A DNA stretch of 37,620 nt from Gemmatimonadota bacterium. GTDB lineage: Bacteria; Gemmatimonadota; Gemmatimonadetes; Longimicrobiales; Longimicrobiaceae. The stretch lies in NCBI GenBank assembly GCA_031260285.1, contig JAIRKD010000081.1:1-37620 (forward strand). Direction: 5' to 3'. Position numbers and translations under genes: made by a program. The number at the start of each line of letters is the position of its first letter. Positions within the stretch are counted from its first letter, which is position 1. Positions 1 through 37,620 of this stretch are shown piece after piece. The notes under the pieces were generated by a model, which had not been told where the DNA came from, searched no databases, and saw only the letters and a list, made by a program, of their open reading frames with translations.

Positions 1-28
1 CAGGACTCTCGCCACGCTGGAGGGATAG
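1..28 (+). CDS. possible C-terminal tail of an upstream gene
   Basis: A reading frame open to the left edge of the window ends in TAG at 26-28 and would give the last residues RTLATLEG. The next gene starts with TTG directly after this stop, which is the close packing seen elsewhere in the window. Only eight codons are visible, so neither function nor coding status can be judged. Confidence 0.2.
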
Positions 29-31
29 TTG

Positions 32-1129
32 TTGAGGGGAAGACCATCAGGTGCATCCGCCCTTGCGCTTCTTGCCCTGGCGTCGGGGTGCGCTCATATC
101 GAGGCGCCCTCCGGCGGGCCGGCTGATCGGACCCCCCCCGCCGTTGTTGTCATCCGCCCCGGGCAGGATACCATCGTTCCGGGCTGGAACGGGCCGGTTG
201 TGTTCGCCTTTGACGAACGGATCTCGGAGCGTGATATCGAGTCCGCCGTTCTGGTCTCTCCGCGCACGAGCCCGGTGGTTGTTTCACATGGACGTGATCA
301 ACTCCGTGTGTCGCTGCGCGGCGGGTGGGAGCGGGACCGGATCTATCAGGTAACCCTGCGCCCCATCGTTTCCGATCTCTTCGGGAACCGGCTCGCAAAC
401 GTTGAAACGCTGGTTTTCTCCACCGGTCCGGCGATCCCGAATACTGCGGTGACAGGTACCGCTCTTGACCGCCTGACGGGTCGGCGGATGGAGAATATCC
501 GGGTCGAGGCGATCCGCCTGACCGACTCGCTGGTATATGCGGTTCCCACCGATACGGCGGGTGCTTTTGCGCTGCGGAAGATCCCGACCGGGGAGTACAA
601 GCTTCGCGCTTTCCAGGATAACAACGGGAACCGGTCTCTGGAGCCGTATGAACCCCGTGACACCGCATTTGTCGAGGTCACGGAGTCAACCACACCCGTG
701 TTTGCGTTCCGGGTTGTGGAGCCGGATTCCACACCACCCGTCGCGGGAAGGCCTTCGATTGTCGCCGGCCGGATCCGCGTCACCTTTGATGACTACCTTG
801 ACGAGGCGGCCATCCCGGACACATCGAGTGTTGTGGTTGCTGATTCCTCCGGAGCAACCGTCCGGATCGGGCTGGTCACCTTCGAGGAGCTTACGCGCGT
901 GGCTCCCGGAACGAGGACCGTTCCCGTGCCGCTTCCCTCACGAACCCTGATTATTGCGCCGGCCGAAGGTGTGGAACTCGCGCCGGAAACCGGGTACACG
1001 ATTGAGATCCGGGGTGTGCGGAACGTAAACGGGCTGGAGGCTGATATCCGGACAGAGGTTACCACGCCACCGGCCCCCGCCGTTCAGGCGTCTCCGGCAT
1101 CATCAGATTCTCCGGTCGTTTCCCCCTGA
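32..1129 (+). CDS. Ig-like domain (SbsA/Big_5 type) lipoprotein
   Basis: Predicted outer-membrane or periplasmic lipoprotein. The N-terminus is a short hydrophobic signal ending in ASGC, a lipobox with a non-ideal Ala at -3. A first Ig-like module follows (roughly residues 35-130), opening with DRTPPAVV, typical of SbsA-like Ig domains that begin with 'TPP' and end in a 'VFSTG' strand. The middle (about 135-230) resembles a carboxypeptidase-regulatory beta-sandwich, with GTALDRLTGR and a GEYKLRAFQDNNGN segment. A second Ig-like module begins at DSTPPVAGR. There are two in-frame TTG codons, at 29 and 32; the GGAGGG at 19-24 sits better with the TTG at 32. Related proteins are common in FCB-group and Gemmatimonadota genomes. 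No enzymatic motif is seen, and the role is probably structural or envelope-related. Confidence 0.75.
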   Translation: MRGRPSGASALALLALASGCAHIEAPSGGPADRTPPAVVVIRPGQDTIVPGWNGPVVFAFDERISERDIESAVLVSPRTSPVVVSHGRDQLRVSLRGGWERDRIYQVTLRPIVSDLFGNRLANVETLVFSTGPAIPNTAVTGTALDRLTGRRMENIRVEAIRLTDSLVYAVPTDTAGAFALRKIPTGEYKLRAFQDNNGNRSLEPYEPRDTAFVEVTESTTPVFAFRVVEPDSTPPVAGRPSIVAGRIRVTFDDYLDEAAIPDTSSVVVADSSGATVRIGLVTFEELTRVAPGTRTVPVPLPSRTLIIAPAEGVELAPETGYTIEIRGVRNVNGLEADIRTEVTTPPAPAVQASPASSDSPVVSP

Positions 1130-1209
1130 CCGGTGAATCGCTAGATTGGGCCCCTGCGCGATGCCTGTTGATTCGCGCGAAGCTCCGAACCTCGAACTGT
1201 TCGTGGATT

Positions 1210-1998
1210 ATGGCGGAACGTAGCAGCCTGGCGGGTCTCCTGGAGGGAAAACGGGGGTTGATTGTGGGTGTGGCGAACCAGAACTCCATCGCCTGGGCCT
1301 GCGCGAGCCTTCTCGCGGAAGCCGGGATGGAGCTGGCCTTCACCTACCAGGGCGAGACGATGCGCGATCGTGTTGAAAAGACGACCGCGGCTTTCCCGAA
1401 CGCAATGCGCCTCGAACTGGACGTCCAGCAGGACGATCAGATCAAGAATGTCTTTTCCGTGCTCAAGGAGCGTTGGGGCGGAATCGATTTCCTCCTTCAT
1501 TCCGTAGCCTTCGCCCCCAAGGCGGCGATGTCTGCTCCGTTTCTGGAGACAACGAGAGAAGACTTCAACCTGGCACTGGATGTCAGCGCTTACTCGCTGG
1601 TGACCCTTGCCCGGGGCGCGGCGGAGATCATGCCCGCGGGTGGAAGCATCCTCACAATGTCCTATTACGGCGCTGAGAAGGCCGTTCCGGGCTACAATGT
1701 GATGGGTGTCGCCAAGGCGGCGCTGGAGGCAAGTGTCCGCTACCTCGCCGTTGATCTTGGCGGGAAGGGGATCCGGATCAACGCGATCTCCGCGGGCGCG
1801 GTGAACACACTCGCAGCTCGTGGCGTCGCACACTTCCGTGACCTCATGCGGATCACCGCGGAACGCTCACCGATGGGCCGGGCGATTGAAGTGGAAGAGG
1901 TCGCAAAAGCGGCTGTCTTCCTCGCTTCTGATCTCGGGTCCGGAATGACGGGCGAGACGGTCTACGTCGACGCGGGCTTCCACATCACCGCCGGCTGA
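1210..1998 (+). CDS. fabI: enoyl-[acyl-carrier-protein] reductase (NADH), FabI
   Basis: Catalyses the last reduction of each fatty-acid elongation cycle, trans-2-enoyl-ACP to acyl-ACP, in the cytoplasm. The short-chain dehydrogenase fold of the FabI branch is clear. The nucleotide-binding segment GVANQNSIAWACA is near the N-terminus, and the catalytic block has Tyr152, Tyr162 and Lys169 (YYGAEKAVPGYNVMGVAK), matching E. coli Tyr146/Tyr156/Lys163. The late AISAGAVNTLAA segment is also typical. The frame is open from 1168, but ATG at 1210 gives 262 residues, the usual FabI length, and places the glycine motif correctly. No strong ribosome binding site precedes it. A weak -10-like TAGATT lies at 1142-1147. 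The stop overlaps the next ATG by one base (TGATG), implying co-translation with the heptose phosphatase. Confidence 0.96.
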   Translation: MAERSSLAGLLEGKRGLIVGVANQNSIAWACASLLAEAGMELAFTYQGETMRDRVEKTTAAFPNAMRLELDVQQDDQIKNVFSVLKERWGGIDFLLHSVAFAPKAAMSAPFLETTREDFNLALDVSAYSLVTLARGAAEIMPAGGSILTMSYYGAEKAVPGYNVMGVAKAALEASVRYLAVDLGGKGIRINAISAGAVNTLAARGVAHFRDLMRITAERSPMGRAIEVEEVAKAAVFLASDLGSGMTGETVYVDAGFHITAG

Positions 1999-2555
1999 TG
2001 GCTGTGCCCCGGCCCGGGGTCTTTCTGGACCGAGACGGCACAATCATCGAGGATCTCGAATACCTGCACGATCCCGACGCGATCCGCTTCCTTCCCGGTG
2101 CGGACCGCGCGGTTGCGCGCCTCACGGAGGCGGGGCTGCCGGTGGTGATTGTCACCAACCAGTCGGGAATCGGGCGCGGATACTACTCCGAGGCGCAGTA
2201 CCAGTCGGTTCGGATACGTGTTGAGGAGCGGCTTCATGAGGCGGGCGGGGAGGTGCTGGCCAGCTATCACTGCCCTCACAGCCCCACACAGGAGCCCCCC
2301 TGTGACTGCCGGAAACCCGCGGGAGGACTTTTCCTGCGCGCCGCCCGTAATCACGGCCTGGATCTGGCCCATTCCTTTTATGTGGGAGACCGCCTTCGCG
2401 ACCTCGAAGCGGGCCTTCTGGCGGGTGGCCGTGGCTTCCTGATCCAGCCCTCGGAAGAACCCCGTCCATCCGGACTTCCACCGACGGTTGTGGTGGTTGA
2501 CTCCCTCACTGAAGCCGTCCGTCAGATCCTGGAGTCACAGGATAACGATGGCTGA
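1998..2555 (+). CDS. gmhB: D-glycero-D-manno-heptose-1,7-bisphosphate 7-phosphatase-like HAD phosphatase
   Basis: A HAD-superfamily phosphatase of the GmhB / histidinol-phosphatase group, expected to dephosphorylate a heptose bisphosphate for LPS inner core or a related nucleotide-activated heptose. Motif I is FLDRDGTI (nucleophile Asp and acid/base Asp), motif II is VTNQSGIGRG, and motif IV is VGDRLRDLEAG. Between them is the Cys/His zinc loop CPHSP...CDCRKP, diagnostic for GmhB-type enzymes. At 185 residues the length is normal. The ATG overlaps the fabI stop by one base. No other heptose gene is in the window, so the substrate is inferred from family; histidinol phosphate is the main alternative. 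Confidence 0.85.
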   Translation: MAVPRPGVFLDRDGTIIEDLEYLHDPDAIRFLPGADRAVARLTEAGLPVVIVTNQSGIGRGYYSEAQYQSVRIRVEERLHEAGGEVLASYHCPHSPTQEPPCDCRKPAGGLFLRAARNHGLDLAHSFYVGDRLRDLEAGLLAGGRGFLIQPSEEPRPSGLPPTVVVVDSLTEAVRQILESQDNDG

Positions 2556-2573
2556 ACAGGGGGATTTCCGTGA

Positions 2574-2602
2574 TTGACGTGACGGGAAGAATCCGGTATG
2601 CT
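2574..2602 (+). promoter_or_regulatory. sigma70-type promoter for the A-type Fe-S carrier gene
   Basis: TTGACG at 2574-2579 and TATGCT at 2597-2602 are separated by exactly 17 bases. It lies just after the gmhB stop in a gene-free stretch. The predicted transcript would start near 2609 and carry a leader of about 200 bases before the ATG at 2807. Confidence 0.6.
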
Positions 2603-2666
2603 TCAGTATTGAGGTAAATAGTTGCGGGTGAGGTGGAAGGTGAGGGTCGAGGGCGGGGAAATGACA

Positions 2667-2726
2667 GCCGGAGTTCCGGCCGCAGCCTCCGCTGACGTTA
2701 CTCCGGATCGGACATTGAGGAGTAAC
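2667..2726 (+). promoter_or_regulatory. structured 5' leader elements upstream of the Fe-S carrier gene
   Basis: Two inverted repeats lie in the predicted leader. GCCGG (2667-2671) pairs with CCGGC (2676-2680) over a 4-base loop. GTTACTCC (2697-2704) pairs perfectly with GGAGTAAC (2719-2726) over a 14-base spacer. Neither is followed by a T-run, so they are not ordinary terminators. They could be RNA structure controlling translation, or the second could be a DNA operator. I recognise no named riboswitch. Confidence 0.4.
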
Positions 2727-2806
2727 TGTTGTTCGGCCGGGAAGTCAGAACTTGAGGTCGGTTGACCCCAGGAGCCGTAAAGAGCGATGTAACCGTGGAG
2801 GAATAC

Positions 2807-3157
2807 ATGGAGTCACAGGATACGATCGCGGGCATTGGAATTACGCCTGCCGCCATTGCGGAAGTCCGGAAGTACATGGAGGAGAACGGGTCTCCCGGGA
2901 ACGCGGGCCTTCGGGTTGGCGTTCTGCCGGGTGGATGCTCCGGCTTCCAGTACGGTCTGAACATCGAAGATGAGCCGGCGGAGGATGATCTGGTTCTTGA
3001 TGTGGGCGGGCTGACGCTGTTTGTTGATCCGTTCAGCATGCAGTACCTTGGCGGCGTTGAAATCGACTACGTCACGACCTTCCAGGGGTCGGGCTTCACA
3101 TTCAACAACCCGAACGCAACCGGCGGGTGTGGATGCGGCAGCTCGTTCACGGTCTGA
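2807..3157 (+). CDS. A-type iron-sulfur cluster carrier (IscA/ErpA/HesB family)
   Basis: Carrier or insertion protein that delivers Fe-S clusters to apo-proteins in the cytoplasm. The family core LPGGCSGFQYG holds the first conserved Cys (Cys44), and the C-terminal GGCGCGSSF holds the Cys108-x-Cys110 pair; these are the three ligands expected for the family. The chosen ATG at 2807 is preceded by a good GGAGGA (2797-2802), giving 116 residues, close to ErpA. An upstream in-frame TTG at 2762 has no such support. The gene is transcribed alone: a promoter lies at 2574-2602 and a strong terminator at 3183-3217. Likely clients nearby include NadA and endonuclease III. Whether it is ErpA or IscA cannot be decided here. 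Confidence 0.92.
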   Translation: MESQDTIAGIGITPAAIAEVRKYMEENGSPGNAGLRVGVLPGGCSGFQYGLNIEDEPAEDDLVLDVGGLTLFVDPFSMQYLGGVEIDYVTTFQGSGFTFNNPNATGGCGCGSSFTV

Positions 3158-3182
3158 TCGGAGTTGAAGGGAATCAACCGAG

Positions 3183-3217
3183 GGGCCCGCGGGGTACAGT
3201 GCCTCGCGGGCCCTTTT
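3183..3217 (+). terminator. rho-independent terminator after the Fe-S carrier gene
   Basis: A 12-bp stem, GGGCCCGCGGGG (3183-3194) with CCTCGCGGGCCC (3202-3213) and one G-T pair, has a 7-base loop and is followed directly by TTTT and then GT. Confidence 0.85.
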
Positions 3218-3284
3218 GTCTGCTCGCACCGTGCAGCTGTTCTGTGTCTCAGAGAGAAGATCAGCTTTCTGAAGTGAGGCAAGG

Positions 3285-4367
3285 ATGATCAGGGTACTGG
3301 ATGCGCCTACGAGCGCACTTGAATACAGCCGGCTGGCCCCCGCGGAGCTTGTTGAGCGGATCGAAGCCCGCAAACGCGAGCTGAACGCGGTGATCCTGGG
3401 TCACAACTACCAGCGGGTGGAGATCCAGGCAGTCAGTGACTTCCTTGGCGATTCGCTGGGGCTTTCCCAGGAAGCGGCAAAGACGGATGCTGACGTCATC
3501 GTCTTCTGCGGTGTTCACTTCATGGCCGAGACGGCAAAGGTCCTTTCTCCGGAGAAGACCGTGCTGATGCCCGATGCGCGCGCGGGCTGCCCGATGGCGG
3601 ATTTTGTCACGGCAGACAGCCTGCGGCTCCTGAAGGCGAACTTCCCCGGCGCGCCTGTGATCAGCTACGTAAACTCAACCGCTGAAGTCAAGGCGGAGTC
3701 GGATATCTGCTGTACCTCATCCAACGCTGTGGAAGTCGCGGCCTCCTTTCCGGTGGACCAGACGCTGCTGTTTGTGCCGGACCGCAATCTGGCCCGGTAT
3801 ACCGCGGAAAAGACCGGCCGGCCGTTTCTGACCACAAGCGAACTGATGGATCCTTCAGCCATTGCGCCCGGGACAATCGTCGCGTGGGACGGGTACTGCT
3901 ACGTACATGACGATCTGGTGCTTGATGAGCTTGCCGCGGCGCGCAGCAGATACCCGAACGCAAAGGTGGTTATCCATCCGGAAGCCCGCCGGGAGCTGCT
4001 GGAGCAGGCGGATTATGTGACCTCAACCTCCGCCATGGTGCAGATCGCCGGAAAGCATGATGAGCTGATCATCGGCACCGAGCGTGGCCTGATCGACCGG
4101 CTCCGGGCGGAGTTCCCGGAAAAGACGCTTATTCCGCTTTCCGGAGCTGCGATCTGCGGTAACATGAAGCTGAACACGCTCGCCAAGCTCGCCTGGTCGC
4201 TGGATACCATGAAGCACGAGGTGGTGCTTGATGAAGGGATCCGGTTGCGGGCTGAACGGGCGCTGCGCCGGATGCTGGAGATCGCGGGCGGCTGGCGTGC
4301 TCCCACGGCTGAGGAAGAGGCGATCGAGACTGACGGACTGCGCGCGACCGACTGCGGGTGTGCCTGA
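3285..4367 (+). CDS. nadA: quinolinate synthase NadA
   Basis: A [4Fe-4S] enzyme that condenses iminoaspartate with dihydroxyacetone phosphate to quinolinate in de novo NAD synthesis. Family blocks in order: VILGHNYQ near residue 37, FCGVHFMAETAK, MPDARAGCPMAD (Cys102), SDICCTSSNA (Cys142-143), DGYCYVH (Cys205), VIHPEA, ITGTE-like IIGTERGL, and AICGNMK (Cys291). Cys102, Cys205 and Cys291 fit the three conserved cluster ligands of the family. The 360-residue length is normal for the longer NadA form. The ATG at 3285 follows a GAGG-rich stretch. An unusual CGCA tail is present at the C-terminus. No nadB or nadC is in the window. Confidence 0.96.
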   Translation: MIRVLDAPTSALEYSRLAPAELVERIEARKRELNAVILGHNYQRVEIQAVSDFLGDSLGLSQEAAKTDADVIVFCGVHFMAETAKVLSPEKTVLMPDARAGCPMADFVTADSLRLLKANFPGAPVISYVNSTAEVKAESDICCTSSNAVEVAASFPVDQTLLFVPDRNLARYTAEKTGRPFLTTSELMDPSAIAPGTIVAWDGYCYVHDDLVLDELAAARSRYPNAKVVIHPEARRELLEQADYVTSTSAMVQIAGKHDELIIGTERGLIDRLRAEFPEKTLIPLSGAAICGNMKLNTLAKLAWSLDTMKHEVVLDEGIRLRAERALRRMLEIAGGWRAPTAEEEAIETDGLRATDCGCA

Positions 4368-4382
4368 AACCGGCCTCATGAT

Positions 4383-5039
4383 ATGGATCCGATGCTCATC
4401 GAATGTTTTACGGGTGGCGCCTTTGCTGAAAACGCCTATCTGCTGACCTGCCCGGCTTCTGGTCGGGCAGTCATTGTAGATCCGGGTGGCGGAGTGGATG
4501 AGCTGCTTGCGCGAGTCCGGCAGAAGGATCTTTCCGTAGACGCAATTCTTCTTACACACGCGCACATCGACCATGTTGATGGAGTAGCCGCGGCGAAGGA
4601 AGAGACGGGAGCACCGATCCATCTCCACCGGGAAGCCGAAAGCCAGTACCGGGGGGTCGTCTCCCAGGCGCGGATGTTCGGGCTGGATATGAGCGGCCTG
4701 CCCCCGGTTGATGAGTATCTGATGGAAGGGGAAACCCTGCGGTTCGGGGAGTGTGAGCTGACGGTCCGGTACGCTCCCGGCCATGCTCCGGGGCATGTGA
4801 TCTTTGTTGGCGACGGCGTTGCTGTCAGTGGAGACTGTATCTTCTCCGGCTCGATCGGCCGGACAGATCTGCCCGGAGGTGACTTCCAGACGCTGATGCG
4901 TTCGATCCGCGAACAGATTCTCACCCTGCCCGACGGGATGGTTCTCTATACGGGCCATGGTCCCGAGACAACGGTTGGGCATGAGCGGGCGTTCAATCCC
5001 TTCCTCGTTCCGCAGTACGGGGGAAGCCGGTTTGCCTGA
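4383..5039 (+). CDS. metallo-beta-lactamase fold hydrolase, glyoxalase II / YcbL type
   Basis: Cytoplasmic binuclear-metal hydrolase. It carries the THAHIDH motif (HxHxDH), a later GHAPGHV His, SGDCIFSGSIGRTDLPGGD with the bridging Asp, and a C-terminal TGHGPETTVGHER. GRTDLPGGD and the short length (218 residues, no C-terminal helical glutathione domain) are typical of the YcbL-like branch of the hydroxyacylglutathione hydrolase family. The true substrate is therefore uncertain. It begins 15 bases after nadA and may be co-transcribed with it. A second Met at 4392 is an alternative start; neither has a clear ribosome site. Confidence 0.85.
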   Translation: MDPMLIECFTGGAFAENAYLLTCPASGRAVIVDPGGGVDELLARVRQKDLSVDAILLTHAHIDHVDGVAAAKEETGAPIHLHREAESQYRGVVSQARMFGLDMSGLPPVDEYLMEGETLRFGECELTVRYAPGHAPGHVIFVGDGVAVSGDCIFSGSIGRTDLPGGDFQTLMRSIREQILTLPDGMVLYTGHGPETTVGHERAFNPFLVPQYGGSRFA

Positions 5040-5155
5040 GTCGTGCCCGAAGGATGCCGGGTATGATGATTGTTTCTGCCTGTGTGGCTGAGCTGATCTT
5101 CCCCGGTCGGCTTTCTTCTTCGGGTATCTCCGGGTAAGTTCCGGCCCGTCAAAGC

Positions 5156-5890
5156 ATGACGAACTCTCCTCCAGACGGAAACAGACGGGTGAAGAATCCC
5201 GCGCGGCTTGCTGTTCTTGTTTCGGGTGGCGGTACCAACCTCCAGTCGTTGCTGGACCATTTCAACTCACCGGAATCACCAGTTGCGAGGGTGACGCTGG
5301 TGATCTCGAACCGTGCGAGCGCGGGTGGGCTGGAGCGTGCGCGCCTGGCGGGGGTCCCGACCCGGGTGATCAACCCCGTGCAGGCCGGTGAGGAAGCCGC
5401 TGGCGCGGAAATGCTGGAGGCGCTGAACGCCGCCGGGATCGATATGGTGGCGCTTGCGGGCTATCTGAAGCTGATCCCCCCCGCCGTTGTAAAAGCGTAT
5501 ACAGACAGGATCCTGAATATTCATCCCGCGCTTCTTCCTTCGTTCGGTGGGGCGGGGATGTACGGGGCGAGAGTTCATCGCGCCGTGATTGAATCGGGTG
5601 CGCGGGTTTCAGGCGCGACGGTTCACCTTGTTGATGACCACTACGATGAAGGGCGGATCCTCGCGCAGTGGCCGGTGCCGGTGCTGCCCGGGGATACGGA
5701 AGAGACTCTTGGCGGCCGGGTGCTGAAGGTTGAACACCTCCTCTATCCTCTGGCGATCGAGCGGTTTCTGACCGGTGAGGGTGACGCTCCGGTTGCGCCC
5801 CTGGAAGCGTTTGATCTCATTGCGGATACGCGGCCTCCGGCGGAGAGTATCGGCGGGCTCAACTACCGGATTGCGCTGAACAACAGGTAA
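5156..5890 (+). CDS. purN: phosphoribosylglycinamide formyltransferase PurN
   Basis: Transfers a formyl group from 10-formyl-THF to glycinamide ribonucleotide, the third step of purine synthesis. Visible motifs are VLVSGGGTNLQ (phosphate loop), LAGYLKLI, ILNIHPALLPS containing the catalytic Asn and His, and GATVHLVDDHYDEGRI with the catalytic Asp. The protein (244 residues) is longer than the about 210 of E. coli PurN because of a short polar N-terminal extension and a C-terminal extension after the ERFL helix. The ATG at 5156 lacks a clear ribosome site; GTG at 5189 is a plausible shorter start. purH follows after about 120 bases. Confidence 0.93.
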   Translation: MTNSPPDGNRRVKNPARLAVLVSGGGTNLQSLLDHFNSPESPVARVTLVISNRASAGGLERARLAGVPTRVINPVQAGEEAAGAEMLEALNAAGIDMVALAGYLKLIPPAVVKAYTDRILNIHPALLPSFGGAGMYGARVHRAVIESGARVSGATVHLVDDHYDEGRILAQWPVPVLPGDTEETLGGRVLKVEHLLYPLAIERFLTGEGDAPVAPLEAFDLIADTRPPAESIGGLNYRIALNNR

Positions 5891-6009
5891 GCAGGTAGTA
5901 TCGCGTTCCGGTCGCTGTTGCGGTATCAATGCAGCTTCGTTCGGATACGGATTTAATTCATACGAATTCATTCTGACCACCAGGCTGTTTTCCTGAACTG
6001 ATAGAGAGA

Positions 6010-7593
6010 ATGCCAATCGCGCTGCTCAGCGTTTCGGATAAAACGGGCATCGTTCCTTTTGCCCGGGGGCTTCATGATCGCGGGTGGAAGCTGCTTTCCA
6101 CCGGTGGTACCGCGCGGGCGCTTCGGGATGCCGGCGTTCCGGTCACCGAGGTGAGTGACTTCACCGGCCATCCGGAGATCATGGACGGACGGGTGAAAAC
6201 GCTTCACCCCGCCGTGCATTCCGGCCTGCTCGGTCGACGGGGTCACCCCGAAGACGAGGCCCAGATGGCGGAGCTCGGTTATTCCGGGATCGATCTGCTC
6301 GCGGTGAATCTGTATCCGTTTCGCGAGACAATCGCCCGCCCCGGAGTGACGGATGAGGACGCGATCGAGAATATCGATATCGGCGGGCCCGCGATGCTGA
6401 GGTCGGCTGCGAAGAACCATGCGTCGGTGTGGGTGGTTGTTGACCCCTCGGACTATGAGCGGGTACTTGTCGCGGTTGGTGAGCCGGTGAACAACGAAGG
6501 CGCGTTCCGGAGAGAGCTGGCCGCAAAGGTCTACGGACACACTTCCTCGTACGATGCGGCGATCGCTGCGTACCTGGAGCGTTCACAGGTTGACTCCGGA
6601 ACCGCGGAAGCCGCCGGATCGACGGATGAGCTCCCCGGACGCATCCAGCTGGAGCTGGAGCAGGTGCAGTCGCTCCGGTACGGAGAGAACCCCGGGCAGA
6701 ACGCGGGGTTCTACCGGGTTCTGGGCTCAACGGGTGGCCTTCCGGACCTCCGGCAGCTGCATGGAAAGGAGCTTTCCTTCAACAACCTGCTGGATGTTGA
6801 TGGGGCGCTTCTCTCGCTTGGCGCGCTTTCCGGCGCGGCTCCGGCTGCGTGCGCGATTGTCAAGCACACCACCCCGTGTGGACTTGCGGTTGGCGCAACC
6901 CCGGAGGAGGCGTACGGGAAAGCGCTCTCCACCGATCCTACCAGTGCCTTCGGTTCCATTGTCGCTTTTGATCGGGAGGTGAGCCGGTCCACCGCGGAGC
7001 TGTTGCGTCCCAACTTCGTGGAAGCGATCGTCGCGCCCGGATTCTCGGAGGAAGCGCTGGAGCTCCTGCGGGAGAAGAAGAATATCCGCCTGCTTGTCCT
7101 TCCTTCGGCGGGGGACGCAAACGGCCTGTCTCTGGACTTCAAGGGCGTGCCGGGTGGTTTCCTGGTGCAGACCCGTCCGCGGGTAACGGGATCCGAAGCG
7201 GGCTGGAGCGTGGCTTCCGCGCGGAAGCCCACGGAGAGCGAGATGAATGATCTGCGCTTCGCCTGGCGAGGGGTCGCGGTGGTGAAATCCAACGCCATCC
7301 TGATCGCACGTGATGGGAAGACACTGGGGATCGGCGCGGGGCAGATGAGCCGGGTGGACTCCTCGCGGATCGCGGTGATGAAGGCGCTGGAGAACGGCTT
7401 TGACCTCCAGGGTGCCGTCCTCGCGTCGGATGCATTCTTCCCCTTCCGGGATGGAGTGGACGCGGCGGCCGGGGCGGGGATCACGGCGATTATCCAGCCG
7501 GGCGGGTCGGTCCGTGATGAAGAGGTGATCGCGGCGGCGAACGAACATGGTCTGGCGATGGTATTTACAGGAAATCGGCTCTTCCGTCACTGA
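6010..7593 (+). CDS. purH: bifunctional AICAR transformylase / IMP cyclohydrolase PurH
   Basis: Catalyses the last two steps of IMP synthesis. The N-terminal MGS-like IMP cyclohydrolase domain (about residues 1-200) shows LLSVSDKTGI, LSTGGTA, DGRVKTLHP and NIDIGGPAMLRSAAKN. The C-terminal AICAR transformylase domain has LRYGENPGQ, IVKHTTPCGLA (the conserved Lys-His pair), FGSIVAFDREV, GIGAGQMSRVDS, ASDAFFPF and a normal C-terminus FTGNRLFRH. The 527-residue length matches the family. The ATG lies just after AGAGAG. It is downstream of purN in the same direction. The 119-base gap between them is somewhat AT-richer and may hold a promoter, but no convincing -35/-10 pair was found. Confidence 0.97.
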   Translation: MPIALLSVSDKTGIVPFARGLHDRGWKLLSTGGTARALRDAGVPVTEVSDFTGHPEIMDGRVKTLHPAVHSGLLGRRGHPEDEAQMAELGYSGIDLLAVNLYPFRETIARPGVTDEDAIENIDIGGPAMLRSAAKNHASVWVVVDPSDYERVLVAVGEPVNNEGAFRRELAAKVYGHTSSYDAAIAAYLERSQVDSGTAEAAGSTDELPGRIQLELEQVQSLRYGENPGQNAGFYRVLGSTGGLPDLRQLHGKELSFNNLLDVDGALLSLGALSGAAPAACAIVKHTTPCGLAVGATPEEAYGKALSTDPTSAFGSIVAFDREVSRSTAELLRPNFVEAIVAPGFSEEALELLREKKNIRLLVLPSAGDANGLSLDFKGVPGGFLVQTRPRVTGSEAGWSVASARKPTESEMNDLRFAWRGVAVVKSNAILIARDGKTLGIGAGQMSRVDSSRIAVMKALENGFDLQGAVLASDAFFPFRDGVDAAAGAGITAIIQPGGSVRDEEVIAAANEHGLAMVFTGNRLFRH

Positions 7594-7619
7594 TCGGTTC
7601 GGCAGAAGTCAGGAATTGT

Positions 7620-7648
7620 TTGACGGTTGCGCAATACATCAATAGTAT
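7620..7648 (+). promoter_or_regulatory. sigma70-type promoter for the TPR lipoprotein
   Basis: TTGACG at 7620-7625 and TAGTAT at 7643-7648 are separated by exactly 17 bases, 53 bases before the ATG at 7701. The predicted start near 7655 gives a 45-base leader that includes the ribosome site GGAGGA at 7691-7696. Confidence 0.6.
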
Positions 7649-7700
7649 TGAAGCTTCCGCGGATTCCTGCGGGTGGTACGACATAATCCTGGAGGATGAA

Positions 7701-9119
7701 ATGAGAGTTGGGAGTGGTCTGGTCTTCGCGCTGGGTGCTATCGCGGTTGCCTCGGGTTGTGCCTCCGGCGGCGCCCCCGCAAGTAGTGGTCGTGTTTCGG
7801 CTGCTCCGGTTTCACCGACAGGAAAGGTGTACGCCGCCGGAGTTTCTCCGCGGACGACTCCGTTCAGTCAGGCTGCGGACCGGGCGATCGCGCAGGCTCA
7901 GCTTGGTCTTGATGGGCAGACACAGTATCAGGCCGCCCTTTCTCAGGCGCGTCAGGGCATCGCTGCTGACTCGGGCTCAAACCCGGTTCACTTCTTTGTC
8001 GGTGGCTCGGCCGCGGCAGGCCTGGGCAACTTCGTGCTCGCGGACTCCATGTGGACGGTCGCGGAGCGGATCTATCCGGCTTATGAGCTGGAGATCGAGC
8101 CCGAGCGTGAGAATGCCTGGGGGAACGCCTTCAACACGGGTGTTGAAGCCTATAACAATGGAGATGCAGCTGCCGCGCGTCGCGAGTGGACCGGTGCTGC
8201 GCAGATCTACAAGTTCCGCCCCGAGGCGGCGCAGAATCTTGCGATTCTGCTGACCAACGCCGGTGACTACCCGGCTGCGATCACCTCGTACCAGCAGGGG
8301 ATCGCGTCGGTTGGTCTGCGTCCGAACACCCGCGTTCTTGATGAATCCGAGCTTTCTGATCGTGAGGATGCTCGTATATTCATGCTGAAGAATCTCGGTG
8401 AACTGCTGCTCTTCACCGAGCGGTATGAGGACGCCGAGCCGGTGTTCCGCGCGATCATCGCGGCGGACGCGAGTGATGTCTCGGCGCAGGCGAACCTGGC
8501 CCGGGTGCTGGGTCAGCTGGGCCGCGCTTCGGATGCAGCGGAGATCTATACGCGTCTCCTCAGCTCCCCGACCCTGCCGGCTTCGGAGCTCATGTCCATC
8601 GGTGTGGCGCTCTTCCAGTCGGATGACTTTGTGCGTGCCGCCGAGGTCTTCGGCCGGGTAGCGCAGCTGCAGCCGCGGAACCGCGACGCCTGGTACAATC
8701 AGGCGAACTCGCTGCTTGCCGCCAAGTCCTGGGAAGCGATCATCCCGATCGGTCAGCGTCTCGTCGAGATTGATCCGCTTGGCTCAAACTCGGCGCTGAT
8801 TCTGGCGCAGACGTTCCGTGAGCTGGGCCGCACCAACGACGCCCTTGCCGCACTTCAGCGGGCTGAGGCGTACCCGGTGTGGATGGACCAGATCCAGCTT
8901 CAGCCAGGTGCGCAGCAGTCGTCCGTTTCCGGGGAGATCACCGGGAATGCGGCTGCGCAGGGCACTCCGGTTCGCATCCGTTTCATTTTCTTCAATGACG
9001 CGGGCGAGATAGGCCGGACGGAGACCACAATCACCGCTCCCGCGCGTGAAGCGACCCAGTCGTTTACGGCTCAGGTTGCGGGTCAGGCGACGGCTTACGG
9101 GTACGAAGTCCTGAACTGA
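7701..9119 (+). CDS. tetratricopeptide-repeat lipoprotein
   Basis: Predicted envelope lipoprotein of 472 residues. The N-terminus is a signal sequence ending VASGC followed by ASGG, and then a low-complexity Ala/Ser/Pro/Thr linker. The central part is made of helical repeats of TPR type, such as NLAILLTNAGDYPAAITSYQQG, ERYEDAEPVFRAII, ANLARVLGQLGRASDAAEIYTRLL and LAQTFRELGRTNDALAALQRAE. The last ~80 residues form a beta-rich domain (SVSGEITGNAAAQGTPVRIRF) without a known name. The start at 7701 is set by GGAGGA 5 bases upstream; the frame is open further upstream to a TTG inside the promoter. It has its own promoter and a terminator, so it is probably monocistronic. TPRs imply a protein-protein role; partners are unknown. 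Confidence 0.85.
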   Translation: MRVGSGLVFALGAIAVASGCASGGAPASSGRVSAAPVSPTGKVYAAGVSPRTTPFSQAADRAIAQAQLGLDGQTQYQAALSQARQGIAADSGSNPVHFFVGGSAAAGLGNFVLADSMWTVAERIYPAYELEIEPERENAWGNAFNTGVEAYNNGDAAAARREWTGAAQIYKFRPEAAQNLAILLTNAGDYPAAITSYQQGIASVGLRPNTRVLDESELSDREDARIFMLKNLGELLLFTERYEDAEPVFRAIIAADASDVSAQANLARVLGQLGRASDAAEIYTRLLSSPTLPASELMSIGVALFQSDDFVRAAEVFGRVAQLQPRNRDAWYNQANSLLAAKSWEAIIPIGQRLVEIDPLGSNSALILAQTFRELGRTNDALAALQRAEAYPVWMDQIQLQPGAQQSSVSGEITGNAAAQGTPVRIRFIFFNDAGEIGRTETTITAPAREATQSFTAQVAGQATAYGYEVLN

Positions 9120-9164
9120 TTTCGGGTCGGCCCGAAACAGGGACGACGCGCGGTACTTCCGCGC
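9120..9164 (+). repeat. two tandem stem-loops after the TPR lipoprotein gene
   Basis: TTTCGGG (9120-9126) pairs with CCCGAAA (9131-9137). GCGCGG (9148-9153) pairs with CCGCGC (9159-9164). Both are perfect and directly precede the terminator hairpin at 9165. No T-run follows either, so they may stabilise the mRNA 3' end rather than terminate. Confidence 0.5.
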
Positions 9165-9203
9165 ACGGGGGCGTGTCCAGTTTATGGATCCGCCCCCGTT
9201 TGT
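9165..9203 (+). terminator. rho-independent terminator of the TPR lipoprotein gene
   Basis: ACGGGGGCG (9165-9173) pairs perfectly with CGCCCCCGT (9191-9199), and an inner GTCCA/TGGAT helix extends the stem. The 3' side continues TTTGTCTGT. Confidence 0.7.
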
Positions 9204-9244
9204 CTGTGTATCCCCTGCTTCCATCTTCTGCCGGAGTCGGTTGT

Positions 9245-9263
9245 GCTGTCTGTTCCTGACAGC
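9245..9263 (+). repeat. stem-loop upstream of der
   Basis: GCTGTC (9245-9250) pairs perfectly with GACAGC (9258-9263) over a 7-base loop, in the gene-free stretch between the terminator and der. No T-run follows, so its role is unclear; it could be part of the der leader. Confidence 0.35.
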
Positions 9264-9354
9264 GGGGGCCGGAGTGTGAAGTGAAGGGAAGAAGTGGTTC
9301 ATCAACCATCAGCCGGACAGATGTGCCGCCGGCCAGATTGAAGCCTGGAGAGAC

Positions 9355-10689
9355 GTGAAGCTACCTATTGTTGCCGTTGTCGGGCGTCCGAATGTCGGGA
9401 AGTCCACCTTCTTCAACCGGGTGCTCGGTGAGCGGCTGGCGATTGTTGAAGACCGTCCGGGGGTGACCCGGGATCGTAACTTCGCCCTGGCCGAGTGGGG
9501 CGGGCGGAGTTTCTATCTCGTGGATACCGGCGGGATGGTGGAGGACTCGGATGAGCCGATGGACCGCCTGATCCGGCAGCAGGTGATCATGGCGATCGGT
9601 GAGGCGGATGTGGTTGTGCAGATGGTTGACGGCCGTACCGGACCTCACCCGTTTGACTACGCGGTGGCGGAGTACCTCCGGCGTGCGCACCGGCCCGTTG
9701 TGCTGGTCGTCAACAAGGTGGATGACCTGGGCAGCCCGGGCGCTCTTTCCTTTCATGATTTCTGGGATCTGGGGATCGGGGAGCCGTATCCGGTCAGCAG
9801 CCTGAGCGGGAAGGGAAGCGGTGATCTGCTTGATGAGATCATTGCCCGGCTGCCTCCCGCGCAGGAAGGGGAAGACGATCCGGGTCTGCGGGTCGCGGTG
9901 ATCGGCAAGCCGAATGTGGGCAAGTCCAGCCTGGTCAACAAGCTGCTGGGCGAGGAGCGGATGGTTGTGTCGGACGTGCCGGGCACAACCCGCGACGCAA
10001 TTGATACCGCACTGGAGTATGAAGGCCGGAAGGTGGTGTTTGTGGACACCGCCGGACTCCGCCGGCAGTCGCGCATCCATGAGAATGTGGAGTACTACTC
10101 CGCGCTGCGGACGGAGCGTGCGGTGGAGAGAGCTGACGTCTGTCTGCTGCTGATCGACGGAACGGAGCCGCTTCACAACCAGGATCTCAAGGTCGCCCAG
10201 AAGGCGTGGGATGCGGGAACGGGGCTGATCCTTCTCGTCAACAAGTGGGACCTGGTTGAGAAGGAGACAATGACCGCGCCGAACTTCGAAAAGAGCCTGC
10301 ACGAGAAGGCTCCGTTTCTGAAGTGGGTGCCGGTTGTCTTCATCAGCGCCGCAAGCGGCCAGCGGGTGCACCGGATCCTGCCGAAGGTGCTGGAGGTGGA
10401 TGAAGCCCGGAAGCGGCGCATCCCGACGCACGAGGTGAACGAGGTTGTCCGGGAGCTCTTCGCACGGACGCGCCCTCCTCATGCGCAGGGGCGGCCGGTG
10501 AAGATTCTGTACGGTACCCAGGTCAGCACGATGCCGCCGACATTTGTCCTCTGGTGCAACTTTCCGGATGCGATCCCCGAATCGTATATCCGTTATCTTC
10601 ATAACGGATTCCGGGACCGCTGGGGGTTTGTCGGGTCTCCTCTCCGCATCAACCTGCGGCGCAGAAACGAGGACGAGGAGGACGATTGA
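9355..10689 (+). CDS. der: ribosome biogenesis GTPase Der (EngA)
   Basis: Tandem-GTPase factor needed for 50S subunit maturation. The first G domain has GRPNVGKS at residues 10-17, DTGG and NKVD. The second has GKPNVGKS at 184-191, DVPGTTRD, DTAGLRR and NKWD. A KH-like C-terminal domain with PPHAQGRPVKILYGTQ and FPDAIPESY..YL ends the protein in an acidic tail. The 444-residue length is normal. The start is GTG at 9355 behind GGAGAG. The stop overlaps the TTG of plsY by three bases, so the two are translationally coupled. It heads the der-plsY-gpsA-merR operon. Confidence 0.97.
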   Translation: MKLPIVAVVGRPNVGKSTFFNRVLGERLAIVEDRPGVTRDRNFALAEWGGRSFYLVDTGGMVEDSDEPMDRLIRQQVIMAIGEADVVVQMVDGRTGPHPFDYAVAEYLRRAHRPVVLVVNKVDDLGSPGALSFHDFWDLGIGEPYPVSSLSGKGSGDLLDEIIARLPPAQEGEDDPGLRVAVIGKPNVGKSSLVNKLLGEERMVVSDVPGTTRDAIDTALEYEGRKVVFVDTAGLRRQSRIHENVEYYSALRTERAVERADVCLLLIDGTEPLHNQDLKVAQKAWDAGTGLILLVNKWDLVEKETMTAPNFEKSLHEKAPFLKWVPVVFISAASGQRVHRILPKVLEVDEARKRRIPTHEVNEVVRELFARTRPPHAQGRPVKILYGTQVSTMPPTFVLWCNFPDAIPESYIRYLHNGFRDRWGFVGSPLRINLRRRNEDEEDD

Positions 10690-11363
10690 TCGTCGCTGCG
10701 CTTCTTCTGGCGAGCTATCTGCTGGGGGCCTTCCCCAGCAGCTACGTGGCCGGCAGACTGACCCGCGGGATCGACCTGCGTCAGTACGGGAGCGGAAACC
10801 TCGGCGCCACCAACGCCTTCCGTGTTCTGGGAGCGCGGGTGGCTGCTCCGGTCATGGCGGCGGATATGCTCAAGGGCTTCATCCCCGTCGCGTTCTTCCC
10901 TCATCTGGACGGAAATGCCTCCTGGGCCTGGGCGCTCGCCTTCGGGGGAGCCGCGATTCTGGGTCACGTCTTTCCGGTATACATGAACTTCCGGGGAGGG
11001 AAGGGTGTGGCCACGGCCACTGGCGTGTTCCTGGCGCTTTCCCCCGTGGCGGTTGGTGTTGCGATGGCCGTGTGGCTCATTGTGCTGCGGATCTGGCGGA
11101 TGGTTTCACTCGCGTCCGTGGTGGCGGCGGTGGTTCTGGTTGCCGCTCTTCCACTTACGGAGAGCCGCCCGGAAGTGACAACGCTGGGAATCCTTGTCGC
11201 GGTGTTTGTCGTTTTTGCGCACCGCTCGAATATCCGCCGGATCCTGCGCGGTGAGGAGTATCGCTTCGGCAGTGGTGGAACAAAGGCCGGTGCGCCGGGC
11301 GAGTCCGGGGCAGATGACTCCGGGGTGGCCGGAGCGGCAGACAGCCGGTCAGGGAAACGATGA
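10686..11363 (+). CDS. plsY: glycerol-3-phosphate acyltransferase PlsY
   Basis: Integral membrane enzyme that transfers acyl groups from acyl-phosphate to glycerol-3-phosphate, giving lysophosphatidate. The three PlsY motifs are present: GSGNLGATN early in the protein, GHVFPVYMNFRGGKGVAT in the middle, and FAHRSNIRR near the end, with about five hydrophobic segments. The start is TTG at 10686, overlapping the der stop as TTGA. The protein has a Gly/Ala/Ser-rich cytoplasmic-looking tail of about 30 residues after the last motif, longer than usual. The 3' end overlaps the gpsA start as ATGA. Next to gpsA this is a coherent phospholipid pair, since GpsA makes its substrate. Confidence 0.95.
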   Translation: MIVAALLLASYLLGAFPSSYVAGRLTRGIDLRQYGSGNLGATNAFRVLGARVAAPVMAADMLKGFIPVAFFPHLDGNASWAWALAFGGAAILGHVFPVYMNFRGGKGVATATGVFLALSPVAVGVAMAVWLIVLRIWRMVSLASVVAAVVLVAALPLTESRPEVTTLGILVAVFVVFAHRSNIRRILRGEEYRFGSGGTKAGAPGESGADDSGVAGAADSRSGKR

Positions 11364-12370
11364 CCACCAGCCGGGTTGCGGTGATCGGAGCGGGCAACTG
11401 GGGCACAGCCCTCGCCAACCTGACCGCCGGCAAGGGGATTCCGACAACACTCTGGTCGTTTGAGCCGGAAGTTGCGGAACTGATCGAGCGGGAACACCGG
11501 AACCATAACTACCTCACCGAGGTTGAGCTGGACCCGCGTCTCCGCGCGACAACATCGCTTGAGACAGCGGTCAGGGGGGCCTCGGTGGTGGTTTCCGCGA
11601 GCCCGTCTCATGTGGTGAGGCAGGTGATGGGTGAGGCTGCCCGGTATCTGGAGCCGGATGCGCTGGTGGTCAGCGCGTCCAAGGGAATCGAGGTGGGTAC
11701 GCTGCAGATGATGGACGGCGTACTCTCCGAGGTGCTGCCATTGGGGAACGCGCGCCGGACCGCATTCCTTTCCGGGCCGAGCTTTGCGCTGGAAGTTGCC
11801 CGACGCCTCCCAACCGCCGTCACCATGGCTTCCGCCGACCCGCGGATCGCTGAGGAGGCGCGGAAGGTTTTCCTGACGGACTTCTTCCGGGTCTATACGA
11901 CAACCGACGTGATCGGTGCCGAGGTGGGCGGGGCGCTGAAAAATGTGATCGCGATTGCCTCGGGTGTTGTGACAGGGATGGGGTACGGGCACAATACTCT
12001 CTCTGCCCTGATCACTCGCGGGCTGGCGGAGATCACCCGGCTTGCCGTGGCTCTCGGCGCTGAACCCCTGACGCTGGCGGGACTTGCCGGTGTGGGCGAC
12101 CTGATCCTGACCTGTACCGGTGGCTTGAGCCGCAACCGCTCTGTCGGAGTGGCGCTTGGAGAGGGACGCTCGCTGGAGGAGATCGTCGCCGGGATGACAA
12201 TGGTCGCGGAGGGGATCCGGACCACCCGATCCGCCTACGAACTCGCTGTCCGGCATGGGGTTGAAATGCCGATTGTGTCCGAGATCCATGCGCTCCTCTT
12301 TGAGGGTCGACCACCGCGTGAGGCGGTAGAGGCACTCATGGTAAGGGAACCCAAACCTGAACGGGGCTGA
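11360..12370 (+). CDS. gpsA: NAD(P)+-dependent glycerol-3-phosphate dehydrogenase GpsA
   Basis: Reduces dihydroxyacetone phosphate to sn-glycerol-3-phosphate, the backbone for phospholipids and the substrate of PlsY encoded just upstream. The Rossmann motif VIGAGNWGTALA is at the N-terminus. SASKGIE, LSGPSFALEV, GGALKNVIAIASG (catalytic Lys), GLAGVGDLILTCTG and SRNR are all typical. The length of 336 residues is normal. The ATG overlaps the plsY stop by four bases. The MerR-family gene begins two bases after its stop region, so all four genes are one transcription unit. Confidence 0.97.
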   Translation: MTTSRVAVIGAGNWGTALANLTAGKGIPTTLWSFEPEVAELIEREHRNHNYLTEVELDPRLRATTSLETAVRGASVVVSASPSHVVRQVMGEAARYLEPDALVVSASKGIEVGTLQMMDGVLSEVLPLGNARRTAFLSGPSFALEVARRLPTAVTMASADPRIAEEARKVFLTDFFRVYTTTDVIGAEVGGALKNVIAIASGVVTGMGYGHNTLSALITRGLAEITRLAVALGAEPLTLAGLAGVGDLILTCTGGLSRNRSVGVALGEGRSLEEIVAGMTMVAEGIRTTRSAYELAVRHGVEMPIVSEIHALLFEGRPPREAVEALMVREPKPERG

Positions 12371-12371
12371 A

Positions 12372-12794
12372 ATGGCTGATAACAGCGCAAACGCGGAACT
12401 GACCCCCGGGATCCCTGTTGCAGGGGAGAGCTCCGGTCGCGTCCGCCGGCCACGTACACGGGCGTTTTACTCGATCGGGGAGGTCTGTTCGATGATCGGG
12501 GTGAAGCCTCACGTCCTCAGATACTGGGAGAGCCAGTTCCGGGAGCTTTCGCCGGCGAAGAACCGGTCCGGAAATCGCGTTTATCAGACCCGTGAAATCG
12601 AGCTCATCGCGCTGATCCATACGCTGGTTCATGAGCAGCGTTACACGGTGGAAGGTGCCCGGAAACGACTGGCGGAGCTGCGGGAGGAAGGGATGGCTGC
12701 TGAGGATTCCGCCCAGTCGCTGCAGCGGGTCTTCCTGCGATCGCTCGGGGAGGAACTGAAGGAGCTGAGCGACCTTCTGGACCCCGCGCGGTGA
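12372..12794 (+). CDS. MerR-family transcriptional regulator
   Basis: DNA-binding protein of 140 residues. A polar 30-residue N-terminal segment is followed by the MerR winged helix-turn-helix: FYSIGEVCSMIGVKPHVLRYWE, then a NRSGNRVYQTREIELIALI wing and second helix. A short dimerisation helix follows (GARKRLAELREE and LRSLGEELKELSDLL). No Cys-rich or large effector domain is visible, so a metal or drug sensor role is not supported. Starting one base after the gpsA stop, it is the last gene of der-plsY-gpsA-merR and may regulate lipid genes or itself; this is inference from position only. Confidence 0.88.
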   Translation: MADNSANAELTPGIPVAGESSGRVRRPRTRAFYSIGEVCSMIGVKPHVLRYWESQFRELSPAKNRSGNRVYQTREIELIALIHTLVHEQRYTVEGARKRLAELREEGMAAEDSAQSLQRVFLRSLGEELKELSDLLDPAR

Positions 12795-12846
12795 TCCGGA
12801 TGTTGCTGCTGGTTGTCATGCCACCCGCCGCGGAAGCGGTGTGTGA

Positions 12847-12880
12847 CCGCCGAAGGCCGCTGACTCGTTTGGCGGCTTTT
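12847..12880 (+). terminator. probable terminator of the der-plsY-gpsA-merR operon
   Basis: CCGCCGAA (12847-12854) pairs with TTTGGCGG (12868-12875) with one G-T pair, followed by CTTTT. An alternative GCCGC/GCGGC hairpin inside the same stretch also abuts TTTT. Confidence 0.6.
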
Positions 12881-12927
12881 CGATTCACGGACCTGACTGT
12901 CATGCCGGTGCGCCGGCGATTCTGTTT

Positions 12928-13677
12928 ATGCTGATTCTCTGCACCAACGACGATGGATATTTCGCGACGGGTCTGGGAGTACTCGCCGAAGCTGCCCGCT
13001 CAGCCGGCGAAGTCCGGATTGTCGCGCCTGACCGCGAACAGAGTGCTACCAGCCACTCCCTGACGATGCATCACCCGCTTCGCGCTCATCGGGTGAACGA
13101 CTTCACCCAACGCGTGGATGGAACGCCGACCGACTGCGTGGCACTCGCCCTTGGCGCTCTCCTTGATCAGAAGCCGGATGTGGTTCTGTCCGGAGTGAAT
13201 CATGGAGCGAACATGGGGGAGGATGTACTCTATTCAGGCACTGTGGCGGGGGCGATGGAAGCCACGATCCTGGGGATCCCGGCGATCGCTTTTTCCTATA
13301 CCGGGCGTGACCCCGAGGCGATTGTCAAAATCCGTCCGCTGCTGGAACGTCTCATCACCCAGCTGCTCAGCCAGCCGGAGTTTCCCCCGGAGACACTGCT
13401 GAATATCAACATCCCTCCGGTCGAGACAGAGGTCCGGGGGGTTCGTGTCACCCGGCTGGCGCGGCGCGTCTATACAGGATCGCTGACGCGGGCCCACGAC
13501 CCCAGCGGCCGGGAATACTTCTGGATAGGTGGTGGTGCCTCGGAGTGGAAGGCGGACGAGGATTCCGATTTTCATGCCGTGAAGAATGGCTATATCTCGG
13601 TGACCCCTCTTCATCTTGATCTGACCAATTACAAGCTCCTTTCAGGTATGCGGGAGTGGGGGCTCACCCATGAGTGA
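12928..13677 (+). CDS. surE: 5'/3'-nucleotidase SurE
   Basis: Metal-dependent nucleoside-monophosphatase and survival protein. The N-terminus LILCTNDDGYFATG carries the metal-binding Asp8-Asp9. DREQSATSHSLT and SGVNHGANMGEDVLYSGTVAGAMEA (with Asn91) are the other family blocks. The 249-residue length is typical. The ATG at 12928 begins the canonical motif at residue 2, so the start is secure although no strong ribosome site is seen. It overlaps pcm by eight bases, the classical surE-pcm stationary-phase repair pair. Confidence 0.96.
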   Translation: MLILCTNDDGYFATGLGVLAEAARSAGEVRIVAPDREQSATSHSLTMHHPLRAHRVNDFTQRVDGTPTDCVALALGALLDQKPDVVLSGVNHGANMGEDVLYSGTVAGAMEATILGIPAIAFSYTGRDPEAIVKIRPLLERLITQLLSQPEFPPETLLNINIPPVETEVRGVRVTRLARRVYTGSLTRAHDPSGREYFWIGGGASEWKADEDSDFHAVKNGYISVTPLHLDLTNYKLLSGMREWGLTHE

Positions 13678-14332
13678 CCGCTTCGCCGCCCAGCGACGAG
13701 CGCTGATTGAGCGTATCCGGGAGCGGGGCATCGGAGAGCTGGAGATCCTGCGCGCGTTTGACCTCGTGCCCCGGCATGAGTTCCTTCCCCAGGCCGTCCA
13801 TCATCGTGCCTATGAGGATACTCCGCTGCCGATCGGTTTTGGGCAGACCGCCTCACAGCCCTCTCTTCAGGCGCTGTACATCCAGCTGCTGAAGCTCAGT
13901 CCGTCTGACAAGGTGCTGGAGATCGGTACGGGGAGCGGGTTCCAGACCTCGGTGCTGGCTTCGCTGGTGAGTAACGTCTACTCCGTGGAGCGCCTGCGGC
14001 CGCTGTCCCTCTCAGCGCGCGAGTCGCTGGACCGGCTGCGGGCTTCCAATGTGGCGCTGCTGGTGGGGGATGGGACAATCGGCTGGGCTCGATACGCGCC
14101 TTACGACGCGATTCTGGTTGCCGCGGGTTCGCCATCCATTCCTGAACCGCTTGTCGAGCAGCTTGCGGTGGGTGGGCGGATGCTGATTCCTGTAGGCACC
14201 CGGGAGGGCCAGAAGCTTCAGATGATCGTAAAAACCGCATCGGGGTACAATGTGCGTGACGTAAAGGAATGCACCTTCGTTCCACTGGTCGGGCGGTTCG
14301 GCTGGGCAGAGAGTACTCTGACCGAGCGATAG
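13670..14332 (+). CDS. pcm: protein-L-isoaspartate O-methyltransferase
   Basis: Repairs isoaspartyl residues in aged proteins with S-adenosylmethionine. FDLVPRHEFLP, YEDTPLPIGFGQTASQP and VLEIGTGSGFQTSVLA (SAM loop) are the family signature blocks, followed by VYSVER, VGDGT and DAILVAAGSPSIPEPLVEQLAVGGRMLIPVG. The length of 220 residues is normal. The start overlaps the surE end by eight bases. The stop is about 40 bases before a tRNA promoter. Confidence 0.96.
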   Translation: MSDRFAAQRRALIERIRERGIGELEILRAFDLVPRHEFLPQAVHHRAYEDTPLPIGFGQTASQPSLQALYIQLLKLSPSDKVLEIGTGSGFQTSVLASLVSNVYSVERLRPLSLSARESLDRLRASNVALLVGDGTIGWARYAPYDAILVAAGSPSIPEPLVEQLAVGGRMLIPVGTREGQKLQMIVKTASGYNVRDVKECTFVPLVGRFGWAESTLTER

Positions 14333-14370
14333 ACCCCGTCAGGCACAGCGGGTGGAGGATACCGGTCGGG

Positions 14371-14399
14371 TTGCCGCCTGTCGGGCTACGGACTATCTT
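14371..14399 (+). promoter_or_regulatory. promoter of tRNA-Arg
   Basis: TTGCCG (14371-14376) and TATCTT (14394-14399) are separated by exactly 17 bases, and the tRNA begins 29 bases after the -10 box. A CCCCCG/CGGGGG hairpin with a GAGA loop (14409-14424) sits in the short 5' leader. Confidence 0.55.
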
Positions 14400-14428
14400 T
14401 TTCTGTTTCCCCCGGAGACGGGGGGGGC

Positions 14429-14502
14429 GCCCTCGTAGCTCAGGCGGATAGAGCGACGGATTCCTAATCCGTAGGCCGTGGGTTCGAGTCCCGCCGAGGG
14501 CA
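14429..14502 (+). tRNA. tRNA-Arg (anticodon CCU)
   Basis: A full cloverleaf can be drawn: acceptor GCCCTCG (14429-14435) with CGAGGGC (14495-14501), and D-stem GCTC/GAGC (14438-14441/14451-14454). The anticodon stem ACGGA/TCCGT encloses the loop TTCCTAA, with anticodon CCT at 14463-14465. The T-arm is GTGGG-TTCGAGT-CCCGC, and the discriminator is A14502. CCA is not encoded. It reads AGG codons. A strong terminator follows at 14517, so it is a stand-alone gene. Confidence 0.96.
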
Positions 14503-14516
14503 TTCCGGCTTATTAC

Positions 14517-14549
14517 AGCCCTGTCGTCAATTCGACGGCAGGGCTTTTT
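14517..14549 (+). terminator. rho-independent terminator of tRNA-Arg
   Basis: AGCCCTGTCGTC (14517-14528) pairs with GACGGCAGGGCT (14534-14545) with one T-G pair, over a loop of about 5 bases, and the 3' side runs into TTTTT (14545-14549). Confidence 0.9.
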
Positions 14550-14767
14550 GTATTCTGAAGAAATAAGTGCAGATATGTAATTCCAACTTTAAGCGTGAAA
14601 TGTGAATTCCGGGATCCGCTGGTATGTCCAATGTTGGAAAACCGTCGATCAGGTGGAACCTTTAGGTGGTAAAATTGTAGATTGGCCGTTGATCTAACGG
14701 AATGATTACGTACATGAGTTGGGGGATGAAGAAATTTCTCTCGGCAATCTGTAATCACCGACCACGC
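14550..14767 (+). other. AT-rich gene-free stretch after tRNA-Arg
   Basis: Composition changes sharply here: by hand count 14521-14580 has 24 G+C in 60, far below the neighbouring genes. No ORF of note is present. CCGTT (14686-14690) and AACGG (14696-14700) form a perfect inverted repeat over GATCT, possibly an operator for the following gene. No integrase or insertion-sequence end was found. Confidence 0.5.
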
Positions 14768-14777
14768 AAGGGAGCAT

Positions 14778-15245
14778 ATGTGTAATACTCAGATGGTTTT
14801 TCGTGCTGTGACTATATCGGTATGCTCCATTATTGGGTTCGTGGTTCCTGCGATAGCTCAAAATGGATTGACTGATAATCGATGGGTTTCGATATATGAA
14901 GATGAAGAGAAGAGCGTGGACCTTGATACTAGGCGGTCCGAAGGGTTGAATGGCGGGCGTCCGGCTGCGTGGTTGCGTTGGACGTTCGGTGAGGAGCAAG
15001 CGATTAATGGGGTGAGGTATGTGATAATGTTTGACCGGAGTACTTATGATTGTCGTAATTTTGCGATTCGTAGTGAAAGCGCGACATATCATGACCAAGA
15101 GGGAAAAATGGTCGATGGTTGGGATAATCCTCTCAGTTATTCCGGGCTTTCTGAATACGGCGAATGGTCCTCGGTGCGTCCGGGGAGTGTTGGAGAGTAT
15201 CTTTTGGAAGAAGTATGTGCGTATGCCCAAACTCAAGGACGCTAA
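14778..15245 (+). CDS. secreted surface-adhesin-E-like protein
   Basis: A 155-residue protein with a clear Sec signal peptide (hydrophobic core VTISVCSIIGFVV, cleavage after AIAQ). The mature part has W-x-SIYEDEEKSVDLDTRR, then AAWLRWTF, a 'YDCRNFAIRS' Cys segment and SVRPGSVGEYLLEEVC at the end. That pattern (W, VDL, one central Cys and PGS-x-GE-x-C at the C-terminus) resembles the Adhesin_E family, and the two Cys could form a disulphide. The assignment is by pattern only. AAGGGAG at 14768-14774 fixes the ATG. Base composition is AT-richer than its neighbours, with many A/T-ending codons, suggesting recent acquisition beside the tRNA. Function is unknown. Confidence 0.75.
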   Translation: MCNTQMVFRAVTISVCSIIGFVVPAIAQNGLTDNRWVSIYEDEEKSVDLDTRRSEGLNGGRPAAWLRWTFGEEQAINGVRYVIMFDRSTYDCRNFAIRSESATYHDQEGKMVDGWDNPLSYSGLSEYGEWSSVRPGSVGEYLLEEVCAYAQTQGR

Positions 15246-15438
15246 TCCCGGCGAGGTGACGAACAACTGGTTCTCGGGCATTTGATGGGCCCAAACTAGG
15301 GTTGCCTGATCTAGGGGATAGAGCTAGTTTTCATTTTTGTTTTGTGAAATGGTCGTAGAGATTTGAATGGTCCCTTGGGAAGCAAGCCAAGAGGGCGTTA
15401 TTGTTGGCGAGTCAGTTGATTTCTGAGTGGGTTTGGAG
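15246..15438 (+). other. AT-rich non-coding stretch
   Basis: By hand count 15301-15360 contains 24 G+C in 60. It holds T-runs but no supported gene. It looks like the right half of the low-GC island, or the remains of a degraded gene; no family could be recognised in any frame. Confidence 0.4.
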
Positions 15439-15466
15439 CCGGGTCCTTCGAAGGATGCGGTTTTTT
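15439..15466 (+). terminator. terminator closing the AT-rich island
   Basis: CCG at 15439-15441 pairs with CGG at 15458-15460, and the inner TCCT/AGGA helix closes a TCGA loop with one mismatch between them. TTTTTT follows directly at 15461-15466. Confidence 0.7.
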
Positions 15467-15517
15467 GCAGCACGCTGTATATGTTAGGCATACATCTCTC
15501 TCAGCATTCAGGGTTCT

Positions 15518-16216
15518 ATGGTCGCGCAGTCCACGACACGCCGTCCCGGACGGACGTCACAGATCGACGGAGACGACGCCGTTCTCGCCAGAGCGCTTGA
15601 GGTCACGGAGTGGGTCAAGCGAAACTCGGGGATCGTGCTGGGGGCGCTGGCCGCGCTTCTGGTGCTGGTCGCGATCTTCTTCTGGTACCGGGCGGATCGG
15701 AACCGTCGGCTGGATGACGCGGCAATCGCCTACCTGCAGGTTGAGCAGTCCGCGCAGATCGGGGATGAAGCAACCGCGGCGCGGGATCTCCAGGAGTTCA
15801 TCCAGCGGCATGATGGCACTCCCTACGCGGATGAGGCGCGGGTGCTGCTCGGGCAGATTCAGCTGAGAGCGGGCCGGGCACAGGAGGCGATTCCGGTTCT
15901 GCAGCCGGTTGCGGAGAAGCTGAATGGATCGCTGGTGGGTCCGCAGGCGGCGCTGCTGCTCGCAACCGCCCGCGCAACAACGGGGGATGCTCCGGGGGCG
16001 ATCGAGGCCTATCTGCGGGTCGCGAATCAGTCGGACTCACAGTTCCGGCAGACGGAAGGGCTGATGGGCGCCGCGCTGCTCCGTTCGGAGGGTGGTGATC
16101 ATGCGGGGGCCGCGGAGCTCTATCGCCGGCTCGTAGACATGCAGGAAGCCGGTTCCGCAGACAGGTCGCTCTTCGAAATGCGACTTGCCGAGGAAGAGGC
16201 GCTCGCGGGACGTTGA
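15518..16216 (+). CDS. YfgM-like membrane-anchored TPR protein
   Basis: 232-residue protein with a polar cytoplasmic N-terminus, a single transmembrane segment at about residues 38-57 (GIVLGALAALLVLVAIFFWY) and a helical-repeat periplasmic domain. The repeats include DEARVLLGQIQLRAGRAQEAIPVLQPV, LLLATARATTGDAPGAIEAY and GAALLRSEGGDHAGAAELYRRLVD. This topology and the TPR-like domain match the YfgM / PF09976 family, which works beside the Sec translocon and periplasmic chaperones in E. coli. The ATG at 15518 has only a weak AGGG upstream. It follows the island terminator by about 50 bases, so a promoter must lie in that gap. lgt follows. Confidence 0.8.
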   Translation: MVAQSTTRRPGRTSQIDGDDAVLARALEVTEWVKRNSGIVLGALAALLVLVAIFFWYRADRNRRLDDAAIAYLQVEQSAQIGDEATAARDLQEFIQRHDGTPYADEARVLLGQIQLRAGRAQEAIPVLQPVAEKLNGSLVGPQAALLLATARATTGDAPGAIEAYLRVANQSDSQFRQTEGLMGAALLRSEGGDHAGAAELYRRLVDMQEAGSADRSLFEMRLAEEEALAGR

Positions 16217-16232
16217 TGACAGACCGCGCTCA

Positions 16233-16265
16233 AAGGGGACCGATCGCCATCCGGCCGGTCCCCTT
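16233..16265 (+). terminator. stem-loop between the YfgM-like gene and lgt, possible terminator
   Basis: AAGGGGACCG (16233-16242) pairs perfectly with CGGTCCCCTT (16256-16265) over 13 bases. Only a TT follows, so termination would be weak; it could instead separate expression of the two genes or shape the lgt leader. Confidence 0.45.
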
Positions 16266-16300
16266 CGACGTATGATCCCGCACTCCCCCAACCGAAGCTC

Positions 16301-17293
16301 ATGATTCCCGTCGCTGCCGCGATTCTCGAAATCGGATACCATTTCCTCGACCCGGTGGCCATTCCGCTCCCGGGGCCGGTGGACGTCCGCTGGTACGGGC
16401 TGGGGTATGTCTTCGCCTTCACCGTCGGTTTCTTTGTCCTCCGGTATCTGAGCCGGGGGGGGTATCTCTCCCTGGATGAAGAGGGAATCAGCGATCTTAT
16501 CTTCGGGCTGATTCTCGGGACGATCCTCGGAGCGCGGATCGGCTACATTCTCTTCTACGATTTTGAGATGTTCGCGGCGAATCCCGCGCGGATCATCCGG
16601 CTCTGGGAGGGAGGGCTGTCCTTTCACGGTGGGCTCATCGGTGTGGTTCTGGCGGCGTGGTGGTTTGTCCGCAAACACCGGATCAGCCTCATCCATGTTC
16701 TGGATAATCTGGCGCTGGGTGTGCCGTTCGGAATCTTTGCGGTTCGTCTGGCCAACTTCATCAACGGCGAGCTGTACGGGCGGATCACGACAGACGCCGT
16801 TCCATGGGCGATGCGTTTTCCCACGGACCCGACTGCCCTTCAGCTGATGGGGATTGAGCGCGTTTACGGGATCCGTGAACGCGAGCTCGCAATCCTTGAG
16901 GCGCATCATTCGGGCGTCTGGGATGCAATCCGTGACCAGGTTCCGCTCCGTCATCCTTCCCAGCTCTATGAAGCTTTTACGGAAGGGCTGCTGCTGGGGC
17001 TTATCCTCTGGGCGATCTTTCTCATCGCAAAACGCCGGGGGGTCAGACTGCCGGAGGGGCTTCTTTCCGGGGTGTTCCTGACCGGGTATGGAATTTTCCG
17101 CGCTTTTGTGGAGCTCTTCCGCCAGCCGGACGCGCAGTTCAGAGACGCCAACGATGCGCTGGGTACGGTACTGGGTCCGCTTACGATGGGCCAGACGCTC
17201 AGCATCGGGGTGATTGTGGCGGGTCTCTACTTCCTGTTCCGGGCGCTCAGGGCGGCTCCGGCGAAGGAACCGGTCAGGGCAAGACAGCCCTGA
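16301..17293 (+). CDS. lgt: prolipoprotein diacylglyceryl transferase Lgt
   Basis: Inner-membrane enzyme that attaches diacylglycerol from phosphatidylglycerol to the lipobox Cys of prolipoproteins. Signature blocks are VRWYGLGY, LGARIGYILFYD, WEGGLSFHGGLIG (conserved His), RLANFINGELYGR (the Lgt signature with Arg, Asn and Glu) and RHPSQLYEA. About seven hydrophobic segments are visible. An extra stretch of about 45 residues lies between ELYGR and RHPSQ, so the protein is longer (330) than E. coli Lgt (about 290). The ATG at 16301 lacks a clear ribosome site. Its substrates in this window include the lipoproteins at 32, 7701 and 19024. Confidence 0.96.
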   Translation: MIPVAAAILEIGYHFLDPVAIPLPGPVDVRWYGLGYVFAFTVGFFVLRYLSRGGYLSLDEEGISDLIFGLILGTILGARIGYILFYDFEMFAANPARIIRLWEGGLSFHGGLIGVVLAAWWFVRKHRISLIHVLDNLALGVPFGIFAVRLANFINGELYGRITTDAVPWAMRFPTDPTALQLMGIERVYGIRERELAILEAHHSGVWDAIRDQVPLRHPSQLYEAFTEGLLLGLILWAIFLIAKRRGVRLPEGLLSGVFLTGYGIFRAFVELFRQPDAQFRDANDALGTVLGPLTMGQTLSIGVIVAGLYFLFRALRAAPAKEPVRARQP

Positions 17294-17426
17294 ATCGGGG
17301 ACTGAAAAGAGACTGCAGACGGAGGTTCCGGGAGGGTCTGACCGGACTTCCGGGAAGGACTCCTGAAGGTGAGAAACGTCTCTCCGGCGAGGTGAGGGCT
17401 TCAACGCTCCGGGGTGGATAGAACAG

Positions 17427-17459
17427 AACCGGGCCGAGGCTGCTGCTTCGGCCCGGTTT
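17427..17459. terminator. bidirectional terminator between lgt and the beta-CASP nuclease
   Basis: AACCGGGCCGA (17427-17437) pairs perfectly with TCGGCCCGGTT (17448-17458) over a 10-base loop. The + side continues TTTG. The minus side reads out into CTGTTC, T-rich but weaker. It lies between two converging genes. Confidence 0.7.
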
Positions 17460-17524
17460 GAATATGCGGCTGCCTGATCGACGAACTTTAGGCTGATCCG
17501 TCAGATCAGTTGGCCCGACCTGGA

Positions 17525-18883
17525 TCAATCCAGCGTAACACTCTCGCCCATGGCAGGAACAACTGCGTCCCAGCCGAGGGTCTCCTTGATGTGAAGCCGT
17601 AGTGCATCCGCCGCGACGGGTTCCCCATGGGTGACAAACGTCTTCCGGGGTGGGCTGGAGAAGCGGCCCATCCAGCCCAGAATCTCCGAGTAGTCCGCGT
17701 GCGCCGAGATGTTTTCGAGGCTCACCACTTCGGCCCGGATGGGGACGTACTGGCCATGGATCTTCACCGCCTTTGCCCCCCCCAGAATTGTGGCGCCTCG
17801 CGTGCCGGCCGCCTGATAGCCCGAGAAAAGGATGGTATTCCTGGGATCGTCAGCCAGCATCTTGAGGTGATGTACAACCCGTCCGCCTGTTGCCATTCCG
17901 CTCGCGGAGATGATGATCCGCGGGATCGCCATCCGATCGATTTTCTTGGAGTCATCCACTGACCGGGTGAAGGTCCCTGAATTACAGACCGCGGCAAGCA
18001 GATCAGCCGGAAGGCGGGTTTCGGTGGCGTGGCGTTCATAGACATCCGTCGCCTGATCCGCCATAGGGCTGTCGACAAAGATCGGGATGTCAGGAATCCC
18101 GTTCTCCCGCCGGGCGTTCCAGAGGTGGAGAAGCAGCGACTGGGCCCGACCGACCGCAAACGCCGGGATGATCACGGCTCCACCACGCGCGGCCGTCCGT
18201 TTCACCACCTCGGAGAGGATGCCTGTCGGGTCTTCAGGCGCGTGCAGCCGGTCTCCATAGGTGGATTCCACAACCAGATAGTCCGCCTCCTCCGGGACTT
18301 CGGGAGCGGGAAGAAGATCGTCTTCCGGCCGGCCGATATCCCCGGAAAACAGGATACTCGAATTCCGGCTTCGCAGAAGAATGGATGCAGCGCCCAGCAT
18401 ATGGCCTGCCCGTGAAAAACGGGCGGTCAACCCCTCCGCGAGTTCGATGTCCTGGCCGAATGTGACCGTTTCGAAGGAATCGAGACACTTCACGGCATCC
18501 TCCCTGGTATAGAGAGGCAGGGCGGGAGAGTGCTTCGAATATCCGTAGCGGTTTGCGGTCTCCGCTTCTTCCTCCTGAAGATGCCCGCTGTCAGGGAGGA
18601 GAACCGTGCAGAGGTCGAAGGTCGGCTCCGTACAGATGACAGGACCCCGGAACCCCTGCTTCACCAGCAGTGGCAGGTATCCGGTATGATCCAGGTGAGC
18701 GTGGGTGAGCACCACCGCATCGATGGACGCCGGGGAGACGGGGAAAGGGTCGCGGTTGAGGAGCCGAAGCTGCTTCAGCCCCTGGAAGAGACCGCAGTCC
18801 ACCAGAATACGGCGGCCCTCTTCCTCGATCAGGTACTTTGAGCCGGTAACGGTTCCGGCGGCACCAAGAAAAGTCAGCTTCAT
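17525..18883 (-). CDS. metallo-beta-lactamase / beta-CASP ribonuclease (YSH1-like)
   Basis: 452-residue RNA-processing nuclease of the COG1236 type. The N-terminal metallo-beta-lactamase core has FLGAAGTVTGSKYL, LVDCGLFQG, THAHLDHTG (HxHxDH), AGHMLGAAS and FSGDIGRP. The beta-CASP insert holds VVESTYGDR, AFAVGRAQSLLLHL, DSPMADQATDVY and ISASGMATGGRVVHHL. The closing metal-ligand segments are ISAHADYSEIL and VTHGEP. All catalytic blocks are present. Family members act as endo- or exoribonucleases, but the substrate here is unknown. It is transcribed alone, divergent from the M28 peptidase. Confidence 0.92.
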   Translation of the reverse strand: MKLTFLGAAGTVTGSKYLIEEEGRRILVDCGLFQGLKQLRLLNRDPFPVSPASIDAVVLTHAHLDHTGYLPLLVKQGFRGPVICTEPTFDLCTVLLPDSGHLQEEEAETANRYGYSKHSPALPLYTREDAVKCLDSFETVTFGQDIELAEGLTARFSRAGHMLGAASILLRSRNSSILFSGDIGRPEDDLLPAPEVPEEADYLVVESTYGDRLHAPEDPTGILSEVVKRTAARGGAVIIPAFAVGRAQSLLLHLWNARRENGIPDIPIFVDSPMADQATDVYERHATETRLPADLLAAVCNSGTFTRSVDDSKKIDRMAIPRIIISASGMATGGRVVHHLKMLADDPRNTILFSGYQAAGTRGATILGGAKAVKIHGQYVPIRAEVVSLENISAHADYSEILGWMGRFSSPPRKTFVTHGEPVAADALRLHIKETLGWDAVVPAMGESVTLD

Positions 18884-19023
18884 CGAGAACGTTCCCGGGT
18901 AGGGGATGTGCCATGGAAGTGCATGGGACAGAACCTCACTGATCTGTCAGTCACAGGGAAATGTCGGCGAGAACGCCAGGTTTGCAAGAGCGCTGAGGAA
19001 TATGGAACCGGGAGATCATGCAT

Positions 19024-20004
19024 ATGGAACGACGGTCTGACTCCATGACAGGCACCACACCGTCACGAGGCGTCTGTGTATTCCGGGCGCTTCCCCTTCT
19101 GGCGGTGCTGCTGACCGCGGCTCCCCTGACCGGATGTTCGGCACAGGTGACAACCCTCGCCCCGCGGTCAGGCGGGACGGAGGTTGACTCTGCCCGGATT
19201 GTCGCGGATCTGCGGTACCTGTCGAGTCCGGAACTGGCGGGCAGGGGGGTGGGAACACCGGGAGGACGGGCAGCGCGAACCTATATTCAGCGTGAGCTGG
19301 AGAAGGCGGGCGTCCGGCCTTTTGCGGGCGGATGGTTCCAGGAGTTCATACCGGAGGCTGGCGCGGCAAATGTTGTGGGTTGGGTGGAGGGAACGGAGAA
19401 GCCCGACCGGTTCATTGTTCTATCCGCGCATTACGACCACCTGGGGTCCCGGAACGGGCTGATCTTTCCCGGCGCGGACGACAATGCTTCGGGAACTGCT
19501 GCGCTGCTGGAGATCGCGCGGATCCTGGCGGTGTCTCCCCTCAGGCACTCGGTGATCTTCGCTGCGTTTGACGCGGAGGAGGGGGGAATGATCGGGTCCA
19601 GCGCTTTTGTTGCAGACCCTCCGGTGCCGGTCAACTCGCTGGTTCTCAACGTCAATATGGATATGATCAGCCGGAACAGGGCGGGAGAGATCTACGTTGC
19701 GGGGCCATACCACTTTCCCTTCCTTGCGGACCATGTCCGGGCGACCGCATCGCGATCCGCGATTACGGTGCGTATGGGTCACGATCAACCCGTTCCCGCG
19801 TCTGAGGACTGGACCGGCCAGTCCGATCATCTGGCGTTCTTCGACAGGAGAATTCCATTTGCCTACTTCGGCGTGGAGGACCACCCCGATTATCACCGGC
19901 CAACGGATACTTTCGAAAATACCGATCCCGGGTTTTTTGTCAGGGCGACGGCTACCGTTCTGGATTTCCTGAAAGAGATGGACGGGTCATCCTCGATCCG
20001 GTAG
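19024..20004 (+). CDS. M28-family metallopeptidase lipoprotein
   Basis: Secreted zinc aminopeptidase-type protein. The lipobox LTGC ends an N-terminal signal that begins after a basic stretch. The M28 core shows ELAGRGVGTPGG, LSAHYDHLG (first zinc His), GADDNASGTAALLEIAR (bridging Asp), AFDAEEGGMIGS (catalytic Glu and zinc Glu), NMDMISR (zinc Asp) and DYHRPTDT (last zinc His), so all five ligand positions are present. Three ATGs are available (19018, 19024, 19045); GGGAG at 19010-19014 fits 19024 best. Short peptidases of this kind cleave N-terminal residues from peptides outside the inner membrane. It is divergent from the nuclease gene, and a 5+5 inverted repeat (ACTGA/TCAGT, 18938-18951) lies in the gap. 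Confidence 0.9.
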   Translation: MERRSDSMTGTTPSRGVCVFRALPLLAVLLTAAPLTGCSAQVTTLAPRSGGTEVDSARIVADLRYLSSPELAGRGVGTPGGRAARTYIQRELEKAGVRPFAGGWFQEFIPEAGAANVVGWVEGTEKPDRFIVLSAHYDHLGSRNGLIFPGADDNASGTAALLEIARILAVSPLRHSVIFAAFDAEEGGMIGSSAFVADPPVPVNSLVLNVNMDMISRNRAGEIYVAGPYHFPFLADHVRATASRSAITVRMGHDQPVPASEDWTGQSDHLAFFDRRIPFAYFGVEDHPDYHRPTDTFENTDPGFFVRATATVLDFLKEMDGSSSIR

Positions 20005-20050
20005 ATACCACGAGCAACAATCCGGAAGGCAGATGCGAGGGGGGAGCGGG

Positions 20051-20074
20051 GCGGATCCTGAGGAAAGGATCCGC
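20051..20074. repeat. stem-loop with BamHI-type palindromes
   Basis: GCGGATCCT (20051-20059) pairs perfectly with AGGATCCGC (20066-20074). GGATCC recurs two further times before 20120, giving a compact palindrome cluster downstream of the M28 gene. Confidence 0.5.
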
Positions 20075-20093
20075 AGGATCCGGAAGGGGAACG

Positions 20094-20128
20094 AGGAAAG
20101 GCGTGGATACGGGATCCGCACCTTTCCT
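20094..20128. terminator. long hairpin between converging M28 and yceI genes, possible terminator
   Basis: AGGAAAGG (20094-20101) pairs perfectly with CCTTTCCT (20121-20128). After one mismatch the stem continues as GTGGAT/ATCCGC (one T-G pair) to a short loop. No long T-run follows on either strand, so termination is inferred mainly from position and stem strength. Confidence 0.45.
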
Positions 20129-20202
20129 GTGTTCATCCGCCAGTGGTCTGGTCAGCCATCAGCCTGAGGGATCAGCCGGACGATCTGACCAGCTGAAGGA
20201 GA

Positions 20203-20751
20203 TTACGCCTGCTTGACGAGTTCCACTTCGATCTGGATCGAAATCTCGTGTGAAAGCGCCACACCGCCAGCCTCAAGCGCCTGGTTGTAGGTCAGCCCGA
20301 AGTCCCGCCGGTCGATCTTTGTGGTGGCCGAGAAGCTGAGACGCTCTCCGCCCCAGGGATCCTTGCCTGCGCCGTTGTAGACCGCGTCCAGAACAACCGG
20401 CCGTGTGGTCCCGAGGATCGTCAGATCGCCTGTAACCCTGAAGCTGTCACCCGGGGCGCTGAACTCGCCGGCGGTGGTGCTCCGGAAGAGGATCTTAGGG
20501 TGCTTCTCCACCTCGAAGAAGTCCGAGTTGCGGAGGTGCTCGTCGCGCATCTCGTTCCGTGTGTCGATGCTGGTTGCGTCAATGGACGCTTCGGCCGACC
20601 AGCCTGCTTCACCTCGCGTGACCGTCCCCTCCACCGCCCCGAACCGACCCCGGACGGTGCTGATCATCAGATGCCGGACGCTGAATTCAACCGACGAATG
20701 GCTCGCGTCAATCGAAAGGACCTGCTTCCCGGTAAGTGCCTGCAGCGACAT
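20203..20751 (-). CDS. YceI-family protein
   Basis: Lipocalin-like beta-barrel of 182 residues that in this family binds isoprenoid or other hydrophobic ligands. The opening W/D-HSSVEFSVRHLMISTVRGRFG, the middle SIDTRNEMRDEHLRNSDFFEVEKHPKILFRST and the late DRRDFGL...SHEISIQIEVELV are the standard YceI blocks. There is no signal peptide, so it is probably cytoplasmic, unlike E. coli YceI, which is periplasmic. The ATG is preceded on the minus strand by an AGGGAGA ribosome site. Ligand is not predictable. Confidence 0.92.
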   Translation of the reverse strand: MSLQALTGKQVLSIDASHSSVEFSVRHLMISTVRGRFGAVEGTVTRGEAGWSAEASIDATSIDTRNEMRDEHLRNSDFFEVEKHPKILFRSTTAGEFSAPGDSFRVTGDLTILGTTRPVVLDAVYNGAGKDPWGGERLSFSATTKIDRRDFGLTYNQALEAGGVALSHEISIQIEVELVKQA

Positions 20752-20782
20752 ATCCGCTCTCTCCCTGTAAGATCCCGCTGGT

Positions 20783-20812
20783 GATAAACCACAGAAAAAT
20801 AGACTGCTTCAA
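20783..20812 (-). promoter_or_regulatory. possible promoter for the yceI-family gene
   Basis: On the minus strand TTGAAG (20812-20807) and TTTATC (20788-20783) are 18 bases apart, about 32 bases upstream of the start codon. Both boxes are imperfect. Confidence 0.3.
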
Positions 20813-21047
20813 CCGCCCCCCGGCCTGCTGTCAGAACCCGCCGCCAACCCCTCTCAAAACTCCTTCATCACCTCACACCGAAGTGAATCTCAGAACTAAG
20901 ATAATCGGATGACGAGTGGTGTCAAGCGGTGCGTATGCGGGGTGCGGAGAGATTCGGGACCCGAAGGCAGCGGGGTGGTGTCGGATGAGGTCGGGGGGTA
21001 TCTTCCGGGGGTTCAACAGGCTGTTTTCTCTCGGGGTGTGATGACTC
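20813..21047. other. gene-free divergent region upstream of ccdA
   Basis: This stretch separates the YceI gene (-) from ccdA (+). An AT-rich patch around 20895-20906 ends in GATAAT (20900-20905), a good -10 match, but no -35 box is seen at the right distance. No ORF with family resemblance was found. Confidence 0.35.
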
Positions 21048-21794
21048 ATGGAAGGTCAGGGTCTGGGCCTGACGGTGGCGTTTCTGGCGGGCCTTCTCTC
21101 GTTCCTCTCGCCGTGCGTATTTCCGCTGATCCCGTCGTACGTCACGTTCATCACGGGGATGAGTCTGGATGAGCTGATGGCCGGCGACCTCGCGCGGGAG
21201 CGGGCGAGGCGTGCGGTGCTTGTCCATGGGTTGCTTTTCATTGCCGGATTCACCCTGGTATTTGTGACGCTGGGGGCATCAGCGACCTTTCTGGGGTCGT
21301 TGCTCCGGTATGCAAGTGACTGGGTCGGGCGGGTTGGTGGTCTGTTGCTGATCCTGTTCGGCCTGTACCTGCTGGGGGTGTTGCGGCTGCCGGGTGCGGA
21401 GCGGGAGTGGCGGGTGCATCTGAGCGACAAGCCGCTGGGGTACCTCGGTACCGTTCTCGTGGGGGTTACCTTCGCGGCGGGATGGACACCATGTATCGGC
21501 CCGGTGCTCGGGGGGATCCTGACGCTGGCCGGCACCAGCGGGTCGGTCACCAGCGGAATGTGGCTGCTGTTTGTGTATTCGGCCGGGCTGGCGATTCCGT
21601 TTCTGCTGGCGGCGCTGCTGATGAGGCATTTCCTCCCGGGGATGCGGCGGATGAGCCGGTGGCTTCCCTGGGTGAGTCGCATCAGCGGGGGACTGCTCGT
21701 TGTGCTCGGCATCCTCATGATCACCGGGAGCTTTACAGTGCTTTCCGCGACACTCCAGAGCTGGACCCCTGAGCTCCTCCGTTCGCGGCTCTGA
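21048..21794 (+). CDS. ccdA: cytochrome c biogenesis / thiol-disulfide transporter CcdA
   Basis: Polytopic inner-membrane protein that carries electrons from cytoplasmic thioredoxin to extracytoplasmic thiol proteins. The redox Cys pair lies at Cys23 (LSPCVFPLIPSY) and Cys149 (GWTPCIGPVLGGIL), each followed by the Pro-rich CcdA signature, and six hydrophobic helices fit the 248-residue length. A normal start is ATG 21048, though the ribosome site is weak. The next gene begins 25 bases after its stop and may encode a partner. No resA or ccs gene is in the window. Confidence 0.93.
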   Translation: MEGQGLGLTVAFLAGLLSFLSPCVFPLIPSYVTFITGMSLDELMAGDLARERARRAVLVHGLLFIAGFTLVFVTLGASATFLGSLLRYASDWVGRVGGLLLILFGLYLLGVLRLPGAEREWRVHLSDKPLGYLGTVLVGVTFAAGWTPCIGPVLGGILTLAGTSGSVTSGMWLLFVYSAGLAIPFLLAALLMRHFLPGMRRMSRWLPWVSRISGGLLVVLGILMITGSFTVLSATLQSWTPELLRSRL

Positions 21795-21819
21795 GAGGAT
21801 ATTCGAGGGGATACGGAAT

Positions 21820-22308
21820 ATGACTTCTGACAGGATTGCGGATTCCGGAACGGGTGCGGGGCGAGGCATGGTCTGGTCCGCCCGGGATCTTCTGCTGACG
21901 GTGGCTGGCGGAGTGATGCTGCTCGTGGCGGTCTGGCTGCTGCTGTCGGGCGGGGGAATGATCGGCGGAGCAGAGGCAGGGGCGCCCCCTCCCGCGCTGA
22001 CGCTGATCGCCCCGGTCAGCGGGGCCTCGGTAAGCGGTCCTCTGGTCCTGCGGTTCCGGGCGGACAACACACGACTGCTTTCCAGCCCCTCGGGATGGGG
22101 AGCAAACGGCTTCCATCTGCACGCATCCATAAACGGTGTCGAAGTGATGCCTGCTCCGGCGGATATCCTTCCCTCGGATGGCGAGTACAGCTGGACGCTG
22201 GAGAATCCGCCTGTCGGGGAGGTGACGGTCCAGCTCCTCTGGTCGGATGGCCAGCACAGAGCTGTAGGTGCAGGGGCTTCACAGGCAGCGAGCGTAACGG
22301 TCCGGTAG
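21820..22308 (+). CDS. membrane-anchored protein of unknown function next to ccdA
   Basis: 162 residues. A polar 25-residue N-terminus is followed by one transmembrane helix (LLLTVAGGVMLLVAVWLLL, about residues 24-42), a Gly/Ala/Pro linker and an extracytoplasmic beta-rich domain of about 105 residues. That domain begins LTLIAPVSGASVSGPLVLRF, as in Ig-like or fibronectin-like folds, and contains GFHLHASINGVEVMP with two close His, reminiscent of DUF4399-type domains. No Cys is present, so it is not a thiol partner of CcdA. A purine-rich GAGGGGA precedes the ATG. Co-transcription with ccdA is likely; the function is not recognised. Confidence 0.7.
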   Translation: MTSDRIADSGTGAGRGMVWSARDLLLTVAGGVMLLVAVWLLLSGGGMIGGAEAGAPPPALTLIAPVSGASVSGPLVLRFRADNTRLLSSPSGWGANGFHLHASINGVEVMPAPADILPSDGEYSWTLENPPVGEVTVQLLWSDGQHRAVGAGASQAASVTVR

Positions 22309-22482
22309 GGAGCTCCGTACCTCTCTCCGGCGAGGGCTCCGGCCCCTGTCCGCCTTGACCGGAGAAGTGGGGTTGAACCCTTGGGGAAGCAGATGATGGT
22401 CAGCGGAAGGCAGGGGCGGGAGAGTGCGGGTCCGGCGGGAATGACCGGTTATTCAGGCGGGTCCTTCAGAAGACGGTGAGGA

Positions 22483-23559
22483 ATGACGGAAACGTTGAAG
22501 GAAATCGCAGCGCGGGTTGAAACGGGCGGCCGGATCACGGTGGACGACGCCCGGATCCTCTGGACAGAAGCGGGTGACGATCTGCTCTGTCAGCTCGCGG
22601 GTATCGTGCGTGCTCGCTATCACGAGCCCGACCGCGCGACGTACATGGTGATGCGGATCATCAACTACACAAATGTGTGCGTCGCGCAGTGCGATTACTG
22701 CGCGTTCTACGTGCTTCCCAACCAGACGGGTGGCTATGTGCTCACCCGGGAAGATGTCTTCGAAAAGATCGATTCGCTGCTCGAAGCCGGAGGCGATCTT
22801 GTCGGATTCAATGGCGGCTTCAACCCGAAACTCCCGCTTCACTACTACTGTGACCTGTTCCGGGCGGTGCGGGACCGGTACGGTCGTGATGTGGAGTTCT
22901 ACGCGCTCACCGTCGCGGAATTCATGTACCTGGCGGACCGTGCGGAGCTCTCCTACGCAGACACCGCCCGGGAGCTGAGAAAGGCGGGGGTCCACTGGGT
23001 GACCGGCGGGGGATCGGAGATTCTGACCGAGGATTTCCGGGCACGCCACGCGAAGTTCAAATACACGGTTGCCGAGTACTTCGAAGCGCAGCGCGCGATT
23101 GTGGAGGCGGGGCTGAAGACAACCGCCACCATGGTGATCGGGTTTGATGAAAGCCTCGACGAGCGGCTGGAACACCTGGACCGCACCCGGCGCTTCCAGG
23201 ACGAGACCGGGGGGATCTTTTCGTTCCTGAGCTGGACGTACAAGCCTTATGGAACGGCGTTCGGCGGGCGGGAGGTGACACCGGGCGAGTACCTGCGACA
23301 TATCGCGCTTTCCCGCATCTTCCTGGATAACGTCCGCCATGTACGGACTTCGGTGCTGACTCTCAACGAGGATGCTTTCCGTGCTCTCGACTACGGGGCG
23401 GATGACTTTGATCTGCCGATCGAGGACGAAGTGACCCAGAAAGCGGGTGCCCGGATCGATACGGATCTGGACCGGCTGCTCACTGTGCCCAAGGCGATGG
23501 GGTACCGGGTGGAGTACCGCCGGGCGGAGCGTCCGCTTCTTGTTGACGCCGTCAACTGA
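22483..23559 (+). CDS. MqnC/CofH-family radical SAM protein, divergent
   Basis: Radical SAM enzyme of 358 residues. The [4Fe-4S] motif is CVAQCDYC (Cys66, Cys70, Cys73) in the family setting INYTNVC...CAFY. It aligns in order with cyclic dehypoxanthine futalosine synthase (MqnC, menaquinone via futalosine): GGGSEIL, TTATMVIGF, QDETGG and LSRIFLDNV. Several positions usually strict in MqnC are changed: QGG-H/L-xP is NGGFNP (110-115), SPPEI is TVAEF, GHVET is GFDES, PWTFQP is SWTYKP and SWVTQG is SVLTLN. It may therefore be an MqnC paralogue with another substrate. TGAGGA lies right before the ATG. The stop overlaps the next ATG by one base. Confidence 0.75.
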   Translation: MTETLKEIAARVETGGRITVDDARILWTEAGDDLLCQLAGIVRARYHEPDRATYMVMRIINYTNVCVAQCDYCAFYVLPNQTGGYVLTREDVFEKIDSLLEAGGDLVGFNGGFNPKLPLHYYCDLFRAVRDRYGRDVEFYALTVAEFMYLADRAELSYADTARELRKAGVHWVTGGGSEILTEDFRARHAKFKYTVAEYFEAQRAIVEAGLKTTATMVIGFDESLDERLEHLDRTRRFQDETGGIFSFLSWTYKPYGTAFGGREVTPGEYLRHIALSRIFLDNVRHVRTSVLTLNEDAFRALDYGADDFDLPIEDEVTQKAGARIDTDLDRLLTVPKAMGYRVEYRRAERPLLVDAVN

Positions 23560-24281
23560 TGTCTGTGGTGCGGTGGCTGGTTGACGCGGTCCGGGGGAAG
23601 GGAGACGGCCTGACCGGTGAGATCGCGAAGGGTGGCGCCCGATTTGAACGTGTTGTTTTCACCCGGAACCGGAGGGTGATGATTTCGGTGACGGATGAAG
23701 GGCGCACCCTCCGGCTGCACGAGCTTTTCTCCGACGCCTCGCCGGAGCTGCTGCGCGAGATCGGTATGTTCTGTTCCCGGCCGGGTACCAGCCGGGGGCG
23801 CCAGGCGAGGCAGAAGCTCCGTGATTTCCTCACCGCCGCGGGCGCCATCTCTCCTGCCGGATCCGCTTCTGTCGCCTCTCCTTCCGCTTCTTCCGCATCG
23901 CCATCCCGGCCTCACCGGACGCGGGCTGCCCGTGTGTGTGCGGAGGATGTTGTGCCGCTGGAGCGGCTTCGCGCCGAGTTTGAAGCGGTGAACGCCCGCT
24001 ATTTCGGCTCATCACTCCCCCTGGTTTCCATCCGCATCAGCAACCGGATGCGACAGCGGAATGGACACTTCCGCTGTGAACCCCCGGAAATCGCCATCTC
24101 CCGTCTTCTCTTCACCACGGCTGTGGAAGGAGAAGCGGAACAGACCCTGCGGCATGAGATGATCCATCTATGGCAGTGGGCGACGGGCGCAAAGCTGGGG
24201 CATGGCGCGGACTTCCGGCGTTGGGCCCGGAAGCTGGAGGTGGTTCCCCGTGCCCGCAGAATCGTGCAGCGGCGGAGCTGA
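23559..24281 (+). CDS. SprT-like zinc metalloprotease domain protein
   Basis: 240 residues. The C-terminal half (about 130-240) is an SprT-like domain: LRAEFEAVNARYFGSSLP at its start, then LRHEMIHLWQW containing HExxH, followed by a third His in GHGADFRRWARKL. SprT/SPRTN-type proteases cleave DNA-bound proteins in eukaryotes; bacterial roles are poorly known. The N-terminal 95 residues form a small basic alpha/beta unit with LRLHELFSDAS; a Ser/Ala/Pro-rich linker (about 97-118) joins the two. It overlaps the radical SAM gene by one base (TGATG), so the two are translationally coupled. No zinc-ribbon C-terminus is present. Confidence 0.85.
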   Translation: MSVVRWLVDAVRGKGDGLTGEIAKGGARFERVVFTRNRRVMISVTDEGRTLRLHELFSDASPELLREIGMFCSRPGTSRGRQARQKLRDFLTAAGAISPAGSASVASPSASSASPSRPHRTRAARVCAEDVVPLERLRAEFEAVNARYFGSSLPLVSIRISNRMRQRNGHFRCEPPEIAISRLLFTTAVEGEAEQTLRHEMIHLWQWATGAKLGHGADFRRWARKLEVVPRARRIVQRRS

Positions 24282-24294
24282 TCGATCCCATCAA

Positions 24295-24324
24295 TTGCGA
24301 TTGACGGGGGACTCCGGCTAGTTT
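24295..24324 (+). promoter_or_regulatory. possible glyS promoter
   Basis: TTGCGA (24295-24300) and TAGTTT (24319-24324) are 18 bases apart, in the gap before glyS. A better -35 match (TTGACG, 24301-24306) is too close to the same -10 box. Confidence 0.3.
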
Positions 24325-24401
24325 CCCGTGCTCGTCGCTCGCTCGCGGGAATGCGGCGTGGCAGTTCCACTGACAACGAGAAACACGAGACAGGACGCGG
24401 T

Positions 24402-25751
24402 ATGGCGGAGCACGATCTGATGGAGAAGCTCGTCTCTCTCTCGAAGCGGAGAGGCTATGTGTTCCAGTCATCGGAGATCTATGGCGGGACGGGCTCCGTG
24501 TGGGACTACGGTCCTCTCGGCGTGGAGCTGAAGCGGAACATAAAGGACGCCTGGTGGCGCACAATGGTTCATCAGCGTGATGATATCGAAGGTCTTGATT
24601 CATCAATCCTGATGCACCCCCGTGTCTGGGAGGCGTCCGGCCATGTGGCTGAGTTCACCGACCCGCTGGTGGAGTGCAAGAACTGCCACCGCCGGTTCCG
24701 GGTGGATATCCTCCTCGCCGAAGCGGGAGCGGAGAACCTGGAGTCCGCCCGCTGCATCTCCTGTGGCGTCAGTGGCCAGTGGACCGAACCGCGTCAGTTC
24801 AACCTCATGTTCAAGACGTTCATGGGGCCGGCGGAAGACGATGCGGCAGTTGTCTACCTGCGTCCGGAGACCGCGCAGGGAATCTATGTCAACTTCCTGA
24901 ACGTCCAGACCACCGCACGTCAGCGGGTGCCTTTCGGGATCGCCCAGGTCGGCAAGGCGTTCCGGAACGAGATCACCCCGGGCAACTTCATCTTCCGGAC
25001 GCGCGAATTCGAGCAGATGGAGATGCAGTTCTTCGTCGAGCCGGGTACCGACGACGAGTGGTTCGAGCGGTGGAAGGAAACGCGTATCCAGTGGCTCTAC
25101 TCCCTGGGGCTTGATCCCGCGCGGCTCCGCTTCCACGCCCACGCTCCGGACAAGCTTGCGCACTACGCAAAAGCGGCGTTTGACATCGAGTTCTTCTTCG
25201 GTGGAACAATCGGTGACGGCGGATGGGGCGAGATCGAGGGGATCCACAACCGGACGGACTTCGACCTGGGCCGCCACCAGGAGTTCTCGGGCAAGCGGCT
25301 TGAATACATCGATCCGGTTCTGCAGAAACGCTATCTGCCGTACATCATCGAAACCTCGATCGGTGCGGACCGTCTGACTCTCGCGGTGCTCGCCAACGGG
25401 TACCGGGAGGAAGAGGTTGAGGGTGAGACGCGGGTTGTGCTCGGCCTGCATCCCTCTCTGGCTCCGCTCAAGGTTGGCGTCTTCCCGCTTGTGAAGAAGG
25501 ACGGCATGGCGGAAAAGGCGATGAAGGTTCACGAGGAGTTGCGCGCAAAGGGGATCCCCAGCTTCTACGACGAATCAGGCGCCATCGGCCGCCGGTACCG
25601 TCGCCAGGATGAGGCCGGAACTCCCTTCGGCGTGACCATCGACGGCGAGACGATGGAGACGGATTCGGTGACAATCCGTGATCGGGACACCATGCGTCAG
25701 GAGCGCATCGCGCTGGACCAGCTTGTCGGCTACGTAAGGGAACGGATCTGA
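24402..25751 (+). CDS. glyS: glycine-tRNA ligase, single-chain class II
   Basis: Charges tRNA-Gly. The dimeric single-polypeptide type is shown by [18 protein letters not shown] near the N-terminus, [31 protein letters not shown] and the late [13 protein letters not shown], with class II motif 3 around [13 protein letters not shown] zinc-like CxxC pair is in CKNCHRRFR and RCISCG. The C-terminal anticodon-binding domain begins near [10 protein letters not shown]. The frame is open from 24351, but ATG 24402 begins at [10 protein letters not shown], right for the family, and gives 449 residues. Terminated by the hairpin at 25850. Confidence 0.97.
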
Positions 25752-25849
25752 CGGTCTGACGACAGCTTGTGGTTGACCGATCTTCCCCGGGCCTTCCGGC
25801 TGGGGGAGGGACAGATCAGCTGTGAACCGTTGAGTGAGTTTCAGGAAGA

Positions 25850-25881
25850 GCCCCGTGGCGTGTCTGTTGCCACGGGGCCTT
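25850..25881 (+). terminator. rho-independent terminator of glyS
   Basis: GCCCCGTGGC (25850-25859) pairs perfectly with GCCACGGGGC (25869-25878), followed by a CTTCGTTCGCTTT tract. It lies inside the 5' extension of the next open frame, which argues that the next gene begins after it. Confidence 0.75.
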
Positions 25882-25931
25882 CGTTCGCTTTCCCCGTACG
25901 GGTCACCTCTGGAGAAACGGCTACCCCCGGA

Positions 25932-26771
25932 ATGATGCCTCGATCTGATTCGCGTTCAACCCCGCTGGTCGCCCGGCTCACACCGTACGAGCTGGTGTTC
26001 ATGGAGGCGGACTTCGAATCCCGCCTCTTCCCCGATATCGGGAAGGAAGCCGAAGCCCGTAGCTCGGATACCGGCTCCCCGGAGCGGTTCGGGTTCCTGA
26101 GTCTGGTGGGTGATATCCTGCGCGATGTGATCCCCGAGGATGCACCCGCTGAGGCGCTCGATGAATATCGGGCTCTTCTTTACCATGCCTTTCACTTCTG
26201 GCGTGAGGGCCGGCAGCTGTTTGTCCTTGACCGCGCGGTGGCCCGTTTTATCGTTGAGGCCAGACCGGAGGGTGGAGAGCGGGCCGTTCCGCCGGGCCGG
26301 AGCGGGTACATCCAGCTGCCTGCAAACCTGTTCTGGAGCAGTATCACTCCCGACGTCCCGCCGGAGCCGGTGGATGGGTTCTTCTTTACGGAGAGCGCGG
26401 AGGAGGAGGGAAGTGATGTGTTGCGCCGGCTTCACCTGCTGTACGTTCTCGGAATTCACCGGGCGCGGGCAGGGTTCAGTGTGATCCGGTTCGAGGCGGA
26501 TATCGGAGAGGATTCTCTGACGGATACCGGGGCCGGGCGTCCCGAAGGTGACTTCACCAGCATCCTCCCCGGTGGCGAGATGAGCGGGCTCTACTCGATC
26601 CTTACCACCGCGGAAGCTCTCAAACTCCCGGTCCGGGTGTTCCGGTATATGGATGAGTTTCCAGAGGCGGTGGTTCCATCTCTTCCCGCGGAGCCGGATG
26701 AGAATGAAGAGCTGCCACCGGTATCACGGCTCGGGTTCTCGCTGGTATCACTTACTTCAACAGAATCGTGA
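25932..26771 (+). CDS. hypothetical protein coupled to nth
   Basis: Soluble protein, 279 residues from the ATG at 25932 (another at 25935). The frame is open back to 25767, but the glyS terminator lies in that extension, so the internal ATG is preferred. Visible features are a polar N-terminus with SRLFPDIG, a helical stretch DEYRALLYHAFHFWREG, SGYIQLPANLFWS, DGFFFTE, HLLYVLGIHRARAGFSVIRFE, and an acidic C-terminus. There is no signal peptide, membrane segment, Cys pair or catalytic motif I can name. The base composition is like its neighbours. The last codons overlap the GTG of nth, so it is translated together with the DNA repair enzyme. No family recognised. Confidence 0.75.
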   Translation: MMPRSDSRSTPLVARLTPYELVFMEADFESRLFPDIGKEAEARSSDTGSPERFGFLSLVGDILRDVIPEDAPAEALDEYRALLYHAFHFWREGRQLFVLDRAVARFIVEARPEGGERAVPPGRSGYIQLPANLFWSSITPDVPPEPVDGFFFTESAEEEGSDVLRRLHLLYVLGIHRARAGFSVIRFEADIGEDSLTDTGAGRPEGDFTSILPGGEMSGLYSILTTAEALKLPVRVFRYMDEFPEAVVPSLPAEPDENEELPPVSRLGFSLVSLTSTES

Positions 26772-27430
26772 CTCCGAAACGTGAGAGCCTGAAGGCACGC
26801 AAGGAACGCGCGGGTGAGGTTGTCCGCCGACTGGCTGAAATGTACCCCGACAGCCGCTGCTCGCTCTATCACGAGAACGAGTTCCAGCTTCTTGTCGCGA
26901 CTGTCCTTTCCGCCCAGTGTACGGACGCGCGGGTGAACTCCATCACTCCCGGGCTTTTTGCCCGTTTCCCGGACGCGGACGCTCTTGCCCGGGCAACCAT
27001 GGAAGAGGTGGAGGAGGAAATCCATTCTCTGGGTTTCTTCCGCGCCAAGGCCCGTTCTCTGGTCGGGCTTGCAACCGCGATCCGGGATCAGTTCTGTGGG
27101 GAAGTCCCCCGCTTGATGGACGATCTGACAAGCCTTCCCGGTGTGGGTCGGAAAACCGCCAACGTTGTGCGGGGTGTTGTCTGGGGCGAAGCGGAAGGGG
27201 TGGTGGTGGATACCCATGTAAAACGGATCTCCACCCGGCTCGGATTCACCCGGGAAACAGATCCGGAGAAGATCGAGAAGGATCTGGTTGAGCTTCTTCC
27301 CCGTGAGGAGCGGGTGATCTTCAGCCATCGGGTGATTGATCATGGCCGCGCGGTGTGTATCGCCCGGGCACCGAAGTGTGAGATCTGCGAACTGGCAGCA
27401 CTCTGTCCGTCTTCGCGGGTCCCCGCGTGA
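26768..27430 (+). CDS. nth: endonuclease III (DNA glycosylase/AP lyase)
   Basis: Base-excision repair enzyme removing oxidised pyrimidines. The helix-hairpin-helix LPGVGRKTANVV contains catalytic Lys129, and VVDTHVKR contains catalytic Asp148. The C-terminal Cys cluster C-x6-C-x2-C-x5-C (CIARAPKCEICELAALC) ligates a [4Fe-4S] cluster. The ATVLSAQCTD block is typical. Length 220 residues. Translation starts at GTG 26768, overlapping the hypothetical gene's TGA by four bases. Confidence 0.97.
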   Translation: MTPKRESLKARKERAGEVVRRLAEMYPDSRCSLYHENEFQLLVATVLSAQCTDARVNSITPGLFARFPDADALARATMEEVEEEIHSLGFFRAKARSLVGLATAIRDQFCGEVPRLMDDLTSLPGVGRKTANVVRGVVWGEAEGVVVDTHVKRISTRLGFTRETDPEKIEKDLVELLPREERVIFSHRVIDHGRAVCIARAPKCEICELAALCPSSRVPA

Positions 27431-27511
27431 GCTCTGGACGAGCAACCTTCCCTGACAGAACCCGGTCCTCTCCGGTTCCGGCATCATGGACCTCCGAGCA
27501 GAACAACTGAT

Positions 27512-28921
27512 ATGCGTGAGATAAACGCTACTCGCATTGCTGATATCCTGGGAGGGAAAGTTGCTCCCGGCACCAGAGTCCGTATTGAAGGATGGGTCCG
27601 GACCCGGCGTGACTCCCGGGCCGGTCTCTCCTTTGTCCATGTGAACGACGGCTCCACCCTCGCGCCGCTGCAGCTTGTCGCCTCACGCGAGCTGCCCAAC
27701 TACGACAGCGAAGTTCTGCACCTGACCACCGGCTGTTCGGTTGTCGCGGAAGGGGTGCTTGTTCAGTCTCAGGGGAAGGGCCAGGCTCTGGAGATCCAGG
27801 CGGAGCTTCTGGAGCTGGTCGGCGCGGTGGAGGATCCCGAAACGTATCCCGTTCAGCCCAAACCTCACACCTTTGAGTTCCTGCGTGAGGTGGCGCATCT
27901 CCGTCCGCGCACCAACACCTTCGGCGCGGTGACCCGGGTGCGGCATGTGCTGGCGATGGCGGTGCACCGCTACTTCCACGAACACGGATTCTACTGGATC
28001 AACACCCCGATCATCACCGCCAGTGACGCGGAAGGCGCAGGGGAGATGTTCCGGGTGACCACACTCGACGCTGCCAACCCGCCGCGACACGAGGATGGAT
28101 CCATTGCCTGGGAGCGGGACTTCTTCGGACGTCGCACCAGCCTCACCGTGTCCGGCCAGCTGAATGTCGAGGCGTACTGCCTCTCGATGTCCCGCGTCTA
28201 TACCTTCGGGCCGACCTTCCGGGCGGAGAACTCCAACACCGCGCGCCACCTCGCGGAGTTCTGGATGATCGAGCCGGAGATCGCGTTTGCTGATCTGAAC
28301 GACCTCGCGGCTCTCGCTGAAGACTTCCTGCGCTCGATCTTCCGCGCCGTTCTGGAGGAATGCCCCGAGGATATGGCGTTTTTCGACGAGCGGATCCAGA
28401 AGGGCGTAACCTCCCGCCTGGAGAGCTTTGTCCGGGACAGCTTCGAGAGGATGACCTACACGGATGCCATCGCGGCGCTGGAGAAGTCCGGGCAGTCGTT
28501 TGTGTATCCTCCGAAGTGGGGGATTGATCTTCAGACCGAGCATGAGCGCTACCTCACCGAGACGCTGGTCGGAAGGCCGGTTGTGGTGACCGACTATCCG
28601 AAGGAGATCAAGGCGTTCTACATGCGGCTCAATGAAGACGGGCGGACGGTGGCCGCGCTGGATGTTCTGGCTCCGGGAATCGGAGAGATCATCGGCGGAT
28701 CACAGCGCGAGGAGCGGCTGGATGTGCTGGACAAACGGATCCGGGAGGCGGGGCTGGATCTGGAATCATACTACTGGTACCGCGACTTCCGGCGCTTCGG
28801 CAGTGTTCCCCATGCGGGTTTCGGTCTGGGTTTTGAACGTGCGATCCAGTACGCGACGGGAATGACAAATATCCGCGATGTGATTCCCTTTCCGCGCACC
28901 CCCGGAAACGCCGATTTCTGA
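27512..28921 (+). CDS. asnS: asparagine-tRNA ligase
   Basis: Class IIb aminoacyl-tRNA synthetase. The N-terminal OB-fold anticodon domain spans about residues 15-110 ([20 protein letters not shown]). Catalytic motifs are [38 protein letters not shown] and the C-terminal [34 protein letters not shown] distinguishes AsnRS from AspRS. Length of 469 residues is normal. The ATG at 27512 lacks a clear ribosome site. Direct asparaginylation implies that the organism does not depend only on the Asp-tRNA(Asn) amidotransferase route. Confidence 0.96.
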
Positions 28922-29123
28922 GCGGTCTGATCAGCGGTTCCCGGGATGGAAGAGAGGTGTTTTTTTCTGGTTTTTCCGGCAGAGGGGGGCGGTTCTTCCC
29001 TCTCCGGCCGGACGGGGACCGATGATGTTTTGCAACGTTCGGGGAACCTCCGTATGAGATGGGTGTCTTGGAAGCCTGATCATCGCAGATATATGCGTGT
29101 TTTGAAAATGACCGTTGGCGACC

Positions 29124-29152
29124 TTGTCCAGGCGTCAACGGCCCTGTAGTCT
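29124..29152 (+). promoter_or_regulatory. possible promoter for a leaderless L,D-transpeptidase mRNA
   Basis: TTGTCC (29124-29129) and TAGTCT (29147-29152) are separated by 17 bases. The predicted start would be about 29159-29161, at the ATG itself; no ribosome site is seen, so the message could be leaderless. Confidence 0.4.
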
Positions 29153-29160
29153 TCGCAGTT

Positions 29161-30057
29161 ATGAATTCCAGATTTCTACTCGAAGTTGTGATCGGAGCAA
29201 CCGTCATCATCGGGCTCCCGTCAACCCTCGCGGCCAGTCCGGGAAACGCATCATACGCTGAAGCGGGTGCTGGTCTTACCGGCGGAGGACCGGGTTTGCT
29301 CGGTGTTCCGGTGGAAGAAGCACGGGCGAAGGCAGAGCCGTCCGTCGCGATGGCGGCGCGTTCCGGCGCGGCGGCTGCCGCTTCCGCTGAGGCGGTGGAC
29401 GTCCGGGGCCTTTCGGCCGCGGTTGCGACCAATGTGCAGCAGGCCGTGACCCGTCTGAGCCCGCAGGTCTCGCGGAAGAGCCATGGGCAGGCGCTCCAGT
29501 ATGCGTTCCGTGCCTATTACCGGTACCGCTCTGCACATCCCGATGAGGTCCGGAACCCCTATCTGTACTTCGTGGACTTCGGCCTGAGCAGCGACACCCC
29601 CCGTGGCTATGTCTTCGACATGGTCAACCTCAGGGTGGTACGCGGGCCGTTCCACGTTGCTCATGGGCGGGGATCCGCACCGGGGGGAACGGCGGTTCCG
29701 ACCCGCTTCATGAATACAAACGGCAGCAACGCAACTTCTCTGGGGCTCTACCTCGCCCAGGAGACGTACAACTTCTCGGGTACCTCGGGTGGTCGTTCCT
29801 ATCGTTCAGTCGGGCTTCGGCTCAAGGGTGTGTCAGGCAACTTCAACGACCGGGCGCGTGTGCGGGGTGTTGTAGCCCACGGCGCTCCGTATGTAACCGG
29901 CAGTAACGCGGGACGCAGCGAAGGCTGCCCGGCGATGCCGCTGGCGCTTGCCTCGGAGCTGCTTCCGGAGATCGCCAACGGGGGAATGGTTTTCCACTTC
30001 TCGCCGGCGGATGTGAACTGGATGCGTTCTGACCCGTGGGGCGCGCCGGGAGTCTGA
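29161..30057 (+). CDS. murein L,D-transpeptidase catalytic domain protein (YkuD_2 family)
   Basis: Secreted 298-residue protein. A Sec signal peptide (VVIGATVIIGL, cleavage near LAA) is followed by an Ala/Gly-rich linker to about residue 85, then the catalytic domain. That domain has YLYFVDFGLSSDTPRGYVFDM, VAHGRGSAP, TSLGLYLAQETY, VVAHGAPYV with His240, and GRSEGCPAMP with the presumed catalytic Cys256. GRS-x-GCPA is the YkuD_2 signature. Such enzymes can form 3-3 crosslinks or anchor proteins to peptidoglycan; here the assignment is by family only. It stands alone between a weak promoter and a strong terminator. Confidence 0.88.
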   Translation: MNSRFLLEVVIGATVIIGLPSTLAASPGNASYAEAGAGLTGGGPGLLGVPVEEARAKAEPSVAMAARSGAAAAASAEAVDVRGLSAAVATNVQQAVTRLSPQVSRKSHGQALQYAFRAYYRYRSAHPDEVRNPYLYFVDFGLSSDTPRGYVFDMVNLRVVRGPFHVAHGRGSAPGGTAVPTRFMNTNGSNATSLGLYLAQETYNFSGTSGGRSYRSVGLRLKGVSGNFNDRARVRGVVAHGAPYVTGSNAGRSEGCPAMPLALASELLPEIANGGMVFHFSPADVNWMRSDPWGAPGV

Positions 30058-30068
30058 GCAAGGTGGTT

Positions 30069-30089
30069 ACCCCGTCCTGCTGACGGGGT
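30069..30089 (+). repeat. stem-loop just after the L,D-transpeptidase gene
   Basis: ACCCCGT (30069-30075) pairs perfectly with ACGGGGT (30083-30089) over a 7-base loop. No T-run follows, and the stronger terminator at 30108 lies just downstream, so it may protect the 3' end of the message. Confidence 0.5.
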
Positions 30090-30107
30090 GAGGCAGGAAG
30101 AATGAAG

Positions 30108-30146
30108 AAGGGGGGAACCGCATGGCGGTTCCCCCCTTTGTTGTTT
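30108..30146 (+). terminator. strong rho-independent terminator
   Basis: AAGGGGGGAACCGC (30108-30121) pairs perfectly with GCGGTTCCCCCCTT (30125-30138) over an ATG loop, followed by TTTGTTGTTTC. Confidence 0.93.
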
Positions 30147-30353
30147 CTCCGGAAGGAAGTCTTTTTCGTATTTTATTTCTGTTCCGACCTCTCCTTAAAT
30201 CTCTCCCCACGCCTTTCGATGCCTCCCCGATCAATGTAAGTTTATCCGCTTGCAGGAATGCTCATGCGTCGGCGGGTGGTTGAGGCGTCGGCGTTTCCGT
30301 CATGAATACTCGTCATAGATAAGAGCGCCCCGCGCTCGCGAAGGATAGCGTCG
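30147..30353 (+). other. carB leader region
   Basis: A gene-free stretch, AT-rich in its first part with TCGTATTTTATTTC near 30167. Two identical 9-mers GCGTCGGCG lie at 30266-30274 and 30285-30293, 19 bases apart. TAGATA (30322-30327) is a possible -10 box. GAAGGA just before the ATG is the likely ribosome site of carB. No attenuator-type terminator hairpin with T-run is seen. Confidence 0.4.
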
Positions 30354-33300
30354 ATGCCGAAGCGTACAGACCTCAAAAGCATCCTCCTGCTCGGTTCAGG
30401 ACCGATCATCATCGGTCAGGCGGCCGAGTTTGATTATTCAGGGACCCAGGCGATCCGTGCCCTCCGCGAAGAGGGGTATCGGGTCATTCTGGTGAACTCC
30501 AATCCAGCCACGATCATGACGGACCCTGATCTGGCGGATCGGACGTACATCGAGCCCATCACCCCGGAGTGGGTGGAGCGGGTGATCGAGATCGAGAAGC
30601 CCGATGCGATCCTTCCCACGATGGGTGGGCAGACGGCGCTGAACGTTGCACTGGAACTGCACGACCGGGGAGTGCTGGCGAAACACGGCGTTGAGCTGCT
30701 GGGCGCGGACGCCCGTGCGATCCGGATGGCGGAAGACCGGAACGAATTTGCGAAGGCCATGAGCCGCATCGGGCTCTCCGTGCCGCATGGTGGTTTTGCG
30801 AAGTCGCTGGACGAAGCACGGCAGATTGTTGCGGAGACCGGGTATCCCGCGATCATCCGGCCCTCCTTCACCCTGGGCGGAACGGGCGGTGGCATCGCCT
30901 ACAACCGTGAGGAGTTCGAGGAGCAGGTGCAGTCCGGGATCTCCCTCTCCCCGATCGGAGAGGTGCTGATCGACCGCTCGGTTCTCGGCTGGAAGGAGTT
31001 CGAGCTTGAGCTGATGCGTGACAAGCGTGACAACGTTCTTGTCCTCTGCTCGATCGAGAACTTCGATCCGATGGGTGTCCATACGGGTGACTCGGTGACG
31101 GTGGCGCCCGCGCAGACGCTGACGGACTCCGAGTACCAGAAGATGCGTGACGCCGCGATTGCGATCATCCGTGAGATCGGGGTGGAGGCTGGTGGCTGCA
31201 ACCTCCAGTTTGCGGTGAACCCCGCAGACGGGGATCTCCTGGTGGTGGAGATGAATCCGCGGGTTTCGCGCTCTTCCGCGCTTGCCTCGAAGGCAACGGG
31301 CTTCCCGATCGCGCGTGTGGCCGCCAAGCTCGCGGTGGGCTATACACTGGATGAACTTCCCAACTCCATCACAAAAACCACCACCGCCTCGATCGAACCG
31401 ACCATCGATTACGTGGTTGTGAAGTTCCCCCGCTTCGCCTTCGAAAAGTTCCCGGCTGCGCCCGCGGTGCTCGGCGTACAGATGAAGGCGGTTGGCGAGT
31501 CGATGGCGATCGGCCGGACGTTCAAGCAGTCCTGGCAGAAGGCGATCCGCGCGCTTGAGATCGGGCGCATGGGGTGGGATGTCGGGCGTACGCTGGCTGA
31601 TGACCGCCTCCGGGATGATTCGATCGAGACGGTCCGTGCTGCCCTGCGTCAGCCCACCCCCGAGCGGCCGTACCAGATCAAGCGGGCGCTGATGATGGGG
31701 ATGACTGTCACGGAAGTGGCGGATCTGACCACCATCGATCCCTGGTTCATCGCCCAGCTTGCACAGCTTGTCGAGGCAGAGACCCGGTACCGGGAGCTCA
31801 GCGCGGTCAGCGCGTCCGAGGTGCTTCGTATGAAGCGGATGGGCTTCTCTGATGTGCAGCTGGCGCGGCTCCGCGGTGAGACGGAGACCCAGGCGAGAGA
31901 CCGCCGGTGGGAGATGGGCATCCATCCCGTCTTCAATATGGTGGATACCTGCGCCGGTCAGGTCCCGGCACAGACGCCGTATCTTTATTCGACCTACGCC
32001 GAGCAGAACGAATCCGTCCGGACCGACCGTCCGAAGGTGGTCATCCTCGGCAGCGGACCGAACCGGATCGGGCAGGGCGTGGAGTTCGATTACTGCTGCG
32101 TGCAGGCGTCGCTGGCGCTCCGGGAAGCGGGATGGGAGACGATCATGGTCAACTCCAACCCCGAGACGGTATCCACCGACTTCGATATCTCCGACAAGCT
32201 CTACTTCGAGCCGCTGACGCTTGAGGACGTGCTCGAAATTGTACGCCTGGAGCGGCCCGAAGGTGTGATTGTTCAGCTCGGCGGACAGACTCCGCTGAAG
32301 CTTGCGGGTCCGCTTTCGGCGATGGGAGTGCGGATTCTGGGCACCTCGGTGGAGTCCATCGACCGCGCGGAGGATCGCGAGCGGTTCGAGGAAGTTGCGC
32401 GGAGCCTCAATGTGGCCCAGCCGCCGAACGGTAACGCGACAAGTGTAGACACCGCTGCGGAGATCGCGCAGCGTATCGGATACCCGGTGCTGCTGCGCCC
32501 CAGCTATGTACTGGGTGGGCGGGGAATGGTCATCGTATACGACGAGACCGGTCTTCGTGACTATTTCGAGCGCGCCGTCAGCGTCTCCGAGGAGCGGCCG
32601 GTTCTCATCGACCGGTTCCTTGAGGATGCATTTGAAGCGGACGTTGATGCATTGTGTGACGGTGAGACGGTGGTGATCGGCGGGGTGATGCAGCACATCG
32701 AGGAGGCGGGAGTTCACTCCGGAGACTCCGCCTGCGTCCTGCCGCCCTATCTGCTGGGGGATCAGCAGATCGAGGAGATGCGCGAGCACACCCGTCGTTT
32801 TGCGCTGGAACTCGGCGTGGTCGGGTTGATCAACGTACAGTACGCGGTCTTTGAGGGGCGGGTCTACGTGCTGGAGGTGAACCCGCGTGCGTCGCGTACC
32901 GTTCCGTTTGTATCGAAGGCGACAGGGGTTCCGCTGGCAAGAATCGCCTCGCGGATCATGGCCGGAGAGAAGCTCGCGAGCTTCGGACTGCCGGAGAAGA
33001 TTCCGGTTCACGGAGTTGCGGTGAAGGAAGCGGTTTTCCCCTTCAACAAGATCGACATCGACCCGATCCTCGGCCCTGAGATGCGTTCGACGGGTGAGTC
33101 GATGGGGATTGACGACTCGTTCGGGATGGCGTTTGCGAAGGCGCAGATCTCTGCGGGAATGGCTCTTCCGCAGGAGGGTGCGGTGATTCTGACAGTGAAC
33201 GATCGGGACAAGGGCACCGTGGTGCCGATTGCGCGCCGTCTGCACGATATGGGCTTCCGGCTGCTCGCCAGCGCGGGTACTTCCGCGTATCTGAAGACAC

Positions 33301-33578
33301 GCGGGATCCCCTCGGAAGTGGTGCTGAAGGTCAACGAAGGCCGTCCGAATATGGTGGATCTGATGATCTCGGGGGATGTGGGCCTGCTCATCAATACGCC
33401 GCTCGGGAAGCAGTCTCAGTACGATGACCGGGCGATGCGGCGGGCGGCGATTTCGAACGGGATCCCCTATGCGACAACGATGTCAGCGGCGTCCGCCGCG
33501 GTTGACGCGATCAGCGCGCTGCGGAACCGGCGGCGTGAGGTCCGGTCGATCCAGGAGCGCATTGCTGAGGGGCGGTAA
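30354..33578 (+). CDS. carB: carbamoyl-phosphate synthase, large subunit
   Basis: Makes carbamoyl phosphate for pyrimidines and arginine. The 1074-residue length is the family standard. The two homologous ATP-grasp halves are visible: the first has [35 protein letters not shown] and [18 protein letters not shown]; the second has [30 protein letters not shown] and [18 protein letters not shown]. The C-terminal MGS-like allosteric domain (from about residue 940) has [15 protein letters not shown] and a conserved nucleotide-effector region. CarA is not in the window. The start at 30354 follows GAAGGA by 8 bases. Confidence 0.98.
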
Positions 33579-33608
33579 ACGCTGATCGGAGTGTCGATCA
33601 GGAGAGGT

Positions 33609-34496
33609 GTGACGGAGAAGCGAACGGCGTTTGTCAGCCACGCTGACTGTTCTCTGCATGATACCGGATGGGGGCATCCGGATCATCAGGGACGGCTGGC
33701 GGGGCTGACACGCGCCGTTTATGCTGATATGCTTGATCTCTTCGATCCGCTTCTCGATCTGGAAGGCCGGCACGCGACGGACGGGGAGTTGCAACTCTGG
33801 CACAAGCCGGATTACCTGACCGAGGCGCGGGATCGGGTTGTCGGGGCGTCTGCCGTGGGTCGACCGGTGGAGTTGCAGCCGGGGCTGGTGGTGTCCGGCG
33901 CGAGCTGGGACGCTTCAACCGCCGCGGTGGGAAGTGTTCTGACCGCGATTGACGCCGTGACGGCGGGGGCGGTGGAGAACGCATTCTGCGCTGTCCGTCC
34001 GCCGGCGCGCGACGCGATGCCCGATGCTCCCGGGCGATGGGGGCTGCTGAACCCCGTCGCGGTGGGTGTGCGGTATCTTCTTCGCCACGGAATTGCGGAA
34101 CGGGTTCTGGTGGTGGAGTGGGGTGAGCCCCCTGCCTCTGCCGGAATCGGGGCGGAGGAGAATGTACGGGTTGCCCGTGTTGACTGGTCCGGTAATGTCG
34201 TAACTTCTCCGGAGGAAGCGGTGCGCCGGGCGATCGGACAGGAGCTGCATGGTGAGTTCATCCCCGGGTTTGTGCTTCTCTCCTGCGGGTTTGATCTGCC
34301 CGGAGATGGGTCGGAGCGGGAGGGAGAGATCTCTTCGCTCAGCTTTTACGGAGCAACGGAGGCAGTACGTGCGGTTGCGCTCCAGTATGCTGAAGGAAGG
34401 CTGGTTTCGGTTCTTGAGGGAGGGTACAACTCCCGGCTGGGGCGGTGTGCTGTCCAGCACCTTCGGGCTCTGGCGGGCCTGCCTCCGCATGACTGA
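33609..34496 (+). CDS. histone-deacetylase-fold protein lacking catalytic motifs
   Basis: Full-length arginase/HDAC-like fold of 295 residues with no frameshift. Family landmarks kept are SLHDTGWGHPD near the start, AFCAVRPP, the SCGFD strand (Asp229) and VLEGGYN. The catalytic segments are replaced: the usual GHH after RPP is ARD (133-135), GFCxFNN is WGLLNPV, and the zinc-binding DVHHG is GEPPA (172-176). Two of three zinc ligands and the charge-relay His are therefore absent, so classical deacetylation is unlikely. GTG at 33609 is chosen because AGGAGAGG lies directly before it; an upstream GTG at 33591 lacks this. It begins 30 bases after carB and could be co-transcribed. Function unknown. 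Confidence 0.8.
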   Translation: MTEKRTAFVSHADCSLHDTGWGHPDHQGRLAGLTRAVYADMLDLFDPLLDLEGRHATDGELQLWHKPDYLTEARDRVVGASAVGRPVELQPGLVVSGASWDASTAAVGSVLTAIDAVTAGAVENAFCAVRPPARDAMPDAPGRWGLLNPVAVGVRYLLRHGIAERVLVVEWGEPPASAGIGAEENVRVARVDWSGNVVTSPEEAVRRAIGQELHGEFIPGFVLLSCGFDLPGDGSEREGEISSLSFYGATEAVRAVALQYAEGRLVSVLEGGYNSRLGRCAVQHLRALAGLPPHD

Positions 34497-34537
34497 CCGC
34501 GTCCGTTGGTGGGGTTCCGGAAGCCTGTGGCTATCTG

Positions 34538-34557
34538 CCGGATATACCGGATATAAT
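34538..34557 (+). promoter_or_regulatory. tandem 9-bp repeat ending in a TATAAT box
   Basis: CCGGATATA occurs twice in direct tandem (34538-34546, 34547-34555), and the second copy runs into a perfect TATAAT (34552-34557). No good -35 box is present at 16-18 bases. The TATAAT overlaps the ATG at 34556, which argues for translation from the ATG at 34577. Confidence 0.4.
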
Positions 34558-34576
34558 GGACGCCAACTTTCTGTTC

Positions 34577-35434
34577 ATGTCACAACACTCCTCTGAGTCC
34601 TCCCCCGGAGGTTCTTTTTTCGGGCGGATCGCTCCCCGGGGGGTTCCCTCCGTTCTGGACCTTGTCCGCCTCAGTCCCGAGCCGGTATTCCCTCCCGGTG
34701 GCGAGGCGCTTTACCGTCAGATCGGGCTCTTCACCGAAATGCGGCCGGGGCAGGAAATCCTTGTCGCGGCGTGCGGGCGCGGGCTTACCACGGCTTATCT
34801 CGCGGTGAACCAGGGAGTCCACTGCATCGGCGTGGACCCCGACCCCCAACTGGTTGCGGAGGCTGAGCAGCGCATCCGCGCGATGGGGCTGGATAACCGG
34901 ATCACCTTCGAGACCGCTTCCCTTGACGATCTGCCCTGGCAGGATGGGGTCTTTGATGTCACCGTCGGTGAAATCGCTCTCGGCGCGATGGCGGACCCCG
35001 CCGCGGCCATCCGGGAACTCGCCCGTGTCACCAAACCGCTGGGTCTGGTTGTTCTTGTCCAGCTTGTCTGGAGTGGCAACGTAGATGAAGAGCAACGGGA
35101 GAATCTGCTGGAACACCTCGGGACCCGACCGCTCTTTATCGTTGAGTGGAAACAGTTCCTCCGCGACGCCGGGTGTGTGGACCTCCATGTGGAGGACTGG
35201 TCGGATGCAGCCTCTCCCTTCCGACCCGTGTCCGGCCCCATGTACGATCTCACAAAGCAGCTCTCCCTCCGTCAGAAAGTCGCCGTCTTCCGCCGGGCGC
35301 TGGGTCGCTGGGGCTGGCGCGGAATGCGCGGTGCCCTGATGCGGGAACAGGAGATCCATAACCTCCTCTCCAACCAGCGGGTACTCGGACTTTCGCTCAT
35401 CATCGGCGCGAAGTGGCATCCGGACGGGTTGTAA
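34577..35434 (+). CDS. SAM-dependent methyltransferase (class I)
   Basis: 285 residues from the ATG at 34577; an upstream ATG at 34556 lies in a probable -10 box and is less likely. The Rossmann methyltransferase core starts with LVAACGRGLTTAYLA (a variant of the glycine loop), GVDPDPQLVAEAEQRI (motif II with acidic residue), DLPWQDGVFDVTV and a ARVTKPLGLVVLVQ strand. The protein has about 60 residues before and about 90 after the core. Substrate is not deducible; methyltransf_11-type enzymes act on small molecules or lipids. It lies between the pseudo-HDAC and M24 genes. Confidence 0.8.
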   Translation: MSQHSSESSPGGSFFGRIAPRGVPSVLDLVRLSPEPVFPPGGEALYRQIGLFTEMRPGQEILVAACGRGLTTAYLAVNQGVHCIGVDPDPQLVAEAEQRIRAMGLDNRITFETASLDDLPWQDGVFDVTVGEIALGAMADPAAAIRELARVTKPLGLVVLVQLVWSGNVDEEQRENLLEHLGTRPLFIVEWKQFLRDAGCVDLHVEDWSDAASPFRPVSGPMYDLTKQLSLRQKVAVFRRALGRWGWRGMRGALMREQEIHNLLSNQRVLGLSLIIGAKWHPDGL

Positions 35435-35446
35435 GGCTCTGCGCAC

Positions 35447-35492
35447 TCTGATTCGAACCGTTCCCGTTCGTGCCGTTCTGATTCACACCGTT
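35447..35492 (+). repeat. imperfect direct repeat upstream of the M24 peptidase gene
   Basis: TCTGATTC-NN-ACCGTT occurs at 35447-35462 and again at 35477-35492, a period of 30 bases with only the two middle bases different. Further CCGTT copies lie between. It fills the 73-base gap before the gene and might bind a regulator. Confidence 0.5.
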
Positions 35493-35507
35493 TGACCACG
35501 TCCGGCC

Positions 35508-36716
35508 ATGGGAATCACCGAAGCGAAGGTCCGTTTTGATGGAGAGTCGCTCGCTCAGGCCCAGGCGCTGATTCAGGAGCTGGGGCTGGACGGGTGGCTG
35601 CTCTATGACTTCCATGGAAACAATCCCATCGCCAGCGGAGTTCTCGGTCTGCCGGGGCTTACCCGCCGGTACTTTGTACTGATTCCCGCCCAGGGGCGGC
35701 CCGTCGCACTCACTCACCGGATTGAACAGCAGCCATGGGAAGGCTGGATCGGTGAGACCCGTCGATATCTGGGGTGGCAAAGCCTTCAGCTGGAGCTGAA
35801 GCGGATGCTCTCCGGACTGGGCCGGGTTGCGATGGAGTTTTCTCCCTCTGACGCTGTGCCTTATCTGGACCGGGTTCCCGCGGGGGTGCTGGAGATGGTC
35901 CAGGCGACCGGGGTCAGCGTTGTGTCTTCAGCGGATCTGGCGAGCGCCCTCTATTCCCGCTGGAGTGAAGCCGGTCTGGCCAGCCATCTGCGAGCTGGCG
36001 AAGTTCTTCGGGAAACTGCCTTTGCGGCGTTTGATCATGTGGGTGACCTTCTCCGTTCCGGCCGGCGGGTGAATGAATGGCAGATGCGTGAGTGGGTTGT
36101 TGACCGCCTCACCTCCCGGGGGGTATCCGTCGGGGTGGACTCCATCGTTGCCGTTGATGCAAACGCCGCGAACCCGCACTACGCTCCGGGCGCTGACTCT
36201 CACAGCGAGATCCGTCCCGGGTGTGTACTCCTGATTGATCTCTGGGGGAAGGAATCAGACGCCTCGGTTTTTGCCGACCAGACCTGGATGGCGTACATCG
36301 GAACCAGCGTTCCGGATCGCGTTCAGCATCTCTGGACCACAATCCGCGACGCCCGGGACTCTGCGGTTGAGTTCATCCGCTCCCGTCACGCGACCGGTCA
36401 GGCATTGGCCGGCTTCGAGGTGGACGATGTATGTCGCGGCCTGATTGTGGACCGTGGACTTGGGGATTTTTTCCTTCACCGGACCGGCCATTCCATTGAT
36501 CGGGAACTTCACGGCTCCGGCCCCAACATCGACAACCTGGAGACCCGGGATACACGTCTTCTCATTCCCGGCATCGGATTCTCGATTGAACCCGGTGTCT
36601 ACCTGGAAAGTGACACAGGCCTCCGCACCGAGATTGATGTGTTCATGACCCCGAACGGCCCTGAGATCACCACTCCGGAACCGCAGCATGATCTCTACCT
36701 TGTTCCGGTGGGCTGA
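35508..36716 (+). CDS. M24-family metallopeptidase, Xaa-Pro aminopeptidase type
   Basis: 402 residues. The N-terminal creatinase-like domain (to about 160) is followed by the pita-bread catalytic domain. All five metal ligands can be placed: Asp244 (CVLLIDLWGK), Asp257 (FADQTW), His328 (HRTGHSIDRELHG), Glu361 (FSIEPGVYLE) and Glu375 (GLRTEIDVFM). The spacing between the first two ligands is 13, slightly longer than usual. Substrate specificity (Xaa-Pro peptides or other) is not shown. It is preceded by imperfect direct repeats at 35447-35492. The epimerase gene follows 12 bases after its stop, so the two are probably co-transcribed. Confidence 0.88.
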   Translation: MGITEAKVRFDGESLAQAQALIQELGLDGWLLYDFHGNNPIASGVLGLPGLTRRYFVLIPAQGRPVALTHRIEQQPWEGWIGETRRYLGWQSLQLELKRMLSGLGRVAMEFSPSDAVPYLDRVPAGVLEMVQATGVSVVSSADLASALYSRWSEAGLASHLRAGEVLRETAFAAFDHVGDLLRSGRRVNEWQMREWVVDRLTSRGVSVGVDSIVAVDANAANPHYAPGADSHSEIRPGCVLLIDLWGKESDASVFADQTWMAYIGTSVPDRVQHLWTTIRDARDSAVEFIRSRHATGQALAGFEVDDVCRGLIVDRGLGDFFLHRTGHSIDRELHGSGPNIDNLETRDTRLLIPGIGFSIEPGVYLESDTGLRTEIDVFMTPNGPEITTPEPQHDLYLVPVG

Positions 36717-36728
36717 GGGAGGCGTCTG

Positions 36729-37620
36729 ATGAAGTTCCGCTGGGAGGAGCTGGAGCTGCGCACCCGCCACAGCTTCGCGATCGCGAGGGCGGGTTCGGTG
36801 CCCGTTCGTCGCTCTGTCTGTATCCGGATTACGGATGAAGATGGAGTGGAGGGGTGGGGTGAAGCGCCGGTCACAACTCCCTACTACGGAGAAAACGCGG
36901 ATACCGCGGCGGCTGTTCTTCCTCTGCTGACAGAGGCGGTTGATGCCGCGACGGGGGGGGATCCCTTTGCGCTTGCACGCGCCGAGGCCGCGATGGAGAA
37001 GGTGATCGGGGGGAACCGGGCCACAAAGACGGGTGTCTCCGCCGCGCTGCATGATCTTGTGGCAAAACGGCTCGGGGTGCCGGTCTGGAAGCTCTGGGGG
37101 CTTGACCGGTCGGCTCCGGTTTCTTCCTTCACCATCGCTATCGCAGAACTGGAGGAGATGCGGCTTCGGGTCCGGGAGGCCGCGGCGTATCCGATCCTCA
37201 AGGTCAAGGTCGGTACCTCCCGGGATGAGGAGATTCTCCGCATGATCCGCGACGAGGCACCCGACCGGATCATCCGGGTTGATGCCAATACCGCCTGGAC
37301 GGCGAGGCAGGCGATCGCGGCGCTTCCCCTGATGGAGGAGCTCGGGATCGAACTGATCGAACAGCCCGTTCATCCCGATGACCTGGACGGATTAAGAGCG
37401 GTCACCGCGGTATCCCGGATCCCGATTGTGGCGGATGAGTCCTGCCGGACGGCCTCTGATATCCCCGGGCTTGCCGGTGCGGTGGATGGAGTGAACATCA
37501 AACTCGCGAAGACGGGAGGGCTCCGGGAAGCCCTCCGGCTGGCAGACGCGGCCCGCGCTCACGGGATGAAGGTGATGCTCGGCTGTATGATCGAATCCAC
37601 GCTGGGCATCGCCGCGGCGG
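36729..37620 (+). CDS. dipeptide epimerase, enolase superfamily (incomplete at window end)
   Basis: L-Ala-D/L-Glu epimerase-like enzyme, at least 297 residues, cut by the window edge. The N-terminal capping domain begins MKFRWEELELRTRHSF. The barrel shows the KVKVG catalytic Lys segment, RVDANTAWT with the first metal Asp, IEQPV with the Glu, IVADESCRT with the third ligand Asp, NIKLAKTGGL with the second catalytic Lys, and GCMIESTLG near the edge. These are diagnostic of the muconate-lactonizing subgroup of dipeptide epimerases. Known members epimerise murein-derived L-Ala-D-Glu or other dipeptides. The ribosome site GAGGGAGG lies before the ATG. The neighbour peptidase could supply or use dipeptides; this is inference. 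Confidence 0.88.
   Translation, partial: MKFRWEELELRTRHSFAIARAGSVPVRRSVCIRITDEDGVEGWGEAPVTTPYYGENADTAAAVLPLLTEAVDAATGGDPFALARAEAAMEKVIGGNRATKTGVSAALHDLVAKRLGVPVWKLWGLDRSAPVSSFTIAIAELEEMRLRVREAAAYPILKVKVGTSRDEEILRMIRDEAPDRIIRVDANTAWTARQAIAALPLMEELGIELIEQPVHPDDLDGLRAVTAVSRIPIVADESCRTASDIPGLAGAVDGVNIKLAKTGGLREALRLADAARAHGMKVMLGCMIESTLGIAAA

Follow-up and report, generated by a model that had tools for sequence, protein, structure and literature searches.

An AT-rich island with an Adhesin_E-family gene between tRNA-Arg(CCT) and a yfgM-like gene in a Gemmatimonadota genome

Genomic islands can be linked to tRNA genes; the asparagine tRNA islands of Klebsiella are reportedly an example. The 3' half of a tRNA in front of a gene is the type of scar that is left by an integrating element. 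The Adhesin_E family, to which the gene described below belongs, was named after protein E of Haemophilus influenzae. According to the available part of one report, the Haemophilus protein promotes adherence via binding of laminin domains (PMC7248048). The accessible text of a second report states that many hotspots are free of recognisable mobile elements and that recombination at the flanking core genes is frequent (PMC5635113). Nothing was found in the literature on the Adhesin_E family in Gemmatimonadota or on the junction of tRNA-Arg(CCT) and yfgM.

The locus studied here is part of a stretch of 37,620 nucleotides, which was analysed as a whole and is referred to as the window. Judged by pcm, the nearest named relatives are assemblies of Gemmatimonadota and Longimicrobiales. 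Its local order is surE, pcm, tRNA-Arg(CCT), AT-rich island, yfgM-like gene, lgt. In all likelihood, the island is a foreign segment of about 0.7-1 kb, which consists of one gene with its own control signals and was inserted between tRNA-Arg(CCT) and yfgM-lgt. The features are the following:

12928..13677, + strand: surE, conserved flank (NCBIfam TIGR00087, 217.8 bits, cut-off 135.1; Pfam PF01975)
13670..14332, + strand: pcm (protein-L-isoaspartate methyltransferase), conserved flank (NCBIfam TIGR00080, 207.7 bits, cut-off 159; Pfam PF01135)
14429..14502, + strand: intact tRNA-Arg, anticodon CCT (ARAGORN; Rfam RF00005, 69.3 bits)
14503..15517, no strand: AT-rich island, 47.0% G+C, from the tRNA to the yfgM-like gene (composition scans)
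14517..14549, + strand: terminator-like hairpin of the tRNA gene (14517-14545) with T-run (terminator scan)
14768..14774, + strand: possible ribosome-binding site AAGGGAG (by eye)
14778..15245, + strand: ORF of 155 aa (Pfam PF16747 Adhesin_E)
15246..15256, + strand: imperfect match to the tRNA 3' end, at chance level, no attachment site
15439..15466, + strand: terminator-like hairpin with T-run at the island end (palindrome search, fold)
15518..16216, + strand: yfgM-like gene (TPR protein), conserved flank (Pfam PF09976 TPR_21, 56.5 bits; present in 59 of 61 genomes)
16301..17293, + strand: lgt, conserved flank (NCBIfam TIGR00544, 219.7 bits, cut-off 118.9)

The original prediction of an AT-rich island in a GC-rich surround agrees well with the composition of the window. 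The segment delimited there, 14550-15466, contains 46.8% G+C and the complete island 14503-15517 contains 47.0%, compared to 62.3% elsewhere in the window. The lowest stretch of 917 bp off the island has 58.0% G+C (mean 0.622, sd 0.014 in the window). In a sample of 297 kb from 20 stretches of the same genome, none of 11179 intervals of 917 bp was as AT-rich as 14550-15466 (minimum 0.471); three other segments with less than 50% G+C occur in this sample. The ends of the island and of the genome's other AT-rich segments have only 12-base matches in common (E 0.96 or worse), and no long repeats were seen in the island. With regard to the edges, the predicted location between tRNA-Arg and the yfgM-like gene is correct, but a scan in 50-bp steps showed that the AT-rich part already starts at about 14503 and reaches to about 15500.

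The ORF is flanked by terminator-like features, which are the hairpin 14517-14545 with its T-run upstream, and the hairpin 15439-15460 followed by a T-run (15461-15466) downstream. The second hairpin is absent from the list of the terminator scan, though it is palindromic and present in the fold. Judged by eye, a similar hairpin with a T-run follows the tRNA in most of the relatives printed. A match of the Rfam model L10_leader over the tRNA terminator was below the gathering score and was taken as chance. The GC skew (G over C, + strand) is 0.25-0.29 across 14503-15517, which is the maximum of the window. On the other side of the tRNA, the gap to pcm (14333-14428) measures 96 bp; it is 0.4-2.3 kb long in the eight family relatives compared and usually contains open frames there.

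The G+C content of the ORF at the three codon positions is 0.54, 0.46, and 0.43 (GC3 0.432), compared to 0.68-0.75 at the third position of the five neighbouring genes. Codon usage had been proposed as a check of the island. For 227 other ORFs of at least 150 aa from the window and the genome sample, the mean GC3 is 0.708 (sd 0.062) and the lowest value is 0.48; the island's gene is below all of them.

The 155-aa protein had been described as secreted and adhesin-E-like. The family assignment is confirmed by a match to Adhesin_E (PF16747) with 35.6 bits (cut-off 23.7, E 1.2e-8), which covers positions 1-109 of the 109 positions of the profile. The domain corresponds to residues 36-148 and contains two conserved Cys residues (C92, C147). 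Secretion is suggested by the N-terminus, which by eye is hydrophobic and signal-peptide-like over approximately residues 1-28 and has a cleavage-like end, AIAQ. The protein would probably be exported via Sec, cleaved after about residue 28 and linked by a disulfide between Cys92 and Cys147; its location would then probably be the periplasm or the cell surface. Aligned with 13 relatives from the family, the order and the class, the protein shows strict conservation of Asp50, Cys92, and Trp130 and near-complete conservation of Cys147. The window protein is 16-29% identical to these relatives, and its binding partner can therefore not be inferred from them. Surface binding is a putative function, guessed from the family name. 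None of the NCBIfam models matched the protein, and no solved structure in the PDB was matched by sequence or profile. A structure model computed from the single sequence had a mean pLDDT of 38.7 and was too poor for a fold search.

Matches to PF16747 that exceed the cut-off were obtained for 10 of the 61 genomes, namely the host genome, eight other members of the family and one genome of the order (G041). In these eight of the 20 other family members, all genes reside at other places, and the window contains the only Adhesin_E gene on a yfgM-bearing contig. The closest protein among 395 genomes of the phylum, as determined in a single-protein search, is 35% identical and originates from another family of the class. 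No relatives of the window protein were detected in 84,980 species genomes by a search reaching close relatives only, or in plasmids, phages and viral contigs, the latter again searched for close relatives only. For a comparison of composition, 33 Adhesin_E-like loci including that of the window were considered, two of which were without a usable ORF. Among the resulting 31 loci, only the gene of the window is clearly AT-richer than its flanks (0.48 vs 0.63), and the lowest GC3 in the other 30 is 0.58. In G015 (L049, contig C139, 42531-43751), the distance between an Adhesin_E-like gene and a broken fragment that corresponds to positions 3-63 of an integron integrase is about 0.7 kb.

These data bear on the possibility that the gene is native to the family and that its composition drifted in place, with no insertion at all. 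The occurrence of Adhesin_E proteins above the cut-off in nine of 21 family genomes, the host included, would be expected in this case. On the other hand, no other copy in the family is found on a yfgM-bearing contig, none of the 30 other usable copies is equally AT-rich relative to its flanks, and none of the 13 aligned proteins is a close relative of that of the window. A native gene is therefore unlikely. The PF16747 proteins of eight of the 20 other family members nevertheless leave a little room for an old family gene that was moved here and drifted afterwards.

Insertion of a foreign segment, the reading preferred here, was further assessed by comparing the same place in 20 other genomes of the family. 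A yfgM-like match was present in 19 of them (not in G012), and the upstream DNA was read in all 19. The stretches from G002, G017 and G019 stop about 0.6 kb or less from yfgM and are little informative, which leaves 16 informative relatives. The island is absent from the tRNA-Arg(CCT)/yfgM place in 16 of these 16, and no homologue of its DNA was found among the loci collected for comparison (best blastn E 0.79). Presence of the same segment, equally AT-rich, at this place in every relative, which had been named as the result that would speak against the original prediction, was looked for in the family relatives and not found.

The distance from the tRNA to the start of the yfgM match is 49 bp in G005, 158 bp in G004, and 305 bp in G010, and all three relatives have surE and pcm upstream. 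The distance increases to about 5 kb in G006 and to 13.7 kb in G014. In the stretches read of G001, G007, G008, G009, G011, G013, G015, G016, G018 and G020, tRNA-Arg(CCT) does not occur upstream of yfgM. In G001, the sole other member of the genus in the comparison, tRNA and yfgM are located on separate contigs with unrelated neighbours, and the genus thus offers no clean empty site. The yfgM stretches of 21 order-level relatives did not show the tRNA beside yfgM in any case, and the comparison was then confined to the family. Because the yfgM match starts 49-305 bp past the tRNA in three relatives, a short spacer was probably the original state, to which the segment was added. The edges of the island cannot be placed to the base, since it has no DNA in common with any relative. 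Given the foreign composition and the absence in relatives, acquisition is the best reading. The long distances in G006 and G014 and a tRNA scar in G003, described below, suggest that the tRNA-Arg(CCT)/yfgM junction is an insertion hotspot.

Foreign composition could also stem from an error in assembly or binning. The host genome of 2.76 Mb is 98% complete and consists of 110 contigs with 4.78% contamination, figures that allow for such an error. However, the island lies inside one contig and the gene order of the family is preserved on both sides. An artefact would therefore require two false joins and is very improbable.

The original prediction went further and took the island for an acquired cassette whose integrase is absent or lost. 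Acquisition is in accordance with composition, GC3 and absence in relatives; integration by an integrase is not substantiated, as neither a repeat of the tRNA end above chance nor an integrase was detected in the island. A finer version of the acquisition reading, and not exclusive of it, regards the island as what remains of an element that a tyrosine recombinase integrated at the 3' end of tRNA-Arg(CCT), the integrase and the distal repeat having been lost later. The island indeed begins at the 3' end of the tRNA. Furthermore, only the 3' half of this tRNA, 45 bp long, is left in G003 (L152, contig C99, 5637-5681), where it precedes yfgM by about 70 bp; no intact tRNA is present there. The intact tRNA of G003 is located beside pcm on a different contig and agrees with this sequence in 40 of 45 bases, compared to 23 of 45 at the second-best position of the contig with the scar. 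This suggests that an element has used tRNA-Arg(CCT) in the family. A related case may exist in G015 (L158, contig C108, 13270-15140), where part of another tRNA-Arg(CCT) is repeated exactly over 33 bp. About 170 bp separate this copy from an ORF in which motifs like those of tyrosine recombinases were recognised by eye; Pfam gave no match. CHAT-domain and Mrr/AAA proteins are encoded between this ORF and the tRNA.

Within the island, the marks of such an integration are missing. A match to the tRNA 3' end had been noted and regarded as too weak for an attachment site, which proved right, although its position is 15246-15256 and not 15247-15257. For lengths of 14, 17, and 20 nt, the match was equalled in 44, 103, and 212 of 1000 shuffles, respectively; when 34 other stretches of the window were examined, 6, 15, and 19 of them contained an equal one. 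A search for exact repeats of the tRNA end, proposed along with the prediction, gave no direct repeat above chance in the island. The frames of the island contain no integrase, phage remnant or mobile gene. In the host genome, two PF00589 proteins were found, which are XerD (over the cut-off) and a XerC-like protein, which matches XerC best but falls slightly short of the cut-off; PF00239 is absent, and no integrase beyond these two was found. No integrase occurred among 20 ORFs scanned near the tRNA or yfgM in G001, G002, G003, G006, and G009. Integration at the tRNA is thus possible, but can be proposed only tentatively.

The other finer version of the acquisition reading assumes that the segment entered by recombination between the conserved flanking genes or by another integrase-free route such as transformation. 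It is consistent with the absence of mobility genes and long repeats from the island, and with the many hotspots without recognisable mobile elements mentioned in the accessible text of PMC5635113. A second AT-rich insert in the same genome points in the same direction. This insert (L272, contig C99, 11926-13467) has a G+C content down to 47%, contains one ORF of 193 aa (12418-12999) with no Pfam family, and lies in a type II secretion cluster, where a gspE-like gene and gspG are its neighbours. The 20-kb stretch around it yielded no tRNA. An integrase-free route leaves the linkage to the tRNA and the scar in G003 unexplained; it is a realistic possibility, if still short of an even chance. 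Because repeat and integrase are both missing in the window, the two routes are both retained. That the island and the L272 insert are two products of one integrase-free route, by which AT-rich genes encoding orphan or exported proteins would enter spacers of conserved gene clusters one by one and with no integrase of the genome's own, is a good deal less probable and in itself quite unlikely.

Elsewhere in the host genome (L258, contig C20, 8011-14276), a partly AT-rich region carries genes for an MmeI-type restriction-modification protein, a helicase and a member of the RhuM family. These genes begin about 0.4 kb past a cluster of five tRNA genes, and the region is likely a defence island.

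A single AT-rich gene could also be an integron gene cassette that was inserted outside an array. Integron integrases above the curated cut-off are present in three of the 21 family genomes, namely G002 (L285, contig C7), G003 (L286, contig C522), and G010 (L284, contig C347), and one core-like site of the type GTTRRRY, GTTAGGC, is located at 15483. However, the host genome has no integron integrase above the cut-off, and no pair of attC-like sites was detected in the window, the detector being crude and used with no positive control. The region folds no better than shuffled sequences (z -1.03), four GTTRRRY-type sites on both strands compare with about two expected, and the ORF is about 270 bp away from both edges. 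Altogether, a cassette is extremely improbable. GTTAGGC at 15483 together with its 10-nt inverted repeat at 15221-15230 was considered as a sign of a cassette and rejected, as the fold and the scan for site pairs were both negative. A crude scan also revealed no attC pairs near the integrases of G002, G003, and G010. Upstream of the scar in G003, a stretch of about 20 residues resembles, by eye, the start of an integron integrase; the search for the integron family did not report it and no claim is made.

For the acquired island, the following course of events can be proposed. The gene would be a leftover of an element now gone, or cargo that came with it; alternatively, it would have entered by recombination between the flanking conserved genes, leaving no integrase. 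Its transcription would end at the hairpin 15439-15466, so that yfgM would be little affected.

The tRNA-Arg(CCT) junction is thus a place in a little-studied phylum where gene content varies among relatives, one of which bears an integration scar. The island's gene is a divergent, foreign-looking addition to a poorly understood family of exported proteins. No general view is changed by these findings. The window protein matches the whole Adhesin_E domain and has the conserved Asp, Trp and two Cys in common with its relatives; it differs in being divergent and in having no match to a solved structure. Protein E of Haemophilus binds host proteins, according to the available part of PMC7248048; such binding is hypothetical for the window protein. 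In contrast to tRNA-linked genomic islands, the island is about 1 kb long and contains one gene, but neither an integrase nor a repeat of the tRNA end. It resembles them in being foreign DNA beside the 3' end of a tRNA that is absent from relatives. With the hotspots lacking mobile elements, as far as the accessible text of PMC5635113 describes them, it has in common a variable content between conserved neighbours and no mobility genes. The island, read as one horizontally acquired gene at a hotspot linked to a tRNA, is a feature of an ordinary, known kind.

Follow-up and report, generated by a model that had tools for sequence, protein, structure and literature searches.

The closest described relatives of the protein considered here are the class II, or cluster 1, deacylases, which include HdaH of Klebsiella and Pseudomonas, the Burkholderia protein 5ji5 and eukaryotic HDAC6. 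The principal survey of classical deacylases in bacteria describes the catalytic residues as totally conserved among the representatives that it aligned, and in the cluster 1b enzymes an N-terminal loop, L1, holds the tetramer together with a contribution from the C-terminal helix (PMC11532494). Pseudo-deacetylase domains are already known from HDAC10 (PMC5454378), a eukaryotic protein whose C-terminal HDAC domain is catalytically dead yet evolutionarily conserved (PMC5454378; PMC11532494). No description of a free-standing, family-wide bacterial pseudo-HDAC was found in the open-access literature searched.

The window, i.e., the whole stretch of 37,620 nucleotides of Gemmatimonadota DNA that was analysed, comes from an assembly of 2.76 Mb in 110 contigs. 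It encodes a protein that resembles the cluster 1 deacylases in its fold, its match to PF00850, its RPP and EGGY motifs and its L1 region, but lacks their double-His, their GFC motif and their Asp-His zinc pair, and has their PGTG/GxGxGxT loop deleted or rewritten. Like the HDAC10 pseudo-domain it has lost its catalytic residues and been kept; unlike that domain, which is fused to an active one, it is free-standing and bacterial and has a family-wide history of its own. It also differs from the AcuC-type deacetylase of the same genome, a separate paralogue that matches PF00850 and has an intact active site. The product of the window gene is very probably a retained, non-catalytic pseudoenzyme of the HDAC fold.

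An HDAC-fold gene between carB and an M24 peptidase gene

The reading frame begins with GTG at 33609 and stays open over 295 codons to the TGA at 34496, which bears out the clean frame claimed in the preliminary description; a second in-frame GTG lies ahead of this start, at 33591. The encoded protein scores 101.4 bits against the PF00850 profile, above the curated cut-off of 27.9 (E value in Table 1), and is a class II HDAC-fold protein. A structure model built from a six-row alignment, which comprised the window protein and five canonical relatives, gave a pTM of 0.84 and a mean pLDDT of 75.7. Foldseek searches with this model ranked class II HDACs first (5ji5, Pseudomonas aeruginosa HdaH and HDAC6, with TM of ~0.75-0.78), and a sequence search of solved structures agreed. 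The parallel α/β HDAC fold is thus retained by prediction, from an alignment that included canonical relatives, and confidence in the model is low at residues 18-20, 134-144, 195-197 and 230-239, which are mostly former active-site loops.

The gene order in the window is carB, HDAC-fold gene, methyltransferase and M24 peptidase (Table 1). These neighbours, first proposed from the letters of the sequence, were confirmed, and the methyltransferase belongs to class I. Within the order, the window belongs to a family designated here f1, and two sister families, f2 and f3, carry a canonical deacetylase at the carB locus (loci L088-L107), with carB alongside in 16 of 20 cases and the M24 gene in 17 of 20. 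The neighbourhood is partly retained within f1: besides the window, the M24 gene is kept at 14 of 18 loci and carB is visible within the fetched stretch at 5 of 18. Four f1 loci show neither neighbour; either the linkage has been broken there or the contig stops short, and the HDAC-fold gene is kept all the same.

Several other features of the locus were observed. Some f1 genomes that keep the HDAC-fold gene and the M24 gene lack the adjacent methyltransferase or have another in its place; its counterpart at L080 shows 33% identity, and no match was found at L068 and L071. A 935-amino acid open frame lies antisense to carB on the minus strand (30438-33245); high GC content, rather than a gene, is its likeliest explanation. 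Upstream, at 29161-30057, the window encodes a 298-amino acid protein that has no NCBIfam match and an orthologue near the same locus in genome G009 (L083). Judging by its sequence, we take it to resemble an L,D-transpeptidase-like (YkuD_2-type) protein.

Table 1. Positions in the window of the HDAC-fold gene, its neighbours and selected protein segments
Feature	Position	Strand	Remarks
carB (carbamoyl-phosphate synthase large chain)	30354..33578	+	Upstream neighbour; also in sister families
HDAC-fold pseudoenzyme ORF (very probable reading)	33609..34496	+	295 aa, GTG start; AGGAG at 33600-33604; PF00850 E 7.6e-29; predicted fold
N-terminal L1 region, residues 11-30, HADCSLHDTGWGHPDHQGRL	33639..33698	+	Constrained like active sisters, mean relative rate 0.42 vs 0.36
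R35	33711..33713	+	Fixed in f1; Ser in most canonical sisters
RPPARDA, residues 130-136	33996..34016	+	RPP kept, catalytic double-His gone
WGLLNP, residues 144-149	34038..34055	+	GFC motif gone; Asn148 kept in all members
EWGEPPA, residues 170-176	34116..34136	+	DWDVHHG zinc-ligand segment gone; D-to-G in 18/19 members
SCGFDLPGDG, residues 225-234	34281..34310	+	Third zinc Asp position, out of register in window copy
LEGGYN, residues 269-274	34413..34430	+	EGGY motif, former catalytic Tyr kept
Q283-H284	34455..34460	+	Family-specific, C-terminal helix; H284 in 18/18 rows covering that position
Class I SAM methyltransferase	34556..35434	+	Downstream neighbour
M24 (Xaa-Pro peptidase-like) protein	35508..36716	+	Downstream neighbour

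Loss of catalytic residues across the family

The kept and lost motifs quoted in the preliminary description are all present as it gave them. The window protein keeps SLHDTGWGHPD, RPP (130-132), SCGFD (225-229) and LEGGYN (269-274), while the double-His sequence GHH has become ARD at 133-135, the FCLFN(N/H) stretch of the GFC motif has become WGLLNP at 144-149 and the zinc-ligand sequence DVHHG has become GEPPA at 172-176. The third zinc ligand, the Asp of GDPLG, is out of register, as the window sequence LPGDGSE places a Gly in its column and the Asp one residue earlier. A further segment that is conserved in the canonical sisters, SLHQ..YPGTG..GxGxGxTLN, is deleted or rewritten.

An orthologue was recovered in 19 of the 21 f1 genomes, and all 19 copies have lost catalytic residues, so the substitutions first noticed in the window have their equivalents throughout one clade. 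In the alignment of these copies, D172 and H135 are retained in none and H134 and H174 in two each, and the HH pair occurs in 0/19. The GFC motif survives in a single copy (L068; the window reads RWG). The third zinc Asp (D264) is kept in 16 of 19, the window copy excepted, and the foot-pocket motifs, present in the window, are general in the family (RPP in 17/19, the Tyr of (E)GGY in 17/19). With two of its three zinc ligands gone, along with the double-His and the GFC motif, the f1 protein is, to judge from its sequence, almost certainly a zinc deacetylase no longer. In the canonical comparison set, 25 sequences drawn from f2, from f3 and from named Gemmatimonadetes records, no catalytic residue has been lost, and a DNA pattern coding D(V/I/M)HHGNGT was detected in 0/21 f1 genomes vs 123/133 other genomes of the order.

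In a phylogenetic tree, the dead and canonical sequences are split by one change with support of 100/99. Within the f1 clade, the window copy has diverged furthest: it sits on the longest branch, and its losses exceed those of the other members. Taken with the shared gene neighbourhood, the tree indicates that the dead form is the orthologue, by position and descent, of the f2/f3 enzyme, which retains all of its catalytic residues; a paralogous origin was rejected on the same grounds. The canonical homologue at the same locus that the preliminary description had named as evidence against a pseudoenzyme exists only at the level of the sister families, and no f1 genome carries one, which argues for an old, lineage-specific loss and against both local error and recent decay. 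The active-to-dead change thus happened once, in the f1 ancestor, and was followed by long retention. A local sequencing, assembly or frame error, conceivable in a fragmented assembly, has a negligible probability and was rejected, since the same kind of loss recurs in 18 other genomes.

The gene was not recovered in two f1 genomes, G003 and G017. Both are ~86% complete and gave no M24 match at the threshold used, and the absence is therefore read as missing assembly; gene loss was rejected as its explanation. The copy in G002 (L009/L072), a genome 72% complete, contains an in-frame TAG and may be a pseudogene in that genome or the product of a sequencing error. No other in-frame stop was reported among the remaining f1 copies, which span several genera. 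Across the phylum, a family-profile search of 395 sampled genomes at E 1e-105, a threshold that less similar independent losses would escape, found no dead relatives elsewhere; only 14 f1 members and two f2 genomes, the latter with canonical proteins, passed.

Constraint on the retained protein

Among close f1 pairs, dN/dS is mostly 0.15-0.34, reaching 0.56. All measured ratios are significantly lower than 1, and comparable values were obtained for the M24 neighbour in these pairs. This range covers f1 pairs other than the window copy, whose ratio has no value because synonymous sites are saturated against its nearest relative. The dN/dS comparison proposed at the outset therefore came out well below 1 for the family, with the window copy saturated. 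The central proposal of the preliminary description, a pseudoenzyme kept by selection, is supported by the clade-wide loss, by dN/dS below 1 in all measurable pairs and by the modelled fold.

Selection on individual sites has shifted. The five lost catalytic positions evolve in f1 at a mean relative rate of 1.17 (2.41 at the former H174), as compared with 0.06-0.08 for the catalytic residues of the active clade, and a test for unusual conservation of these five replaced positions was negative (p 0.70). A wider set of pocket positions is somewhat slow in f1 (rate 0.70, p 0.02). The L1 segment (residues 12-31 in sister numbering) is constrained in the dead clade nearly as in the active one (Table 1), and Asn148, Arg29 (Arg30 in the sisters), the Tyr of EGGY and RPP are likewise slow. 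Seventeen positions, H284, Q283, R35 and S267 among them, are fixed in f1 to a residue that canonical sequences rarely have, a signal that partly reflects common ancestry within a single clade; A204 is likewise a family-specific conserved site. Relaxed catalytic sites combined with new constraint elsewhere form the pattern that a change of function predicts.

The opposite reading, in which a dying enzyme in slow decay has stayed open by chance, draws on the heavy divergence of the window copy, on the stop codon in G002 and on a pace of evolution ~1.3-fold that of the sister families (ratio of protein distance to that of M24, 1.33 vs 0.94-1.03). It is nonetheless very unlikely. The other f1 copies have no reported in-frame stop, even though they come from genera whose divergence would have scrambled a sequence under no constraint, and simple decay was mostly rejected on the dN/dS values and the newly constrained sites.

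Possible roles of the HDAC-fold protein and the AcuC paralogue

An AcuC-type deacetylase was detected at E 1e-60 in 18 of 21 f1 genomes, the other three being 61-86% complete; in the genome of the window it lies at G000:C79:6578-7477 (L001). At the same threshold, 7 of the 12 f2 genomes sampled had AcuC, as against none of those sampled from f3. This patchy distribution mirrors the loss of activity at the carB locus: f3, which lacks AcuC, keeps the canonical carB-locus enzyme, and f1, with a dead one, nearly always has AcuC, a correlation that spans three families only. As f2 often combines AcuC with a canonical carB-locus enzyme, AcuC is at most permissive and insufficient alone to explain the loss.

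The history of the gene can be read from the sequences. A canonical class II (cluster 1, HDAC6/HdaH-like) deacetylase is encoded between carB and the M24 peptidase gene across the order. In the f1 ancestor, its orthologue lost its double-His, its GFC motif and two of its three zinc ligands, a loss of catalysis probably tolerated since AcuC covers deacetylation. Since then, the frame has been kept intact under purifying selection and new residues have been fixed. The role of the protein is a proposal: its constrained L1 region and altered C-terminal helix would bind a protein partner or oligomerise, which would most simply account for an L1 among the most constrained segments and a new invariant His in the C-terminal helix. 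A plausible candidate for the partner is an active deacetylase, for instance the AcuC paralogue encoded by almost every f1 member, although AcuC also occurs in those f2 genomes that retain a canonical carB-locus enzyme. That the pseudoenzyme works as a non-catalytic, partner-binding or oligomerising subunit, plausibly of AcuC, is a proposition with about even chances. The more specific proposal of a regulatory pseudo-deacetylase fixed in the f1 ancestor, which would form mixed oligomers with AcuC, control it or read acylated lysines, is possible but doubtful.

The main alternative to oligomerisation or partner binding is ligand sensing, although it is itself unlikely. RPP, EGGY, Arg29 and Asn148 would preserve a foot pocket in which acetate, another small acyl compound or acyl-lysine is bound but not hydrolysed. 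The continued constraint on these residues fits such a role, and so does a precedent, as clade A HDAC11 proteins that show no activity on the acyl-peptides tested can hold short- or medium-chain fatty acids in the foot pocket (PMC13325672). The same residues may, however, simply stabilise the fold; the pocket-lining loops have been deleted or rewritten and are modelled with low confidence, and fusion to an effector domain is absent. The family literature suggests that R29, Y273 and N148 belong to the foot pocket or to the fold. A different chemistry, metal-free or with another metal, in a pocket rebuilt around GR[GD], WGxRPP and the remaining Asp and Tyr, is quite unlikely. The retention of the third-ligand Asp and of the Tyr in most copies would suit it, as would a common pattern of replacement (R134 in 14/19, G172 in 18/19, P175 in 15/19), but the replacing positions evolve at about the average rate, far from that of catalytic residues, and the window copy has no in-register Asp.

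The f1 proteins caution that a match to PF00850, or an annotation as histone deacetylase, does not equate with deacetylation. They provide a phylogenetically placed transition from enzyme to pseudoenzyme that is directly testable, in which a whole family keeps a dead HDAC in place of the orthologue that its sister families maintain, active, at the same locus.
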